Positions 1 through 64,000 of a stretch of 64,000 nt of DNA are shown here, in pieces. The first letter of the stretch is position 1. Each line of letters begins with the position of its first letter. The stretch is taken from positions 1 to 64,000 of the forward strand of contig JALEFZ010000069.1 of assembly GCA_022760475.1 (NCBI GenBank), given 5' to 3'. The notes below the pieces were generated by a model. The model searched no databases and was not told the origin of the DNA. It worked only from the letters and a program-made list of their open reading frames with translations. Source of the stretch: Bacteroidia bacterium (lineage in GTDB: Bacteria; Bacteroidota; Bacteroidia; J057). The position numbers and the translations under genes are program-made.

Positions 1-1399
1 ATAATGGCTGGCCATCTGCTCCGTTGAAGTGGAAATAGTGCTGGCCATGCTTTTCGCTATGGAAGGAATCAAATCCTGCATCAGTAGTAGTTCCTGCTTG
101 ATCCAGATCATAATCGTCCCCCTTAGATTTGGAGGTAGCGAAGGACCTTGCCATGGGGGCTGACAGTAATTCCTTAGGGACTTCTAATTCAACTTTGAAT
201 TCTTTTGCTGAACGATGGACTGTTTTCATAAACCAGTCCTTTGAGGAACTCATTTCCTCCTCAGACTCGAAATATTTTGATCGCCCAATCTCCTGATAAT
301 TCCCTGCCCTTAAAGTGAAAAATAATCCTTCTTCATCCTTTTTATCTGAATAATGTGCCTCTTTGATGGAGTTCTTTATAACCGAACGAATTCCGTTATC
401 CCTTGATTTATCGCTTTTATAGCCTTCAGAATAGAAAAAAGCAGTACCATCTTCATCATTGAAGTGGAAATAGTACTCATTGTTGTTGTTACTTAGGAAT
501 CGTTCAAATCCCTTTTCTCCTGATTGACTCAGTTGGCTGAGATCATACTCATCTTCAGCTCCAGAGTTGCTTGGGTTGTTGATTGGGTGCTCGTTCATAG
601 TTAATGATGTGTTTAGACTTTTTGTTGAATCATCCACCTCAAACTGCTCTTCAAAACCTGGTATTTCATGAATCAGAAATGCCAAGGCTTGATCCCCTTC
701 GTTTCGAGAATTAAAGTATCTCGATCTGGCAATTTCTTGATGATTTTCAGCTTTTAGAGTGAAAAAATAACGATTGGTCTCGTTTTCAAAGCGATAATTC
801 TCGGGATTACTTCCATTTTTGATTACTGACCGAATTCCATTTCTCCTTGCCCTGCTAGATGAATACCCTTCCGAATACAAAAGTGCATTGCCATCCTTGT
901 CATTAAAGTGAAAGAAATAAAGACGATTCTTCTCTGATCTGAAGAGTTCAAACCCTTTCTCTTGACTGCGAGATTCCTGCCCAAAGTCATAATCATTGCT
1001 TGCTAACTTGCTTAGCCTTGGAGAAAATTTTTCGATATAACTGGGGGCTTCAATACGAAAATAATTCAGGCTTGTATCCCTTTCTTCTTCATTAGCAAAA
1101 GGCCTGGACCTAAGAAGTTCAGTGCCTCCATTATCCTTTAAAGTAAAGAAAAAGCCATCCTCATCTTTCCGAAGCCCAAAATTGCTGTCGCTATCTGCAC
1201 ATCGGATCGATTCTCGAATCCCTTCATTCCTTTTATCAATGCTAGGATAAGGCTGACTAAACAGAAATACCTTTCCCTGCTTATCATTGAATAAAAAATA
1301 AAACTGTTCATTTTTTTCGCTTTGATAAGGATCAAAGCCCGCTTCCCCCGAATGAGAAGCCTGCGTAAAATCATAGAGGGATTTGTAATTATCCGCCAT
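1..1399 (-). CDS. DUF1508 (YegP-like) multi-repeat protein, 3' end cut off by window
   Basis: The minus-strand frame is open from ATG at 1397-1399 to the window edge, giving at least 466 residues with no stop. The translation is built from YegP/DUF1508 modules, recognisable by YFHFND.DG, YSEGY.S, NGIRSVIKN and FFTLKA.N.QEI.RS. Modules come in pairs, and each pair starts with a linker of the form YD(F/L).Q.....GF(D/E).F.SEK at about residues 9, 137, 285 and 430. Three complete pairs and the start of a fourth are therefore visible. YegP proteins usually carry two modules, so this one is much expanded. There is no signal peptide, so it is probably cytoplasmic. The biochemical role of the family is not established. 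No Shine-Dalgarno precedes the start, as for most genes here. The true C-terminus lies beyond base 1. Confidence 0.85.
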   Translation of the reverse strand, partial: MADNYKSLYDFTQASHSGEAGFDPYQSEKNEQFYFLFNDKQGKVFLFSQPYPSIDKRNEGIRESIRCADSDSNFGLRKDEDGFFFTLKDNGGTELLRSRPFANEEERDTSLNYFRIEAPSYIEKFSPRLSKLASNDYDFGQESRSQEKGFELFRSEKNRLYFFHFNDKDGNALLYSEGYSSSRARRNGIRSVIKNGSNPENYRFENETNRYFFTLKAENHQEIARSRYFNSRNEGDQALAFLIHEIPGFEEQFEVDDSTKSLNTSLTMNEHPINNPSNSGAEDEYDLSQLSQSGEKGFERFLSNNNNEYYFHFNDEDGTAFFYSEGYKSDKSRDNGIRSVIKNSIKEAHYSDKKDEEGLFFTLRAGNYQEIGRSKYFESEEEMSSSKDWFMKTVHRSAKEFKVELEVPKELLSAPMARSFATSKSKGDDYDLDQAGTTTDAGFDSFHSEKHGQHYFHFNGADGQPL

Positions 1400-1741
1400 G
1401 AGCAAAATTTTTGGCTTGGATTTTCTTTACAGAACATTTTGCCATTCAGGTGTTTAGCTAGAATGGCCTACCACTACCAGACCCAAGTAAATCTAAAAAA
1501 ATTACTTTAGAATTCTTGAATATTTAACTAATTAAAAATCATTTTCTATGTACACCTATCTGGATAATGTGCAAAACTCTAATTGTTTTTCAATTTCTCC
1601 CTCTTTTGTGACTAAGGTATCATTCAGCTAAACAGGTAAGGCTAATTTGAATCCTGTTCAGTAAATTGCATAACAGAATTTATAAACTAACATCAGGGCA
1701 TATCCTGATCAAAAACTTTCACCAATCATTACTTGAATCAC
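1400..1741. other. Intergenic region between divergent genes
   Basis: This 342-base A+T-rich stretch separates the minus-strand YegP-like gene from the plus-strand rhodanese. It should hold promoters for both. I see no RNA gene, repeat or clear terminator in it. A short plus-strand open frame across its left edge is antisense to the YegP-like gene and is not convincing. Confidence 0.4.
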
Positions 1742-2122
1742 ATGAAAAAAATAATCACCTCTATATTTAGCTTATTGTTCGCCGGTGGACTTTCTGCTCA
1801 ATCCATCAAATCTATTCCTGCGAAAGAATTTCAGACAGCCATGCAAGGAGCCGGGAATTATGTTCTGATTGATGTGCGAACCGCGCCAGAGTTGGCAAAT
1901 GGAAAACTGGATGGGGCACTTCATATGGATATTCGTGGGGTAGATTTCAACCAAAAGATTCAAGAACTGGATAGGAACACTCCTGTATTTGTTTATTGTC
2001 ATTCTGGAGGAAGGTCCATGATGGCCGCAAAAAGAATGGCTAGTTTGGGATTTACTCAAATTTTCAACCTGCAAGGTGGAATAACTTCTTGGACTAGGCA
2101 AGGAATGCCAGTCAAGAAATAA
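1742..2122 (+). CDS. Secreted single-domain rhodanese-like protein
   Basis: The 126-residue product has an N-terminal Sec signal peptide (residues 1-20, Lys-Lys then a hydrophobic core ending LSAQ) followed by one rhodanese domain. The active-site loop is CHSGGR with the cysteine at about residue 86. The VLIDVRTAPE stretch near residue 41 and a closing NLQGGI...W motif are also typical. The ATG at 1742 is preferred over an in-frame TTG three codons upstream because the signal peptide begins there. Periplasmic rhodaneses transfer sulfane sulfur or act in thiol redox chemistry; the substrate cannot be read from sequence. Thioredoxin follows 84 bases downstream in the same direction, which suggests a shared thiol-redox role. 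Confidence 0.85.
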   Translation: MKKIITSIFSLLFAGGLSAQSIKSIPAKEFQTAMQGAGNYVLIDVRTAPELANGKLDGALHMDIRGVDFNQKIQELDRNTPVFVYCHSGGRSMMAAKRMASLGFTQIFNLQGGITSWTRQGMPVKK

Positions 2123-2206
2123 AAACTGACTTTGTCATCTATTTGTCTAAACTGGAGCCCGTGAGGCTTTACCTTTACATTACAAAATTAGAATAATTTA
2201 ATTTTT

Positions 2207-2512
2207 ATGGATAAGAAAGCCACATTTGGAGATTTAATTAAAGGTGATAAACCGGTATTGGTCGATTTTTTTGCTACATGGTGTGGTCCTTGTCATGCAA
2301 TGAATCCTGTCATTCAGGAAGTTTCACATGAATTGCAGGACAAAGCTCATGTAATCAAGGTTGATGTAGATAAAAATAGGGCCGCTGCTGAGAAATTCGG
2401 AATCATGGGAGTGCCGACTTTTATGATATTTAAAGATGGGCAAATAAAGTGGAAGCAATCTGGAGTTTTGCCAAAGGCCCAACTAATCGCCGCAATTGAG
2501 GATAATAGCTAA
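2207..2512 (+). CDS. trxA: Thioredoxin
   Basis: This 101-residue cytoplasmic protein is a standard-length thioredoxin. It has the active site WCGPC at residues 25-29 preceded by VLVDFFAT, and the cis-proline loop GVPTF near residue 70. It reduces protein disulfides using electrons from thioredoxin reductase, which is not in this window. There is no signal peptide, so it is the cytosolic type, in contrast to the exported rhodanese just upstream. A short hairpin at 2519-2542 may end the transcript. The gene symbol is a family assignment; genomes of this group usually have several thioredoxin paralogues. Confidence 0.93.
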   Translation: MDKKATFGDLIKGDKPVLVDFFATWCGPCHAMNPVIQEVSHELQDKAHVIKVDVDKNRAAAEKFGIMGVPTFMIFKDGQIKWKQSGVLPKAQLIAAIEDNS

Positions 2513-2518
2513 CAATTA

Positions 2519-2550
2519 GGCTTGTCAATGAACAGGCAAGCCGCTTTTCT
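2519..2550 (+). terminator. Possible weak intrinsic terminator after trxA
   Basis: A six-base stem (GGCTTG at 2519-2524, CAAGCC at 2537-2542) is followed by a T-rich run interrupted by single C bases. It is short and therefore uncertain. The next small gene starts at 2554 on the same strand. Confidence 0.4.
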
Positions 2551-2553
2551 TTT

Positions 2554-2808
2554 ATGAACTTATTTAATGACTGGCGTCTTGTCCTTTTACTATGCCTTAG
2601 TCTTGGACTAGCGCCCTTTTTTCCTGAGCCACATCTTTTAGGTAAAATCAGATGGGTAATTGGTGGAGCTGTAGGAATGACTCCCAAAGACTGGTTTGAC
2701 CTCCTTCTTCACGGTTTTCCCTTTCTTTTGCTTATTCGTATTGGTGTTCTGAAATTATTGAAAACAACCGCTTTTAAGCAGTCATCAGAAGCTAGTAAGA
2801 AAGTATAG
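2554..2808 (+). CDS. Small membrane protein, unknown function
   Basis: An 84-residue protein with two hydrophobic stretches: residues about 8-28 (followed by FFPEPH) and about 49-66 (around FPFLLLIRIG). The layout of a first helix, the phrase PFFPEPH, a short loop with DWFDLL, and a second helix resembles small inner-membrane proteins of Bacteroidota that databases often label RND-transporter-like without functional evidence. It lies 41 bases after thioredoxin and may be co-transcribed if the weak hairpin between them does not terminate. I cannot assign a function. Confidence 0.6.
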   Translation: MNLFNDWRLVLLLCLSLGLAPFFPEPHLLGKIRWVIGGAVGMTPKDWFDLLLHGFPFLLLIRIGVLKLLKTTAFKQSSEASKKV

Positions 2809-3047
2809 AAGCTTTTTAATTTTAGATTTTTGAGTTTACAGCCAGGATTTTAAGTTTCTGAGGAAATGATTTTTTTGTGTTTTGATGGTGCTGAAGCACA
2901 AAAAAATGATGAACTCAGGTTCTTGGAAGGCAACTGCAAAAAAGAAAGATGGTTTTTAAACAGCTTCTTAATCCTAAAGGGGAAATTAGTCTCTTTAAAA
3001 AATTACTAGGATATTCCTTATATTTTGATCCACTAATGAGGATATAA

Positions 3048-3668
3048 ATGGCTTCACAAGAACACTGGGATAAAAGATATAGTGAGGAAGAATTTGCTTA
3101 CGGAATTACACCAAATAGCTTTTTTGCTGATCAAATTCAACAATTTGCAAAGGGGAAAATACTCTTGCCAGCAGAAGGCCAAGGTCGAAATGCTGTATTC
3201 GCAGCCAGACTCGGTTGGGATGTTTCGGCCTTCGATTATAGCCCTGTAGCCAAAGAAAGAGCCCTAAAGCTGGCTGAATCAGAGAATGTCAGCATTTCTT
3301 ATCATGTCATTGATTTCAGAGAGCTTGACCTTCCTGCTGAGGAATATGATGTAGTTGCACTTATCTTCAACCACATGCCTGCAGACCTTCGGAGGGTAGT
3401 TCACAAGAAAATTGTAGATAGTTTAAAGCCAGGAGGGCGGTTGTTGCTAGAAGCATTCCACAAGAACCAACTTGGTAGAACGTCTGGAGGGCCTAAGTCT
3501 TTGGAATTATTATACAGTGAGGCAGAGTTGAATGAAGATTTTTCAGGCATGGAGATTATCAGCCTGGAAGAAACTATCGCTGTACTGGATGAGGGGCCTT
3601 ATCATCAAGGAGAAGCTATTTTAATTAGGTTGCTTGCAAGAAAACCGGAGAGTATGGCTAATCAATAG
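3048..3668 (+). CDS. Class I SAM-dependent methyltransferase (TehB-like)
   Basis: The 206-residue product begins with HWDKRYSEEEFAYG, an opening common to TehB/thiopurine-type methyltransferases. The SAM-binding loop is the degenerate PAEGQGRNAVF at about residues 41-51 instead of the usual E.G.G. The acidic ribose-binding position lies in FDYSPVA near residue 63. The later segments DLPAEEYDVVALIFNHM and LKPGGRLLLEAF are motifs IV and VI of the fold. The protein is cytosolic and its substrate is unknown. The last 11 bases overlap the convergent acetyltransferase gene. Confidence 0.82.
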   Translation: MASQEHWDKRYSEEEFAYGITPNSFFADQIQQFAKGKILLPAEGQGRNAVFAARLGWDVSAFDYSPVAKERALKLAESENVSISYHVIDFRELDLPAEEYDVVALIFNHMPADLRRVVHKKIVDSLKPGGRLLLEAFHKNQLGRTSGGPKSLELLYSEAELNEDFSGMEIISLEETIAVLDEGPYHQGEAILIRLLARKPESMANQ

Positions 3669-4206
3669 GATTTGCTTTCAAGCCTTTCAAAAAGGCTTCC
3701 CTCTGAATTTCAAAGAAATCAACCTTGTGGTTGTAATAGAATCCTTTGCGCTTATAATTGAAGCCGCATTTCAGCAATACCTTTTGAGACCCTAGGTTTT
3801 CAGGATGGACAACGGCTACCATCCGGGGTAATTCCTGATGGGAAAATCCAAATTCTACCATGGCGTTGGCAGCTTCGGTTGCATAGCCCCTTCCCCAACT
3901 CTGTCTGCTCCAACGATACCCCAATTCAGTTGCCATACTTCCTTGCAAAAAGCGCAAAGTAAGTATTCCCAATGGATTCATATCTTCTTTGCCACAGGCA
4001 ATCCAGTACCCTTTAAACCTATGCTTTTTATTAAAGGAGAGGATCTTATCCATCTCTTGCTGGCTTTTACTAATATCAAAATTGACAGGACGAATATACT
4101 TCATGATTTCCTCGTCCGTACCCAAAGCATGGTACCATTGCAAATCTGATTGCTTCATACTCCTAAGAATCAATCTTTCAGTTATTATTATTTTAGGATC
4201 ATCCAT
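3658..4206 (-). CDS. GNAT-family N-acetyltransferase (RimJ/RimL type)
   Basis: The 182-residue protein opens with ITERLILRSMKQSDLQWY, the usual start of GNAT_3/RimJ-RimL acetyltransferases. The acetyl-CoA pyrophosphate loop is QSWGRGYATEA at about residues 102-112. It continues into a helix and then VHPENLGSQKVLLKCGF, the standard family ending. It transfers acetyl from acetyl-CoA to an amine; the acceptor is not predictable. The gene converges on the methyltransferase with an 11-base overlap and is divergent from the GH5 gene at 4313. Confidence 0.88.
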   Translation of the reverse strand: MDDPKIIITERLILRSMKQSDLQWYHALGTDEEIMKYIRPVNFDISKSQQEMDKILSFNKKHRFKGYWIACGKEDMNPLGILTLRFLQGSMATELGYRWSRQSWGRGYATEAANAMVEFGFSHQELPRMVAVVHPENLGSQKVLLKCGFNYKRKGFYYNHKVDFFEIQREAFLKGLKANPID

Positions 4207-4312
4207 CAGAGTAATGCCGGCTTAATTTCTTTAGCATTTAAGCTATGATTGCATAATAAATATCTCAATATTTCCCTTTTAACGCAGGATCTATACCAAA
4301 AGCAATACATTT

Positions 4313-5548
4313 ATGAGAAATGATCTTCCATTTATTCAAAAAAAAGAGCAATTGTTTTATCTGAAAGGCAATCCTCACTTTTTCTTGGGGACAAATTTTT
4401 GGTATGGAGCAAATCTTGGATCTTTGGGAAAGGGAGGAGACCGAGAGCGCTTAATCCGTGAACTGGATCTACTTGCCTCTCTTGGATTAAATAACCTAAG
4501 GGTAATGGCATTAAGTGAAGGTGGTCCTGGCACTCCTTGGTGTGTCCAACCAGCCATTCAAAGTGAGCCTGGCGTATTCAATGAAGAACTTTTGTTGGGC
4601 TTGGATTTTCTTCTGGATGAAATGAGAAAACGGAACATGTTTGCGGTGATGGTATTGGGAAACTTTTGGCCATGGTCAGGAGGAATGGCACAATACCTCT
4701 CCTGGGTTCAGAATTCAAAAATCCCCTACCCTCCTCCTGCAAAGAATGGCAATTGGGCGAGATATCAGTTATACACATCAAGCTTTTATTCAAATAAAAA
4801 AGCCAAGAAACTATACTGGAGGGCTGTTGATAGAATCCTCAGTCGAGTAAATTCCATCAATCAAATTCCGTATAAGGAAGATCCCTCAATTTTCTCATGG
4901 CAATTGGCAAATGAGCCCAGGCCTATACTCAGCCGCCCTGCTTACCTTAAATGGATTCGTGATAGCATCCTTTTTATCAGAGAGCGGGATACCAATCATC
5001 TTCTAAGCCTCGGTAGTGAAGGCAGTACCTCCTCCAGGTGGGCTGGAACCAGGTTTTTAAGGGATCATTCCCTCAAGGGAATTGATTATGCCACCTTTCA
5101 CCTTTGGGTACAGAACTGGGGATGGTATGACCCCACAGATGCTGAGAATAGTTTCGAGACAGGGCTAGAAATGGCAAAGGACTACTTTCGTTCTCATATA
5201 AATGATGGTCAAAAAACTGCTAAGCCATTGGTTTTTGAGGAATTTGGTATCGCCAGGGACGAAAACTCTCATGATCCCAAAAGCAGTACCCGGATAAGGG
5301 ACCAATACTACCGCGAGCTATTTTCTCTTTCCCTCGAGCAGGCGAAAAAAGGAAAACTATCTGGCCTGAATTTTTGGTCATGGGGAGGCTTTGGCAGGCC
5401 CAAAGAGCCTAAAGCTATCTGGAAAACTGGAAATGATCTGATAGGAGATCCACCTCATGAGCATCAGGGCTGGTACTCTGTCTATGACAAAGACCATTCA
5501 ACCCTTGAAGTTATCAAGGAATTCAGTCAAAAATTCAATTTAATTTAG
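4313..5548 (+). CDS. Glycoside hydrolase family 5, beta-mannanase-like
   Basis: The 411-residue protein matches the GH5 mannanase layout. FFLGTNFWYGANLGS near residue 23 is the typical opening, LNNLRVMALSEGG lies near 60, and WQLANEPR carries the predicted acid/base Glu201. FHLWVQNWGW is a substrate-cleft motif, and LVFEEFG carries the predicted nucleophile Glu310. FWSWGGFGRP follows near the C-terminus. Endo-mannanases hydrolyse beta-1,4-mannosidic bonds, but other GH5 substrates are possible. The coding sequence starts with the catalytic domain: I see no signal peptide or lipobox, and no better in-frame start upstream. That is unusual for a polysaccharide-degrading enzyme of this phylum and suggests action on imported oligosaccharides. 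Confidence 0.87.
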   Translation: MRNDLPFIQKKEQLFYLKGNPHFFLGTNFWYGANLGSLGKGGDRERLIRELDLLASLGLNNLRVMALSEGGPGTPWCVQPAIQSEPGVFNEELLLGLDFLLDEMRKRNMFAVMVLGNFWPWSGGMAQYLSWVQNSKIPYPPPAKNGNWARYQLYTSSFYSNKKAKKLYWRAVDRILSRVNSINQIPYKEDPSIFSWQLANEPRPILSRPAYLKWIRDSILFIRERDTNHLLSLGSEGSTSSRWAGTRFLRDHSLKGIDYATFHLWVQNWGWYDPTDAENSFETGLEMAKDYFRSHINDGQKTAKPLVFEEFGIARDENSHDPKSSTRIRDQYYRELFSLSLEQAKKGKLSGLNFWSWGGFGRPKEPKAIWKTGNDLIGDPPHEHQGWYSVYDKDHSTLEVIKEFSQKFNLI

Positions 5549-5561
5549 GGAAAAAGTATTT

Positions 5562-6275
5562 TTATGGCCCCTGGATGTATTTCCTTACCGAAGAGAGTAC
5601 TTCCTTCTTTGCCAACTGATCAGTAGGACTTGTTCCGTCTTCTCCGCTTTCCTCAAGAAAACTTTGACTGGCATTTTTGAGAATTGAGACTTGGAAATTC
5701 TTTCCATTCCCATATAAATATCTTTTCATAAAAGAAAGATACCTCGTCCCCTCCTTGTCCTGATCAGGGAAAAAACCATAAATTTTGCACTGAATTTTGG
5801 AAAATTGCGATGCCCTTACAGACCTAGGATAGCCACCGACTACATAAGCCTCTCTGATATTGGTGAACCTTGTCATAAGCTCAAAACACTGCTCTACCCC
5901 TTCTTCAAATCCAATTAGGATTATCTCAGTTGATGGTTCTTGCCTTTTTGCCTCATCAACAACTTTCTTCAATATTTCTACTTCATTGGCATATGCCCAA
6001 TCTTTTGAAGCAGCCCGGCTTTGTGGTAAGGTGGAGACCGGATCAAATAGAAAAACCACATCATTGCTCCTACCAACCAATTTTGCGAAATCTCTGTGCC
6101 AGGTATAAATGCCATTTTTGCCAGGCAAGATCAAAATCATTCTCTGGGCTTCAAGACTATCTTTTTCAAAAATTTCAAAAAAGTTCTCGAAATTGGTGTC
6201 GTTGGAATCTGTAACTTGAGAAAAAGCGAGAGTAGCAAATCCTAGAGCAAGAGAAACAAGTAAAATTGTCCTCAT
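5562..6275 (-). CDS. Exported alpha/beta-hydrolase-like protein lacking the nucleophile serine
   Basis: The 237-residue product has a clear Sec signal peptide (residues 1-20, ending LAFSQ). The mature part reads like a short alpha/beta-hydrolase core: MILILPGKNG near residue 46 resembles the first strand and oxyanion loop, and STEIILIGFEEGVEQC near residues 116-130 resembles the nucleophile elbow. The elbow is GFEEG, so the expected serine position is Glu124 and normal esterase chemistry is not expected. I do not recognise a named family and the fold call is inference. The gene converges on the GH5 gene with a 13-base gap. Confidence 0.55.
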   Translation of the reverse strand: MRTILLVSLALGFATLAFSQVTDSNDTNFENFFEIFEKDSLEAQRMILILPGKNGIYTWHRDFAKLVGRSNDVVFLFDPVSTLPQSRAASKDWAYANEVEILKKVVDEAKRQEPSTEIILIGFEEGVEQCFELMTRFTNIREAYVVGGYPRSVRASQFSKIQCKIYGFFPDQDKEGTRYLSFMKRYLYGNGKNFQVSILKNASQSFLEESGEDGTSPTDQLAKKEVLSSVRKYIQGP

Positions 6276-6520
6276 AGGTTCTTCGTTTAAGTTTTTTACC
6301 TCATAAATACTGCCAAAGTCTGGCTTTGACGCTAATTATCATCAAATCTAAACTTTGCAGTTAATTCTAAAATTAATTTTCTATGATCTATTTCTGTTTG
6401 GTCTATTGAAATTTTCCAGAAGCGAACTTTCCCCCTTGAGTAACCCCAGTCACCATCAGAAACATAGACTTTTGCCAATTATTTTTTTCCTTTGTTAGGA
6501 AATGAAAATGAAATAAAACT

Positions 6521-6847
6521 ATGGCATTTAAAAATCTAGCCCCTATCCCATATAAAGAGGGATTTTCTACTGAAGCCAACTCAGTATTGATCGATGTGAG
6601 AACTGCAGCAGAATTTGAAGAAGGACATATTCCAGGTGCAATAAACATAGACATCCAAAGTCCAGACTTTAGAGAAAAAGTTGAAGGCTTAGACAAGACC
6701 AAAAACTATTACATCAATTGCAGAAGTGGTGGTAGAAGCTCTATGGCTTGCAATTATTTTTCTCAAAATGGTTTTGAGGGAAACCTTTACAACCTGGACG
6801 GAGGAATGCTTGCATGGTCTGCAAGTAATCTTGAAGTAGAAGAATAG
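6521..6847 (+). CDS. Cytoplasmic single-domain rhodanese-like protein
   Basis: A 108-residue single rhodanese domain without a signal peptide. Markers are SVLIDVRTAAEFEEGHIPGA near residue 21, the catalytic loop CRSGGRSS with cysteine at about residue 67, and the closing YNLDGGMLAW. It is the cytosolic counterpart of the exported rhodanese at 1742. Such proteins carry persulfide sulfur in thiosulfate or thiol metabolism. It is monocistronic and ends at a strong terminator at 6871-6908. Confidence 0.88.
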   Translation: MAFKNLAPIPYKEGFSTEANSVLIDVRTAAEFEEGHIPGAINIDIQSPDFREKVEGLDKTKNYYINCRSGGRSSMACNYFSQNGFEGNLYNLDGGMLAWSASNLEVEE

Positions 6848-6870
6848 CAGAAACAATTTTTGTGCTTTGG

Positions 6871-6908
6871 ATACCCTACTTTTTCTTAGGAAAAGTAGGG
6901 TATTTTTT
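6871..6908 (+). terminator. Rho-independent terminator after the cytoplasmic rhodanese
   Basis: ATACCCTACTTTT (6871-6883) pairs with AAAAGTAGGGTAT (6891-6903) around a short loop and is followed directly by a T run to 6908. The stem is almost perfect and lies 24 bases past the stop codon. Confidence 0.88.
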
Positions 6909-7104
6909 TCCACCTTATCATGGGATTTTTTGTGGAAAAATTAGTTCACTGAAAATCAACCCCCACCCGATTTACTACTAAACTGTGAACTAACTACTCC
7001 GTAACTTGGATCAAAACCAGTTCAATAATTCTTTATAGAGGATTGTCATAAGCACCTATACAATAGGCGTTTATGTCCTGGGACTTATTTTTCTAATTGA
7101 TCTA

Positions 7105-7110
7105 AAGGAG
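7105..7110 (+). promoter_or_regulatory. Shine-Dalgarno sequence before the lytic transglycosylase
   Basis: AAGGAG at 7105-7110 lies 8 bases before the ATG at 7119. This is a textbook Shine-Dalgarno, which is rare in this window and in Bacteroidota generally. It fixes the start codon. Confidence 0.6.
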
Positions 7111-7118
7111 ATTACCAT

Positions 7119-7820
7119 ATGAAGTTTAAATCTGTACATTATCCAAGTGGAACAATTGTTCGTTGGCAGAAGAGAGGAATGCAATCCTCAAAAAAAATCC
7201 TACTCATAGTTGGTTTTTTATTTTTGACAAATATGCTGACTTTTTGGGCTGCACAACCCGAAAAGTTAGAACCTCAATTAAATTCTAAACAAACAAAAGC
7301 TCAACAACTATTTTTGATCAGTGAGGCGAGGCCATACCTTCAAAATCAAGAATTATTTGCCAGAAAGGTCAATAACATTGCTCATAGACTGGAAGTTCCC
7401 ACTTCATGGATCATGGCGGTAATGTATTCAGAATCAAAATTCAACTCCACTGTTTACAACTATAAAGGAAGTGGGGCAGTAGGCTTGATACAGTTTATGC
7501 CCTCAACAGCAAAAGAATTGGGAATCTCCAGCTATGCCTTGAGTCAGATGAGTCCATGCGAGCAATTGCCATATGTAGAAAGCTATTTTCAAAGGGTAAA
7601 GGATCGCTACGGCCCCTATACAGACCTAGCAGATTTTTACCTGGCTGTTTTGTATCCCAAAGCCCGCAATCAAGATCATTGCTTTGCCCTTTATGCCAAA
7701 CCAAGTAAAGCATACCGGCAAAACTCCGGTTTGGATGAAAACAAGGACGGCATTGTAAGTGTGAGCGACATACATCTCAGAATGAAGAGGTTATTCCCCA
7801 CTGCCTATATGGAAATATAA
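7119..7820 (+). CDS. Membrane-anchored SLT-type lytic transglycosylase with EF-hand-like tail
   Basis: The 233-residue protein has a basic N-terminus, one transmembrane segment (about residues 26-45) and a soluble domain of the Slt/goose-lysozyme family. AVMYSESKFNS holds the predicted catalytic Glu105, and GAVGLIQFMPSTAKELG is the second hallmark motif. Family members cleave the MurNAc-GlcNAc bond of peptidoglycan to give 1,6-anhydro ends. Near the C-terminus, DENKDGIVSVSD fits an EF-hand/dockerin calcium loop (D.N.DG.V...D), which is not part of the catalytic fold. The gene stands alone with its own Shine-Dalgarno and terminator. Confidence 0.88.
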   Translation: MKFKSVHYPSGTIVRWQKRGMQSSKKILLIVGFLFLTNMLTFWAAQPEKLEPQLNSKQTKAQQLFLISEARPYLQNQELFARKVNNIAHRLEVPTSWIMAVMYSESKFNSTVYNYKGSGAVGLIQFMPSTAKELGISSYALSQMSPCEQLPYVESYFQRVKDRYGPYTDLADFYLAVLYPKARNQDHCFALYAKPSKAYRQNSGLDENKDGIVSVSDIHLRMKRLFPTAYMEI

Positions 7821-8121
7821 ATGTTTAAGATAAAATTAGATTCAAAGGTAAATCCTCCAGAATAAGGGAACATCGAAATAGGGTGTTCCCATTTTTTTTG
7901 CCAAGCCATCGCCATGGGGAATGAAATCATAAAGAATTTTAGGGGAGTTGTCCATAACTTGAGGTAAAGACAGCATTAAGACAAAATCAAATGAGATCCT
8001 ATTTAACATAATAATAAGAGTGCTAAAAATTATTTGCAAATCTTCTTCAATTCTCTTTTGGATAAATTTTAGCTTTTCCAAAGATTTCTTAGTTTCCTCC
8101 TCGTTTAAAATACCTACTTGT
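7821..8121. other. Intergenic region with terminator and GH97 promoter
   Basis: The stretch holds the terminator at 7866-7899 and, further right, the expected promoter region of the GH97 gene. A minus-strand open frame crosses it, but that frame runs through the terminator and into the GH97 signal peptide region, so I do not call a gene. Confidence 0.4.
7866..7899 (+). terminator. Rho-independent terminator after the lytic transglycosylase
   Basis: GGGAACA (7866-7872) pairs with TGTTCCC (7884-7890) across an 11-base loop. An eight-T run follows at 7892-7899. Confidence 0.8.
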
Positions 8122-10092
8122 ATGTCAAGAATTTGCTTCCTACTGATCTTACTATTTACAATCCAATCTCTTTGGGCTGAAACCTTTGTAGAAAAAAGCC
8201 CTGATGGTACCACCAGGCTTACCATCAAGGTGGACGACAATATTACTTATGAGATTCAAAAGGATAATAAAGTTATCCTGGACCACTCTGCAATCCAGGT
8301 TATCTGGGACAATGGCATTGACATGCGAAAGGAGCAATTGAGAATTAAGAAGGTAAAGCGGAGCGAAAGGCGGGGTTCCATAAAAGCAAAAATTCGTCCG
8401 GCAGCCAGAATGCCATATTCTTACAATGAAATTTATATCATTTTTGAGGAGTCCTATGACCTGGTTTTCAGGATTTATGACCAGGGTGTAGCTTACAGAT
8501 TTATCTCCAGGCTTGATAAAAAGGAAGAACAGAAAGAACTAATTGTAGTCTCTGAGAAGTCTACCTTCAACCTTCCTGGAAATCCCTTGCTATACTACCC
8601 AAAAGTGAAAAAATTCCAGAACTCATTTGAAGAAAATTATTTACCGCTTAAAAAGTCCCAACTGGAGCTCAAAACCATGGCCCTCACTCCTACCCTCATC
8701 AAATCTGAGGCGGGGCCGTACATGCTTATTTCAGAGGCTGACTTGAGAGACTATCCGGGCATGTACCTAAGGCCTACCGGAACAGGATTGGAAGCTGTTT
8801 TTCCCCGGTATGTCCGTAAGGAATCCCAGGAGTTTCTTGGGAAAATGGGAGTTGGAATGGCAGTCGTAAACAACATGAAGGCTCGGAAAAGAGAGAAATA
8901 CCTTGCCCAAACCAAGACAAATAGAAACTTTCCCTGGAGAGCCATCCTGATTTCTAATGATGCCAAATCTTTAGCTACCAACAACCTCATATATGCACTT
9001 GCACCTAAACCTGAGATCAAAAATACATCATGGATCAAGCCCGGAAAAGTAGCTTGGGATTGGTACCATGATTGGAGAATACCAGAATTGTCATTCAAGC
9101 CTGGTATAAATACAGAAACATACCTTTACTACATTGATTTTGCGGCTAAAAACAACCTGGACTACATTAATCTGGATGAGGGTTGGGCAAAAAATACCGA
9201 TTTAACAGATATCAATGACGATATAGATATCGAAAGAATTGTTGCTCATGCGAAGAAGAAGGATGTAGGTGTCTTTCTATGGATGATTTGGTGGGTATTG
9301 GAAGAAAATATGGAAGCACACCTCGACCAATTTCAAAAATGGGGTATTGCTGGAATCAAGGTAGATTTTATGGATCGTGATGACCAAAGGGTGGTTGCCT
9401 TTTACGAAAAACTGGCCAAAGAAGCTGCCAAACGAAAATTGATGATCAATTACCATGGCTCTTACAAACCGACTGGACTTGCCATGGCCTATCCCAATAT
9501 CATCAACCGTGAAGGTGTTGTGGGACTCGAAAATAATAAGTTCTCCAAAAGATGTACCCCTGTTCACAATTTGACCATTCCGTTTACCAGAAATGTAGTT
9601 GGCCCCATGGATTATACCCCGGGAGCAATGAGGTATTCCACACCTGAAAAGTTCAAGAAGAACTGGAAATATCCAAAGGCAATGACTACCCGTGCACAGC
9701 AATTGGCCATGTATGTGGTTTATTATGGACCTCTTCAAATGATTTCTGATGCTCCTACCCTCTATCCCCAAGAAGTACTAGATTTTCTCGCCAAACTTCC
9801 TACAATTTGGGATGAAAGCATTTGTTTAGAGGCAGCTATTGGGGAAAATATCATCATGGCCAGGAGAAATGGCAAAGATTGGTACATTGGAGGGATGACT
9901 GCTTCTAAGGCGCATAAGGTCAGTGTAAAACTGGACTTTTTGAGTGGAGGCGAATATGAAGCAGTCCTCCTAGGAGATGGGGAAAAGCTGGAAGATTTGA
10001 AAAAAGTCGAGAAAGTTGTCAGGAAAAATGAAGAACTGAAACTCACAATGGAAAGAAATGGCGGATTTGTAATGGTCTTGCGCAAAAAGTAG
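8122..10092 (+). CDS. Glycoside hydrolase family 97 (alpha-glycosidase, SusB family)
   Basis: The 656-residue exported enzyme starts at ATG 8122, where a good signal peptide begins (hydrophobic core ending SLWA). An upstream in-frame ATG at 8020 would bury it. The N-terminal beta-sandwich shows SPDGTTRLTIKVDDNITYEI. The barrel shows VAWDWYHDWRI, the calcium-site-like NLDEGW, and AGIKVDFMDRDDQ, and the family ending YVVYYGPLQMISDAPTLY is present. Asp415 in KVDFM sits where retaining GH97 alpha-galactosidases carry their nucleophile, whereas inverting SusB-type alpha-glucosidases do not. A retaining alpha-galactosidase-like activity is therefore more likely, by analogy only. It probably acts in the periplasm. 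No SusC/SusD neighbours are present. Confidence 0.93.
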   Translation: MSRICFLLILLFTIQSLWAETFVEKSPDGTTRLTIKVDDNITYEIQKDNKVILDHSAIQVIWDNGIDMRKEQLRIKKVKRSERRGSIKAKIRPAARMPYSYNEIYIIFEESYDLVFRIYDQGVAYRFISRLDKKEEQKELIVVSEKSTFNLPGNPLLYYPKVKKFQNSFEENYLPLKKSQLELKTMALTPTLIKSEAGPYMLISEADLRDYPGMYLRPTGTGLEAVFPRYVRKESQEFLGKMGVGMAVVNNMKARKREKYLAQTKTNRNFPWRAILISNDAKSLATNNLIYALAPKPEIKNTSWIKPGKVAWDWYHDWRIPELSFKPGINTETYLYYIDFAAKNNLDYINLDEGWAKNTDLTDINDDIDIERIVAHAKKKDVGVFLWMIWWVLEENMEAHLDQFQKWGIAGIKVDFMDRDDQRVVAFYEKLAKEAAKRKLMINYHGSYKPTGLAMAYPNIINREGVVGLENNKFSKRCTPVHNLTIPFTRNVVGPMDYTPGAMRYSTPEKFKKNWKYPKAMTTRAQQLAMYVVYYGPLQMISDAPTLYPQEVLDFLAKLPTIWDESICLEAAIGENIIMARRNGKDWYIGGMTASKAHKVSVKLDFLSGGEYEAVLLGDGEKLEDLKKVEKVVRKNEELKLTMERNGGFVMVLRKK

Positions 10093-10219
10093 GGAAAACT
10101 CGACAAACAATTTTTATAATTTCATATTCTTCTCAGTCATTATTATTTTTAATGAATCTTTTTTAGTCTAAAAGTACTTCCCCATCAGATAGGCAATCCT
10201 TTTCAATGAGGGGAAGAAA

Positions 10220-11119
10220 ATGTTCAAAGGTAAAGGAATGGGAATAGGAAAAACGAAGGTGAAACCAAAACATCGCACAACGGATTTGAATCAAGACAAT
10301 GAAAAATCCAGAATTTCCTATGCTTCTTTATCTGACCCATTATATAAAAGACTACTGATCGAGTCGATTGAATTCGCACTGGGTCGTAGAAAAATTGAAA
10401 AGCTCCTGGACAAAACCAAGGAAGAAGATCTCAGCAATGGAAAAATATGGCGGGTAATGAAGGAAAAGCTGGACTTAAACCTTGATTATAAGCCAAAACA
10501 ACTAGATAAAGTACCTCGAGAGGGTCCCGTCATCTTCATTGCCAACCATCCCTTCGGTGTGGTGGATGGAATTATTTTGGGGTATTTGATTTCACAAGTG
10601 AACCCCAAGTTCTTCATCCTGACCAATAGCTTGCTCACCAATGATGATTTAATTCGTCCATATACCCTTCCCATAGATTTTGAGGATAGTAGGAAAGCCC
10701 TTATGACGAATATAAATACCAGAAAAGAAACCATGGAGAGACTCAGAGAAGGAGAGATTCTGGGAGTATTTCCTGCCGGAGGGGTGGCAACGGCTGTACC
10801 CGCCTTTACCAAGAAGGCACAAGACTTGGAGTGGAAAAGATTTGTGGTAAAGATTATCCAACAACTTCACGCCACTGTCGTCCCGCTTTATTTTCATGGA
10901 CAAAATAGTAGACTATTCCAGTTAGCCAGTTCCGTGCATATGAATTTTAGGATGGCTCTTTTTCTGAATGAAGTCAGAAACAAAATAGGCAAGACAATAA
11001 AAGTAACCATTGGAGATCCCATTGAATACGAAGATCTAAAAGACATTAAAAACCGCCAACAACTGCTGGATCACCTTAGAAAACATATCATGGAAATGGG
11101 AGGAGAAGGTCGAATCTAA
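10220..11119 (+). CDS. Lysophospholipid acyltransferase-family protein (PlsC-like)
   Basis: The 299-residue protein has the acyltransferase block I as NHPFGVVDG at about residues 109-117 (the NH....D signature), preceded by REGPVIFIANHP. FPAGGVATAV near residue 180 corresponds to block III (F.EG.R-like, here degenerate). VVPLYFHGQNSRLFQL is block IV-like. Family members acylate glycerol-phosphate or lysophospholipid or ornithine-lipid acceptors at the membrane, and the acceptor here is unknown. A purine-rich GAGGGGAAGAAA precedes the ATG. The stop overlaps the convergent FG-GAP gene by 4 bases. Confidence 0.82.
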   Translation: MFKGKGMGIGKTKVKPKHRTTDLNQDNEKSRISYASLSDPLYKRLLIESIEFALGRRKIEKLLDKTKEEDLSNGKIWRVMKEKLDLNLDYKPKQLDKVPREGPVIFIANHPFGVVDGIILGYLISQVNPKFFILTNSLLTNDDLIRPYTLPIDFEDSRKALMTNINTRKETMERLREGEILGVFPAGGVATAVPAFTKKAQDLEWKRFVVKIIQQLHATVVPLYFHGQNSRLFQLASSVHMNFRMALFLNEVRNKIGKTIKVTIGDPIEYEDLKDIKNRQQLLDHLRKHIMEMGGEGRI

Positions 11120-12804
11120 TCTTTTTTCAGCAAGATCTTTTTGCCCTGAAAACCATCTTTATTGCTAATGTTAACAACATAAATACCAGATGGCCAAGTC
11201 TGAGTATTAATTTCATGATTCATCTTGCCTTGAGCAGCTTTTATTTCCTTTTGGTATAATAGCTGACCTGAGACATTTATGACGCTTATCAGGCTGAGGT
11301 TTGTGTTGTCCCTAAGACTTAATTGGATTTGGTTTCGCCTCACAACTAACCTGGAAACAAGTTGATCAAAAGATTCTATACTAGCTGGATTGCCCAGTTG
11401 GGTAGCTTCGAATAGCTGATCTACCTGAAGGTTAACATGAATTTCTCTTTCGCCATCGGGCCAAGTAATCACCAGAGAGTCTATCAAAGTATGATTTTTT
11501 AGGCCAAAATGCAGTTGAGGACTATGCTGAGCTGCCCAACTGGAACCACCCGAAACCATGTCTATAGCATAGTGATTCCCTGCAAAAATTTCTGCTTTGG
11601 CACCAATAGCAGAATTGTTCAGTCGATTTGAATTCAACTTGACTGCAAACCAATGAAAATCATTTTCTGTGTCGTTTCTAAAAAGTTGAACGCCTACCGT
11701 ATCATTTGAGTTTGCCAGAAGGATGTCCACACGGCCATCTTTATTATAATCAAAACTTGCCAAGCCGAAGCCGTTTCCCCGTTGAGAACTTAGGACAGTT
11801 CCCTCGCTGATATTGCTAAAGGTACTATCTCCATTATTTTTGTAAAGGATATTGGGGTATGCAGGGGTATTTGAAAAATAAATATCCTGGAAGCCATCAT
11901 TATCAGCATCAAAGAAAGCTGCTCCCCAACCCATTCCGGGATCACCCACTCCGGCAGAATCCGTAATATCCTGATAGGCCCCGTTCCCCTTATTCAGCAA
12001 TAGCTTATTGGGGTACAAGTTGGTGATGTATAAATCAGGCCAACCATCATTATTAATATCTCCAACATCTACACCCATGCCAAAGGCAGCTATATCTGCA
12101 CCTATTCCTGGGGCGACGTCAATAAAGTTTCCTTTCCCATCATTGGAATACATGATATTTGGTCCATACCCATCATGAGTTAGGTAAATATCCAAGTCTC
12201 CATCCTTATCGAAGTCTACAAAGGTAGCCCCCATTGCGATCAGGTTAGATGTTGCCCCGGCCTGGACAGTAATATCTGTAAAGGTCATATTGCCATTATT
12301 TCGCCAAAGTACGTTTTGACCACCAAAATGGGCTATATAAATGTCGAGGTATCCATCATTATCAACGTCTCCGGTAATCGCCGCAAAAGGATCTCCCTTA
12401 TGCTGGATTCCTGCTTGAATTGAAACATCTGAAAAACTTCCATCTCCATTATTCTTATAGAGCATATCATCAACCCCTTTCCTATTTGCGAGGAAAAGGT
12501 CTAGCCATCCATCATTGTCAAAATCTGCCCAAAGAGCAATTTTGGTATCGACACTTGCATCTACACCAGCAGAATTGGCAACATCCACAAAACTTCCTCC
12601 AATATTTTTGAAAAGCCTGTTTGCACCAGGTCTTCGGGTGAGATATATATCTTCCCAGCCGTCCTTATCATAATCTGCTATAGCTACGCCATAATTGGGG
12701 CCTAATTCTCCCAAACCAAGCCTATCTGCCTGGTCGCTAAACGAAATTTGGCAATTGGCATACAGAGGATAAGCAAAAAGCAGCAGCAATAGGAAACGAT
12801 TCAT
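11116..12804 (-). CDS. Secreted FG-GAP/VCBS repeat protein with ASPIC/UnbV and T9SS sorting domains
   Basis: This 562-residue protein has a signal peptide (residues 1-18) and then many repeats of the D.D.DG..DIY...(N) type, which form FG-GAP/VCBS beta-propeller blades with calcium-binding loops. About residues 390-455 match ASPIC/UnbV (NSAIGAKAEIFAG, GGSSWAAQHSPQLHFGL, WPDGE). The last about 75 residues resemble a type A T9SS sorting domain (SGIYVVNISN ending in basic KKILLKKD). It should be exported through the type IX system and attached to the surface or released. Such propellers usually mediate adhesion or polysaccharide binding. Its 3' end overlaps the acyltransferase gene by 4 bases. 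Confidence 0.88.
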   Translation of the reverse strand: MNRFLLLLLFAYPLYANCQISFSDQADRLGLGELGPNYGVAIADYDKDGWEDIYLTRRPGANRLFKNIGGSFVDVANSAGVDASVDTKIALWADFDNDGWLDLFLANRKGVDDMLYKNNGDGSFSDVSIQAGIQHKGDPFAAITGDVDNDGYLDIYIAHFGGQNVLWRNNGNMTFTDITVQAGATSNLIAMGATFVDFDKDGDLDIYLTHDGYGPNIMYSNDGKGNFIDVAPGIGADIAAFGMGVDVGDINNDGWPDLYITNLYPNKLLLNKGNGAYQDITDSAGVGDPGMGWGAAFFDADNDGFQDIYFSNTPAYPNILYKNNGDSTFSNISEGTVLSSQRGNGFGLASFDYNKDGRVDILLANSNDTVGVQLFRNDTENDFHWFAVKLNSNRLNNSAIGAKAEIFAGNHYAIDMVSGGSSWAAQHSPQLHFGLKNHTLIDSLVITWPDGEREIHVNLQVDQLFEATQLGNPASIESFDQLVSRLVVRRNQIQLSLRDNTNLSLISVINVSGQLLYQKEIKAAQGKMNHEINTQTWPSGIYVVNISNKDGFQGKKILLKKD

Positions 12805-12912
12805 CTGATTTCTATTAATTCAGTAGCAGATACTTTATATCTAAAAGATAAAAATACCCAAGAATTTATTTGAATACAATTTTTCCGATATGTGCGGCTG
12901 GTCACTTCATCG

Positions 12913-12940
12913 GTATATCTGGCGACTTCGTCAGATATAC
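12913..12940. repeat. 28-bp near-perfect palindrome upstream of the DUF2306-like gene
   Basis: GTATATCTG at 12913-12921 is the exact reverse complement of CAGATATAC at 12932-12940. The bases between pair almost fully (GCGA with TCGT, one G-T), leaving a two-base centre. No T run follows, so it is not an intrinsic terminator. It lies 45 bases upstream of the gene at 12985 and may be an operator or RNA hairpin. Confidence 0.5.
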
Positions 12941-12984
12941 TTTACATCCTTAGACCAAAAAGGCTTGATTGAAGAAAAAAAGAA

Positions 12985-13674
12985 ATGGAAGCTATTGTTC
13001 GAGTCATTATTCTAATACACGTCCTCTTCGGATCTGTTGCAATCATTGCCGGCCCAATTGCAGCAGTTGCCAAGAAGGGTAGTAAAGTCCACAGAATTTC
13101 TGGGAAAATCTTTGCCTACTCGATGATAATTACTGCAATTTTAGCATTAATCGTTTCTCTCTGGCCAGGTCACAAAAGCCTTTTTCTCTTCAGTATCGGT
13201 ATTTTTGGGTTATACCTGGTGGTTTCTGGGTTTAGAGTTACAAAAATAAAAAAGCTGGGTCGAGGTCAAAAAGCCTCATACTTTGATTGGGCAATGAGCA
13301 TAACGATGGGAATTTTTGGGGTAACCATGCTTTCTTACGGAGCCTATTTACTCTTTTATGGAAAACTTGCAGGCCTGATTCAATTGGTTTTTGGGCTATT
13401 TGGGATGATGCTTTTCAGGGGAGATTTGAAGATGTACCTCAAAAAACCGAAAGATCCCAGGTTTTGGCTTTTTCAACACATAAATAAGATGAACGGAGGT
13501 TTGATAACGGCCTTCACTGCCCTTTTGGTAAATAACAACAATTTTATGCCGGGGATTTTTGCCTGGTTACTCCCTACCCTAATTGGATCTTTCCTTGGAA
13601 CCTACTGGACCAGAAAGTATAAGGGAAAAGCTAAAAAGAAAGGAAAAATTAAGGCTAACTTAGCAGGTGAATAG
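12985..13674 (+). CDS. DUF2306-like multi-pass membrane protein
   Basis: The 229-residue protein has six or seven hydrophobic segments beginning at once at the N-terminus (VRVIILIHVLFGSVAIIAG). The first loop, KGSKVHRISGKIFAYSMIITAI, has the HR..GK(I/V)(F/Y) pattern that marks DUF2306-type proteins. The C-terminus is strongly basic (KGKAKKKGKIK). It is an inner-membrane protein of unknown function. It may be co-transcribed with the exported protein that starts 36 bases downstream. The family assignment is from memory of the HR..G motif and is moderately secure. Confidence 0.65.
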   Translation: MEAIVRVIILIHVLFGSVAIIAGPIAAVAKKGSKVHRISGKIFAYSMIITAILALIVSLWPGHKSLFLFSIGIFGLYLVVSGFRVTKIKKLGRGQKASYFDWAMSITMGIFGVTMLSYGAYLLFYGKLAGLIQLVFGLFGMMLFRGDLKMYLKKPKDPRFWLFQHINKMNGGLITAFTALLVNNNNFMPGIFAWLLPTLIGSFLGTYWTRKYKGKAKKKGKIKANLAGE

Positions 13675-13710
13675 GTATGGAAAATTCGCCTATTCTTGCT
13701 CCTATAAATA

Positions 13711-14283
13711 ATGATGAAGTTAACCTCAGCCCTATTATTGATCCTTAGCTCAGTATTGTCAAGTTTTGCCCAGCAAAATCAGGCAGAAATTCTTGATCAC
13801 CTTCTTCAATTTGAAGGTCGATGGAGCCTGGTTTCATCTTCATTAATATTATCTCCTGCTCCACCAGATTTGGATACAGCAAAGTTTGTTTTAAACATGG
13901 AATGTACCTTGGGAAAGGATAGCATGTCTATTCATTGTCAATTTGATGGGAGCAAAGAAATTCTAAAAGAGGTCGTAAAATCTCATGGGCAAGAGTTATT
14001 TGTCCTAGAGCCCAAAGAACAGTTGGTTTACAAACTAAGCGGAGTAAGAAACCTGTCTAGCAAGCAAGAGTTAAATGCCAGCTTTGTAACTTTGGGTAAA
14101 GGGCTATTTTCTCCTAATGGTACCCTCTTGATCACTGAATACCTCGTTGGAATAGAGGGTCCCGTGGGCAAGCATAATTATGAATGGCTACAGGTCAACC
14201 TTCTTAAAGAGAGCTCGATTTATTATGATGAGGAAGGGAAAGAATTAAGGAAAACTGAGTGGTTAATGAAAAAGATTCCCTAA
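13711..14283 (+). CDS. Exported protein of unknown function
   Basis: The 190-residue product has a Sec signal peptide (about residues 1-20, ending SSFAQ). The mature domain begins DHLLQFEGRWSL, then alternates short polar strands, and ends EEGKELRKTEWLMKKI. This pattern resembles small lipocalin- or DUF1579-like beta-barrels (..GxW... near the start), but I cannot match it to a named family. It contains two cysteines, in the segments MECTLG and IHCQFD, which could form a disulfide in the periplasm. ATGATG at the start makes either methionine possible. Confidence 0.6.
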   Translation: MMKLTSALLLILSSVLSSFAQQNQAEILDHLLQFEGRWSLVSSSLILSPAPPDLDTAKFVLNMECTLGKDSMSIHCQFDGSKEILKEVVKSHGQELFVLEPKEQLVYKLSGVRNLSSKQELNASFVTLGKGLFSPNGTLLITEYLVGIEGPVGKHNYEWLQVNLLKESSIYYDEEGKELRKTEWLMKKIP

Positions 14284-14405
14284 ATTACAACATTGGTTAA
14301 TTTTGATGTGTGAACTGTCTAAGCCCATCCATGCGAAATGGATCTGAGGCACGATTTGTGTTTAATTCTGCCTAATAAAAGGAGCAGAATTCACGCACAT
14401 ACATC

Positions 14406-17123
14406 ATGGCCAAGAGGAGCGTACTATTTGGGGGAATGCTATTCTTTCTTATCACACTCAGTTGTGTGGAATCAGGATTTTCCCAGGAATTAGATTTTTT
14501 TGTTTCCCCATTTCCTGATTATAAGGAAAGAGGGATTACATTACAGTCTCCTGTCCAAGACATAAATCTTCTTGATAATCCTGAAAAAAACCAGTGGGTT
14601 TTACCCCTTGAAGGGACTTGGGACTTTTGTTGGGTAGAAAATGCCAAAAATTACCTAAGCCCTGACGAAATTTCCAGACTGAAATGGGATGCAATTGGTC
14701 TGCCTTCCAATTGGCAAATAGTTCCGAAATATGACAATCCCGTTTTTGGGAAAGAGCAAGGAAATCGGGGAGGAAGTAGCTTGGGAGTCTACAGAAAGTC
14801 ATTCATCCTACCCGAGTCATGGAGAGGTGGCGAAACTTATTTGAGGATCGAGGGTGGAGGATCTGAATTTCAAATATTAATCAATGGAAAATTGATCAAA
14901 ACCATCAATTCTGGAGGGATGGGTTTGAGTGTCGCACTTACTCCTTTCCTTAAACCTGGCGCCAATGAATTGAACATTCAGTTGCCTTTTAAATCAAGCT
15001 CAAACTCTCAGATTCCATTCCATTGGCAGTTTGCAGGATTAGACAAGAAAGTCTACCTGAGTTGTCACAAGACAGCGCTCATCGATCAACTCTACTTTAA
15101 TGGAAACGTAAAGGGTGCTTTTGATTTAAAATGTAGGATAAAAAGTCTGAATGGAAGGTTACCGAAGGGTAGTCAACTGCAATTAAAATTCACAGATAAA
15201 CAGAATAATGTTATTTTTTCAAAGGCTGAAAAACTTAGGGCGAACCATTCAGAGAATTTAATAGAAATCTCCAATAAGCTCCCCTACGTCTACCCCTGGT
15301 CTGCAGAATCCCCAAATGAATATACCTTGGAACTCTCGCTTGTAGACAATAGAAACAGGATTTATTCCTACACAGTAAAAAAAGTAGCTTTTAGAACATC
15401 TACCTTCTCGGAACAAGGCCTTACTGTAAACGACAAAACTCAAAAGATTAAAGCTGTCTGGTATAGAACTTTCCATCCCGCTAAGGGCTATGCCATGACA
15501 AAAGATGACTATAAGACAGATCTTAGCATGATGAAGGCCAAGCACATCAATGCTATATACTTAAAGAAATTGGCAAGTCCTGAGTTGTACAAACTTTGCC
15601 AAGAGATGGGGATTTACGTCATAAGTGATCTAAGGGAAGTAAGATCGAAAGCTCTCCAAAAAAGGCGCCTGGATTGGGAGCAACAATTTCCGGCCATCAT
15701 CCTTAATATTTTTTCTTCCTCTCCCTCCTTTTCAAAAAAGAATACAGCCAACACCTCATTTGAAGGATTTACCAATGATTCCTACTTTTTTGATCCCACA
15801 TTTACTTTAGGAGACGCAAGGGAGCAATTGGCTAGCTTAAAAGAAATCAAAGCTGTAAATGTACTTGGAGCCTGGGCAGACCAGGCATTGATAGATCCTG
15901 CTGGAAAGGAAGAGGGAAAACTTTCCTATCAAGGAAACTCACGATCAAAAGGCTGGAAATACCCTCAGGTGATGGATGGAATGGTAGATGCCAACCGCAA
16001 TCCTCAGCCTGAACTAGAACTGTTAAAGGACTATTACGCCCCAGTACAATTGAGCTGCTTCAAAGATTATTTGGTCTTAAAACATGATTTCGAATTTCGA
16101 AATCTAAGCACTATTGAATTATTGTGGAAGTACAAAAGTGATAAAGGTATCAGGGAATTTAAGTCAAAGTTGCCTCCTTACTTTCCTAACTTTTTGTATA
16201 AAATAAAATATCCTTTCGAATCTGTAGGAGAAAACGAATGCCTGGAAGTGTGGGCAGTTTCCGAAAAAGATAATTCCCATATATTTGGTCAGGGGAATTT
16301 CTGTACCCTTAGCCCTCCTGCCCAAGCTTCCAGCAAACTAAATCAAGAAATTCGAATTCTGGAATCCATTACCAACCTGGATATCATGACGCCCTCTTTT
16401 AGCCTTTCTTTTGATAAGGGAGTAAATATGCTGGAAAGCATGCGAATTGGAAAAAATGAAATCTTATCTTCCCCACCCATTTTTAGGCTAGCCCAGAATA
16501 GTGATTTAAATGAAAAACTGAGCTTGATCATGAAAAACACTGTAAAAAACAGTGGCATGGAGGAATGCCAAGTATTCCTGGATGAAGTTGACGTCAGAAA
16601 GAAATCGAGAGAGGCTATTGAGATCATCTACGAAGGCAAGCTCTTTTCCAAAAATGAATTGAGTCATCAATTTGTCGTAAGTTATACCGTATCATCTTCC
16701 TCTGAAATTGAAGTCAATATCACGGTTAAATCTCTTAAGGATCAGGCAATGGATGTGGAACAGGTATGGAATTTCGAATTGGCAAGAGGATTTATAAACT
16801 GGAAAACTCCTTATTCAACTCCAAAAAGTAACTACATTTCGAATTTTCAGTATCCTTTTCTTATTCCATTGTATCCCCAAAGAACTGCAAATGCAAGCTG
16901 GTTGGAAGTTTCCCCCTTGGATGAAGCATGGAGCTTGGTATTCCATTCTGAAAAACTACCCCCATTTGCTATTACCCATGTAGAGCTAGAAGATTGGCAT
17001 GCAGCAGAACATAGAAGTCTTCTTAAAAATTCCAGGAATAGCTACCTATCTCTTGGTCCTTTGAAATCTAGTGAAAGGAGTTCTTCTATTTCTTACAAAC
17101 TCTTAATTAATACTGGAAATTGA
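14406..17123 (+). CDS. GH2 beta-galactosidase homologue lacking both catalytic glutamates (predicted pseudoenzyme)
   Basis: The 905-residue exported protein follows LacZ domain order. A sugar-binding domain has LEGTWDFCW and IGLPSNWQ; a jelly roll has VYRKSFILP; an immunoglobulin-like domain ends VAFRTSTFSE. Remnants of the TIM barrel follow (AKHINAIYLKKLASPELYKLCQEMGIYVISD), with VLGAWADQALI near residue 490, and then a beta-sandwich like the small-chain domain (SFDKGVNMLESMRIG). At the acid/base site, where LacZ has SLGNE, the sequence is IFSSSPS (about residues 436-442). At the nucleophile site (CEYAHAMGN in LacZ) it is FDPTFTLGD (about 461-469). The segment between them is shortened. The fold is retained but glycosidase activity is unlikely. 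The signal ends near GFSQ; an atypical lipobox (TLSC) is an alternative. Confidence 0.82.
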   Translation: MAKRSVLFGGMLFFLITLSCVESGFSQELDFFVSPFPDYKERGITLQSPVQDINLLDNPEKNQWVLPLEGTWDFCWVENAKNYLSPDEISRLKWDAIGLPSNWQIVPKYDNPVFGKEQGNRGGSSLGVYRKSFILPESWRGGETYLRIEGGGSEFQILINGKLIKTINSGGMGLSVALTPFLKPGANELNIQLPFKSSSNSQIPFHWQFAGLDKKVYLSCHKTALIDQLYFNGNVKGAFDLKCRIKSLNGRLPKGSQLQLKFTDKQNNVIFSKAEKLRANHSENLIEISNKLPYVYPWSAESPNEYTLELSLVDNRNRIYSYTVKKVAFRTSTFSEQGLTVNDKTQKIKAVWYRTFHPAKGYAMTKDDYKTDLSMMKAKHINAIYLKKLASPELYKLCQEMGIYVISDLREVRSKALQKRRLDWEQQFPAIILNIFSSSPSFSKKNTANTSFEGFTNDSYFFDPTFTLGDAREQLASLKEIKAVNVLGAWADQALIDPAGKEEGKLSYQGNSRSKGWKYPQVMDGMVDANRNPQPELELLKDYYAPVQLSCFKDYLVLKHDFEFRNLSTIELLWKYKSDKGIREFKSKLPPYFPNFLYKIKYPFESVGENECLEVWAVSEKDNSHIFGQGNFCTLSPPAQASSKLNQEIRILESITNLDIMTPSFSLSFDKGVNMLESMRIGKNEILSSPPIFRLAQNSDLNEKLSLIMKNTVKNSGMEECQVFLDEVDVRKKSREAIEIIYEGKLFSKNELSHQFVVSYTVSSSSEIEVNITVKSLKDQAMDVEQVWNFELARGFINWKTPYSTPKSNYISNFQYPFLIPLYPQRTANASWLEVSPLDEAWSLVFHSEKLPPFAITHVELEDWHAAEHRSLLKNSRNSYLSLGPLKSSERSSSISYKLLINTGN

Positions 17124-17317
17124 CACCTTTATTCTCATCTTGTTCTGTTAGATTTGGTACAATTTTATTCTTTTTGAAAATACATACTTTCTTATATTGT
17201 TGATGTGTTAACTAATACTCGTGAATTCTTAAGAAATCTTGCTTATTTAAGGAAGAAAGATTTTCTTTTCATAGTTAGCTTTCTGCTTATACAGTAAGTA
17301 GTAGTTTGGTTCATAGG

Positions 17318-17347
17318 CCGGGGATTTAATCATCCTCGGTTTTTTTT
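17318..17347 (+). terminator. Rho-independent terminator after the GH2-like gene
   Basis: CCGGGGAT (17318-17325) pairs with ATCCTCGG (17332-17339) with one G-T pair. Eight T bases follow at 17340-17347. It lies 195 bases past the stop and overlaps the last codons of the convergent acetyltransferase gene. Confidence 0.75.
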
Positions 17348-17802
17348 ATTTGTAATTCAAAAAAGCTGATTCCAACTGTAGGATTCTGGTTGTACCTAGG
17401 AATTTCATAAAATCCTAAAGATTGATATAAGGATCTTGCTTTGAGCATATTGGGATGGGTATCCAACCTAATTACTTCGAATTTTTTGCTGGATATCTTG
17501 ATGATTTCCTGGCTGAGTGCTTTTCCTACACCTTTACCTTGATGCTTTGGCAATACAAAAAGTCGCTTCATTTCACAAATTCCTTCCCCAATCTTTCTTA
17601 TTGCAACACATCCTATGGCTGCTGGTATGGCCTCCTCACTCCATGCCAGTAAAGAAGCCTCATAAGCTTTCGGAAAATTTTCTATCTCCGAAGCATAATT
17701 CCCCAGGGCTTTATCATGTCCTCTTAATTCTCCATAAATCCTCAATAGGGATTTGAAGGCCAATATATCCTCATTTGACTTTACAGGCTTAATTCTAAAC
17801 AT
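17326..17802 (-). CDS. GNAT-family N-acetyltransferase
   Basis: The 158-residue protein shows the GNAT core: CEMKRLFVLPKHQGKGVGKALSQEII at about residues 85-110 contains the acetyl-CoA loop (Q..G.G.ALS), and LDTHPNMLKARSLYQSLGFYEIPRY is the family's beta5-alpha4 ending. MKRLFV followed by QGKGVG is typical of the PhnO/YjgM-like cytosolic group. Its acceptor is unknown. The gene lies downstream of an orphan minus-strand terminator at 17829-17863, so its own promoter must lie within the 26 bases between that terminator and its start, or it depends on read-through. Confidence 0.87.
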   Translation of the reverse strand: MFRIKPVKSNEDILAFKSLLRIYGELRGHDKALGNYASEIENFPKAYEASLLAWSEEAIPAAIGCVAIRKIGEGICEMKRLFVLPKHQGKGVGKALSQEIIKISSKKFEVIRLDTHPNMLKARSLYQSLGFYEIPRYNQNPTVGISFFELQIKKTEDD

Positions 17803-17828
17803 GATTTTTCATTTTCCTGAAAGCAAAT

Positions 17829-17863
17829 AAAAAAAAGGCTTAGCTCCAATCTGGAACCAAGCC
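17829..17863 (-). terminator. Strong orphan minus-strand intrinsic terminator
   Basis: Read on the minus strand, GGCTTGGTTCCA (17863-17852) pairs fully with TGGAGCTAAGCC (17848-17837) using two G-U pairs and a three-base loop. It is followed by eight T bases (17836-17829). On the plus strand the two wobble positions become mismatches and there is no T run, so the signal is directional. Confidence 0.8.
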
Positions 17864-17915
17864 CTAACTAGCCTATGAGGAATAAAGAACGAAGGTCTAT
17901 AAAAAGATACAAATA
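17829..17915 (-). ncRNA. Candidate small RNA or attenuated leader
   Basis: A minus-strand transcript must end at the 17829-17863 terminator, yet no minus-strand gene lies between it and the divergent gene at 18334. A TATTTG stretch around 17907-17913 on the minus strand resembles the Bacteroidota -7 element (TA..TTTG). Initiation there would give an RNA of roughly 80 bases. The right limit is a guess. It could equally be a leader whose terminator regulates the acetyltransferase gene that starts 26 bases further on. Confidence 0.35.
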
Positions 17916-18333
17916 CGATTCACAGTAATAATGCTTGTCGTAAATACAAAAGTTCTCCCCACAAGGCATGCTATACCTTTTGCCATTCTGGTCATTAATT
18001 TTTGCCAGATAACTGCTACTTGTGTGTAAGTGATGAGGGAGAGATCAGATTAAATGTTTAGTCATTTATGTCCCGCTTTTGTTTCATCGACAGTTACAAA
18101 TACGGAAGTTTTTATGAGTAAGATGCAATTTTTTTTTGCTTTTTTCCGGTAGGACTTTGCAGAAAACCAGTAGAAAATGACTTATTTCGTATTTTTTTGG
18201 CAAAATACTACAAAATAGAGCGAACATCAAGCGTGCTTTTTCCAAGAAGACTCGGATTAGCTTGATTTTCTATTGAACAATTCCTTTGGGGAATTGAAGG
18301 GGATTTGTGATCTTTCGACTTCAGATTCTTTTT

Positions 18334-19476
18334 ATGAAACCATATATATCCACAATTTTAATTTTTACAGTGCTGTTGGCTTCTTGTAACCAACAGAAAG
18401 ACAATTCCTTGGAAGAAAATGTAGTCAAAATGGAGGGAGAATTAAGTTATTTCTCATGCTCCGATAGCCTCCTAAATCATAGATTCAATATTATCAGAGA
18501 ATCCTTTGAAGAGAAAATGGATTTGAGCAAAGCTGAATGGCAAAAAGCCCTTCCCTACTTTAGGTTAGTCAAACCGCTTCTTGATTCCTCCATTACACCT
18601 GCTGCTGTGGATATGCTCTGGAATACCTACTTGCAGACTGGCAATAAGCTGGATATCATCAACCATCCAATATGGGCGCAAACCCCGGATAGTTTATTTG
18701 ATGACTCAGAAGCATTAGGGGATCAATTAATGCTTCATGAAAAATACCAAAGGCTTGCCTATATGGCCATTGCTCTCAAGAAAAATGAATTTGCACAAAA
18801 ATCCCTTCAGATTTCTACCAACATCTATCAAAGTCAGGTGAAGGATAAATATAGCAACGAAGAACAAAGTTTGGGTGATGGCCTTGATCTGGATCTACTG
18901 GCTCTTTCTATGGATCTCATCCCCAAAGACGATGCAAGAGCAATCGTTAGAAACGTCTTTGAGAAATTGCTGGAAGATGGGCTAGATCCTTCAGCTTTTC
19001 CCCTTAGCCAAGCATCTCTTCTTTCCACACTATCTAAGTATGAAAAAACAGACTTGGCTTATAGGATTCAACCCAATATGGATGACGCTGCTGTGGCCGC
19101 ATGGATGATCAAGGATTTAGCAGGTATTCGTCCAAGTTTAAATGCACCTGGATTTAGAAATCCAATTATCCAACCCAAGCTATTGCCAGATTTGGACTTC
19201 GTCGAAGGTCAGTTGAAAACCCCTTATGGTCTTCTATTCATTCGTATTGAAAAAAGTAAACCAATGAGGATACAGGTGAAGATTCCAGCCAAGGCAACCC
19301 TTGTGTTACCAGTTAAAGATCCAACACGGGCCAGTATCATGGCTAATAAGACCAGACTTTGGATGGGTGGGAAACCTCAACCTTCACCTCCAGGTGTAAC
19401 TTTTCTGGATGTAAGCAAAGATGGAATCATTGTTGAGTTGGCTAAAGGCAAATACACCTTTCAAATTAAAGAATAA
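18334..19476 (+). CDS. Lipoprotein with the C-terminal part of a GH78 alpha-L-rhamnosidase (probably non-catalytic)
   Basis: The 380-residue product starts at ATG 18334, giving a lipoprotein signal with lipobox LLASC; an ATG nine codons upstream is less likely. The mature part resembles the second half of the GH78 (alpha/alpha)6 barrel. LDLDLLALSMDLIPKDDARAIV matches the helix pair usually reading NALAL..GLVPEEDR. AAWMIKDLAGIRPSLNAPGF is nearly the family consensus, and TPYGLLFIRIEKSK...KIPAKATLVLPV is the GH78 C-terminal beta-sandwich. The first half of the barrel and the conserved GATT.WE block with a catalytic acid are missing. A binding or structural role on the membrane seems more likely than hydrolysis. 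Confidence 0.68.
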   Translation: MKPYISTILIFTVLLASCNQQKDNSLEENVVKMEGELSYFSCSDSLLNHRFNIIRESFEEKMDLSKAEWQKALPYFRLVKPLLDSSITPAAVDMLWNTYLQTGNKLDIINHPIWAQTPDSLFDDSEALGDQLMLHEKYQRLAYMAIALKKNEFAQKSLQISTNIYQSQVKDKYSNEEQSLGDGLDLDLLALSMDLIPKDDARAIVRNVFEKLLEDGLDPSAFPLSQASLLSTLSKYEKTDLAYRIQPNMDDAAVAAWMIKDLAGIRPSLNAPGFRNPIIQPKLLPDLDFVEGQLKTPYGLLFIRIEKSKPMRIQVKIPAKATLVLPVKDPTRASIMANKTRLWMGGKPQPSPPGVTFLDVSKDGIIVELAKGKYTFQIKE

Positions 19477-19482
19477 GATCTA

Positions 19483-19881
19483 ATGACCAAGCTCATAGAT
19501 AAACTCGCATGGATTGAAATTCAGGATGGGAAAATCCTTAGTACCCTGAGCAAGGGAAAAAAATTGTTTTACATCCCAGGTGGAAAAAGAGAAGCCGGAG
19601 AGTCTGATCATGAAGCACTCATTAGAGAGATCAAGGAAGAATTAAGTGTTGACCTTCATCCAGAAAGCCTCCGCTACCTAGGTACATTTGAAGCTCAGGC
19701 AGATGGAAAGGATGAGGGAGTTCTCGTACGTATGACTTGTTATACGGGGAGTTATAAGGGAGAACTTCAACCAGACCACGAAATCGAGAAAATAGTCTGG
19801 CTGGACTATCTGGAAAAGGAAAAGATAGCCCCTGTAGACAAAATCATTTTTGATTATTTGAATTTTAAAGGATTACTATAA
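19483..19881 (+). CDS. Nudix hydrolase
   Basis: The 132-residue protein contains a nearly canonical Nudix box at about residues 34-56: G.....E.......RE..EE with serine in place of the usual glycine before the last hydrophobic residue. The motif binds Mg2+ and hydrolyses a nucleoside diphosphate linked to another moiety. YIPGGKREAGES places it near MutT/ADP-ribose-type enzymes, but the substrate cannot be inferred. It starts 6 bases after the GH78-like lipoprotein gene and is probably in the same transcript. It is cytosolic. Confidence 0.9.
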   Translation: MTKLIDKLAWIEIQDGKILSTLSKGKKLFYIPGGKREAGESDHEALIREIKEELSVDLHPESLRYLGTFEAQADGKDEGVLVRMTCYTGSYKGELQPDHEIEKIVWLDYLEKEKIAPVDKIIFDYLNFKGLL

Positions 19882-19923
19882 ACTGTAATTCTGGAAATAT
19901 ACTCCCACCCTAAACTTGTCCTT

Positions 19924-20913
19924 ATGAACCAAAAATCCAGAAGAGGCTTTATCAAAGTTGGAGCTCTAGCAGGTACTTATGCCCTGTTTTCTCCATTCTT
20001 GTTTCAATCATGTAAGCAGGATGAAAAGGAAGAAGAAGAGCTGCCCAAAAATGAATCCCAGCTTAGAAAAGCATGGTTTGAAATTTCACTTGCCGCTTAC
20101 TCCCTTCATAGGGCATTTGAAGCTGGTACCGTGAAAAATATGGACTTCCCAAGAATAGCCAAAGAAAAATTTGGGATAAATGCAGTTGAACTCCTTAATA
20201 TTTACTTTATGGATAAGGCACTCGATAAAGTATATCTCAAGGATTTCAAGCAAATGACAGATGGTCTGGGGGTCAAAAACCTCTTGATCATGATAGATCG
20301 AGAAGGCGATTTGGCTACTCCGAATTCCCGCAGTCGCAAAGAAGCGGTTCTCAACCACTTCAAATGGGTTGAAGCAGCTGCAAGCCTCGGATGCCACTCA
20401 ATACGTGTAAATGCAAAAGGGGAAGGTACACGCGATCAAGTCAAAGAAGCAGGAATCGATGGGCTATCTCAGTTGGGGAAATTTGCCCAAAACTTGAACA
20501 TAAATGTAATTGTTGAAAATCATGGAGGCTATTCCTCAGACGGTGGATGGCTTTCCAGTATGTTGAAGGCGGTAGATATGCCAAATGTCGGAGCACTCCC
20601 TGACTTTGGAAACTTTTGTATCAAGGGTACTCCGCGAGGTAAGGGAGAGTGTGAAGATGGTTATGACCGATATAAGGGGGTAGGCGAATTAATGCCCTTT
20701 GCCAAAGGCTTGAGTGCAAAGAGCTATACCTTTGACCAAGACGGGGAGGAGACAACCATTGATTATAAACGGATGCTCAAAGTTGCTCAAGATGCAGGTT
20801 ACAAGGGCTATATTGGAATAGAATTCGAAGGGGACGAACTTTCGGAAGAGGAAGGTATATTAGCCACAAAGCGGCTGCTTGAAAAGTATCAGACCAGGAA
20901 CCTGTCCGAGTAA
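19924..20913 (+). CDS. Tat-exported sugar phosphate isomerase/epimerase-like TIM-barrel lipoprotein
   Basis: The 329-residue product starts with the twin-arginine motif SRRGFIKVG and a hydrophobic stretch that ends in the lipobox-like LFQSC. It is therefore probably exported folded and lipidated. The mature domain belongs to the xylose-isomerase-like/AP-endonuclease-2 TIM barrels. NAVELLNIYF, GCHSIRVNAKGEG, NVIVENHGG (metal-ligand Glu), NVGALPDFGNF and GYIGIEFEGDE follow in order, keeping the Glu/Asp/His positions typical of the metal site. Enzymes of this group isomerise or epimerise sugars or inositols. It follows the Nudix gene by 42 bases and may end an 18334-20913 operon. Confidence 0.85.
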   Translation: MNQKSRRGFIKVGALAGTYALFSPFLFQSCKQDEKEEEELPKNESQLRKAWFEISLAAYSLHRAFEAGTVKNMDFPRIAKEKFGINAVELLNIYFMDKALDKVYLKDFKQMTDGLGVKNLLIMIDREGDLATPNSRSRKEAVLNHFKWVEAAASLGCHSIRVNAKGEGTRDQVKEAGIDGLSQLGKFAQNLNINVIVENHGGYSSDGGWLSSMLKAVDMPNVGALPDFGNFCIKGTPRGKGECEDGYDRYKGVGELMPFAKGLSAKSYTFDQDGEETTIDYKRMLKVAQDAGYKGYIGIEFEGDELSEEEGILATKRLLEKYQTRNLSE

Positions 20914-20919
20914 GACTCA

Positions 20920-21669
20920 TTAAAAACCCATCATTTTCTGTTTGAGCTCTGCCCAAAGAGATTGGTAGGCCTTGGCAGGAGCAGCCATAGGTGCATACGC
21001 CATCACTGGCGCTCTATAGATCCCCATTTGTTCCACTATGGAAGAACTGGGGATTATTGTTTCCAGGGTATTGCTGTGATTTTCCTTCAATTCAAGTTGA
21101 AGGTTGTGGTGCATATTTTTTCGTTTATCTACCAAAGAAAAGAAAGGAAGAAGTTTGCCTTCATCCCAATTCTTCTTCTTAAACAGCTTTTTCACCTGGT
21201 AGAATGCCCGGCTAGCCAGGGTAGTAGGAATTGTAGGAAAAACGATGTGATCCGCCACTGCAAAAATATGCTCAGCAAGGGTATTTATGGTTGGTGGACA
21301 ATCAATGAAAACGTAATTGTATTCAGTACCCAACTCCCTCAACATCCCTTCAAACTTGTTTTCAGAATTTTTTAGGTTCTCAAGCAGAATGTCCATGCTG
21401 CGATAAGAAATATCGGCAGGTAGGATATCAAGATTGGGATAGATGGTAGTCCGTACAAAGTTGGCAAGGTGGGCTTTCTTATCAAAAATTACTTCCACCC
21501 CACCCTTGATTTTTGGCTTATGTTGATAGTAAAATGTGGCAGCTCCTTGCGGGTCTAAATCCCACAAAAGAGATACATTATTTTCCATGCTGGCACAATA
21601 GGCAAGATTGACACTTGTGGTCGTTTTACCAACTCCCCCCTTTAAACTATAAACAGCAATAATTTTCAT
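20920..21669 (-). CDS. ParA/Soj-family ATPase
   Basis: The 249-residue protein has the deviant Walker A KGGVGKTT at about residues 10-17, with the signature lysine KGG. The Walker A' FIDCPPTINTL and a switch region with DLDPQGAATFYY are also present. ParA ATPases dimerise with ATP and bind DNA non-specifically to position chromosomes, plasmids or protein cargo. No ParB gene or parS-like cluster is visible next to it, so it may be an orphan ParA that positions another cargo. It converges on the Tat-exported gene with a 6-base gap. Confidence 0.9.
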   Translation of the reverse strand: MKIIAVYSLKGGVGKTTTSVNLAYCASMENNVSLLWDLDPQGAATFYYQHKPKIKGGVEVIFDKKAHLANFVRTTIYPNLDILPADISYRSMDILLENLKNSENKFEGMLRELGTEYNYVFIDCPPTINTLAEHIFAVADHIVFPTIPTTLASRAFYQVKKLFKKKNWDEGKLLPFFSLVDKRKNMHHNLQLELKENHSNTLETIIPSSSIVEQMGIYRAPVMAYAPMAAPAKAYQSLWAELKQKMMGF

Positions 21670-21937
21670 TTATGACCCCTTCAATTATTATCCCAAAGTT
21701 AAATATTTTTAAAACCAATGGTTACTTTATTTTCTATAAATTATTAATAGCAATTGCGAATATGTATTATAATGAACATATCTACCCGTATTTATAGCCT
21801 AATTTTTTATATGTGATAATCAGTAGTATACAAAAACCAAGCTGCGAATTTTCGCAAAAATCTTGGTTAAGTCTCTGTTTTTAAGTACATTACTTATACG
21901 TTCATTTGATGAGACTACTACAATAACGCCGAGACGT

Positions 21938-22381
21938 ATGACTGTAAAAAAATTAATTCAAAGAAAAGGGAGTGCCTTATACTATGTAAGAGACAATGCA
22001 ACCGTCTGGAAAGCCCTTGAAGTTATGGAGATACATAACATCGGAGCGATTCTGATATTGGACGATGATGGAAACCTAAAAGGAATTTTTTCTGAAAGGG
22101 ATTATGCGAGAAAAGGAATTTTAAAAGGAAGAGCGGCTGCCAAAACCCCCGTGGTAGATGTCATGACTCCCAATGTAATTACCGTGAGTATGGAAGACTC
22201 ACTTGTAAACTGTATGCGAATCATGTCTAATAAGCATATCCGACACCTGCCAGTAATGGATGATAATCAACTCCTGGGCATGGTTACTATCAGGGATGTG
22301 GTTAAAGAGATTATTTCTGACCAGAAAGGTAAAATCAGGGAATTGGAAGCCTATATCCAGGGCTCTTATGGCGGGTTCTAG
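21938..22381 (+). CDS. CBS-domain pair protein
   Basis: The 147-residue protein is two tandem CBS domains and little else. The first covers about residues 10-65 (ALEVMEIHNIGAILILDDDGNLKGIFSERDYA) and the second about 75-130 (MTPNVITVSMEDSLVNCMRIM, then IRHLPVMDDNQLLGMVTIRDVV). Such pairs bind adenosyl nucleotides and act as energy sensors. ATG 21938 is preferred over the frame-opening codon at 21863 because the conserved region begins right after it. A strong terminator follows. Confidence 0.9.
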   Translation: MTVKKLIQRKGSALYYVRDNATVWKALEVMEIHNIGAILILDDDGNLKGIFSERDYARKGILKGRAAAKTPVVDVMTPNVITVSMEDSLVNCMRIMSNKHIRHLPVMDDNQLLGMVTIRDVVKEIISDQKGKIRELEAYIQGSYGGF

Positions 22382-22400
22382 AATTGAAAATTGATAGTAG

Positions 22401-22438
22401 AAAGGAGGGGATCAATAAAGATCTTCTCCTTTTTTTTA
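22401..22438 (+). terminator. Rho-independent terminator after the CBS gene
   Basis: AAAGGAGGGGATC (22401-22413) pairs with GATCTTCTCCTTT (22420-22432), using two G-T pairs, around a six-base loop. The T run continues to 22437. It slightly overlaps the 3' end of the convergent mpl gene. Confidence 0.85.
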
Positions 22439-23779
22439 GATTAAACTTTTGAGATCCATACCCCCAAAGTTACCTGATGACATCATTAAAATGACGTCTT
22501 TTCCCGTCCTTGCATCTTGGATAAACGATTTGACCTCATCTACACTCTTAGCAAATACCAGTTTCCCTTCTCCAAAGGACTCTAAAATGAATTCCTCTTC
22601 AATTGGCTCCATTCTTCGCTTTTCAATTGCTTTGGGATTCACAAAGACAAGTTTGTGATCTGCAGGTACCAAACTTCCTTTATAGTGGGGTATGAAATTC
22701 TTATTTAGACTGGAAAAGGTATGTAACTCAAGGCAAGCAATCACATTCTTGTCTGGATAATTAGACTTTACAGCATCCACACTAGCTTTTACCTTGGATG
22801 GGGCGTGAGCATAATCCCTGATTAGTAATTCTCCAGGATTTTCCTTGATGATTTCAAGCCTGATTCCAGCTCCTTCAAAGGAAGAAATAGATTCCAAAAA
22901 TTGGTCCAAGCTTACACCAAGTAGTTCGCAAGTCTTCCATGCAGCGTTAACATTGGCCATGTTGTGCGCTCCGATTACTTTTAGCTTTTTGGTCAGTCCA
23001 TGTAGGTCAATTTCAAACTGTTCTTCCTCAACCTTGTAAGCGGGAGTCTTGTAAGGATACAAATAATGAATTTCCGGATCTGTATGCTCCTTTACCATAT
23101 CCGATAACCTTTCATCATTTTCATGGTAAATGATAGAAGACGCCTTCTCAAGCCCTTGAAGTAAGAATTCAAATTGTTCCAAATAAACTTCCTCAGTTGG
23201 AAAAACATTTATATGATCCCAAGAGATGTTGCTTATGGCAAGAATATTAGGCTTGTAATGTAGAAATTTAGGCTTGGGATCAATCCTGCTAGAAAGGTAT
23301 TCATCTCCTTCAACTATAATAATAGGAGCATCTGAAATCCTGACAGGGTTGTCAAAGCCTGGAATCTGTGCACCTACCAAATAATCAAATTCCTTTCCTG
23401 CAGCCTGTAGAACATGCATAACCATTGAAGTGATGGTGGTTTTTCCAGCACTTCCTGCTATTACGATTCGCTGCTTGTGTTCTGATTGCTTGGCTATAAA
23501 TTCTGGAAAAGAATAAATTGGTAAGCCTAGTTCCTTCGCCCTGGCCAATTCTGGATTATCTGTAAAAGCATGCATTCCTAAAATGACAACATCTAGGTCT
23601 TTGGTAATTCGATCGGGATGCCAACCAGCTTCAGGTAGAAGGTTATGAGATTCCAATTTGGACTTGGCAGGGTCGAAAATTTGATCATCGGATCCGCTTA
23701 CATCATGTCCGTTTATTTTGAGGGCGATGGCAAGGCTATGCATAATGCTCCCTCCTATTGCAATAAAATGAACCTTCAT
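22436..23779 (-). CDS. mpl: UDP-N-acetylmuramate:L-alanyl-gamma-D-glutamyl-meso-diaminopimelate ligase
   Basis: This 447-residue cytosolic Mur-ligase family enzyme attaches a recycled murein tripeptide to UDP-MurNAc, returning it to peptidoglycan synthesis. The N-terminal Rossmann domain reads VHFIAIGGSIMHSLAIAL. The ATP P-loop GSAGKTT is at about residues 109-115. VEGDEY and HINVFPTEEVY are central-domain motifs, and RDYAHAPSKVKASVDAVK begins the C-terminal domain. The IGGSIMHSLA opening distinguishes Mpl from MurC (IGG.GMSG.A). The gene is monocistronic. Confidence 0.92.
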   Translation of the reverse strand: MKVHFIAIGGSIMHSLAIALKINGHDVSGSDDQIFDPAKSKLESHNLLPEAGWHPDRITKDLDVVILGMHAFTDNPELARAKELGLPIYSFPEFIAKQSEHKQRIVIAGSAGKTTITSMVMHVLQAAGKEFDYLVGAQIPGFDNPVRISDAPIIIVEGDEYLSSRIDPKPKFLHYKPNILAISNISWDHINVFPTEEVYLEQFEFLLQGLEKASSIIYHENDERLSDMVKEHTDPEIHYLYPYKTPAYKVEEEQFEIDLHGLTKKLKVIGAHNMANVNAAWKTCELLGVSLDQFLESISSFEGAGIRLEIIKENPGELLIRDYAHAPSKVKASVDAVKSNYPDKNVIACLELHTFSSLNKNFIPHYKGSLVPADHKLVFVNPKAIEKRRMEPIEEEFILESFGEGKLVFAKSVDEVKSFIQDARTGKDVILMMSSGNFGGMDLKSLI

Positions 23780-24157
23780 AAAATCTCAAGTATTTCCCAA
23801 ATGGCCTACAAATTGTTCGACTCTACATGTACTTACAACAATTATGCAATATTCAGTGAAATATAAAAAGATTGAAAAGCATACTTTCCCACAAAAATGG
23901 ATTGCCTCCAACTTGCTCTATTTAATTAGCCGGTAAAGCTACTCATTATAAATTTTCGGGATATAATCAGCTTTAGTTATTTAAATTAACTGCAAATTAT
24001 GTATGATCGAAATATTAAACTTAAGAAGCAGCAGCAGATTATTTTCTAAAAAATGTGTTTTTCTCGAAATATTTTATTCCTTTTAAGCCAGGGTAAATCA
24101 AGTCTTCGGGCTTTGTATTTTTTATAACATAAATTATAATTTGATAAAATAATTCAG
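23780..24157. other. Intergenic region between divergent mpl and otsAB
   Basis: This 378-base A+T-rich stretch must contain promoters for the two divergent genes. I see no RNA gene, repeat or clear regulatory site. Confidence 0.35.
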
Positions 24158-26335
24158 ATGGGAAGAATTATAATTGTTTCTAATCGCTTGCCGATTACTA
24201 TTGACAGGAAGCAGGGAGAACTTATTTACCATCCAAGTGCAGGAGGATTGGCCACAGGACTTGGATCGTTGGACCAAAACACAGAAAAACTGTGGATTGG
24301 GTGGCCTGGCAAGGTTGTCGAGAGTGAAAAGGAGCAAGACCTTATTACGGAACAGTTCAAAAAGGACGGGATGTTCCCGGTATTTCTTTCCAATAAGGAA
24401 ATTGAGCTGTTCTATGAGGGCTTTAGCAATAAAACCATTTGGCCTCATTTCCATTACTTTACCCAATATACAGCCTATGACGATGAGTCCTGGGAAGTTT
24501 ATAAATCGGTGAATGAAAAGTTTGCCAGGGTAGTTGCTAGTCAAATCTGGCCTGATGACATGGTTTGGGTACATGATTACCAGTTAATGCTAGTACCGGG
24601 CATCCTAAGAAGGCATTTTCCAGATATTTCAATCGGATTCTTCCTCCATATCCCCTTTCCTTCCTATGAAATATTCCGGACTTTGCCATGGCGCAAGGAT
24701 CTATTAAATGGAGTCCTGGGGGCCGACCAGATCGGGTTTCACACCTTTGGCTACATGCGTCATTTCCTCAGTGCTGCATATAGAATTTCTGGAATCGAAC
24801 ATTCCTTTGGGAAGTTGATTGTAGAAGGTCGATCAGTGAACGTAGATGTATTTCCTATGGGAATTGATTATGAGAAATATGCATTTCCCAATGTTGAGGA
24901 TTCAGAATCTGAGGAGGTTCAATTCATCAAAAATTATGGCCAAAAAAGAAAGCTAATCCTTTCCATTGATAGATTGGATTACTCAAAAGGCATACCTGAA
25001 AGAATCAGGGCCTATGAATTATTTCTTGAAAGGAACCCTGAATACCGTGGAATTGTAACTTTGATGTTGGTTGTAGTACCTTCAAGAGCCAATGTAGATC
25101 AATACAGGAGCCTAAAGGTTGAAATCGACAAACTGGTTGGCCGTATTAATGGTACTTACGGGACTTTCAATTGGATACCCATCCGTTACTACTACAGGTC
25201 TTTTGCATTCGAAAGCCTGGTTGCCATGTACCAGGCTGCACACATCGCACTCATTACTCCATTGAGGGATGGAATGAATCTCGTTGCCAAAGAATATGTT
25301 GCCACAAAGCAAGGAGACAAGCCAGGAGTACTCATCCTAAGTGAAATGGCTGGGGCAGCCAATGAGTTAACCGAAGCCATTATTATCAATCCAAAAGACC
25401 AAAACGACATAGAACAAGCATTGTTAAAGGCCTTGGAAACGCCGCACGAAGTCCAAAGAAAAGCATTGGAAGAAATGCAAAGAAGGCTTCAAAAATACAA
25501 TGTAAAACACTGGGCAAACAATTTTATCAAACAACAAATGGAAGTTAAAAAATTCAACCAGGATCGTCAGACCAAATTACTATCTCTGGAGAATAAGACA
25601 GAGATGCTTGAATCCTACAAAAAATCAAAGTCAAGCCTGATTTTGCTTGATTACGATGGAACACTGGTTGGATTTAAATCCAAACCTGAAGATGCCTTCC
25701 CAGATGAGGAACTCGTAAAACAGATCTCCGAAATTCACAAAAGGCCAAATACAACCGTAGTAATTATCAGCGGAAGGGATCGCTATACCCTTGAAAAATG
25801 GTTCGGAGCAGTTGGAATTGAAATTGTCTCTGAACATGGTGTATGGTTGTGGGACGGAACAAAGTGGAACAGAAACGAAAGTGTGATCGATACATGGAAG
25901 CCCACAGTAATGCCCTTCCTAGAAGATCTTGTAGAAAGAACACCTGGCTCTTTCATTGAAGAGAAAGACTATACCTTGGCTTGGCACTACCGCCAAATTG
26001 ACAATGACCTTGGAGTCAACCGCGTTCGTGAAATCCGCGATGAATTGATTTATTTGACCTCTAACCATGACCTCCAGGTTCTTGAAGGCAATAAGGTGGT
26101 AGAAATCAGAAATGCGGGTGTAAACAAAGGGAAGGCCGCGGGTCTATGGCTAGGCAAAAAGAATTGGGACTTCATCATGGCCGTTGGAGATGACCATACT
26201 GATGAGGACACATTCCTGGCATTGCCTCCTGAAGCCTATACAATAAAGGTAGGTTTGAACAAAACAAGTGCACGTTTCAAAGTGAAATTTGTGGAAGATG
26301 TGCGAAGCATCGTCAAGAGCCTTGCCGAGTCTTAA
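24158..26335 (+). CDS. Bifunctional trehalose-6-phosphate synthase/phosphatase
   Basis: The 725-residue protein is an OtsA-OtsB fusion. The synthase part (about residues 1-475) shows IVSNRLPITI, the glucose-6-phosphate region NKTIWPHFHYF, VWVHDYQLMLVPGILR, DRLDYSKGIPERIRAYELF and LRDGMNLVAKEY. The phosphatase part (about 490-725) is a HAD domain with LDYDGTLVGF near residue 498, VIISGRD, SEHGVWLW and GDDHTDEDTF. Together they make trehalose from UDP-glucose and glucose-6-phosphate in the cytosol, usually for osmotic or desiccation tolerance. The arrangement resembles fused enzymes of eukaryotes and several Bacteroidota. The 3' end overlaps the convergent gene by 23 bases. Confidence 0.94.
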   Translation: MGRIIIVSNRLPITIDRKQGELIYHPSAGGLATGLGSLDQNTEKLWIGWPGKVVESEKEQDLITEQFKKDGMFPVFLSNKEIELFYEGFSNKTIWPHFHYFTQYTAYDDESWEVYKSVNEKFARVVASQIWPDDMVWVHDYQLMLVPGILRRHFPDISIGFFLHIPFPSYEIFRTLPWRKDLLNGVLGADQIGFHTFGYMRHFLSAAYRISGIEHSFGKLIVEGRSVNVDVFPMGIDYEKYAFPNVEDSESEEVQFIKNYGQKRKLILSIDRLDYSKGIPERIRAYELFLERNPEYRGIVTLMLVVVPSRANVDQYRSLKVEIDKLVGRINGTYGTFNWIPIRYYYRSFAFESLVAMYQAAHIALITPLRDGMNLVAKEYVATKQGDKPGVLILSEMAGAANELTEAIIINPKDQNDIEQALLKALETPHEVQRKALEEMQRRLQKYNVKHWANNFIKQQMEVKKFNQDRQTKLLSLENKTEMLESYKKSKSSLILLDYDGTLVGFKSKPEDAFPDEELVKQISEIHKRPNTTVVIISGRDRYTLEKWFGAVGIEIVSEHGVWLWDGTKWNRNESVIDTWKPTVMPFLEDLVERTPGSFIEEKDYTLAWHYRQIDNDLGVNRVREIRDELIYLTSNHDLQVLEGNKVVEIRNAGVNKGKAAGLWLGKKNWDFIMAVGDDHTDEDTFLALPPEAYTIKVGLNKTSARFKVKFVEDVRSIVKSLAES

Positions 26336-27785
26336 GCTCATTCAGCTTGAGTAATTGCTCATTTAGCCAGCGTGTATGGGTCATTGGACTGATCCCCAGC
26401 ACGCTGGCTTTTAATTTTTCCCACCTCTCCTCGAAAATATCCTGGCCAATAATTCCCTTCCTAGCCCTTAGCGCGACAAGTTTCTTCAATGATTTAATAA
26501 AGTTATGATGGGATTGTATTTGGTACTTTGGAATTTTCTGATTCCTCTTCAAAAAGGCCTGGAAGGCATGAACCAGGTACTTGAATCCATCATCATCCCC
26601 AACTTCATAGTAAATCCTCATCAAAAGGGATTTTGCACTAAGGTGATAAAATACGTCTGAAAACTCAATCTGTTGGAGTAAGACCCGTGCCTCCTTATAC
26701 TTTTTTTGATTATAGAAAAATACCGAAAGGTTGTAGGTGTAAGCATTTTCTCTAAGCTCAGGTGCCAATTTCAATTTGTACTCCTCAAGAAAATTTTTCA
26801 CCCAATCATATTTCTTCAAACTAAGCCCAACATTGGTAATATTTTTATAATGGGAATGTGAAAGAATCCCTTCCTCAAGCAAAAGATCTTTTTCCAAAAG
26901 GGTTTCAAAAAGCATAAACATTTCCTCTCTGAACCCAGCTTTGCCTTGATTGATATTTTTTACACAGTAATTCAAGGCGTAAACATACATGGAGTAGGCT
27001 TGCCATGAATGAAACAAATGGCTGTATCGATCTAAAAGTAAAACCAGCTTTTCATAATTCTCTTTATTATCAGTCTCTTTCAAGGTGAGAAAAATCTGAT
27101 AATAAATAGCAACAAGTGGTTCTTTGAGAAAAGAATGGCCCCTATCATTTAAATATTCTCCAAGTTCATCAGCTCGAGAAGTATCTACTTCGATATTCAA
27201 TATCCTTTTACGATTCAGCATTTCACAGCTGATTCGAAGTTTTTCAGCCAAATAAAAAGTTTCCAGATTAAATGAGATAGAATTCAAGTTATCAGATACT
27301 TCCTTGGGTTTTATCCTTGAAAGAATAGGGTCGGAAACATGGGCTAATTTGTAGGAGGAATAATAATGGTCAGAATTTCTGAAATTTGATTTACTCAACT
27401 CCTTTTCTTCCTTTTGCATGACTCTGTAGAACTGATCTTGAAAACCCCTCTTATGCAGGGCGACTAGCAGATGTACAGATCGTTCCCTTGGGCTATTCTT
27501 CCATTCAGAATGAGCCAAAAATTCCTCCAATAACCTAAGAAGGGCGGACATCTGGTCATGTACTTTTTGATCTGAGAATTTTTCACCCGGAAACATAAGT
27601 TTAAACAAATAGTCTTTTTCGAATGTTGATGATTTAAATGATGGGTAAATTTGCTGTAAATATTTTGCTAATGCTTCGAGGCGTTTGTTTTGGTTGAGGT
27701 AAGGAGACGAAACATAGTTCACAAAGTTGCGAATTTCTGAAGGACTTAATGATTTTAGTATTTTGACCAACCTAGTATTTACCAT
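26313..27785 (-). CDS. Helical-repeat protein of unknown function
   Basis: The 490-residue protein begins at ATG 27785 (MVNTRLVKILKSLSPSEI); an upstream in-frame TTG is not needed. It has no signal peptide or membrane helix. It is almost entirely helical, with repeated aromatic/leucine helix pairs such as NAYTYNLSVFFYNQKKYKEARVLL and FYHLSAKSLLMRIYYEVGDD, a pattern typical of TPR or related solenoids. Large helical proteins of this kind, opening with ..SP.E...F..Y..SPYFN.., are common in Cytophagales, but I know no function. Its 3' end overlaps otsAB by 23 bases. Confidence 0.75.
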   Translation of the reverse strand: MVNTRLVKILKSLSPSEIRNFVNYVSSPYLNQNKRLEALAKYLQQIYPSFKSSTFEKDYLFKLMFPGEKFSDQKVHDQMSALLRLLEEFLAHSEWKNSPRERSVHLLVALHKRGFQDQFYRVMQKEEKELSKSNFRNSDHYYSSYKLAHVSDPILSRIKPKEVSDNLNSISFNLETFYLAEKLRISCEMLNRKRILNIEVDTSRADELGEYLNDRGHSFLKEPLVAIYYQIFLTLKETDNKENYEKLVLLLDRYSHLFHSWQAYSMYVYALNYCVKNINQGKAGFREEMFMLFETLLEKDLLLEEGILSHSHYKNITNVGLSLKKYDWVKNFLEEYKLKLAPELRENAYTYNLSVFFYNQKKYKEARVLLQQIEFSDVFYHLSAKSLLMRIYYEVGDDDGFKYLVHAFQAFLKRNQKIPKYQIQSHHNFIKSLKKLVALRARKGIIGQDIFEERWEKLKASVLGISPMTHTRWLNEQLLKLNELKTRQGS

Positions 27786-27974
27786 ATTGCGATTTTCATT
27801 TATCTCAGAACTCAACAAATAATTTCATTCTTAATTACTGACAATCAATTTTTTGACCTGAAAATGATCTGGAAAGATACTAATAAAGGCCAAAAATAGT
27901 GTATTAGCGAATTGAACAAAATAGCTCGATTGTTGATTAATTACAGTAAAGTAAGTAACCTCAAATCTGCCATT

Positions 27975-29264
27975 ATGTTGAGACTGATTGCAACCCTTCT
28001 AATTTGCACCCTGCTTGGCATGGGAAATGCTTTTGCCCAGCCCCTATCAGTTAACTTTTCTGCTGATACAGTTCATGCATGCTTGGGAGAGCCATTTGAA
28101 GTCAACCCAATGGTTTCTGGTGGTACCATGCCTTATATCTACTCATGGAAAAATGGTACTTCAGACAGCACCCTGACCATCATACCATTACAAGATTTCA
28201 CTGATATAAAAGTAGTTGTAACCGATGGGTTTGGGGCAACAGATTCAGCCAAACTGGTAGTCCACTCTTTGACTGAGTGTGTCTATCCCGGTGATGCAAA
28301 TGGAGATGGGGCAGCCAACAACCTCGATTTATTAAGTTTAGGTCTTGCTTATGGCCATAGTGGATTTCAAAGGCCCAATGCCCACCTAAACTGGATAGGG
28401 CAACCATCATTTTCCTGGCAGCAATCATTTTCAAATGGAATCAACTTTGCTCATGTAGATGGAGATGGAAATGGAGTCCTCGATGCTGATGACATAGAGG
28501 CAATAACTCATAATTACATCACACCAAGTTTCGTTTCCAACACAAACTCATCCTCTGGAGTCCCCTTATCAGTTGAGATTGACGCTTTAAATGTTCTTCC
28601 AGGAGATACCGTAGTAGCTCGAGTCATGTTAGGCTCTCCGCTTCAACCTGCAGATAGCATTTACGGAATTGCATTTTCGCTTGAACTGGAAGGTTATGAA
28701 ATAGACTCAGGTTCATTTCAAATATCTTACAATGGATCTGCATTAGGAGGCAGTGGGCAGATTTTGACTGTTGAAAAGGCATTTTATGATAGAACCAGAA
28801 TTGAAATTGGAATCACAAGATTTGACGGCAGCGATACTACCACCTTCGGCCAATTGGTGGAAATCATTGTGGTCATTGATGAAATCATAGGAAAAAGAAA
28901 AGGAATTGCCATTCTGGACTTTAACCTGGAGGATGTATCAATGAATAATGGTACTGGGGAAAATATATCGGTCAATCCAGGGAATTCTGCTGTAAATATT
29001 GTTACCAGCAATACCAAACTTGAACCTGAATTAGACATTAAAGTATCAGACCTCCAGGGCAAAGGTTGGATGCTTGATTTGGGAAACAATTCGCAAAATA
29101 TTTCATCCATTAAACTTTTTTCTCTTAATGGAAATCTGGTTCAACAAAAAACTTTTGGGAGCAATGAAATTTTTATTCCGGGAAATGGGTTGGCGAAAGG
29201 TGTCTATTTGATGAGACTTGAAAGCGATAAAAAAATCTTTAGCAGGAAAATCTTAAAAAAATAA
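27975..29264 (+). CDS. Secreted protein with PKD-like, dockerin-like and T9SS sorting domains
   Basis: The 429-residue product starts at ATG 27975, giving a good signal peptide (ending GNAFAQ); a TTG upstream is rejected. Residues about 25-110 look like a PKD/immunoglobulin-type fold with YIYSWKNGTSDSTLTI and DFTDIKVVVTDGFGATDS. Residues about 115-180 carry two EF-hand/dockerin loops (PGDANGDGAANNLDLLSLG and DGDGNGVLDADDIEAI). Residues about 190-340 resemble a cohesin-like beta-sandwich. The last about 75 residues are a type A T9SS domain (LFSLNGNLVQQ, KGVYLMRLES, SRKILKK). It is predicted to be exported by the type IX system. Its partner or ligand is unknown. Confidence 0.8.
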   Translation: MLRLIATLLICTLLGMGNAFAQPLSVNFSADTVHACLGEPFEVNPMVSGGTMPYIYSWKNGTSDSTLTIIPLQDFTDIKVVVTDGFGATDSAKLVVHSLTECVYPGDANGDGAANNLDLLSLGLAYGHSGFQRPNAHLNWIGQPSFSWQQSFSNGINFAHVDGDGNGVLDADDIEAITHNYITPSFVSNTNSSSGVPLSVEIDALNVLPGDTVVARVMLGSPLQPADSIYGIAFSLELEGYEIDSGSFQISYNGSALGGSGQILTVEKAFYDRTRIEIGITRFDGSDTTTFGQLVEIIVVIDEIIGKRKGIAILDFNLEDVSMNNGTGENISVNPGNSAVNIVTSNTKLEPELDIKVSDLQGKGWMLDLGNNSQNISSIKLFSLNGNLVQQKTFGSNEIFIPGNGLAKGVYLMRLESDKKIFSRKILKK

Positions 29265-29640
29265 TCTCTGCTGCGTGTAAGATCAAAGAAAAATTAATTG
29301 ATAAAATGCGATGGCTTGGACATTGGTAACAGTGTCCAAGCCATCAATATTTTTATAAGTATTATAAAATATGGACGTATAGGATTATTGAAATAATCCC
29401 CAAAAAAACAAATTCTAAGTAGATAAATTATTGATCAAACACAGCATAAGTAATCGAGTAAGAGAGGTAATCCTTATGCCTGAAGTGTAATTTTTTTTTG
29501 ATAAATGTTTCAATATCTGTACGATTAATAAGTCTTGAACTGGTAAGCTTTGATATTGGGCTTGCCTTTATTCTCCTGCAATCTTTACTACTTTTGAAAT
29601 ACCTGGAAGCAGATTATTTTGCCCCTTAAACTATTTTCAA
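29265..29640. other. Intergenic region with terminator
   Basis: Apart from the terminator at 29310-29356 and a small hairpin (GGATTAT/ATAATCC, 29382-29399), I see nothing assignable in this 376-base A+T-rich stretch. Confidence 0.4.
29310..29356 (+). terminator. Rho-independent terminator after the dockerin-like gene
   Basis: A perfect 13-base stem, GATGGCTTGGACA (29310-29322) with TGTCCAAGCCATC (29333-29345), has a 10-base loop and is followed by AATATTTTTAT. The T run is short but the stem is strong. Confidence 0.75.
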
Positions 29641-30636
29641 ATGATTGGTAGAGTAGCAACTACAGCATTAATAACCCTGCTCTGCACCCAGGTATTTGCC
29701 CAAAAAAAAATGGAGGGTGTGTTTTCTTATCACAACACCTCCAAGGGGAAATACGCCCTTTATTTACCTTCGAGCTTCAAAAAAGGCAAGACACTCCATG
29801 TAGTCATCGCCTTTCATCCCTTCAACTCATTAAAATGGAACAGCGATTCATGGAGAGACGAGTTGGCACTTTTTGCAGAAAGCAACCAAATTCTCTTGGT
29901 ATGCCCTGAGATGGGTTCAAACTGGAATGAACAAAATGGGAATTGCCTAGATTACTCAAAGCAATTGATATTACATCTTCTGGCCAAATACGATGTAAAA
30001 CCGAATTGTATATATGCTTTAGGCATGGGAATGGGGGCGAATACAGCTCTTAAAATGGGAATTAGGCATCGCAATTTCGTTCATGGCCTACTTCTAATTT
30101 CAGCTAATCCTAAGATTTTACACCTTAACCCTACGGAATACGCCAAGTGCTTCAACCTTCCATGCTACATCATTCATGGAAAAAATGATCACCTCCAGAT
30201 GAAGCACTACCCCCTTAAGAAGGCTTTAAATCAAGCAGGAGCTTGTACAAAAAGTAATTTGATAGACGGAGTAGGTTCCAACTTTCAAATCAAGGAGGGA
30301 ACTTCCAGGCTTAATTCAGCCTTTGATTGGCTACACAATTATAGTTGCAACAGACCTGAGTACGTCTGGAATGAAAATCGTAAAATCCAGATTGTAAGGA
30401 ATGTTGATTCCCCTAGTATTTCAATCAATGGCATGGAAATCACTCTCAGTAATATGAAAGCCTGCCATGCCATAAACAGAATTAAGGTGTATGATCAACA
30501 AGGTTTATTGATTGAGGTAAGAAGGCAGCCCATGAAGCAGGAGGTGATAATATTACCTGATCCGGGTAGGTATGTCATTATGCTTCAATCGTCAATCAGA
30601 AACATGCATTTTAATGTAGAGACTGCTTCAAAGTGA
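29641..30636 (+). CDS. Exported esterase-like (PHB depolymerase/LpqC fold) protein without nucleophile serine
   Basis: The 331-residue product has a Sec signal peptide (1-20, ending QVFA) and an alpha/beta-hydrolase domain like secreted feruloyl-esterase/PHB-depolymerase proteins. YALYLPSSFKKGKTLHVVIAFHP is near residue 38, CIYALGMGMGANTALKMG near 123, and NLPCYIIHGKNDHLQMKHYP later. The nucleophile elbow, normally G.S.G, is GMGMG with glycine at residue 130. No catalytic histidine after the acid loop stands out. The last about 70 residues (IKVYDQQGLLIEVRRQ..., PGRYVIML) resemble a degenerate T9SS sorting domain. It is probably a secreted, non-hydrolytic relative. Confidence 0.72.
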   Translation: MIGRVATTALITLLCTQVFAQKKMEGVFSYHNTSKGKYALYLPSSFKKGKTLHVVIAFHPFNSLKWNSDSWRDELALFAESNQILLVCPEMGSNWNEQNGNCLDYSKQLILHLLAKYDVKPNCIYALGMGMGANTALKMGIRHRNFVHGLLLISANPKILHLNPTEYAKCFNLPCYIIHGKNDHLQMKHYPLKKALNQAGACTKSNLIDGVGSNFQIKEGTSRLNSAFDWLHNYSCNRPEYVWNENRKIQIVRNVDSPSISINGMEITLSNMKACHAINRIKVYDQQGLLIEVRRQPMKQEVIILPDPGRYVIMLQSSIRNMHFNVETASK

Positions 30637-30649
30637 TAAACCGACATAG

Positions 30650-30805
30650 TTAGCCTTTTCTTTTCATCTGCATTTCTCTCATATATTTCCCATGATCAGG
30701 GTGATTACAGTTTTTACGTGGATCGCCTTTAAGTGCTCTGCATGATGAAAGCAAGGCTCCACCTAGAAAAAGAAATACCAGGATAATTACGATTGACTTT
30801 TTCAT
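30650..30805 (-). CDS. Small lipoprotein
   Basis: The 51-residue product starts at ATG 30805 and has a lipoprotein signal with lipobox LLSSC. The mature part is only about 30 residues, rich in basic and histidine residues (KNCNHPDHGKYMREMQMKRKG). A longer frame reaching 30877 is possible but would bury the signal peptide. Function unknown. It follows the DUF6438 lipoprotein and dnaA on the same strand. Confidence 0.6.
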   Translation of the reverse strand: MKKSIVIILVFLFLGGALLSSCRALKGDPRKNCNHPDHGKYMREMQMKRKG

Positions 30806-30928
30806 TGTGATGACTTTATGGGAAATAACGTCAATTAGGCCCAAAAATGTAAATCTAAGCCACGGAAAATAGTACATTCATGAAACTTAGCGTTTCAGGC
30901 TTAAGTTACTTACTGATCAGGGGACTTT

Positions 30929-31396
30929 CTATTGTTTTTTGTAGGGATTTTGAGAAATAATTTCCTGTATATCATCAAGAAGGGGATTGAAGTTTGCGGG
31001 TCCACCTACCCTGCTACGGACTTTGTGAGATTTCTTGCCATAGTTTACTTCCAGAGTTTTGGTTGGAAAATCCTGAACGCCCTCAACGTCATAATTGCCC
31101 TTCCAGTTCCAAAAGCCTGACCGATCAAGATTCGTTAGGATAAGGTTCAGTTGTTCCTGGGAGAGTTGATTGGAAAATGTGCCTTTAAGATCAGTATTCA
31201 TGATGCCTTTGTACACAACTTTTAAGTCATTATCTATACTTAAAGTATAAACAGGGCATTTTCCGTAACATGGAGTAGTAGTTATATCAAGAGAGAAATC
31301 CGGTCTTCCTTGACCGGATTCCTTTGATGTTTCTAGCTGACTCTTGCATCCAGTCAGGTAGAATAGTATTCCTAAAACGATGGCTATTTTACGCAT
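30929..31396 (-). CDS. DUF6438-like lipoprotein
   Basis: The 155-residue product has a lipoprotein signal (lipobox LTGC at about residues 14-17). The mature domain opens FSLDITTTPCYGKCPVYTLSI, a pattern typical of DUF6438-type proteins of Bacteroidota, where CYG.CP(V/A)Y is almost invariant. The two cysteines could bind metal or form a disulfide. The family has no known function. It starts 4 bases downstream of the dnaA stop, so it is very likely co-transcribed with dnaA. Confidence 0.78.
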   Translation of the reverse strand: MRKIAIVLGILFYLTGCKSQLETSKESGQGRPDFSLDITTTPCYGKCPVYTLSIDNDLKVVYKGIMNTDLKGTFSNQLSQEQLNLILTNLDRSGFWNWKGNYDVEGVQDFPTKTLEVNYGKKSHKVRSRVGGPANFNPLLDDIQEIISQNPYKKQ

Positions 31397-31400
31397 GACA

Positions 31401-32837
31401 CTAGCTCAATTCCATGGTAATTCGCTTGCGTATTTCAGTAACAGATTGCTTGAAATACTTATCCGTAGCGATTAGGTCATTCACAGTTTGCAGTGCATGA
31501 ATCACTGTAGAATGATCCCTACCTCCAAAGTGTAGACCAATAGATTTAAGTGAGTGTCTGGTGAGCTCTTTCGCAAAGAACATGGCAATTTGTCTTGCCT
31601 GAACGATCTGGCGCTTCCTTGTCTTTGCTTTCATGAGTTCTACCTCAACAGAAAAATGCTCTCCTACAATTTTCTGGATAGATTCAATGGTAATCTCTCG
31701 ACTAACTGAATCTACAAAATTTTGGAGCATCGATTTGGCCAACTGAATGTCCACATCCTGACCATTTAAACTACTTTGTGCGAGTAAGCTGATCAGGGCT
31801 CCTTCCAGTTCTCTGATATTTGAGGTAATATTGTGTGCAATAAACTCGACGACTTCTTCCGGGAGCTCAATTGCATTTTGGTACATTTTACTTTTCAGTA
31901 TCTGTTTCCTTGTTTCAAAGTCAGGCACCTGAAGGCTTGCACTCAAACCCCACTTGAACCTGGAAAGCAGCCTTTCTTCTACCCCTTCCATTTCATTTGG
32001 AGACCTGTCAGAGGCAAGAACAATTTGCTTACCCGATTGACGAAGGTGATTAAAGACATGAAAGAAGTTTTCTTGAGTCTTTTCTTTTCCTGAAAGAAAT
32101 TGGATGTCGTCTACCAGCAGTACGTCAATCAATTGATAGAAATTCATAAAATCATTGACAGTACCTTTTCTGACTGCTTCTACAAACTGGTTGATGAACC
32201 TTTCAGATGAAACATATAATACAGCCCTTTTGGGATGCATTTCTTTAATTTTGTTGCCAATGGCCTGTAGCAGATGACTTTTACCTAGTCCTACCCCACC
32301 ATATAGAAACAAGGGATTATAAGCAGTAACGCCTGGTTTATTAGCCACAGCATAACTTGCTGCTCTTGCGAGCCTGTTACAATCTCCTTCTACAAAAGAT
32401 TCAAAGCTGAATGCAGGGTTTAAGTTGGACTCAACCTCAAGTTTTCTGATTCCCGGAATGACAAAAGGGTTAGGAACAGGACGTTGGGTTTCCAGTTGAC
32501 TTCGCAAGGCTTTGGCTGAGGATTTGGGATTGTGTGAAGCTGTAGGAATCTTCACAGTTGTTCCATTTCCATTGGATTTATTTTTGTCCAATACGATGGC
32601 ATATTCGAGCCTCCCTTCAGGACCCAAATTCAGATGTATTGCTTTTTGTAGAAGGCTTACATAATGATCTTCCAACCATTCATAGAAGAACTGGCTAGGA
32701 ACTTCTATAGTAAGAACCTTTCTATCTAATTTGACAGGCTTTATAGGCCGGAACCACGTGTCGTAGCTCTGCGGCGCTAACTCCTTTTGGATTAATTGGA
32801 GACACCTATTCCATGTGTCAACATGAGATGTTGTCAT
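31401..32837 (-). CDS. dnaA: Chromosomal replication initiator protein DnaA
   Basis: The 478-residue protein has all four DnaA domains. Domain I (about 1-80) opens VDTWNRCLQLIQKELAPQSYDTWF, followed by a short linker. The AAA+ domain III has Walker A GGVGLGKSH (about 180-188) and Walker B VLLVDDIQFL (about 239-248). Domain IV carries the DNA-binding signature GGRDHSTVIHAL near the C-terminus. It binds DnaA boxes at oriC and melts the origin. I see no cluster of canonical DnaA boxes in the 472 bases upstream. dnaN is not adjacent; instead two small lipoprotein genes follow on the same strand. Confidence 0.97.
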   Translation of the reverse strand: MTTSHVDTWNRCLQLIQKELAPQSYDTWFRPIKPVKLDRKVLTIEVPSQFFYEWLEDHYVSLLQKAIHLNLGPEGRLEYAIVLDKNKSNGNGTTVKIPTASHNPKSSAKALRSQLETQRPVPNPFVIPGIRKLEVESNLNPAFSFESFVEGDCNRLARAASYAVANKPGVTAYNPLFLYGGVGLGKSHLLQAIGNKIKEMHPKRAVLYVSSERFINQFVEAVRKGTVNDFMNFYQLIDVLLVDDIQFLSGKEKTQENFFHVFNHLRQSGKQIVLASDRSPNEMEGVEERLLSRFKWGLSASLQVPDFETRKQILKSKMYQNAIELPEEVVEFIAHNITSNIRELEGALISLLAQSSLNGQDVDIQLAKSMLQNFVDSVSREITIESIQKIVGEHFSVEVELMKAKTRKRQIVQARQIAMFFAKELTRHSLKSIGLHFGGRDHSTVIHALQTVNDLIATDKYFKQSVTEIRKRITMELS

Positions 32838-33309
32838 TTGTTCACCTTGGCTAAAAGTGTTTGTAAAAAAAACTAAAATCGTACTAAAATATTGCCTTTT
32901 TCCCTTTGGCGTAAGGATAAAATTCCAAATTTAATCCCGAAAAAAAAACTTGACTATTAGACAAATTTTACAGTTTCGGTCTTTTTTTCTACTCACCTGC
33001 TTTCCAACCAATTAACCCTAACTGATTCAAAAACAAGCCATTTTGCTTTAAGATAATGTTAAGAGGCAATTCTCAACATATAGGGCTGTTGGTGCAAGAA
33101 TTTGATTAACAGTTGCTTACATACTTAACATTAAATTAAACGACATCGTGAAAAAAAAATTACTAAAAAGGTCAATCAATAATGTCCTACCACCCGGTCG
33201 CATATAATGATTGTATTTTTTTTCAACCAGCGACCAATAAGCCGCACATAGTTTGTTAACGCAGCTTGCTAAAAAATGTTGCAAATATTATTAGCAAGTA
33301 CCAACTAAC
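32838..33309. other. Intergenic region upstream of dnaA
   Basis: This 472-base A+T-rich region carries the dnaA promoter. I looked for TTATCCACA-type DnaA boxes on both strands and found no convincing match or cluster, so I do not call an origin. No RNA gene or terminator is evident. Confidence 0.4.
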
Positions 33310-33846
33310 TTATATAGTAAACAACTGACTCAAATCTCCTTTTAGCATCATGATGGCATTTCGAGGCCTTTTTATCTCCAATTCTTGATAGCCCGAAAGC
33401 AATTTTCCAGCTAGTTCCTTGCCATGTCCTTCGGGAGGCAGCTTTTCGGACTCTTCCAGGATGAGTTGAATGATTTGGTTTTTGGCTTCAGTTAACTCGT
33501 CCCATGCCTGGGGATGGATATAAACCTGCTGGGCAATATTGTGCTCATATTCTTGTCGAATTTCTCTGATCAAGGATGCCCTGTACTGGGCTACGTTCAA
33601 GCCACTACCAAGCTCTCTCATGATCAATTGTTCGGGGGTAATTCTTTCTAGAAATAGAACAGCTCTTTCGTATGCTGCCAACTTTAAAGGCAAATGATCT
33701 TTCATTACCTCTGCACGAAGTTTGAATTTGGATTCCTGCTCCAAATTTTTTGTTTGCCTGTCCATAACCAGCCTTACTCCAATTAGAATAAGTATGCCTG
33801 GCACTGCATACTTCAACACCTCAGCGATGATTTCGATGGTATTCAT
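33310..33846 (-). CDS. Membrane-anchored coiled-coil protein of unknown function
   Basis: The 178-residue protein has one N-terminal transmembrane segment (about residues 8-25, VLKYAVPGILILIGVRLV), then a highly charged, mainly helical cytoplasmic region with LIREIRQEYEHNIAQQVYI and NQIIQLILEESEKL. It looks like a conserved inner-membrane protein of Cytophagales/Flavobacteria, but I know no function. It lies 18 bases downstream of the YqiA-like gene on the same strand, which suggests an operon. Confidence 0.7.
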   Translation of the reverse strand: MNTIEIIAEVLKYAVPGILILIGVRLVMDRQTKNLEQESKFKLRAEVMKDHLPLKLAAYERAVLFLERITPEQLIMRELGSGLNVAQYRASLIREIRQEYEHNIAQQVYIHPQAWDELTEAKNQIIQLILEESEKLPPEGHGKELAGKLLSGYQELEIKRPRNAIMMLKGDLSQLFTI

Positions 33847-33864
33847 ATTTTGTTGTTTGCTTTT

Positions 33865-34350
33865 TTATAATCTTGCCCAGCTACAGGCATCGATAAATGT
33901 GTCTTGATCAATCTGATGACCCAACCATTGACACATTATTACTCTTTGATCAAGCGCAAGGTTGCCCTCCTGCTCAAAAAATTTCCAATTTTCCTGAGGA
34001 TCGACAACATCGTCCAACCCACCAATGACAACTCTTCTCTTCGGGCTCTTGCGCTCGTTCGGGGCCTTAAAGTATGCTTGCTCGGGGCTGACATGCATGG
34101 CTGGATTAAACAGCAATGAAGGAAGCCCCAATTCCTCCCCTAGCCAAAAACTTAGAAATCCCCCAAATGAACTCCCAACAAGGTATTCTATATTATTTCC
34201 TTGAGCAAGTTCCTTAAGGATGCGATAGGTTTCGGGCTCGTTTCTGTAATCAAGATGGAGGGCATCCACTTCATGCCCTAATGATTCCATATATTTGATC
34301 CTTTCCTCATTTGGCTGGCTATCCAACCCATGGATATAAAGTACTTTCAT
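33865..34350 (-). CDS. YqiA/YcfP-family alpha/beta hydrolase
   Basis: The 161-residue protein opens VLYIHGLDSQPNEERIKY, characteristic of the small YqiA-type esterases. The nucleophile elbow is VGSSFGGF with the serine near residue 61. The acid is likely in the later VVIGGLDDVVDP segment, and a histidine is present in CQWLGHQID. ATG 34350 matches the family start better than an upstream in-frame ATG. YqiA of E. coli hydrolyses acyl-CoA and short esters; the physiological substrate is unknown. It probably shares a transcript with the following membrane protein gene. Confidence 0.82.
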   Translation of the reverse strand: MKVLYIHGLDSQPNEERIKYMESLGHEVDALHLDYRNEPETYRILKELAQGNNIEYLVGSSFGGFLSFWLGEELGLPSLLFNPAMHVSPEQAYFKAPNERKSPKRRVVIGGLDDVVDPQENWKFFEQEGNLALDQRVIMCQWLGHQIDQDTFIDACSWARL

Positions 34351-34400
34351 AGAAGTTGAATTAAATAAAAACAATATTAATTTGCCTAAAAGAAAGCCTC

Positions 34401-34889
34401 ATGCGGATAATTGTAGGACTATTAATTGGAATTTGGGTTTTCTGTTCTTGTAACCCTGGCATTCCTGACACCTTAAGTACCCAGAAAGCCTCGCGACTCA
34501 TCATTCCGAAGGGCAAGCTTGTTTCCAAATACCAGTTGAAACATACCCTTGATCCCTACAATGGGGGTACATACATAAAGGCTGATACAACTTTTTCCCC
34601 AACCCTCCTATTCTTTGGCGATGGAGAATTTGTGGAATACGATAGGTATAATTTTTATGAGGGAGAATGGAGCATATCCTCACAAAAAGAAATAATTCAC
34701 TTTGATTATCAGAAGAAGAGCACCAAAGGGAGTGCCATGGAGCAAGATGGGCAAGCCCTGTATTGGAAACAGGATTATAAATTGGTCCATTTTAAGGACG
34801 ATAGCCTTATCCTTGGAGCCCAAGGGAGACATGGGATTGTGAAAAAACTTTACCTACGTACTCCAATTTCGATCAAAGACAATGAGTAG
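34401..34889 (+). CDS. Lipoprotein of unknown function
   Basis: The 162-residue protein has a short hydrophobic signal ending FCSC at about residues 14-17, an acceptable though not ideal lipobox. The mature domain is beta-rich with LLFFGDGEFVEYDRYNFYEGEWSI and DSLILGAQGRHGIVKKLYL, a pattern seen in small lipocalin-like lipoproteins (text resembles ..G.W.I). I cannot name a family. It overlaps the start of the MeaB gene by 8 bases, so the two are co-translated, although no functional link is obvious. Confidence 0.65.
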   Translation: MRIIVGLLIGIWVFCSCNPGIPDTLSTQKASRLIIPKGKLVSKYQLKHTLDPYNGGTYIKADTTFSPTLLFFGDGEFVEYDRYNFYEGEWSISSQKEIIHFDYQKKSTKGSAMEQDGQALYWKQDYKLVHFKDDSLILGAQGRHGIVKKLYLRTPISIKDNE

Positions 34890-35883
34890 AAAGCGTCTAG
34901 ATACCCAAGCATTATTTGAAGGAATCAGGTCAGGGGATAAGCTGCTGCTTAGCCGCGCTATTACCCTTGTAGAAAGCTCCTTGCCAATAGATCAGGTCAA
35001 GGCACAGGAATTATTGGCTAAATGCCTCCCTCATACTGGAAGGGCCTTTAAAATAGGAATTACAGGAGTGCCTGGGGTGGGTAAAAGCACCTTCATCGAC
35101 AGTTTTGGTACGTACCTTAGTTCCCTTGGGAAAAAAATTGCTATTCTAACAATCGATCCTTCCAGCGTTAATTCTAGAGGAAGTATTCTGGGGGACAAAA
35201 CAAGGATGAACAGGCTGTCTCATGACCCCATGGCATTCATTCGGCCCTCGCCTACGGCGGGAACCCTGGGTGGGGTTGCAAGCAAAACCCGTGAAGCCAT
35301 GCTATTATGCGATGCTGCAGGTTTTGACCTGATCATCGTCGAGACTGTAGGAGTAGGCCAGTCCGAAACCCTCGTTAGGGATATGGTAGACTTTTTCCTG
35401 CTACTCATGCTTCCCAATGCAGGGGATGAACTACAAGGCATTAAAAAAGGAATAATGGAGATGGCTGATGCCATTGGGATAAATAAATCTGATGGAAGGT
35501 ACCTTGAAAAAGCAAGGCAGGCCAAGGTATCCTACTCCCAGGCATTGAGGCTATTTCCAATCAAAAAATCACAATGGCGACCTAAAACATTCCTTTGTTC
35601 AGGATTGGAAGGGAAGGGAATGGACAACTGTTTACATATAATTGAGGAATATCATCAATTGGTTTCCCAAAATGGCTTCCTGGAAAAATTGAGAGGCACA
35701 CAAAAGCTAGACTGGTTTCAACAAGATATTAAAAAACAGTTGCTAGATAAGTTCTTTAGTGAAGAAGCTATAAATACCCAAATCCATGAATTGGAAAAGG
35801 CAATTTTAGAGAACAGATTGTCACCCAAACAAGCTGCATCAACTTTAATTAACAATTGGATTTCTCGCTTTCACTTGGAATAA
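34882..35883 (+). CDS. meaB: Methylmalonyl-CoA mutase-associated GTPase MeaB
   Basis: The 333-residue G3E-family GTPase has the P-loop GVPGVGKST at about residues 62-70. TIDPSSVNSRGSILGDKTRM is the family signature, and FDLIIVETVGVGQSE is switch II. MeaB/ArgK protects and reloads adenosylcobalamin-dependent methylmalonyl-CoA mutase. The mutase genes are not in this window. It overlaps the upstream lipoprotein gene by 8 bases and the convergent ABC ATPase gene by 13 bases. Confidence 0.95.
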   Translation: MSRKRLDTQALFEGIRSGDKLLLSRAITLVESSLPIDQVKAQELLAKCLPHTGRAFKIGITGVPGVGKSTFIDSFGTYLSSLGKKIAILTIDPSSVNSRGSILGDKTRMNRLSHDPMAFIRPSPTAGTLGGVASKTREAMLLCDAAGFDLIIVETVGVGQSETLVRDMVDFFLLLMLPNAGDELQGIKKGIMEMADAIGINKSDGRYLEKARQAKVSYSQALRLFPIKKSQWRPKTFLCSGLEGKGMDNCLHIIEEYHQLVSQNGFLEKLRGTQKLDWFQQDIKKQLLDKFFSEEAINTQIHELEKAILENRLSPKQAASTLINNWISRFHLE

Positions 35884-36584
35884 ATCTCCTTTATCCAATT
35901 CTTAGGTAAGCCATCAAACTGGCCAAAATACCAAATCGAGTTGTTCTTAATTGCCAAGGTATCTGAGTTAAACCTTTCCAGAAACTCCCTATCATGACTC
36001 ACTATGCATAGCATTTTCCCCTCTTCTCTCAAGGACTCAATCATCACCATCAGTTCCTTTCGTTGGAATGGATCAAGGCCTTGCAAGGGTTCATCCATGA
36101 TAATGACAGGACTTCCCTGAACGAGTGCCCTGGCAATTACAATCTTCTTTAGTTCTCCACCCGAAGTCTCAGACAGCAATCGATCGGCAAGATGTTCAAT
36201 TTTAAGTTTTGAGAAATATTCTTGAGCTATCTCTTTATCTCTGGATGTAAACTGCCCTAACCAAGCTAGGTTGGGAAACCTGGCTAGCATAACATAGTCG
36301 AATACTGATATCTTCGGAAGGACAGGAAAAAGTTGTGGCACAAATGCAATCATTTGTGCCAATTCCTTTTTGGTAAAGTTGAGGGTGTTTTTATTATCTA
36401 TGCTTATTTCGCCTGAATACTTAATTAAACCGGCGATACTTTGCATAAGACTGGTCTTTCCACTTCCATTGGCTCCAATGATAAAGCTTGGTGAAGTGGT
36501 AAAGACACATGAAACGTTTTTCAAGATCGATTTCTTTCCCCTGAATACGCTTACATTTTCAAGGGAAATTTTGGAAGAACTCAA
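35871..36584 (-). CDS. ABC transporter ATP-binding protein
   Basis: The 237-residue ATPase has Walker A GANGSGKTS (37-45), the signature SGGELKK (about 141-147) preceded by LLSET, and Walker B VIIMDEPLQGLD (about 160-171). Its compact layout and MIAFVPQLFPVLPKISVFDYVMLAR resemble FecE/BtuD-type importers of iron siderophores or cobalamin. No permease or binding protein is adjacent, so the partner is encoded elsewhere. Cobalamin uptake would fit the MeaB neighbour, but that is only association. The 3' end overlaps meaB by 13 bases. Confidence 0.88.
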   Translation of the reverse strand: MSSSKISLENVSVFRGKKSILKNVSCVFTTSPSFIIGANGSGKTSLMQSIAGLIKYSGEISIDNKNTLNFTKKELAQMIAFVPQLFPVLPKISVFDYVMLARFPNLAWLGQFTSRDKEIAQEYFSKLKIEHLADRLLSETSGGELKKIVIARALVQGSPVIIMDEPLQGLDPFQRKELMVMIESLREEGKMLCIVSHDREFLERFNSDTLAIKNNSIWYFGQFDGLPKNWIKEIYSK

Positions 36585-36602
36585 AAGCCTCTGCTGTGAG
36601 AA

Positions 36603-36824
36603 TTAATACTCATCCTCATTGAAGAGGAAGTCCTCTTTAGTGGGATAATCTGGCCAAATCTCCTCGATGCTGTCGTACTGATGGTCAAACTCCTCGAGCT
36701 GTTCCAAATTTTCTACCACCTCCAATGGTGCCCCAGACCTTTTTGCAAAGTCGATGAGTTCATCCTTGGTTGCAGGCCAGGGAGCATCCTCCAAATATAC
36801 TGCTAATTCTAGTGTCCAATACAT
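36603..36824 (-). CDS. DUF2795 protein
   Basis: The 73-residue acidic protein reads MYWTLELAVYLEDAPWPATKDELIDFA..., a short and strongly conserved form of DUF2795 found in Bacteroidota. The segment WPATKDELIDFAKRSGAPLEVVENL is the DUF2795 core, a small helical domain. The tail is very acidic (ending FLFNEDEY). It is cytosolic with no known function. It lies 18 bases before the ABC ATPase gene on the same strand. Confidence 0.85.
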   Translation of the reverse strand: MYWTLELAVYLEDAPWPATKDELIDFAKRSGAPLEVVENLEQLEEFDHQYDSIEEIWPDYPTKEDFLFNEDEY

Positions 36825-37054
36825 ATTTTAGACCGTTAAATAAATCGCCGCTAATATATGAGAATTTACCTCAATGTCAATAGCTTTGAAAAGCAATTTT
36901 AAGCACATTTTAAAAGTTAAGGCTTCTAATTCAAAGCTGCTATTAATTGCCTCAAATGGCTTCTTAAATCCATTTACTTTAAAAATAATGCTTAATATTG
37001 TATGATAGGGACGTAGAGTTATCCCAAACAGTTACATCTTATTGTGAAAATTTC

Positions 37055-39106
37055 ATGACTTTTCTCAGTCCAGCACTTCTTTGGGGATTATTAGCGTTAT
37101 CCGTTCCTATTATAATTCATTTTTTCAACCTGCAAAGGCCTAGAGAAGTGCTCTTTAGTAATGTAGCCTTTGTAAGAGAGGTCAAAAAAACAGTAGTTCG
37201 AAGGCTTAAATTCAAACAATGGTTTCTGTTGCTGCTGCGCCTTTTGGCTTTGGCTTTACTGGTAATGGCCTTTGCCAGGCCTACTATTTTAAAAGACAAT
37301 AAGGAGGTAAACTACGGGGGGAATTCTGTAGCAATCATCATTGATAATAGCTACAGCATGAAGGCCGGTAATGAAAAAGGAAATTACTTTCAGCAAAGTA
37401 TATCCTTATGTCGTTCAATAATCAAAGCTTATGATAAGCAATCCGAGTTCCTCATCATGACTGGGAGCCAACCCAGGTTAAATTATGACTTTGGAACCCT
37501 GGAAGAAGCTCTTGAGGAGCTAGGAGAACTAAACATCAAGCAAAATGATTTGAACCTTAAGGATATCCTGGAATTAAAGGAGGATATTTTTTCAAAGTCT
37601 GGCTTTAATGACAAGACGTTGATCATCATGAGTGATTTTCAAAACTCTACAATCATGTCTGAAAGCCTTGAGAATATCAAGCTTGATAGTTCCATCGAAG
37701 TCAAACTGATCCCCCTTGCCAGCCGCAAACAAAAAAACGTTTACATCAAGGATCACCGCATTGACTCAAGGGTATTAGAGAAAGGCAAGCCTGTGGCCAT
37801 GACATTAACCCTTACCAATGACAGTGAGGAAAATATCAAGGATGTCAATGTCAGGGTTCTTTTAGAAGGAAAGGCAGTGGCAATCAACAATACCGAAGTT
37901 GAAAGAAATAATGAGAAGACCTTGGAGCTCAGTTTTACCCCCCAACAATCAGGCTGGATTTCGGGCGAGATCCAAATTGATGACAATCCGATAGACTTTG
38001 ACAATGTAAGGTATTTTAGCCTGTACATCCCTGAAGCTGAAAAAGTCCTTGTTCTAGAGGATCAAGCCTCATCGAATGTCAGGTTGTTGTATAAAAATTT
38101 GTTTGAGTCCTTTGAAAGTGAAGTTTATCCGATTCGCCAGGCCGCTACTGTACAGCTTTCTGATTATAAGTCTATTATCCTTGTTGGAATTACTGATTTA
38201 AATTCGGGACTAAGGGAAAAGTTGAGTTCATTTTTGGAAGAAGGTGGAAGCATTCTATTCTTTCCGGGCGATGAAATGAATTTACAAAATGTAAACAGCT
38301 TCTTTCAGAATGTAAAAATAGGAAGCTTTGGGCCAGCCAGAAGGATCCAGGCGGGATTGCCTGCTAAAGAAGTAGAGCTTGATCATCCAGTTTTTGATGG
38401 CATATTCACCGATTCGAAAAACAGCCGCAGCTTTGATGCTCCCCAGGTGTTCCAACATTACCCATTGAAAACCGATAACTCTGTAATTCAAAATAAAATA
38501 CTTCAATTAGAGAGCAGGGAAAATATTTTGTTGGAATCCAGAGTAGGAAAAGGGCTTTTCTACACATTCACGATTTTCCCAGGGGATAATTGGACAGATT
38601 TTCATGTAAAATCCATTTTTCTTCCCCTTATGTTTCGGATCACCCAAATCATGAACCAAAGTGGTAATGTTCTTCAAGGACAAACCATTGGGAAATTTAG
38701 CCCTAAAAGCCTAAGGGTTGGCAACAATCAAAACTTGATTTCCCTTCAGGATAAGGACGGCAATACTTTTACTCCTGAGCAGTACATACAAGGGGGAGCC
38801 ACCACCTTAAACTTTTCAAGAATTGAACTCAGCGAAGGAAACTACAGCCTGATTCAGGAAGAAAAACTCCTTGAAAAAATTTCATTTAATATTTCTGATG
38901 AAGAATCGAGGTTGGAATTCGAAGGTAAAAAAGATCTACAATCCCGTTTTGGGAACTCCATAGACATCCTGGAGCCACAGGCTGATAGCATAGCTCTAGG
39001 TATCAAACAAGAAAAGGAAGGCATTCCTCTTTGGAAATATTTTATTCTTGGCGCACTTTTGTTTTTGATTCTCGAAATCATTGTCCTTCAATTAAGGCTG
39101 AGTTGA
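37055..39106 (+). CDS. BatA-like membrane protein (aerotolerance regulator N-terminal domain)
   Basis: The 683-residue product starts at ATG 37055; an upstream TTG is rejected because MTFLSPALLWGLLALSVPIIIHFF is the standard N-terminus. Residues about 1-75 form the BatA N-terminal region with two membrane segments, around RPREVLFSNVAFVREVKK and FKQWFLLLLRLLALALLVMAFARP. A von Willebrand A-like domain follows (VAIIIDNSYSMKAG, a D.S.S metal site). A long beta-rich region and a C-terminal transmembrane helix (LFLILEIIVLQLRL) complete it. Related proteins sit in aerotolerance operons, but no MoxR/BatB partners are here. It is followed 17 bases later by the dihydroorotase-like gene. Confidence 0.88.
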   Translation: MTFLSPALLWGLLALSVPIIIHFFNLQRPREVLFSNVAFVREVKKTVVRRLKFKQWFLLLLRLLALALLVMAFARPTILKDNKEVNYGGNSVAIIIDNSYSMKAGNEKGNYFQQSISLCRSIIKAYDKQSEFLIMTGSQPRLNYDFGTLEEALEELGELNIKQNDLNLKDILELKEDIFSKSGFNDKTLIIMSDFQNSTIMSESLENIKLDSSIEVKLIPLASRKQKNVYIKDHRIDSRVLEKGKPVAMTLTLTNDSEENIKDVNVRVLLEGKAVAINNTEVERNNEKTLELSFTPQQSGWISGEIQIDDNPIDFDNVRYFSLYIPEAEKVLVLEDQASSNVRLLYKNLFESFESEVYPIRQAATVQLSDYKSIILVGITDLNSGLREKLSSFLEEGGSILFFPGDEMNLQNVNSFFQNVKIGSFGPARRIQAGLPAKEVELDHPVFDGIFTDSKNSRSFDAPQVFQHYPLKTDNSVIQNKILQLESRENILLESRVGKGLFYTFTIFPGDNWTDFHVKSIFLPLMFRITQIMNQSGNVLQGQTIGKFSPKSLRVGNNQNLISLQDKDGNTFTPEQYIQGGATTLNFSRIELSEGNYSLIQEEKLLEKISFNISDEESRLEFEGKKDLQSRFGNSIDILEPQADSIALGIKQEKEGIPLWKYFILGALLFLILEIIVLQLRLS

Positions 39107-39123
39107 TATAAACTTTAATTTTC

Positions 39124-40410
39124 ATGCGAAATACCTTGTTTAAGAATGTTCATGTTCTGGATCCCTCCAGCCCCTTCCATAAACAGAATGTTGACTTATT
39201 GATCGATAAAGAAGGCATCATCAAGCAAATTGGAGAGGTGCAAGAGCATGAGGACTACGAGGTAGTACAGTGGGATGGCCGTGAAGTCTGCGTTTCTGGT
39301 GGTTGGATGGACATGGAAGTACACCTGAACAGCCCTGGTTTTGAATACAAGGAATCTTTAAAAGAATTAGCTATAGAAGCACAAAAAGGTGGCTTCACTT
39401 CTATACTTTGTTATCCTAATACCTTTCCAGTTGTAGATAATGGAAGTGTTGTATCGAGCTTAATCAGTCAGACTTCACAATTTCCAGTTAATTTCTTCTT
39501 CACAGGTACAGTAAGTGAAGCCAATGAAGGACAGGAATTGGCAGAGTTGTACAGCATGAAAGAGGCAGGTGCCCTGGCTTTTACAGATGGAGCAGGCCAC
39601 AACCTTAGAGATGACCTATTAGCCAAAGCCTTGCGATATAGTATTCCCTTTGATGGATTGATTATCAATTATCCATTATTGGGAAGCCTCGCCAAAGGCG
39701 GACAAATAAACGAGGGGAAGGCCTCCCTTCAACTAGGCATGGTTCCTTTGCCTGAAGCAGCTGAAACAGCGGCACTTTTGAGAGACATTGAGATTTTGAA
39801 ATACCAGGGGGGTAGGTTGCATATTCAGCCTGTATCTTCTCCTGAAGTGATTAGGATCATATCTGAAGGAAAAGACCAAGGTTTAAACCTGACAATGGGT
39901 ATGCCAGCATATTACTTGTCATTTTCCGATCAGAATTTGATGGATTTTGACAGCAACTTAAAAGTGTTCCCTCCTCTCAGATCCCCAGAGCAACAGGTTC
40001 TAATTAGAGAATACCTTCAAAATGGGCTTATAGATGTAATTTCATCAGGTCATAGACCACAAGGAGTAGAAGAAAAAAGACTTGAGTTTTCTTTGGCTGA
40101 GCCGGGAATGATTAACCTACAGACCTTCTACCCTAGCCTACAGGAACAGGTCATCAATACTGGCCTATTGGACTGGGATCAGTTGCTGGAAATGATCGTC
40201 ATCAACCCCAGGAAAATTTTAAACCTTGAAATTCCAGAGATCAAAAAAGGAAAAAAAGCTGAGCTTAGCTTTTTTGATCCCAATCATAAATGGGAGTTAC
40301 AAGCAGGATCTATTTCTTCCAGAGCTAAAAACTCTCCTTTTCTGGAAAAAACCCTCATAGGAAGAAGTGTAGGCATATACGTGTCCGGGCAATGGGTTTC
40401 AACAAATTGA
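39124..40410 (+). CDS. Dihydroorotase-like protein without metal ligands (predicted non-catalytic)
   Basis: The 428-residue protein aligns along its length with class I dihydroorotase: CVSGGWMDMEVHLNSPGFEYKESL, GGFTSILCYPNT, LAFTDG, NEGKASLQLGMVPLPEAAE, VFPPLRSPEQQ and the closing NPRKILNLEIPEIKKGKKAEL. The metal ligands are lost. HxH is Glu65-x-His67, the HCE site is NYP near 182, the HISS histidine is replaced (HIQPVSS, proline at 236), and DHAPH is GHRPQ with Gly309 for Asp. It therefore cannot hold the usual binuclear zinc. Inactive dihydroorotase-like proteins can scaffold or regulate aspartate carbamoyltransferase (e.g. PyrC' of Pseudomonas). That role is inference here. Confidence 0.88.
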   Translation: MRNTLFKNVHVLDPSSPFHKQNVDLLIDKEGIIKQIGEVQEHEDYEVVQWDGREVCVSGGWMDMEVHLNSPGFEYKESLKELAIEAQKGGFTSILCYPNTFPVVDNGSVVSSLISQTSQFPVNFFFTGTVSEANEGQELAELYSMKEAGALAFTDGAGHNLRDDLLAKALRYSIPFDGLIINYPLLGSLAKGGQINEGKASLQLGMVPLPEAAETAALLRDIEILKYQGGRLHIQPVSSPEVIRIISEGKDQGLNLTMGMPAYYLSFSDQNLMDFDSNLKVFPPLRSPEQQVLIREYLQNGLIDVISSGHRPQGVEEKRLEFSLAEPGMINLQTFYPSLQEQVINTGLLDWDQLLEMIVINPRKILNLEIPEIKKGKKAELSFFDPNHKWELQAGSISSRAKNSPFLEKTLIGRSVGIYVSGQWVSTN

Positions 40411-40464
40411 ATTGACAAATCATACTAATAACCCTACATTTACAGAACTAATTCAAAGTTTCGA

Positions 40465-41517
40465 ATGAAGTGGACCCTGACTCAGGTTGCCCAAATTATT
40501 GGTGCTGAAATAGAAGGAAAAGAAGATCTTTTAATTCATACCATCTCAAAGATAGAGGAAGGTGGAGAAGGTAGTATTAGTTTTTTAGCTAATCCCAAGT
40601 ACACATCATTCATATATACGACCACCGCTTCTGCGGTGATTGTTTCCAAGGGTTTTGTACCCAACCAACCTATCGCAGCAACTTTACTGCGTGTGGATGA
40701 TCCTTATGGGGCATTTACCCAACTTCTAAACGCATACAATAAGCTGATTTCAAAAAACAAAACAGGGATTGATTCCCTTGCATTTGTATCACAATCTGCG
40801 AGCATTGGAGAAGATGTTTACATTGGGCCTTATGTTTATGTAGGAGAAGGAGTTGTAGTAGAAAATGGTGTAAAAATTTATCCATTTTCTTTCATCGGAG
40901 ATCAAGTAACTATTGGAGTGCATACAGTTATCAACCCCCATGTCACAATATATCATGATTGTGAAATCGGAAGCAATTGTATATTGCATGCTGGTTGTGT
41001 CATAGGTAGCGATGGATTTGGTTTTGCGCCCAAGCCAGACGGGAGCTTTGAAAAGATCCCTCAAACAGGTAATGTGAAGCTGGGTAATTTTGTAGAGGTC
41101 GGAGCGAATGCTACCCTTGACCGTGCAACTTTGGGGTCGACCCTGGTAAAAGATGGAGTAAAAATTGACAACCTGGTTCAGGTAGCACATAATGTTGAGA
41201 TTGGGGAAAGCTCTGTCATAGCTGCTCAATCTGGAATTGCGGGAAGTACCAGGATGGGCAAATATTGTATGGTGGGTGGGCAAGTTGGGATCGTTGGGCA
41301 TTTACAGATTGCAGATCAGACAAAAATAGATGCACAATCAGGGGTCAATCGCTCAATAAAAGAGACTGGAAAAGCCTTTAGAGGCTCTCCCATTCAACCA
41401 TTTAGACAACAACTAAAGTCTGAAGTTCTATTTAGAAAGCTGGACGAACTTCAGAAAAGAATACAACAGCTTGAAGACACACAAAAAGCCAATTCAAGTA
41501 GAGAAGATACTCAATGA
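40465..41517 (+). CDS. lpxD: UDP-3-O-(3-hydroxyacyl)glucosamine N-acyltransferase
   Basis: The 350-residue enzyme adds the second hydroxyacyl chain in lipid A synthesis. An N-terminal uridine-binding domain (about 1-100) precedes the left-handed beta-helix built of hexapeptide repeats (VYIGPYVYVGEGVVVENGVKIY...). GSDGFGFAPKPDGSFEKIPQ and DNLVQVAHNVEIGESSVIAAQSGIAGS are family hallmarks, the latter holding the catalytic histidine. A C-terminal helix follows. It overlaps lpxC/fabZ by 4 bases (ATGA) and starts the lipid A run. Confidence 0.96.
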   Translation: MKWTLTQVAQIIGAEIEGKEDLLIHTISKIEEGGEGSISFLANPKYTSFIYTTTASAVIVSKGFVPNQPIAATLLRVDDPYGAFTQLLNAYNKLISKNKTGIDSLAFVSQSASIGEDVYIGPYVYVGEGVVVENGVKIYPFSFIGDQVTIGVHTVINPHVTIYHDCEIGSNCILHAGCVIGSDGFGFAPKPDGSFEKIPQTGNVKLGNFVEVGANATLDRATLGSTLVKDGVKIDNLVQVAHNVEIGESSVIAAQSGIAGSTRMGKYCMVGGQVGIVGHLQIADQTKIDAQSGVNRSIKETGKAFRGSPIQPFRQQLKSEVLFRKLDELQKRIQQLEDTQKANSSREDTQ

Positions 41518-42911
41518 CTGAAAAGCAACATACCATTCAAAATCCTGTTTCAGTTTCAGGAATAGGATTGCATACCGGAAAGGAAGTTACCCTTACTTTC
41601 CAGCCCGCAGATGAAAACCATGGAATGGTTTTCCAACGCATGGACCTTGAAGGACAGCCTTTGATTCCTGCTGATGTAGACCTCGTTGTAGACACCTCAA
41701 GAGGAACTACCATTGGTATAAGTAAAACCGAGCGTGTCCATACCGTTGAGCATGCACTGGCAGCTCTTTCTGGCCTCCATATTGACAATGTATTGATCCA
41801 ACTGGACGGTCCGGAACCTCCAGCGATGGACGGCAGTTCAAAACTATATGTGGAGGCCCTTCAAAAAGCAGGACTTAAGGAACAAGAAGCAGAAAGGGAA
41901 TATTTTATAATAGATGAACCTATCCATTTTCAGGATGCAGCCAGAAAAGTATCTTTGGCAGCTTTGCCAGGTGACGGCTTTTCTGTTAGCACCATGATTG
42001 ATTTCCAATCCGACTTACTGCCACCGCAGCATGCGACCTTGGAGTCTATTGATGATTTTGCTGGGCATTTTGCGGACTCCAGGACATTTTGTTTTCTACA
42101 TGAGGTAGAGGCCTTACACTCCGCAGGTCTGATCCAGGGCGCTAGCCTTGAAAGTGCAGTAGTAGTCATGGACAGGGATATCGATGAAGCTACCATCAAC
42201 AAACTAAAAGATATCTACAAATCTCACGATGTTGAGATTAAGGAAGGATATTTAAATTCAGAAGGTGGCCTCAGACATCCCAATGAGCCTGCGAGACACA
42301 AATTACTAGACCTTGTTGGCGACTTAGCTCTTGTAGGTATGCCCATCAAAGGTCAGGTAATGGCAAACCGCCCTGGCCATAAAGCCAATGTGGGCTTGGC
42401 AAAAGCCATTAAAAACAAAATAAAGCAGCAGAAAATCGCGCGAAAGTTCCAGAAAGGGAAGAAATCAGGATTGATTTTCGACATTAATGCAATCCATGAG
42501 ATTCTTCCTCACAGGTATCCATTTATCCTGGTAGACAAAGTCCTGGAATTCTCAGAAAACACAATTACTGGCTTGAAGAATGTGACCATCAACGAGCCAT
42601 TTTTTCAGGGACACTTCCCCGGAAACCCAATCATGCCAGGAGTTCTCCAATTGGAAGCTATGGCTCAGGTAGGTGGTATCCTGCTTCTGAATACGATAGA
42701 TAACCCAAAGTCTATATGGGTTTATTTCGTTGCCATAGACAACGCAAGGTTCAAAAAACCTGTTATCCCAGGTGACACCATGATTTTGGATCTGGAACTT
42801 ACAGCACTTAAACGAAGCATCTGTAAGATGACCGGAAAGGTCACTGTAGACGGGCAACTTGTTTGTTCAGCAGACTTGATTGCTTCAGTAGTCCCTAAAG
42901 ACAGATTATGA
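41514..42911 (+). CDS. lpxC/fabZ: Bifunctional UDP-3-O-acyl-N-acetylglucosamine deacetylase / 3-hydroxyacyl-ACP dehydratase
   Basis: The 465-residue fusion carries LpxC (about 1-310) and FabZ (about 320-465). LpxC has HTVEHALAALSGLHIDNV (zinc His), LDGPEPPAMDGSSKLYVEAL, and NEPARHKLLDLVGDLALVG (catalytic His/Asp). FabZ has ILPHRYPFILVDKVLEF and the catalytic GHFPGNPIMPGVLQLEAMAQVGG (His/Glu). The first activity commits to lipid A synthesis; the second dehydrates hydroxyacyl-ACP in fatty-acid synthesis. Covalent fusion is characteristic of Bacteroidota and may balance the shared hydroxyacyl-ACP pool. Both ends overlap neighbours by 4 bases. Confidence 0.97.
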   Translation: MTEKQHTIQNPVSVSGIGLHTGKEVTLTFQPADENHGMVFQRMDLEGQPLIPADVDLVVDTSRGTTIGISKTERVHTVEHALAALSGLHIDNVLIQLDGPEPPAMDGSSKLYVEALQKAGLKEQEAEREYFIIDEPIHFQDAARKVSLAALPGDGFSVSTMIDFQSDLLPPQHATLESIDDFAGHFADSRTFCFLHEVEALHSAGLIQGASLESAVVVMDRDIDEATINKLKDIYKSHDVEIKEGYLNSEGGLRHPNEPARHKLLDLVGDLALVGMPIKGQVMANRPGHKANVGLAKAIKNKIKQQKIARKFQKGKKSGLIFDINAIHEILPHRYPFILVDKVLEFSENTITGLKNVTINEPFFQGHFPGNPIMPGVLQLEAMAQVGGILLLNTIDNPKSIWVYFVAIDNARFKKPVIPGDTMILDLELTALKRSICKMTGKVTVDGQLVCSADLIASVVPKDRL

Positions 42912-43921
42912 ATTCTTTACCAGCAAACCTCAACCAACAAAACCATTTTATTCACCCAAACTCAAAGGTTCACCCCTCTGTTAAGATTGGGAATTTCTCC
43001 TCTATCTATGAAGATGTCGAAATTGGAGAAGGGACTGTAATAGGTCCGAACGTGACCATCTATGATGGTGTGAAAATTGGAAAAAACTGTAGGATCATGC
43101 CAAATACAGTTATTTCCTCTGATGCAAGTCAATTGGAGTTTTGGAGAGAGGATTTCGAACCCGGCTTTGCAAGGGTTGAAATCGGAGATAGCGTTCACAT
43201 CGAACCTAATGTAATTATCCACGGAGGAATAGTAATTGGCGACAATTGCTGGCTTGGTTCTTCATGCACCATTCACGATGGTGCAAGGATTGGCAAATCC
43301 GTTAAAATTTTCCCAGGAGCAGTGATTTCAGCCATTCCTCAAGACCTAAAGTTTTACGGTGAAAAGACTACCCTTGAAATTGGAGATAACACAACTGTAC
43401 GTGAATTTGCTACGCTAAACAGGGGGACGGAATACCATGGCAAGACACAAATTGGGAAAAATGTCCTGGTCATGGCCTATGTTCATGTAGCTCATGACTG
43501 TATCATCGGAGATCATGTTATCCTGGTAAACTCGGTGAATGTCGCAGGCCATGTAGAGATTGGCGAATGGGCCATTATAAGTGGGCTTTCAGGTATCCAT
43601 CAATTTGTAAAGATTGGAAAACATGTCATGATTGCCGGTGGATCAATCATCACCAAAGATGTTCCTTCCTATGTAAAAGCAGGTAGGTCTCCCCTACAAT
43701 ATCAAGGCGTAAATTCCATTGGGTTGAGAAGGAGAGGTTTTTCAAATGAAACCATTAACAATATCCAGGAAATTTATCGAAATATATTTGTATCCGAGAT
43801 GAATACCTCTCAGGCATTAACATATATAGAGACCCAAATACCGGCCTCTGAAGAAAGAGATGAAATCCTTACCTTTATCCGAAAGGCCACCAGAGGTATC
43901 ATCAAAGGATATCAGGATTAA
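42908..43921 (+). CDS. lpxA: Acyl-ACP--UDP-N-acetylglucosamine O-acyltransferase with extended N-terminal beta-helix
   Basis: LpxA catalyses the first acylation of UDP-GlcNAc in lipid A synthesis. The catalytic region YVHVAHDCIIGDHVI is intact, with the key His at residue 196; E. coli LpxA has it at 125, so about 71 residues are added. The extra part is a second run of hexapeptide repeats: VEIGEGTVIGPNVTIYDGVKIGKNCRIMPNTVIS, then a non-repeat stretch (about 71-89, DASQLEFWREDFEPGFARV), then a more typical IHPN-like start (VHIEPNVIIHGG). The PQDLKF and REFATLNRGT motifs confirm LpxA. The protein is 337 residues against about 260 normally. It overlaps lpxC/fabZ by 4 bases. Confidence 0.93.
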   Translation: MNSLPANLNQQNHFIHPNSKVHPSVKIGNFSSIYEDVEIGEGTVIGPNVTIYDGVKIGKNCRIMPNTVISSDASQLEFWREDFEPGFARVEIGDSVHIEPNVIIHGGIVIGDNCWLGSSCTIHDGARIGKSVKIFPGAVISAIPQDLKFYGEKTTLEIGDNTTVREFATLNRGTEYHGKTQIGKNVLVMAYVHVAHDCIIGDHVILVNSVNVAGHVEIGEWAIISGLSGIHQFVKIGKHVMIAGGSIITKDVPSYVKAGRSPLQYQGVNSIGLRRRGFSNETINNIQEIYRNIFVSEMNTSQALTYIETQIPASEERDEILTFIRKATRGIIKGYQD

Positions 43922-43936
43922 GTCTGTTGATTTAAT

Positions 43937-44560
43937 ATGGCAGAACAAGTAGATCTTCGTTTAGATAACATCGGAAAAAAGTTTTACAACAGGTGGTTGT
44001 TCAGAAAAATTGAACACCACCTTTCTTTTCCCTCTTCCCTTGTTTTAAAAGGTTCTAATGGTTCTGGAAAATCAACCCTTCTAAGGATCATTTCTGGTCA
44101 AATGAATCCTAGTGAAGGCAAGGTTTCACTAAAAGTAGGAGAAAAGCAGATTCCTGCAGACAAATTTTATCAATATATCAGTTGGGCAGGGCCTTACCTT
44201 GAAGTCTACAAGGACTTGAACATAGACGAATTATTCAACCTTCACTTCTCCCTTAAATCTTGCTTATTTAATGATTTGGAGGAGCTGGTAAGCATTCTAA
44301 ATCTGAAACCACATCGAAATAAAAAGCTACAATATTTCTCTTCAGGTATGCTGCAAAGAGCAGTGGTAGGTATGGCATTATTTTCAGATACGCCTGTACT
44401 TCTTTTGGATGAGCCCACCAGTTTTATGGATGAGAAAAATGCTTCTATGATGCTGGAGCACATTGATAATTACTCTTCAAATAGAATATTTGTTCTTGCC
44501 TCAAATATGTCCCGAGAATTCGAAAAGTATGCCGATATCATTGATTTAGGTGGCGGATAG
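43937..44560 (+). CDS. ABC transporter ATP-binding protein (CcmA-like)
   Basis: The 207-residue ATPase has Walker A GSNGSGKST (39-47), an LSGGQ-like signature degenerate as YFSSGMLQRAVVG, and Walker B VLLLDEPTSFMD. Short length, the opening LDNIGKKFYNRWLFRKI and NKKLQYFSSG resemble CcmA/heme-exporter-type ATPases. No permease gene is adjacent. It starts 15 bases after lpxA in the same direction and probably belongs to the lipid A transcript, so a role in envelope or lipid export is suggested by context only. Confidence 0.85.
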   Translation: MAEQVDLRLDNIGKKFYNRWLFRKIEHHLSFPSSLVLKGSNGSGKSTLLRIISGQMNPSEGKVSLKVGEKQIPADKFYQYISWAGPYLEVYKDLNIDELFNLHFSLKSCLFNDLEELVSILNLKPHRNKKLQYFSSGMLQRAVVGMALFSDTPVLLLDEPTSFMDEKNASMMLEHIDNYSSNRIFVLASNMSREFEKYADIIDLGGG

Positions 44561-44766
44561 GAATAAATATTAATTGCCCATCATTTCCATTTCAGCCATA
44601 CAAAGCCTGGCAGTTTTCTTATACCTTCTTAACTGGTTTAGGAAAACAGCAGTAAAATCCGTGAATTCTTAAATGCAGGCATAACACCTACATAAAATTC
44701 CGAATTTTCGACATATGGTGTTTAATTATTTTAATAAAAAATTAAACAAAACCGATTGTAGTATGA

Positions 44767-45003
44767 TCAGGCCACTGGTGTAGCTACTTTTGAAAGCACC
44801 CAAATAAGACTTGCTACCCCCAAAATCAGGAAAAAGAGCTTATCAACGGTGTTTCTGGGCATCTCATCCCCTACCCTTTGTACCAATACATAATAAACAG
44901 CAGCAGCACACATGATAAAAATACCGAAGTACAGGTACTCGAGAATGTCTAAAGGAATAGCAAGCAAAGATAGGTTGAGCATTTGGTTCACAAAAAAATC
45001 CAT
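44767..45003 (-). CDS. Small two-helix membrane protein, unknown
   Basis: The 78-residue protein has two or three hydrophobic segments (about residues 8-20, 25-42 and 56-73) separated by a polar loop VQRVGDEMPRNTVDKL. It has no signal peptide beyond the first helix. Nothing in it points to a function. It stands alone between the lpx operon and the M20 peptidase gene on the opposite strand. Confidence 0.55.
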   Translation of the reverse strand: MDFFVNQMLNLSLLAIPLDILEYLYFGIFIMCAAAVYYVLVQRVGDEMPRNTVDKLFFLILGVASLIWVLSKVATPVA

Positions 45004-45208
45004 TAGTGGGACTGTTAATAAGGTTGGAGTCTAATATTAGTAAAACTAATCAAATATGGCAAAAACAATATATAAAAAACATCTAATTCTTACTGCCCAA
45101 ATATCTTGCCATTATCAGAAAGGAGATTTTCTAAGAGCTTGTAAGTGATTCTTTTTTTATGACGTTAAAACTCATAATTTAGATTCAAAGAAATAGAAAA
45201 AATTTTAT

Positions 45209-46582
45209 ATGAATCCAACACGTTCAATTGTTGACGAAAATAAGGACAGGTTTTTAGAGGAATTGATCAGTTTTCTTAAAATTCCCAGCATCTCCGCAGA
45301 TTCGGCTTACAAGGAGGAGGTAGTAAGAGCTGCCGACTGGTTGATGGCCCAGTTCAACTCATTGAAAATGGACAAAGTTGAAAAATTTCCTACAAAGGGG
45401 CATCCTATTGTATATGCTGAAAAGATTGTTGATCCTTCCTTACCTACCATTTTGACCTATGGGCACTATGATGTTCAGCCACCTGACCCATTAGATCTTT
45501 GGCATTCTCCACCATTCGAACCAGTGATCAAGGATGAAAAGATCTATGCAAGGGGAGCCTGCGATGATAAGGGCCAATTATACATGCACTTGAAGGCCAT
45601 TGAAATTCTTCAACGCCAAGGAGAATTGCCTTGCAATGTGAAATTTCTTATCGAAGGAGAGGAAGAAATTGGCAGCGATAATCTTGAGCATTTTGTTCAA
45701 GAGCATAAGGAACTGTTGAAAGCAGACATCATCCTCGTTTCAGACACTTCCATGATTGCCAACGATGTACCTTCCATTACTGTTGGATTACGCGGCATGT
45801 CCTACATGGAGGTGGAAGTAACTGGACCAAACAGGGATTTGCACTCTGGTGTATATGGTGGATCCATTGATAACCCTATCAATATCCTATGTGAAATGAT
45901 AGCTTCTCTTAAGGATGAAAATGGAGCGATTACCATACCTGGATTTTACGACAAGGTAGAGGAGTTGAGTAAAACTCAAAGAGAGTTTTTGGCCGAACGT
46001 CCATTTGACAGGGAAGCTTACATGAACGACCTTGAGGTAGACGACCTAAGAGGCGAAAGCGGATACTCTCCCTTGGAAAGGGCTTCTATTCGCCCGACCC
46101 TGGATGTAAATGGAATCTGGGGTGGATACATTGGAGAAGGTGCAAAAACAGTTCTTCCTTCCAAAGCATCTGCGAAGATCTCAATGAGATTGGTACCTAA
46201 TCAGGTTTCGAGTGAGATAACAGATTTGTTTACCGAACATTTCCTAAAATTGGCTCCTTCGACAGTTAAGGTAAAAGTAAGGCCTCACCACGGAGGAGAG
46301 CCCGCTGTGGTATCTACCGAATCACTTGGCTATCAAGCTGCTGCCAAGGCCATGGAAGATAGCTTTGGTAAGACTCCTATACCAACCCGTGAAGGGGGGT
46401 CTATTCCTATTGTTGCCCTATTTCAGAAAGAATTGGGACTGGACACGGTATTGATGGGATTTGGCTTGGATTCTGACGCCATTCACAGTCCTAATGAACA
46501 CTATGGAGTATTCAATTATTTAAAGGGAATTGAGACGATTCCTTATTTCCACAGACATTTTGCAGAATTAAATAAGGGATAA
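45209..46582 (+). CDS. M20-family dipeptidase/aminoacylase
   Basis: The 457-residue metallopeptidase shows the M20 metal sites in order: ILTYGHYDVQPP (first His/Asp), YARGACDDKGQLYMHLKA (bridging Asp), FLIEGEEEIGSDNL (catalytic Glu and ligand), SDTSM, and a C-terminal H in GFGLDSDAIHSPNEHYG. DLHSGVYGG in the lid domain is typical of the CNDP-like dipeptidases. It hydrolyses dipeptides with two zinc ions in the cytosol. The following DUF218 gene begins at the next base, so they are translationally coupled. Confidence 0.93.
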   Translation: MNPTRSIVDENKDRFLEELISFLKIPSISADSAYKEEVVRAADWLMAQFNSLKMDKVEKFPTKGHPIVYAEKIVDPSLPTILTYGHYDVQPPDPLDLWHSPPFEPVIKDEKIYARGACDDKGQLYMHLKAIEILQRQGELPCNVKFLIEGEEEIGSDNLEHFVQEHKELLKADIILVSDTSMIANDVPSITVGLRGMSYMEVEVTGPNRDLHSGVYGGSIDNPINILCEMIASLKDENGAITIPGFYDKVEELSKTQREFLAERPFDREAYMNDLEVDDLRGESGYSPLERASIRPTLDVNGIWGGYIGEGAKTVLPSKASAKISMRLVPNQVSSEITDLFTEHFLKLAPSTVKVKVRPHHGGEPAVVSTESLGYQAAAKAMEDSFGKTPIPTREGGSIPIVALFQKELGLDTVLMGFGLDSDAIHSPNEHYGVFNYLKGIETIPYFHRHFAELNKG

Positions 46583-47212
46583 ATGAAGTTTCTAAAATTT
46601 TTCAGAGGTGTTCTTATCCTTTTGGCAATCGTGACAGGGCTTGTTTTGATTGGCATAATCTTCAAAGTACAGATAGCGACCTTTATGGGAAACTATCTCA
46701 TTCATGAAGACAACAATACCAAGGTCGATGCAGCCTTTGTACTTGCTGGACTTCCTACGGAAAGGCTTCCTTATGCCAAGAAACTTTATGATGAAGGGCT
46801 CTTCCCTGTAGTAGTTACTACTGGCGAACACATAGATTCAGATCTTAAAGTGCTGGAAATGCCCTGGTCAGATGCCAAAGTAGGCAAAATTGTTTTGACA
46901 AGAATGGGAATTGACTCCTCGAATATAGTCATGCTGGAGCAAGGCTTAAATACCTTTGAAGAATCAGAAGAGATCCTTGGGTTTGCTCAGGCAAGAGGAT
47001 ACAAGAGGATCATGGTTGTGAGTTCTAAATTTCATACAAGGAGGATTAAAAACGTCTTTAAAAAGAAGTTTGCCAACGAAGGGATCGAAGTGGTGATCAA
47101 GGGTGCTCCAGCCTTGGAGTACTCCATTGACCAGTGGTGGCTTTCCAAACATGGCCTTACCTTCGTTTTGAATGAATATATCAAGCTGGTCTACTATAAA
47201 TTTACCTATTGA
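46583..47212 (+). CDS. DUF218 (YdcF/SanA-like) membrane protein
   Basis: The 209-residue protein has an N-terminal transmembrane helix (about residues 9-28) and a periplasmic DUF218 domain. AAFVLAGLPTERLPYAKKLYDEGLFPVVVTTGEH corresponds to the family's D..(V)LG....R...A..L...G..P.I..SGG, and the ending RIMVVSSKFHTRR(I) is the conserved SS.yH..R motif. SanA of E. coli contributes to the envelope barrier; the family is poorly understood. It is coupled to the M20 gene upstream and to the DUF1853 gene downstream. Confidence 0.88.
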   Translation: MKFLKFFRGVLILLAIVTGLVLIGIIFKVQIATFMGNYLIHEDNNTKVDAAFVLAGLPTERLPYAKKLYDEGLFPVVVTTGEHIDSDLKVLEMPWSDAKVGKIVLTRMGIDSSNIVMLEQGLNTFEESEEILGFAQARGYKRIMVVSSKFHTRRIKNVFKKKFANEGIEVVIKGAPALEYSIDQWWLSKHGLTFVLNEYIKLVYYKFTY

Positions 47213-48096
47213 TCAATTTTAGAAACAGAATTATTCAGGATATGTGGTGGGCTTTGAAAAGTCCACCACTTTTTTCTCAAATTCCTGGATATGAGGATGT
47301 AATAATGGTAAAACAGGGCCTTCAGAACGAAGAAGCTGAAACTTATCTTGACTTTCTTCATACCCTTGATAAAGATCCCTCCCCAATTCAAAAACTTTGG
47401 CAGGGAAAAAACCATAAGCGTCTGGGCAGATATTTTGAACACTTACTTTTTACATTTATTAAATTGAATCCCAACTACCGCTTAATTTTTTCTAATAAGG
47501 TCATCAAAGTAAAGAAACAAAGCATTGGAGAATTAGACTTGGTGTTTCAAGACCTACAAAGTGGTGAGGTTATTCACATGGAGCTTGCAGTCAAGTTTTA
47601 TCTTGGCTTGGGTGATACTTCACGTTGGGAAAATTGGTATGGTCCTAGTCTCAGAGACCGCCTTGATTTTAAAATGGACAAACTGCTCAACAAGCAGATT
47701 AAATTCTCAAATCATCCATCTTTAGATGAAGTCTGGCAAAAGGAAAAGTTAAGACCTACAAAACGTTGTGTTTTACTAAAGGGGTACTTATTCTACCCTA
47801 CCCCCAAAGAAGTAGCACCTGAATTCGCCTTTAAAGGGCATAATAAGTCTCAATGGATGGAAGCTGAAGTATTTTCTCTGGATAGAGATAAAGTTTATAA
47901 GAAGATTCCTAAGTTACGTTGGCTATCAAAAAATACCTTAAATAATCTTGAGTCCGATAGGGAATTAAAAATTGAAGAGCAAAACTTTCCAAATATCTAT
48001 GGAGAGTTTGATCGGGACGGGCGGGAAAAGAGGAAAATTTTCATTTGCCCTAAAACATGGTCTGAAAAACTTAATGAGCTCTTATCTACCGATTGA
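47209..48096 (+). CDS. DUF1853 protein, TTG start
   Basis: The 295-residue protein opens RNRIIQDMWWALKSPPLFSQ, matching the DUF1853 start (RD.AW.L.SP.L). GRYFEHLLFTFIKLNPNYRLIFSNKVI, IGELDLVFQDLQSGEVIHMELAVKFYLGL, and RLDFKMDKLLNKQIKFS are the family core. The middle, with the E..D....... E.A.KF pattern, looks like a PD-(D/E)XK-type nuclease fold, though DUF1853 has no experimental role known to me. The TTG at 47209 overlaps the previous stop (TTGA) and keeps the conserved N-terminus, whereas the ATG at 47242 would remove part of it. Its 3' end overlaps the acyl carrier gene. Confidence 0.85.
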   Translation: MINFRNRIIQDMWWALKSPPLFSQIPGYEDVIMVKQGLQNEEAETYLDFLHTLDKDPSPIQKLWQGKNHKRLGRYFEHLLFTFIKLNPNYRLIFSNKVIKVKKQSIGELDLVFQDLQSGEVIHMELAVKFYLGLGDTSRWENWYGPSLRDRLDFKMDKLLNKQIKFSNHPSLDEVWQKEKLRPTKRCVLLKGYLFYPTPKEVAPEFAFKGHNKSQWMEAEVFSLDRDKVYKKIPKLRWLSKNTLNNLESDRELKIEEQNFPNIYGEFDRDGREKRKIFICPKTWSEKLNELLSTD

Positions 48097-48408
48097 TTTG
48101 AGGATGAGGTTTTCCAAATCCATAACTGTGGAGCTTTTTGTCCATTCCAGGTCAGGCAGGTTGGTGAAAAAGTCTTTTTCACAAATCATTATTACCTCAA
48201 CCATATCCAAGGAATCCAAGCCAAGATCATCTTTGAATCTTAATTCTTGGCTAATTTGAACGGTATTGGGATGAGTGAAGTCGGCCAGAATTTCATATAA
48301 TTTCTCTCTGACCAAACGGGTATTGGCAATTGCTCCTGATGAAGGCTGAAGGTACTTTTTTAATAACTTCGAATAATTTCCGTCTTTTGCTTGAACTTGA
48401 GATCCCAT
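48082..48408 (-). CDS. Acyl carrier protein-like protein with N-terminal extension
   Basis: The 108-residue product carries an ACP domain in its C-terminal about 80 residues: VREKLYEILADF..., FKDDLGLDSLDMVEVIMICEKDF. DSL holds the phosphopantetheine serine. The first about 30 residues are an extension not found in AcpP. ATG 48408 is used; an upstream ATG at 48432 would add 8 residues and overlap the divergent start codon. It is not next to fatty-acid or polyketide genes, so its pathway is unknown. It is the only gene of this strand nearby and overlaps the 3' end of the DUF1853 gene by 15 bases. Confidence 0.85.
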   Translation of the reverse strand: MGSQVQAKDGNYSKLLKKYLQPSSGAIANTRLVREKLYEILADFTHPNTVQISQELRFKDDLGLDSLDMVEVIMICEKDFFTNLPDLEWTKSSTVMDLENLILKSIGR

Positions 48409-48430
48409 GCTTTTATAAATTAAATGTGTC

Positions 48431-48841
48431 ATGATTGTGCAGCATAAAATTAAATTAAGACCAAAGTCCCGGGGATTTCATTTGATCACGGATGAAGTTT
48501 ACAGTCATTTAGGGGAACTCCCTGAGGCTGGTCTGCTACATCTTTTTATCAAACATACTTCCGCCGGTATTGCCATCAATGAGAATGCAGATCCATCAGT
48601 CAGGTTTGACTTTAACCAAATCTTCGATAGACTGGTTCCTGAAAATGAGCCATACTATACACACACCCTAGAAGGGTCTGATGACATGCCTGCTCATGTT
48701 AAAAGTGCATTGGTTGGTCATGATTTGACCATACCTATCACTGATGGCAGGCTCAACCTCGGTACGTGGCAGGGAGTTTACTTATGTGAGTTCAGAAACT
48801 TTGGAGCTTCCAGAAGCCTCGTCGCTACAGTCTATTCGTAA
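48431..48841 (+). CDS. YjbQ/UPF0047 family protein
   Basis: The 136-residue protein is a full-length YjbQ. It has the conserved FIKHTSAGIAINENADPSVRFDF segment, MPAHVKSALVGHDLTIPI, GTWQGVYLCEFRNFG, and the surrounding histidines that form the putative active site. YjbQ homologues have weak thiamine-phosphate synthase activity and their true role is unclear. It is cytosolic. The start codon directly abuts the divergent acyl carrier gene. Confidence 0.92.
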   Translation: MIVQHKIKLRPKSRGFHLITDEVYSHLGELPEAGLLHLFIKHTSAGIAINENADPSVRFDFNQIFDRLVPENEPYYTHTLEGSDDMPAHVKSALVGHDLTIPITDGRLNLGTWQGVYLCEFRNFGASRSLVATVYS

Positions 48842-48994
48842 CAAAGATTAGACCAAACTTTCGAATCTCGAATTTTTTACCTTTAAAGGGTAGTTTTCGC
48901 AATTGGGAAAGTATTTTGCACACCATCAAATCTTGTAAATCCATTTAAGTTGGTAACAATCAACTATCTAAATAATAAATGAACAATACTCCCT

Positions 48995-49762
48995 ATGCTG
49001 GATTTAAATTTTAAAAGTTTTGGGCAAGGACCTGCATTGATAATTCTACATGGATTGTTCGGATCATTGGACAATTGGACAAGCTTGGCCAGAAAATATG
49101 CTTCGCATTTTTCGGTTTATGTGATAGATCAAAGGAACCATGGAAAGTCTCCACATCATCCCGAATGGAACTATGAAGTCATGGCTCACGACCTCAACGA
49201 TTTTATCGAACAAGAAGGAATATACTCAGCCAACATTCTGGGACACAGCATGGGGGGGAAAGTATGTATGAAATTTGCAGATAAATATCCGGAGAAGATT
49301 GAAAAGTTAATCGTAGCAGATATGGCACCGGTAGCTTATAGCCCAAGTCATAATCACATACTGGATTCCCTTAACTCTATTGATCTTTCAGCCATTAGCG
49401 ATAGGCAAATGGCTGATGAAGAGCTGCAAAAAGGTATTCCAGAGTTTTCTGTAAGGCAATTTTTGCTAAAAGGTCTGGGTAGGGATAAGGATAAATCCTT
49501 TAAATGGAAGTTTAACCTGGACACCATTACGAATAACTATCATTCTATACTGCAAGCTGTATCACTCAATACTCCCTGTTATGCAGATAGTTTATTTATA
49601 TATGGTGGCAAGTCTGAGTACCAGGTGGCTTCTCACAAGTCTTTGATCACTTCTTACTTTCCTAATGCTCGCTTTGAAGAGATATCAACCGCGGGGCACT
49701 GGCTACATGCTCAGGAACCCACAATCTTTTTTGATCAAAGCCTGGCATTTCTGTTGTCTTGA
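48995..49762 (+). CDS. Alpha/beta hydrolase (YbfF-like esterase)
   Basis: The 255-residue enzyme has an intact fold: ALIILHGLFGSLDNW (oxyanion HGLFG), VIDQRNHGKSP, the nucleophile GHSMGGK with Ser85, an acid loop, and the final histidine in STAGHWLHAQEP. The DQRNHG.SPH phrase is typical of YbfF/acyl-CoA esterases. It is cytosolic with no signal peptide. In contrast to the two exported hydrolase-like proteins in this window, the catalytic triad is preserved. Confidence 0.92.
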   Translation: MLDLNFKSFGQGPALIILHGLFGSLDNWTSLARKYASHFSVYVIDQRNHGKSPHHPEWNYEVMAHDLNDFIEQEGIYSANILGHSMGGKVCMKFADKYPEKIEKLIVADMAPVAYSPSHNHILDSLNSIDLSAISDRQMADEELQKGIPEFSVRQFLLKGLGRDKDKSFKWKFNLDTITNNYHSILQAVSLNTPCYADSLFIYGGKSEYQVASHKSLITSYFPNARFEEISTAGHWLHAQEPTIFFDQSLAFLLS

Positions 49763-49809
49763 GATTTAGGAATATTTTTGAAAAAATTTTATGTTGTTAC
49801 CATCACAAA

Positions 49810-50283
49810 ATGCAAACAATGATTCATAACAATATTTTCGGGCTACTTTTCTTCGTTTTGGTATTCGCTCTTTGGGGATGTAACAATCAGGACAATAAGG
49901 GACATGATGGTGAGCATATCGATAATGTCATCAACCAAATCCTTGATTCTACAGAGGTAAAACCTGAAGAAAAAAAAACCATTGTTCCAGAATTGATCGG
50001 ATCATGGGTAGTTGTCAAAATGACATTGGATAGGCAAACTGATATTTCTCAGGATATCATAGGGAACCTAACTTACACATTTCAGAAAGACGGGAAAATG
50101 GTTTTTGATCCCAAGTCAGAATTTGATCCAGAGACCTTTGACTATTCCTACGATCAGAATGTCATTTACAGTGGTCATTTCCCCAAGGAAGAAGCTCGCA
50201 TTACCAAACTTAATACAGATAGCCTTCTTTTTGTCATTGAAACTGAAGGTGAGGTAGAATATACCCTCGTCAAGCAGAAATGA
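49810..50283 (+). CDS. Lipoprotein of unknown function
   Basis: The 157-residue product starts at ATG 49810 (or 49819) and has a lipoprotein signal with lipobox ALWGC. The mature domain contains LIGSWVVVKMTLD and LTYTFQKDGKMVFDP, the opening of a lipocalin-like small beta-barrel, and ends TEGEVEYTLVKQ. This resembles the DUF4488/lipocalin-like lipoproteins of the phylum, but I cannot fix the family. A TTG-initiated longer frame from 49759, overlapping the esterase, is less likely because it would precede the signal peptide. Confidence 0.65.
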   Translation: MQTMIHNNIFGLLFFVLVFALWGCNNQDNKGHDGEHIDNVINQILDSTEVKPEEKKTIVPELIGSWVVVKMTLDRQTDISQDIIGNLTYTFQKDGKMVFDPKSEFDPETFDYSYDQNVIYSGHFPKEEARITKLNTDSLLFVIETEGEVEYTLVKQK

Positions 50284-50357
50284 TAAATCCGTTTCCAGCA
50301 TTATACGAAGGCATTGTATAGAATCGTTCCTTTATTGAACTTTACAATGCTCAAGCT

Positions 50358-51713
50358 ATGAAACTGAGGATAACACTCGCAGGAATTTTACTTTCATTAT
50401 TTTGTATTTCAGGACTTGCCCAGGATGTTTCCAAACGCTGGGGGATAGGAATAGGATTGGGCCTGAAAGATTTTGAGAATCTTCCTGTCGATGGTTCCCT
50501 GGATTTTAATGCAATGAGTCCTGCCATTTATGGGCATGTGGGGAGGGTTCTGGCCCCTTCATGGGAGCTTCAACTCTCAGGCATGGTTCCCATTCCAAAT
50601 TTCCAATATACAGCGACCTTAGAACCTATTAATCAGGCAAACTTCCATTTGAATTATCGCCTGCACAATGGCTACATATTGAAGTCAAACAGTGGCTTTG
50701 GACCCTACCTTTCTGCAGGTGTATCTAGTAGTTTCAGAAATTTCCAGGATTCTAGTTTTATCTTATCGGTTCCTCTTGGCTTGGGATTCAGGATACAACC
50801 AGCAAAGATTGTATCCTTTCACCTGAGTGGACATTACCATTTGGCTGCCGTTGCCAACCGTTCTCAGCCACAAGTCAGTTTCCAAACAGGATTTACATTT
50901 CATCTCGGAAAGGCCAGGGAAATTGAAGAAAAGCCTTCAAAAAATGATATGGATGGAGATGGTGTAAAAGATAAGAAAGACCAATGCCCTACCGTCGTAG
51001 GTCTGAAAGAGTTCAATGGCTGCCCCGATAGCGATGGAGATGGTGTTCCTGATAAGGATGATACCTGTGCTGAAATCCCTGGCTCTCCCAACAATGAAGG
51101 CTGCCCTCCTACTGATACAGATAAAGATGGTTTGATTTATCCTGAAGATTTATGTCCTGATGAAAAGGGTACAGTAAATGGCTGTCCTGACTCTGACATG
51201 GATGGCATAGCAGACAAGGAGGACCTTTGCCCCGATGAAAAAGGTAATAGGGAGAGCAAAGGCTGCCCGGATAGAGATTCTGACGGGGTGCCAGACAAAG
51301 AAGACAGATGTCCAGACGAATATGGACTTCTGGAGTACAATGGCTGTTCTAGCGATCCTTCCTCCGGTTTCATGAAGGAGTTGTCTTCCAAAATAAAATT
51401 TGAATCAAAAAGTGATCAGTTGATGCCTTCTACCCTAGTGGCATTGGATGAATTGGCTGACCTTCTGGCTGAGCAACCCGATAAAGCAGTTATGCTCTCT
51501 GTACATACCGACAACAATGGAGACAAATATCAACTGCTGCAGCTTTCTCAACAGCGAGGCAATGCATGCAAGAACTATATCGTCAACAAGGGGATTTCAG
51601 AAAGCAGAATTATGATTCAGGCATATGGTTCCTACTTGCCCATCGTTGATAACTTCGAAACAGGTAAATCTGAAGCAAATAACAGGGTTGAAATCAGAAT
51701 AAAGGACTTATAA
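50358..51713 (+). CDS. OmpA-family protein with five thrombospondin type 3 repeats
   Basis: The 451-residue product has a signal peptide (1-21, ending GLAQ), an N-terminal outer-membrane-type beta-barrel (about 25-185), then five D.D.DG..D..D.CP repeats (about 195-330). A C-terminal OmpA domain follows with VMLSVHTDNNGDKYQL and SEANNRVEIRI, whose Asp and Arg bind diaminopimelate of peptidoglycan. Thrombospondin type 3 repeats bind calcium and form a stiff linker. It is the first of three adjacent OmpA paralogues. Confidence 0.93.
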   Translation: MKLRITLAGILLSLFCISGLAQDVSKRWGIGIGLGLKDFENLPVDGSLDFNAMSPAIYGHVGRVLAPSWELQLSGMVPIPNFQYTATLEPINQANFHLNYRLHNGYILKSNSGFGPYLSAGVSSSFRNFQDSSFILSVPLGLGFRIQPAKIVSFHLSGHYHLAAVANRSQPQVSFQTGFTFHLGKAREIEEKPSKNDMDGDGVKDKKDQCPTVVGLKEFNGCPDSDGDGVPDKDDTCAEIPGSPNNEGCPPTDTDKDGLIYPEDLCPDEKGTVNGCPDSDMDGIADKEDLCPDEKGNRESKGCPDRDSDGVPDKEDRCPDEYGLLEYNGCSSDPSSGFMKELSSKIKFESKSDQLMPSTLVALDELADLLAEQPDKAVMLSVHTDNNGDKYQLLQLSQQRGNACKNYIVNKGISESRIMIQAYGSYLPIVDNFETGKSEANNRVEIRIKDL

Positions 51714-51904
51714 AAGAGGGCAGATTGAAGCTGGTCTTAATTACTTTGATTCTCAAATATTGCGAAAGGGGCATTCCATTTAATCACCAAAAATGTTACT
51801 CAGGTAAGATTTAATGGCTAATTGTCCATATCTCCTTGGATAAAATTGCTTTTTGGAATAAGATTTGGAAAAAAATTGACCGAAAAGTCCAACTAAATCC
51901 AAGT

Positions 51905-53203
51905 ATGCACCCTATAGCAAGAATTATTTTTGTAGTAATCCCCCTTTTCTTCTCAACTTGTGCTTTTGGTCAAAGCTTCGAGTACCCTTGGGCAATTAGC
52001 GGTGGTGCAGGCTTGGTTAACTACCGACCTCATCCTGGAAATCCTGCCCTTCATGAAAACCTTTTTGATGTAGGTTATCAAATTGGCTTTCAGAAATACC
52101 TTAATGGTGCCTTTCAATTTGGAACCCAGATCATGGTAGCCCCTCAAGTCAGGTTTCCAGAAGGAATCATCTCTCGTAGAAATTCTCTTCTGATAGATAT
52201 GCAATATAGGCTTTCATTTAAATTGAATAATGGAGTAATCCTGAAGGAGAGTGGTTTACTTGGGCCTTATGTTACTGTAGGTATGGGCGGAAGCTATGCA
52301 AATGGACATCCGGACGCCTATATACCTCTAGGAGGAGGAGTAAGGCTTAGAATCAATCCTCGAATGGCGGTCAGAGTTGAGACGATTAGGAAAATTTCTG
52401 TAAATAAAGACTATCAGAGTGTTGATCATGCATTGGCATTTATCTATAACCTCGATACCAAAAAGACAAAAGTCGAGCTGGATCCTCAGGAAATAAAAGA
52501 TATCGAGACCGTAGCTTCATTGATTCCACCTGATACCGATAATGATGGGTTGATTGACAGCAAGGATGCTTGCCCAGAAGTAGCAGGACCACTGGGAATG
52601 AATGGTTGCCCTACCTCAGACTTTTCAAAATTGGATACGGATATCGTGGTTATAGACGAAAAAAAAGAAGTCGAAGATAATGAGGTGAAACTGGCTTCCA
52701 ACGATAATTCTATTAAAAACAAACCTGAAAAATTCCCAGCGACTACAAAAAATATCCCCAGTAAAACTGAAACAAAAGAGGAAATACTCCCCAAAGAGAA
52801 ACCTGAAACCGAAATATTAGTCCTAAAAGAGCAAGATTCCTCACCTTGTGGGGAGGTGGTAGTAGCCAATGATGGGTCCTCTGTCCTTTTTGCCTTCGGA
52901 AGCGATCAAATATCATCACGAGCCTATAAAGAATTAGATAAGATTGCAGAAAAAATGAAATCATGCTCGAATACCAAGCTCGTACTTTCGGGACATACAG
53001 ACGATAAAGGAAGCGAGAAAGACAACCTGGTTTTATCCATAAAAAGAGCATTTAATGTGAAGTATTACCTTGTCAACAAACACAATATTAGCCAGTATCG
53101 TATTACATCTGATGGCTTGGGAGAAAACAAACCCTTGGCAGAAAACTCTACCTCTGGAGGGCGTGAAAAAAACAGACGAGTTGACCTTAAATTCGTATTT
53201 TAA
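51905..53203 (+). CDS. OmpA-family protein, second of three
   Basis: The 432-residue product starts at ATG 51905, giving a signal peptide (ending CAFGQ); a TTG upstream is rejected. An N-terminal barrel of about 170 residues is followed by a single D.DNDGLIDSKDACP repeat, then a long charged linker rich in Lys/Glu/Thr (about 245-325). The OmpA domain (SVLFAFGSDQISSRAYKELD, LSGHTDDKGSEKDN, GREKNRRVDLKF) ends the protein. It differs from the first paralogue by having one calcium repeat and a much longer flexible linker. Confidence 0.92.
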   Translation: MHPIARIIFVVIPLFFSTCAFGQSFEYPWAISGGAGLVNYRPHPGNPALHENLFDVGYQIGFQKYLNGAFQFGTQIMVAPQVRFPEGIISRRNSLLIDMQYRLSFKLNNGVILKESGLLGPYVTVGMGGSYANGHPDAYIPLGGGVRLRINPRMAVRVETIRKISVNKDYQSVDHALAFIYNLDTKKTKVELDPQEIKDIETVASLIPPDTDNDGLIDSKDACPEVAGPLGMNGCPTSDFSKLDTDIVVIDEKKEVEDNEVKLASNDNSIKNKPEKFPATTKNIPSKTETKEEILPKEKPETEILVLKEQDSSPCGEVVVANDGSSVLFAFGSDQISSRAYKELDKIAEKMKSCSNTKLVLSGHTDDKGSEKDNLVLSIKRAFNVKYYLVNKHNISQYRITSDGLGENKPLAENSTSGGREKNRRVDLKFVF

Positions 53204-53482
53204 TCCTTAAATCCTAATAATCAGGATTGTATGAAATTGTAGACAATGTGTATATACGTTGGAATTAATTTTATAGATATTTTACATATAACGAATTTTT
53301 TTACTAAAAAAACAATGTTCTGGCTTGATAGCCAGCGAAAAAAGACAGATAAAGCGATTAAATCCAACAACAGTTCAATTTTGGACTTAATTGCTTTCAT
53401 AAACACTAAATATGGCTGAATCTTTGTTATATAATAATGGATGTCAGGCCCCAAACTAAAAAACCCAGAAAAGAGATTAATC

Positions 53483-54838
53483 ATGCTTCAAAAATTCACG
53501 AATACTTTCTGCTACATTCTTCTCACCTTTATCGGGTTGTCTTTTTTATCTCCTAATAAGGGATGGAGCCAAAGCAACAAAAGCCCGTTCATGGCAGAGC
53601 TATCCGTGACCTTCATGGATTATCGCGCACTACAGACCAACAACTTTTTTGAATACAAGCAATTTGATCCAGGTATCACCATGGCTGGTCACGCCTACCT
53701 AAATAAGGCACTTAACTTGTCTATCAATACTTCATTCGTACCTGAGGTTGATTGGATTGACGACGAAGGAATCATCAAGGCCACTTCTTTGCTTGACGCT
53801 AATGCTTTACTCCAATTCAAAACTAATGGGACTATTTTTGAAGAGGATGCCTTGATTGCACCTTATCTTGCTACCGGTTTCGGGGTTAATTCCGCTAGCA
53901 ACGTAGTAAGGCTTTATGTTCCTGCTACACTGGGGATAAAATTGCAGGTTAATGAGAATTTCAGTCTGAATTTTGCTGCTACATATAAGCAAAGACTTGT
54001 ACAGAATCAATTTCAACACATGGCTTATACTGCCGGTTTTGTGTTTGGCATGCCTAGCAACAAAAAGAAAGATGAAAAGGAATTTGAACCCAAAAAGAAT
54101 AAGAAAGACAATAAATCTTTAGCCCTCGCCAACATGGATAGCGATGGTGATGGTGTTTCTGATGAAGATGACCTTTGCCCGGATGTAAAAGGAAAGGTCA
54201 TGTACCTGGGTTGTCCTGAAGGTGTAGGTAAAACTACCACTACTGAGGTTACCACTAACGAAACCAAGCCAAAGGAAGAAATCAAGGATACAGAATTTGT
54301 GGAGCCAAAGACTCAGCCAAACGACATGTTTGGATCAGCCATGATCAAGGATGAAAAGAAAAAATCCAAAAAGCCTGAAACCAAGGTTGAGCCACTGAAA
54401 GAAATCACACCTGAAGACCTGGAAATGCTTGAATTTGCAATGAAGAACATCTACTTCGAACCTGCAAGTGATAAACTTAAGCCTGAAAGTTATCCAGTAC
54501 TGGCAGACGTAGCCAAACTCATGGACAAATATAAAGGCTATAGCCTCGAAGTACTTGGACACACAGACAATTCAGGTAACCATCAAAACAATGTAATCCT
54601 GTCAGTCATGAGGGCATATAGGGTAAAATACTACCTTGTGAATCAAATGGGAATTAAAATGTCAAGAATTGCCTCTGACGGTCAAAGTTCTAAAAACCCA
54701 AGCTACGACAATAGCACAGCCGAAGGAAGAGCCAAGAACAGAAGGGTTGACCTTAAGATGATTCCTTCAAGCGAAGTAAAAACAAGTATGTTCAGGGGGA
54801 GTCCTGACCTTGAAAAACTATTCAAGGATAAAGAATAA
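53483..54838 (+). CDS. OmpA-family protein, third of three
   Basis: The 451-residue product starts at ATG 53483 (signal peptide ending GWSQ); an upstream in-frame ATG at 53441 would place 14 residues before it. A barrel-like domain is followed by one MDSDGDGVSDEDDLCP repeat, a lysine-rich linker (KKKSKKPETKVEP) and the OmpA domain (NIYFEPASDKLKPES, VLGHTDNSGNHQNN, GRAKNRRVDLKM), then about 22 extra residues. It anchors the outer membrane to peptidoglycan. A strong terminator follows, marking the end of the cluster. Confidence 0.92.
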   Translation: MLQKFTNTFCYILLTFIGLSFLSPNKGWSQSNKSPFMAELSVTFMDYRALQTNNFFEYKQFDPGITMAGHAYLNKALNLSINTSFVPEVDWIDDEGIIKATSLLDANALLQFKTNGTIFEEDALIAPYLATGFGVNSASNVVRLYVPATLGIKLQVNENFSLNFAATYKQRLVQNQFQHMAYTAGFVFGMPSNKKKDEKEFEPKKNKKDNKSLALANMDSDGDGVSDEDDLCPDVKGKVMYLGCPEGVGKTTTTEVTTNETKPKEEIKDTEFVEPKTQPNDMFGSAMIKDEKKKSKKPETKVEPLKEITPEDLEMLEFAMKNIYFEPASDKLKPESYPVLADVAKLMDKYKGYSLEVLGHTDNSGNHQNNVILSVMRAYRVKYYLVNQMGIKMSRIASDGQSSKNPSYDNSTAEGRAKNRRVDLKMIPSSEVKTSMFRGSPDLEKLFKDKE

Positions 54839-54859
54839 ATAGACACACAACTAAGTTGA

Positions 54860-54890
54860 GCGGCTATCCAAATGGATAGCCGCTTTTTTT
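54860..54890 (+). terminator. Rho-independent terminator after the OmpA cluster
   Basis: A perfect 11-base stem, GCGGCTATCCA (54860-54870) with TGGATAGCCGC (54873-54883), closes a two-base loop and is followed by seven T bases. Confidence 0.93.
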
Positions 54891-54970
54891 ATGGCCTTAT
54901 GTGTTATGTTCGCGCTTGTTTTTAAAGGGCGCTCTGTGTTATTTTCATTTTAAGGATAATTGATCGGCAT

Positions 54971-56131
54971 ATGGTATTTACAAAAGCGGAAATAGAAAGA
55001 TACAGCAGACACCTGATTCTGCCGGAATTTGGGTTGGAAGGGCAAAAGAGGCTTAAGGAATCAAGCGTTCTTGTTGTGGGCGCAGGTGGACTAGGAAGCC
55101 CTTTGCTGCAATACCTTGCAGCTGCTGGAGTAGGTCGAATAGGTATTATTGACAATGACGTAGTAGACGCCAGTAATCTGCAAAGGCAAGTATTATATGG
55201 AGAGGATTCTTTGGGACTTCCAAAGGTAGAAGAAGCTAAGAAGCGTGTGCTCTCCATCAATCCACACATTAAAGTAGAGACATACCACTCCTTTCTGAGT
55301 ACCGAAAATGCGCTGGATATCATCAATAACTATGATGTTGTAGCAGACGGAACTGATAACTTTCCTACAAGATACCTGGTAAATGATGCCTGTGTTTTAC
55401 TTGGGAAAGTGAATGTCTATGCTTCAATATTTAGGTTTGAAGGGCAGGTTTCCGTATTCAATTATAAGGATGATGAGGGAAAGCTGGGGCCTAATTACAG
55501 GGACCTCTTCCCTAGCCCCCCGCCTCCTGGCATGGTTCCTTCTTGTGCTGAAGGGGGCGTTCTGGGAGTTCTTCCAGGTATTGTAGGTTCGTTCCAATGC
55601 CTGGAAGTAATCAAGGTGCTTACTGGAATTGGGAAGCCATTGGCAGGGAGATTATTTTTGATAGATACCCTTAGTTTTACCTCGAGGACCCTTAAAATTT
55701 TTAGAGATCCACAAAATCCTCTTAATGGAGACAACCCTACGCAGAAAAAGCTAGTAAACTACGAACAGTTTTGTGGTATTGACAAAGCAAAAGATCAATT
55801 AAGATTTGAAAATATGAAGACCAAGGATGTACATGAGTTAAAGAAAATGCTAGATCAAGGTGATGATTTTCAGCTCATTGATGTTAGAGAGCCCAATGAG
55901 TATGAATTCGTCAATATCAATGGGGAGCTAATGCCTATGAGCAATATTGACAACTTCATTGATAAGATCTCAAAAGACAAAACGGTCATCGTCCATTGCA
56001 GGAGTGGCAAAAGAAGTGGAGATGTGATCAAAAGACTTGAAAAAGAACATGGTTTTGACAACCTTTATAACCTGGAAGGGGGAATTTTGGCTTATGCCAA
56101 GGAAATAAACCCGGAACTTCCTACCTATTGA
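54971..56131 (+). CDS. MoeB/ThiF-type adenylyltransferase fused to a rhodanese
   Basis: The 386-residue protein has an E1-like domain with ATP loop VVGAGGLGSPLLQYL (about 36-50), the arginine/aspartate DNDVVDASNLQRQ, ADGTDNFPTRY, and PSCAEGGVLGVLPG with a candidate catalytic Cys192. A rhodanese domain follows (about 285-385, active-site CRSGKR, Cys343). Such proteins adenylate the C-terminus of a ThiS/MoaD-like carrier and load sulfur on it for thiamine, molybdopterin or cysteine synthesis. Both zinc CxxC sites of typical MoeB are absent (GPNYRD at 173-178 and DPQNPLNG at 246-253). The CysH gene follows 79 bases downstream. Confidence 0.9.
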   Translation: MVFTKAEIERYSRHLILPEFGLEGQKRLKESSVLVVGAGGLGSPLLQYLAAAGVGRIGIIDNDVVDASNLQRQVLYGEDSLGLPKVEEAKKRVLSINPHIKVETYHSFLSTENALDIINNYDVVADGTDNFPTRYLVNDACVLLGKVNVYASIFRFEGQVSVFNYKDDEGKLGPNYRDLFPSPPPPGMVPSCAEGGVLGVLPGIVGSFQCLEVIKVLTGIGKPLAGRLFLIDTLSFTSRTLKIFRDPQNPLNGDNPTQKKLVNYEQFCGIDKAKDQLRFENMKTKDVHELKKMLDQGDDFQLIDVREPNEYEFVNINGELMPMSNIDNFIDKISKDKTVIVHCRSGKRSGDVIKRLEKEHGFDNLYNLEGGILAYAKEINPELPTY

Positions 56132-56210
56132 TCGGCCATAGTAGCCATTGATCTTTGACGTATAGCGACCCAATTAGACTTTAAGTCGCGGACTAATATT
56201 GAAACAATAT

Positions 56211-56879
56211 ATGTCAATGAAAATCAAAACCCTGTGTGAGGCATACTCACCATATGATCATCGTAAGCGCCTGGAGGAGGCCTTCAATGAATTCGACAGG
56301 GTGCTGGTAACGTCTTCGTTCGGGACTACATCAGCCATTTTACTTCACCTCCTAAGCAAAGTTAAGCCGGATATGCCTGTTTACATGGTTAATACGGGTT
56401 ATTTATTTCCTGAAACTATTGCGTATAAGGATACTTTGCAGAAAAAGTTCAACCTTAATATTATTGAGGTTGAGCCTAAAAAAAACGAACATCTATTTAC
56501 GCGTCTCAATTACACTTGGGCGCACCATTCGGATTTATGTTGTCATTTTAACAAGGTCGAACCGATGAATTCCCTCAAGGAAAACTTCGATTTGTGGATT
56601 TCAGGCATGTTGGGTGGAACCAATACGCATAGGGATAATATGCCTTTATTTAAGAATGACAATGGCCTCACCAGGTTCTACCCCTTGGTAGATATGAGTC
56701 CTGAAGAGGCACAAGCCTATCAAATCATCTATGAAATTCCTAAGCATCCGTTGGAAGCGAAGGGATATGGTTCTGTTGGTTGCAAGCATTGCACGGTGAA
56801 AGGATCAGGTAGATCAGGTAGATGGGCAGGTCAAGCCAAAACTGAATGTGGTTTGCACATAATCCAGGCAAAGAGTTAA
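56211..56879 (+). CDS. cysH: Phosphoadenosine/adenosine phosphosulfate reductase (APS reductase type)
   Basis: The 222-residue protein starts at ATG 56211 (a TTG four codons upstream is not needed). It has the PAPS/APS reductase core VLVTSSFGTTSAILLHLL, NTGYLFPET, and WAHHSDLCCHFNKVEP. The Cys-Cys pair plus GCKHCT form the 4Fe-4S ligands of APS-type reductases, and the catalytic KTECGLH motif is at the C-terminus. It reduces adenylyl sulfate to sulfite with thioredoxin as electron donor. It may act with the sulfur-carrier adenylyltransferase upstream, giving a small sulfur assimilation unit. Confidence 0.92.
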   Translation: MSMKIKTLCEAYSPYDHRKRLEEAFNEFDRVLVTSSFGTTSAILLHLLSKVKPDMPVYMVNTGYLFPETIAYKDTLQKKFNLNIIEVEPKKNEHLFTRLNYTWAHHSDLCCHFNKVEPMNSLKENFDLWISGMLGGTNTHRDNMPLFKNDNGLTRFYPLVDMSPEEAQAYQIIYEIPKHPLEAKGYGSVGCKHCTVKGSGRSGRWAGQAKTECGLHIIQAKS

Positions 56880-56888
56880 AAAAGCAAT

Positions 56889-56914
56889 AGGGTACCTTTG
56901 GGTACCCTTTTTTT
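56889..56914 (+). terminator. Rho-independent terminator after cysH
   Basis: AGGGTACC (56889-56896) pairs perfectly with GGTACCCT (56901-56908) around TTTG and is followed by six more T bases. It touches the last codon of the convergent YihY gene. Confidence 0.9.
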
Positions 56915-57920
56915 ATGCATGACCAACTGCTTGATCTTGTTCAGTTTGAGCTTTTTCATCGTGGTAGGCGGCCATATCAATGGCAGCATTTAGCTCAAAA
57001 CCAATGAGGAGCATGATGGATATGTAGTAAAACCAGACCATCAGAAGTATGATTGCCCCAAGAGAGCCATAAAGACGGTCGAAATTGGCGAAATTCGAGA
57101 AGAAATAGCGCAATCCTACAATAGCTACCAACATCAGCACTCCTGCTCCTACGGAGCCTGGCGAGAAGAACTTCCAACGTTCATGAGTTGCAGGGGCCAA
57201 ATAATAGAGGGTAGAAATGCCGAAAAATACAGTTGCTGCTGTAAAGATGATTAAGGTAGCTTGTCCTAAAATTCCTGCCCAGACATCCCCTAGAATATTG
57301 ATCTCCTGTAGATAAGAAATTCCTTGGTTGATAAGAATGATTCCAACAACTGCAGTCATGATCAACATTCCCAGAATGAAGAAAATAAGCAGGGCCATTC
57401 CATATAATTGAAAGATATTTCTCTTTTTAAACACCTCCTCATTCTTTGTGAAGGCTTTCATCATGGCTATGATTCCTCTTGTCGCACCCCAAAGGGCAAG
57501 GCTCACACTCACAATGATCAGCATAAACGAGCTTCTTCCTTCAAAGTAATGGGTTACAATATCTTCTACCATGGCTTCAATGCCTTTCTGGCCTTGGCCA
57601 AGGGCATCATCCCCACCAATAGGAAGAAATTGCATGATGAATCTTAGGGTATTTTCCTCAATGCCTTCAATAGGGATGTAAGGGAATATCAAAAAGGCCA
57701 ATAAAAGGGCAGGAAACAGACTGAAGAAGAATTGGTATGACATCGCTGATGCGATCAGGGTAAATTTGCTGTCCATGAGCCCATTTACAAAGAACCTAAG
57801 GACATCATAGAGTCCCATACCCTCAAAGCCAGGGAGTTCTATCTTCCTTAAGCTAACAAATAGCTTTTGAAGGTAGCGGTTGATTTTTGGGAGCCATACG
57901 GTTCTGAAAAACTTCCTCAT
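56913..57920 (-). CDS. YihY/BrkB-family membrane protein
   Basis: The 335-residue inner-membrane protein has six hydrophobic segments. SAMSYQFFFSLFPALLLAFLIF near residue 62 and GAIILLMVWFYYISIMLLIGFELNA near 287 are strongly characteristic of YihY (YQ...S..P and the (W/F)(Y/F)Y....L.G.E.(N/A) ending). The family was once annotated as ribonuclease BN but is a membrane protein of uncertain function. It is followed at once by the thioesterase gene upstream in the same direction, suggesting an operon. Confidence 0.92.
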   Translation of the reverse strand: MRKFFRTVWLPKINRYLQKLFVSLRKIELPGFEGMGLYDVLRFFVNGLMDSKFTLIASAMSYQFFFSLFPALLLAFLIFPYIPIEGIEENTLRFIMQFLPIGGDDALGQGQKGIEAMVEDIVTHYFEGRSSFMLIIVSVSLALWGATRGIIAMMKAFTKNEEVFKKRNIFQLYGMALLIFFILGMLIMTAVVGIILINQGISYLQEINILGDVWAGILGQATLIIFTAATVFFGISTLYYLAPATHERWKFFSPGSVGAGVLMLVAIVGLRYFFSNFANFDRLYGSLGAIILLMVWFYYISIMLLIGFELNAAIDMAAYHDEKAQTEQDQAVGHA

Positions 57921-57922
57921 CT

Positions 57923-58339
57923 CTAATCCTTGCTTCCAATGTAAGCATCTATCGCCTCCAGGACAAACTGAGGAGCCCGTACAGGTCTCATTTTTTCCAT
58001 ATTTACAAAGGCCAACTTTACATGGCCCGTTGCAAGCAACTCTTCTTTTTCATTAAATACCTCGTATTCAAAGAGGAAATAACTTCTGGGACGCTCGTTT
58101 ACGCTAGTTCTTATGGTGAGGAGATCATCGTAGTATGCCGGCCTTTTATAATTAACCTGCAATTCAGAAACCGGCATCATTACCCCTTTGGCTTCGACCT
58201 CTTTATAGGGAATGCCGATTTTTCTGACGAGCTCTACCCTACCCACTTCAAAATACTCAGCATACTTGCCGTAGTAGGCATAGCCCATTTGGTCGGTTTC
58301 GCCATATCTTACCCTCAGGTGGGTATCATGTGAAATCAT
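57923..58339 (-). CDS. Acyl-CoA thioesterase (YbgC-like hotdog fold)
   Basis: The 138-residue protein has the 4HBT start LRVRYGETDQMGYAYYGKYAEYFEVGRVELVRKIG, which contains the catalytic aspartate (ETDQMG) and the YGKY.EYF helix of the YbgC group. Length and the mid-strand YFLFEYEVFNEKEELLATGHVKLAFVN are standard. It hydrolyses acyl-CoA esters in the cytosol; YbgC links to the Tol-Pal system in some bacteria, but no tol genes are nearby. It lies 2 bases upstream of the YihY gene and 10 bases downstream of ychF. Confidence 0.93.
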   Translation of the reverse strand: MISHDTHLRVRYGETDQMGYAYYGKYAEYFEVGRVELVRKIGIPYKEVEAKGVMMPVSELQVNYKRPAYYDDLLTIRTSVNERPRSYFLFEYEVFNEKEELLATGHVKLAFVNMEKMRPVRAPQFVLEAIDAYIGSKD

Positions 58340-58349
58340 TTACTGGAGG

Positions 58350-59453
58350 TTATACGTTGAAACGGAAGTGCATGATGTCGCCATCTTCCACCACATATTC
58401 TTTCCCCTCAACCCCCAGACGACCCGCCTCCTTGACTGCAGCTTCTGATTTGAATTCCAGGAGGTCAATGTATTTCATCACTTCTGCCCTAATGAAGCCT
58501 TTTTCAAAGTCTGTATGGATAACCCCCGCAGCTTGCGGTGCTTTAGCTCCTGTGGGTATTGTCCATGCACGAACCTCCTTTTCACCAGCAGTGAAATAAG
58601 TCTGAAGGCCAAGCAAGGCATAAGCTGCACGAATTAGGACATTAAGGCCACGTTCTTCAAGCCCCACAGATTCCAAAAACTCAACCTTCTCTTCTTCTTC
58701 TTCAAACTCATTTAACTGTTCTTCAAAAGCTGCTGAAATGGTAATTACCCCAGCATCCTCATCAGCCACAGCTTCCCGAACCCTCTGAACATGTTTGTTA
58801 TCTTTTCCATCAGGAAGGCTATCATCATCAATGTTGCAGACATAAAGGACCTTCTTGGCGGTAAGTAATCCCAAGTCTCTTACTACCTCAGCTTCTTCTG
58901 GACTCACTTCCATGGATCGAAGGTTTCTTCCTTCCTCTACATGACTGATATACTTTTTGATTACCTCAACCTCTTTCATCGCCGCTTTATTTCCACCTTT
59001 GGTCATTTTCTTGGTGCGGTCCAGCTTTTTTTCCAGGCTTTCAAGGTCTTTAAGCTGCAACTCAGTATCAATGATCTCTTTATCTCTAATGGGGTCTACA
59101 CTGGCTTCTACGTGGATGATGTTATCATCGTCAAAACAACGCAGAACATGGAGGATGGCCTCACACTCACGAATGTCACCTAAAAATTTATTTCCAAGCC
59201 CCTCACCCTTACTGGCCCCCTTTACCAAGCCCGCAATATCAACAATCTGAACCACTGCAGGTACAGTTTGCTTAGGATTAATCAATTCTGTGATCTTGTC
59301 CAACCTGGGATCAGGCACAAGCACCATGGCTGTATTGGGTTCGATGGTACAGAATGGATAGTTGGCTGATTCTGCCTTAGCATTTGATAAAGAGTTGAAT
59401 AAGGTAGATTTTCCCACATTTGGCAAGCCTACGATGCCACACTTAAATCCCAT
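58350..59453 (-). CDS. ychF: Redox-regulated ATPase YchF
   Basis: The 367-residue Obg-related P-loop protein has G1 GLPNVGKSTLFN, the YchF-specific ANYPFCTIEPN segment, VDIAGLVKGASKGEGLGNKFL (G3) and the NID variant YVCNIDDDS in place of NKXD. This gives ATP rather than GTP specificity. The TGS domain at the C-terminus is TGAKAPQAAGVIHTDFEKGFIRAEV. It binds ribosomes and influences translation and stress responses. The gene leads the ychF-thioesterase-YihY strand run. Confidence 0.97.
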   Translation of the reverse strand: MGFKCGIVGLPNVGKSTLFNSLSNAKAESANYPFCTIEPNTAMVLVPDPRLDKITELINPKQTVPAVVQIVDIAGLVKGASKGEGLGNKFLGDIRECEAILHVLRCFDDDNIIHVEASVDPIRDKEIIDTELQLKDLESLEKKLDRTKKMTKGGNKAAMKEVEVIKKYISHVEEGRNLRSMEVSPEEAEVVRDLGLLTAKKVLYVCNIDDDSLPDGKDNKHVQRVREAVADEDAGVITISAAFEEQLNEFEEEEEKVEFLESVGLEERGLNVLIRAAYALLGLQTYFTAGEKEVRAWTIPTGAKAPQAAGVIHTDFEKGFIRAEVMKYIDLLEFKSEAAVKEAGRLGVEGKEYVVEDGDIMHFRFNV

Positions 59454-59682
59454 AATTTTATATCAGTTTTTATTCCGCAAACATAATTGGTTCTCCTAGC
59501 TAATGCAAGCCTTTGGACATCAAGTAGATCATGAAGCCTTAAATGCTAATTGTAAACTTGATCAATAGCACAATAACACCGTTAGATAATATACTTTCAA
59601 TAAGTAGATTCTCATTCAGTAATTTATTTCGTATGATTAGGTTAATCCTTTACTTGAGAAATTTATTAGAAAAAGAGTTGAT

Positions 59683-60912
59683 ATGAATAAAATCTTTCTT
59701 GGGCTGATTGGTCTGCTTTGTTTCGTTCAATTTTCCTTTGGTCAGACTGAGTTGGCTTCAACGGAAAGGGAGTTGGCTACTATGGCTAGGGATATCCTTG
59801 ATTACCCTGATTTTGAGGTACAGAAAAAGAAGAATCGTGAATTCACCAGCCTGCTCATCCAGACACTAAAAAAGGAAGAAAGCTACTCCTACCCTTTTGA
59901 TTCTCTACAAACCATCTCGATTCTGGATGCTGAGGATGGTAGCTTCAGGGTGTTTACCTGGCAAATTACCAAGAAGAAGGACCCAAAAACTTATTATGGA
60001 GAGACAGAACACTTTTATTTTGGACTGATTCAAAGAAAATACATTACAGAAGACAATCCACCAGAGTACATCGTTATCCCACTGATTGAACTCGCTGAGA
60101 TTCCCAGAACCATTGAAAATATCGTATTGGACAACAACAACTGGCTGGGTGGACTGTACTATCCTCCTAAGTATGGAAACGGAGTTCAGAAAAAAGTTCT
60201 GAAATACTTTGATCCCAAAGGGGTTAAAGTGGGCGAAAAGGTAAAAAGAAAGAAGCAGGAGTATTACATCTTGATGGGCTGGAATGGAATGGATGAAACA
60301 TCCAACATCAAATTCATCGACGTGATGTCCTTTGATCCAAATGATAAGGAAAGGGTAATTTTTGGTGCCAATGTGTTTTATTTTGATCCCTTGGTTCCCA
60401 AATTCAGGGCATTGTTTAAATATTCTGAGTATGCCCCATTTTCTTTAAACTACGGTTACATCAAAAAAGGTTTCGGAAAAAAACTTGCCATTGTGTATGA
60501 CCACATGGGCACTCCCAAAATTAATGCTGCTAAGTTAAAAGATATTTGGACAATGGGACCTGATGGTTCTTATGATGCCTTGTACTTTTCAAGTGGTGCA
60601 TTTGACTGGATAAAAAATGTAGAAACGGTTTCCGTTTTATCCAATCAAGACAAGAAAAATTTCGAACAGAATCAGGAAAGAATCTTGAGATCCAAGATGG
60701 CCGAAATGAAGAAAATGGCTGAAATTGTAGGGGATGAAGACATGGTTAAAGAGATCGAAGCCATGGAAACTCGTAAGAATTTGGATAAATATGCATTAAA
60801 ATTCATTCAACGAAAGGAAAAATTAATTTTAAAGAAACAGGAAGAAATACAGAAAAGAGAGGCCCAGAAGCTAAAAGAAGCAGGTTTAGACATGACTAAA
60901 AAGCAGAATTAA
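59683..60912 (+). CDS. Exported protein of unknown function
   Basis: The 409-residue product has a Sec signal peptide (about 1-20, ending SFGQ). The mature part opens LASTERELATMARDILDYPDF and has a beta-rich middle (VFTWQITKKKDPKTYYGETEHFYFGLIQRKYI). A long charged, probably coiled-coil tail (about 315-405, rich in Glu, Lys, Gln and Met) ends the protein. I know this general kind of protein only as a hypothetical of Cytophagales. It is monocistronic and precedes the DUF3276 gene. Confidence 0.7.
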   Translation: MNKIFLGLIGLLCFVQFSFGQTELASTERELATMARDILDYPDFEVQKKKNREFTSLLIQTLKKEESYSYPFDSLQTISILDAEDGSFRVFTWQITKKKDPKTYYGETEHFYFGLIQRKYITEDNPPEYIVIPLIELAEIPRTIENIVLDNNNWLGGLYYPPKYGNGVQKKVLKYFDPKGVKVGEKVKRKKQEYYILMGWNGMDETSNIKFIDVMSFDPNDKERVIFGANVFYFDPLVPKFRALFKYSEYAPFSLNYGYIKKGFGKKLAIVYDHMGTPKINAAKLKDIWTMGPDGSYDALYFSSGAFDWIKNVETVSVLSNQDKKNFEQNQERILRSKMAEMKKMAEIVGDEDMVKEIEAMETRKNLDKYALKFIQRKEKLILKKQEEIQKREAQKLKEAGLDMTKKQN

Positions 60913-60955
60913 TGTTAATTCATGAAAAAAGCTTGGTTTATACGTAAGAAACATG

Positions 60956-60986
60956 TTGTTAGGTTTTAGCAAAATATTTACCTTTA
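60956..60986 (+). promoter_or_regulatory. Candidate Bacteroidota-type promoter of the DUF3276 gene
   Basis: TTG at 60956-60958 is followed after 20 bases by TACCTTTA at 60979-60986, close to the phylum consensus TTG-N19-TA..TTTG. Transcription would begin about 30 bases before the ATG at 61024. This is a pattern match only. Confidence 0.35.
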
Positions 60987-61023
60987 CCTTGAAAGTAACT
61001 ACTCACGAATAAAAATCGAAGTT

Positions 61024-61431
61024 ATGCAAGGGAGAGATGAAGTGTATTCGGAGAAGATTAGAGCCGGGAAGCGGACATACTTCTTTGATGTGAGATCTAC
61101 CCGATCCAATGATTATTACATTACCATTACAGAAAGCAAGCGTCGCTTCAATGGTAAAGGGTATGACAAACACAAGATTTTTCTGTACAAAGAAGATTTC
61201 AACAAGTTTTTGGCCTCTTTGACCAAGACTGTAGATCATGTCAAAACGGAGTTAATGCCCGATTATGACTACGATGAATTTGACAGAGAAAGAGAGGAGT
61301 ATGAAGGAGAATATGTACGCGATTACGAAGGCTCTGAAAATTACTCTGGAAACAAAGAATTCAGCCAGGCATCTACTGAATCTTCTGCCCTTGAAATGGA
61401 AGAAACCCTTTCAACCTCCTGGGAAGATTAA
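61024..61431 (+). CDS. DUF3276 (PUR-alpha-like) protein
   Basis: The 135-residue protein has the PUR-domain core in its first about 85 residues (VYSEKIRAGKRTYFFDVRSTRSNDYYITITESKRRF, then HKIFLYKEDFNKFLASL). An acidic, disordered tail rich in Glu, Asp and Ser follows. DUF3276 is a single-strand nucleic acid-binding PUR repeat found in Bacteroidota and Borrelia; the cellular role is not known in this phylum. It is cytosolic, preceded by a candidate promoter and followed by a strong terminator. Confidence 0.93.
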   Translation: MQGRDEVYSEKIRAGKRTYFFDVRSTRSNDYYITITESKRRFNGKGYDKHKIFLYKEDFNKFLASLTKTVDHVKTELMPDYDYDEFDREREEYEGEYVRDYEGSENYSGNKEFSQASTESSALEMEETLSTSWED

Positions 61432-61453
61432 AAAATAAACTACTGTATATCAG

Positions 61454-61483
61454 ACCCATCAGATTTTTTCTGATGGGTTTTTT
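61454..61483 (+). terminator. Rho-independent terminator after the DUF3276 gene
   Basis: ACCCATCAGA (61454-61463) pairs perfectly with TCTGATGGGT (61469-61478) around a T loop and is followed by further T bases to 61483. Confidence 0.92.
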
Positions 61484-61560
61484 GTTTTTGGGGAATGAAT
61501 TGAAAACGGTTGGTGTCCAATAGCTGAATTCTTTAGAAAACATTAATCAAAATAAGGAAT

Positions 61561-62466
61561 ATGACAATCAAACATCTAATTGGAGCAATCGCATTAAGCC
61601 TCTTTGGCGTAGTTGTATTCGCTCAGCCCGAACAAGGACAATGGGGTAAAAGGCCCAAAATGAACCCGGAAGCTCAGAAAGAAATTAAAGCATATGTAGA
61701 AAAGAACGTCCTCCCGGTTTTGCAGCCAGAAAGAGCAAAACTGGATACTTATCTAAGCCAGGACGACAAAGCAGAGTTGGCAAGTATCAGAGGCGAAATA
61801 AAAAGTATGAAAGCCCAAGGAAAGGAATTCAGAAAGGCCATGATGGAAGCCCGAAAAAATGGAACCATGCCTTCCGAAGATCAGATTGATAAGATGAGGG
61901 AGATGCGCAAAAATCAACGCCTATTGATGACCAGGGCTTGGGCAGTAGCTGATGAATACGAAATAGAAATCTATGAGATATTTGACGGACTAAAGCCAAA
62001 GGCAGAAAGCTGGAAAAATGACTTGAAAGCGATTAAAGATAAGTATAAACCAGAGGGTGCTGAGGATCGTCAAGGGAGACAAGGAAAAAAAGGCATGGGG
62101 CACAAGCAAGGAAAAGGAATGAGAGGAGGAAATCCAGTTGAGCGCTTAATTCACAGCCCTGTTCAGTTTCTACTATGGGATGGGTCAACTGAGTTGCCCC
62201 AGGTAAACGAAGGATCTCAGCCAACTGTTTTCCCCAATCCTAGCCAAGGAAACCAAACTTTGACATACAAAGTAAAAACTGCAGGAGATGTAAAGATTGA
62301 GTTGGTAGATGCAGAAGGAAATGTGGTAAGAACCGTTGAAAGGTCTCAGGTAGAAAAAGGTGAGCAAAGTATCGATTTCAGTACACAAGGGCTAAAATCA
62401 GGGGTTTACATTTATCGAATTACAACAGCTGACGGAACAAAAACCAAAAAAATTCAGATAAACTAA
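61561..62466 (+). CDS. CpxP/Spy-like helical protein with T9SS sorting domain
   Basis: The 301-residue product has a signal peptide (1-21, ending VFAQ). Residues about 35-165 are charged and helical, with LQPERAKLDTYLSQDDKAELASIRGEIK and IDKMREMRKNQRLLMTRAW. This pattern resembles periplasmic LTXXQ/Spy-CpxP proteins. A glycine/lysine-rich linker and the block VERLIHSPVQFLLWDG follow. The last about 80 residues are a type A T9SS domain (FPNPSQGNQTLTYKV, LKSGVYIYRITTADG.KTKKIQI). It is therefore predicted to leave the periplasm and be secreted or surface-attached, which is odd for a Spy-like fold. Confidence 0.75.
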   Translation: MTIKHLIGAIALSLFGVVVFAQPEQGQWGKRPKMNPEAQKEIKAYVEKNVLPVLQPERAKLDTYLSQDDKAELASIRGEIKSMKAQGKEFRKAMMEARKNGTMPSEDQIDKMREMRKNQRLLMTRAWAVADEYEIEIYEIFDGLKPKAESWKNDLKAIKDKYKPEGAEDRQGRQGKKGMGHKQGKGMRGGNPVERLIHSPVQFLLWDGSTELPQVNEGSQPTVFPNPSQGNQTLTYKVKTAGDVKIELVDAEGNVVRTVERSQVEKGEQSIDFSTQGLKSGVYIYRITTADGTKTKKIQIN

Positions 62467-62504
62467 ATCTGTAAAAACAAAGTAGTGTAATTCATATTAG
62501 CAGG

Positions 62505-62540
62505 AAGGGCCAGTAGAATATTCTACTAGCCCTTATTTTT
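62505..62540 (+). terminator. Intrinsic terminator between convergent genes
   Basis: AAGGGCCAGTAGAA (62505-62518) pairs with TTCTACTAGCCCTT (62521-62534) with one mismatch and a two-base loop. A T run follows to 62540. Confidence 0.82.
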
Positions 62541-62559
62541 TGTCATTTTGGCAATCTCT

Positions 62560-63705
62560 TTAGCTAATCTCATTTTTCTTGGGGAGGCAAAGAAAATCCA
62601 TGATATACTCCATATTTACATGTTCTTTGAATAGATCAACTGCTTTTTTCACCTTCCATGGAGTGCGGGTGTTTATCTTAACCTCGATCTGACTGATCTT
62701 AATTACGGCCTCATAGGTATCAATCTTAGCCCTTAAAACAGGAATCTTGTGCTCCACAAAATACTGTTTTGGTTCAGGGTCAATTTCTCCTGTACCTGTT
62801 AACAATACCCCCGACAAGGTAGAGCCTTCTTGATCTACTATCCTTGCCACCTGATTTAATTTTTTCATGGCTTCTTTCAATCGATTGATGGAAACAACCA
62901 ACAGCTGATTCGTAAAATCAGCTTTGACTTCTTTAAGATCTATCAGGGAGCCAGCGATTATGCCCTTTACCTTATTATTGAGCATGTCCTCATTCAGCTC
63001 TACCTGTGCATTGACAGCCCTCACAATGGTATGGATTACAGGAAGTCCAAGTTCTTCTTCGAAGGGTAAGATTCCTAACAACTTAATCCCGCGTTTTTCA
63101 AGGACACCTCCTACATAATGCTTGATCTTATCTATTTTCCTTGGAAGGCATTTATTGATGATTACACCAACAATTGGGATATTTTTCTGATCAAAGACAG
63201 AAAGGGATAAATCCAGTTTATCTATACAATTTCCTATACCAGCTTCTACAACCATGATAAGGCCAGCATCAAGAATTTGTGCAACACGGGCATTGGATAG
63301 ATTTACCACTGAGCCAACACCAGGGTGACCAGTTCCCTCATATACAACAACATCATGCTTTTGCTCCAGGATTTTCGAAGACTTCAGAATCTTGTTGTGA
63401 AAATTAAACTGTTCAGGATTGTCCAGGAAGGCAGTGGTAGCTCCTTTCCCAAGAATTACCGGAGAGTGAAGTTCAGGAACCAGATCAAACTTCATGGAAG
63501 AGGCAAACAAGAGCGCATCCTTATCGGCCCTGCTTAAGCCTACTTCGATGAACTCCTGTCCTACAGGCTTGCTATAGCCTACATTGACGCCAAGGTCTCT
63601 CAAAGCATGAATAAGTCCAAGAGTGGAGGTCGTTTTCCCAACATGCTGGCTGGTAGCTGCTACATACAGCTTTTTACAGGTATTACTTACTTTGTTTGCG
63701 CTCAT
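62560..63705 (-). CDS. AAA_26/DRTGG protein (phosphotransacetylase N-terminal-like)
   Basis: The 381-residue protein has an N-terminal dethiobiotin-synthetase-like P-loop ATPase domain: ATSQHVGKTTSTLGLIHAL (Walker A) near residue 12, VVYEGTGHPGVGSVVNLSNARVAQIL near 117. A middle DRTGG-like domain follows (VKGIIAGSLIDLK... near 240 and GVLLTGTGEIDPE). Together they equal the N-terminal region of long-form phosphotransacetylase (Pta), but the acetyltransferase PTA_PTB domain is missing. It probably senses or binds a ligand; the function is unknown. It starts 130 bases from a cut-off membrane gene on the same strand. Confidence 0.85.
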   Translation of the reverse strand: MSANKVSNTCKKLYVAATSQHVGKTTSTLGLIHALRDLGVNVGYSKPVGQEFIEVGLSRADKDALLFASSMKFDLVPELHSPVILGKGATTAFLDNPEQFNFHNKILKSSKILEQKHDVVVYEGTGHPGVGSVVNLSNARVAQILDAGLIMVVEAGIGNCIDKLDLSLSVFDQKNIPIVGVIINKCLPRKIDKIKHYVGGVLEKRGIKLLGILPFEEELGLPVIHTIVRAVNAQVELNEDMLNNKVKGIIAGSLIDLKEVKADFTNQLLVVSINRLKEAMKKLNQVARIVDQEGSTLSGVLLTGTGEIDPEPKQYFVEHKIPVLRAKIDTYEAVIKISQIEVKINTRTPWKVKKAVDLFKEHVNMEYIMDFLCLPKKNEIS

Positions 63706-63766
63706 TTCTCAAATCTCGTATGCAAAATCAGTGTTTTTACAATTTAACTGATTAATAATTCTCAAC

Positions 63767-63802
63767 AAAAAAACAGTCCAGAAGCCGTAAGACTTTCTGG
63801 AC
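63767..63802 (-). terminator. Intrinsic terminator for the right-edge minus-strand gene
   Basis: GTCCAGAA and TTCTGGAC pair exactly (63776-63783 with 63795-63802). Read on the minus strand the hairpin is followed by a T run (63773-63767). It lies 30 bases past the stop of the partial gene. Confidence 0.7.
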
Positions 63803-63831
63803 CATCTGTAAATATTTGTATTTCAATCAAC

Positions 63832-64000
63832 TTAAGCTACGGATATAGCTTTATTCGTATTGATATTGAAGTGCTTTCTAAGGCGTACTATCCATACCGC
63901 CAATCCTGCTAGTAATGTTAAAAATACAGGGATAGTAATGGCAAAGTAAGGGAACTGAAGCAAGACAAATGGAATGGCCAATCCAAGGACTGCAATCCTG
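63832..64000 (-). CDS. C-terminal end of a membrane protein (5' end beyond window)
   Basis: The last 56 codons of a minus-strand gene are visible, with TAA at 63834-63832. The translation has a hydrophobic stretch from about the second visible residue (AVLGLAIPFVLLQFPYF), a second one (AITIPVFLTLLAGLAVWIV) and a basic tail (RLRKHFNINTNKAISVA). These look like the last two transmembrane helices of an inner-membrane protein. The family cannot be judged from so little. Confidence 0.55.
   Translation of the reverse strand, partial: RIAVLGLAIPFVLLQFPYFAITIPVFLTLLAGLAVWIVRLRKHFNINTNKAISVA

Follow-up and report, generated by a model that had tools for sequence, protein, structure and literature searches.

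The gene at 18334-19476 of the window, the whole stretch of 64,000 nucleotides analysed here, encodes a lipoprotein that is derived from GH78 and in which both catalytic blocks of this family are missing. We consider it likely, with some reservation, that the product is a lipid-anchored, foldable pseudoglycosidase of GH78 descent which acts non-catalytically. Its features are as follows.

18334-19476, forward strand: GH78-derived lipoprotein ORF, from ATG at 18334 to TAA at 19476, 380 amino acids, frame intact.
18334..18384, forward strand: signal peptide MKPYISTILIFTVLLAS, read directly from the translation, with the lipobox Cys18 next to it (18385-18387).
18445..19125, forward strand: slimmed (alpha/alpha) barrel, residues 38-264.
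18517..18618, forward strand: site of the first missing block, where residues 62-95 (34 residues) bridge profile positions 208 and 314.
19078..19089, forward strand: site of the second missing block, where residues 249-252 (4 residues) bridge profile positions 469 and 507.
19126..19473, forward strand: GH78 C-terminal beta-sandwich (PF17390), the best-conserved part of the protein, with a pLDDT of 92-98.

The GH78 origin is visible in several kinds of comparison. Pfam Bac_rhamnosid_C (PF17390) matches residues 264-333 with an E-value of 5.7e-8 and 32.9 bits (curated cut-off 22.1), and Bac_rhamnosid6H (PF17389) matches residues 122-246, which correspond to profile positions 163-288 of 339, with an E-value of 5.3e-6 and 26.4 bits (cut-off 24.5). 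The HMM search that had been proposed as a check on the original prediction thus placed both GH78 models above their curated cut-offs. A profile built from 34 relatives and spanning the barrel and the C-domain scores 95.6 bits in three matching stretches, residues 21-61 (profile 167-208), 96-248 (314-469) and 253-379 (507-626), and phmmer searches against the frames of relatives reach E-values down to 7e-24. From the Pfam, relatives and phmmer matches it therefore follows that the ORF is derived from GH78, well beyond chance. The N-terminal sandwich domains of GH78 are absent from it.

According to the original prediction, only the later half of the barrel and the C-terminal sandwich followed the GH78 consensus, and a short linker stood in place of the first half. 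The sandwich and the later barrel are borne out by the two Pfam families, but the restriction to a half barrel is not. Residues 21-61 still show the first strand and helix of the barrel (SYFSCSDSLLN; FxCSDSLLN), a stretch that by itself scores a weak 4.8 bits, and the later helices are recognisable too, the second profile match starting at residue 96 (WNTYLQTGN). In a global hhalign comparison, 371 residues spanning the entire length are aligned with 99.8% probability. The barrel is shorter by about 70-85 amino acids ahead of the base block than in active relatives (residues 38-249, that is 212 residues, versus 279-312).

The predicted structure agrees with this layout. The AlphaFold2 model was built with 34 alignment rows of full-length GH78, which favour a GH78-like barrel, and it shows an (alpha/alpha) barrel and a C-terminal beta-sandwich with a pLDDT of 82 and a pTM of 0.81. 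Helices run from residue 45 to residue 262 and the sandwich is confident; residues 63-85 have low confidence and are not confidently placed. The best ten Foldseek matches are all rhamnosidase structures. VIA-align gives a Z of 31.6 against 6i60 (342 aligned residues, rmsd 7.0), covering the whole barrel and the C-domain (chain 442-943), and a Z of 31.0 against 3w5m (327 aligned, rmsd 2.9), whereas the next-ranked families, the GH94 phosphorylases, are found well below GH78 at a Z of about 17. A GH78-type barrel and sandwich had been expected and were found at a Z of about 31, but the barrel spans the whole length and is not a partial half. The model thus suggests a slimmed helical barrel that runs over the full span but lacks the two catalytic blocks, and after it the C-terminal sandwich.

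In the first missing block, about 70-71 amino acids or profile columns are gone, including the general-acid motif PTDCPQRDERxGWxGD, and 34 residues face about 105 columns. In the second, about 33 columns are gone, including the general-base motif GATTxWExW and the conserved NH, and 4 residues face about 37 columns. The absence of the GATT.WE block had already been noted in the original prediction and is confirmed by the profile gap from 469 to 507, in which all motif columns are gaps, among them the near-invariant P, G, G, T, T, E, W, S, N and H columns of the base block. Consequently the ORF has neither a general acid in PTDCPQRDE or an equivalent nor a general base in GATTxWE, as an active GH78 would. 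A GD pair is retained at residues 129-130, and Gln131 stands where the GDW motif has its Trp. By their place in the 3w5m alignment, Glu636 and Glu895 of SaRha78A presumably fall in the acid and base motifs. These two are the general acid and general base of SaRha78A (PMC7263609), and KoRha grips rhamnose via the equivalent acid and base together with a Trp, an Asp and a His (PMC4690510). Both papers assign catalysis or rhamnose binding to residues that correspond to the lost motifs. Judged from the sequence, GH78 catalysis and the known mode of holding rhamnose appear effectively excluded, because key residues of the rhamnose pocket vanish with both blocks. A glycosidase homologue without catalytic residues is what is called a pseudoglycosidase, and the protein is one in this sense.

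The lipoprotein signal of its own that had been claimed for the protein is present: by reading, MKPYISTILIFTVLLASC is a Sec-type leader with a lipobox Cys, as in Bacteroidota lipoproteins, and its lipobox, LLASC, is compatible with the consensus. No K-(D/E)2 surface-export motif is found near +3 after Cys18, where the sequence CNQQKDN has a K at +5 and one acidic residue. The LES-type rule of K-(D/E)2 near +3 after the Cys was defined in Capnocytophaga (PMC5080379), and such signals vary across lineages.

Elsewhere, the relatives of this protein have the full GH78 length of about 900 amino acids. We found no relative of equal length among 60 relatives, the 22 genomes of the order, and samples of 395 genomes each from the class and the phylum (these sets overlap; about 700 genomes in total, with no other member of its own genus among the genomes searched). 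There was also none among 80 named loci, where frames are mostly 750-1200 amino acids long with the motifs present, and the short ones are either cut off by a contig end or broken. An alignment of all rows proved too variable for scanning, and a scan of the named genomes with the window peptides returned no equal-length orthologue. The search for orthologues of equal length by which the original prediction was to be checked therefore came back empty. In the genome itself, which is 100% complete, GH78 profile search detected no second GH78. An upstream GH78 remnant or split gene was considered and ruled out, since a six-frame search of 10-24 kb of the window revealed no N-terminal GH78 piece near the ORF and there is no second genomic GH78.

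The absence of equal-length relatives raises the question whether the gene is simply dying, a GH78 pseudogene in which in-frame deletions chanced to leave the frame open and which has no protein function. The barrel is indeed eroded, with 11 of 21 aligned near-invariant residues lost against at most 14% in any relative, and the GH2 neighbour described below is eroded too, as in a region freed from selection. Against this, the 380 codons contain no stop and neither do the 905 codons of the neighbour, every removal is in frame, and an intact signal peptide has been kept. Preservation is strongest in the C-terminal domain, where 8 of 10 alignable near-invariant residues are retained (2 of 10 lost, versus at most 11% in relatives). 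Neutral substitution up to the observed barrel loss, about half of the residues, would give about 13 stops where 0 are observed, an estimate that depends on a barrel alignment of about 20% identity which is uncertain in places. GC by codon position is gene-like, and the codon-usage score does not discriminate, one wrong frame scoring equally high. Because barrel residues were lost without the stops that neutral drift predicts, the ORF is probably a retained pseudoenzyme, and we regard a dying gene as unlikely, although it is the strongest of the rival explanations. The view that this is not simply a broken gene is supported by the open frame and the residue-retention argument.

Three other explanations would leave the protein functional. 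A lectin could hold a glycan uncut in the old barrel cleft, by analogy with glycan-binding pseudoglycosidases (PMC7828330); the (alpha/alpha) barrel scaffold is retained, and carbohydrate-related genes are found nearby (the GH97 at 8020-10092 and the sugar-isomerase-like gene at 19924). But the ancestral ligand is an unlikely one, as the rhamnose-holding residues are gone (the acid with the Trp and Asp of its block, the base and the NH histidine) and the Trp of GDW is Gln131, and among GH28 proteins there is a pseudoenzyme that no longer binds its substrate (PMC8213348). We rate such a lectin as rather improbable. Still less is to be said for a new enzymatic activity, unrelated to the old one, on the slimmed barrel, and we think it very improbable: the scaffold keeps its GD pair at residues 129-130, but nothing indicates a new active site, and no conserved motif is definable without orthologues. 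Finally, the large profile gap at residues 62-95 might suggest a half barrel completed by dimerisation or by a partner polypeptide that supplies the first half, as in a split enzyme. Helices are recognisable on either side of this gap, however, the model spans the entire barrel, and no frame found by GH78 profile search of its own genome supplies the acid block; the other strong matches there, C49 and C94, are different kinds of helical-barrel protein, both of full length. This split enzyme is the least probable of all.

We return to the preferred reading, that of a retained pseudoglycosidase. A GH78 alpha-L-rhamnosidase ancestor would have lost its N-terminal sandwich domains. Two further blocks, which held the general acid and the general base as well as most of the rhamnose pocket, would have been removed in frame. 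The barrel scaffold would remain foldable, as would the C-terminal sandwich. Going by the lipobox, the protein would be exported by Sec and lipidated at Cys18, and with no Capnocytophaga-type surface signal it would most likely be found on the periplasmic side of the outer membrane. There its surface may act as a non-catalytic binder or scaffold for another envelope protein or a glycan, a binding or scaffolding role that we put forward tentatively, at rather less than even chances. The loss of the ancestral pocket makes protein binding or a new surface more plausible than a rhamnose lectin.

The surroundings contain a second glycosidase derivative as well as several ordinary genes.

8020-10092: GH97, with full-length Pfam matches.
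14406..17123, forward strand: LacZ-type GH2 derivative of 905 amino acids, upstream of the GH78-derived ORF by 1.2 kb.
17326-17802, reverse strand: GNAT gene, between the GH2 and GH78 derivatives.
19483..19881, forward strand: NUDIX hydrolase (PF00293, E 4.4e-12), 6 bp downstream of the GH78-derived ORF.
19924..20913, forward strand: xylose-isomerase-like TIM barrel protein (PF01261, E 2.4e-19).

The GH2 derivative has kept its sandwich domains, and its TIM barrel is shortened by about 100 amino acids. Both catalytic glutamate motifs, WSLGNE and CEYxHAMGN, have been lost from the interval of about 15633 to 15869. The best-matching stretches of the NCBIfam LacZ-type models stop at residue 408, and matches in other genomes end at about 408-426. 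A LacZ-type protein of the same genome aligns with it over nearly the full length, with the stretches that carry WSLGNE and CEYSHAMGN gone. In 64 near-invariant barrel columns there are 20 gaps and 27 changes. The model has a mean pLDDT of 58 and is confident only in the N-terminal domains and the early part of the barrel. Like the GH78-derived protein, this one looks like a retained pseudoenzyme. A GH2 match with stops in genome G014 was set aside as a chance match, read as antisense to another gene. The region is not uniformly eroded, because the GH97 at 8020-10092 has Pfam matches over their full length. It is conceivable, if improbable, that a GH78 barrel and a LacZ-type GH2, two unrelated folds at one locus, underwent parallel loop removal to become a non-catalytic pair for binding or sensing in the envelope.

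The NUDIX gene is possibly co-transcribed with the GH78-derived ORF, and the scan found no forward-strand terminator-like site between the two, which is weak evidence. A conserved operon was rejected, as the NUDIX relatives in genomes G004 and G005 have different upstream genes. The protein encoded at 19924-20913 has a leader that is both twin-arginine-like and lipobox-like (SRRGFIK...FQSC; SRRGFIKVGALAGTYALFSPFLFQSC) and relatives at 34-56% identity in ten genomes, its own included. Just upstream of the GNAT gene, a 14-pair stem with a T-run on the reverse strand (17835-17865 of the window) could be an attenuator or a terminator; promoter and terminator scans gave no more than chance, and stem and T-run sites are no commoner than in shuffles. 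Pfam has no match to the proteins at 13711-14283 (190 amino acids) and 4313-5548 (411 amino acids).

The closest known systems are the GH78 alpha-L-rhamnosidases 6i60 from Dictyoglomus thermophilum and SaRha78A (3w5m/3w5n), which have the same barrel and C-terminal sandwich with homology over the whole span. Unlike these proteins of about 900 amino acids, ours has 380 and lacks the acid and base blocks and the N-terminal sandwiches. That a small GH78 can stand alone is seen in KoRha from Klebsiella oxytoca (4xhc; PMC4690510), a short two-domain GH78 with no extra sandwiches, but KoRha is active and keeps Asp222, Glu486 and the rhamnose pocket, whereas the protein described here is without both blocks. 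YKL-39, klotho and CyRPA (PMC7828330) and the beetle GH28 pseudoenzymes (PMC8213348) likewise have a glycosidase fold and no catalysis, and glycan or protein binding has been described for pseudoglycosidases (PMC7828330, PMC8213348). In the beetle cases the residues were lost by substitution (PMC8213348), in contrast to the loss of whole blocks from a GH78 in a bacterial lipoprotein. Pseudoglycosidases are thus already known as a kind; a limited literature search found no GH78 pseudoenzyme, and none stripped of both active-site blocks beside a likewise altered GH2.

Automatic annotation would count the GH78 and GH2 derivatives as a rhamnosidase and a beta-galactosidase, and so as degradation capacity. 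With whole blocks removed and not single residues changed, the protein would illustrate from nature how much a glycosidase scaffold can lose and still be foldable.
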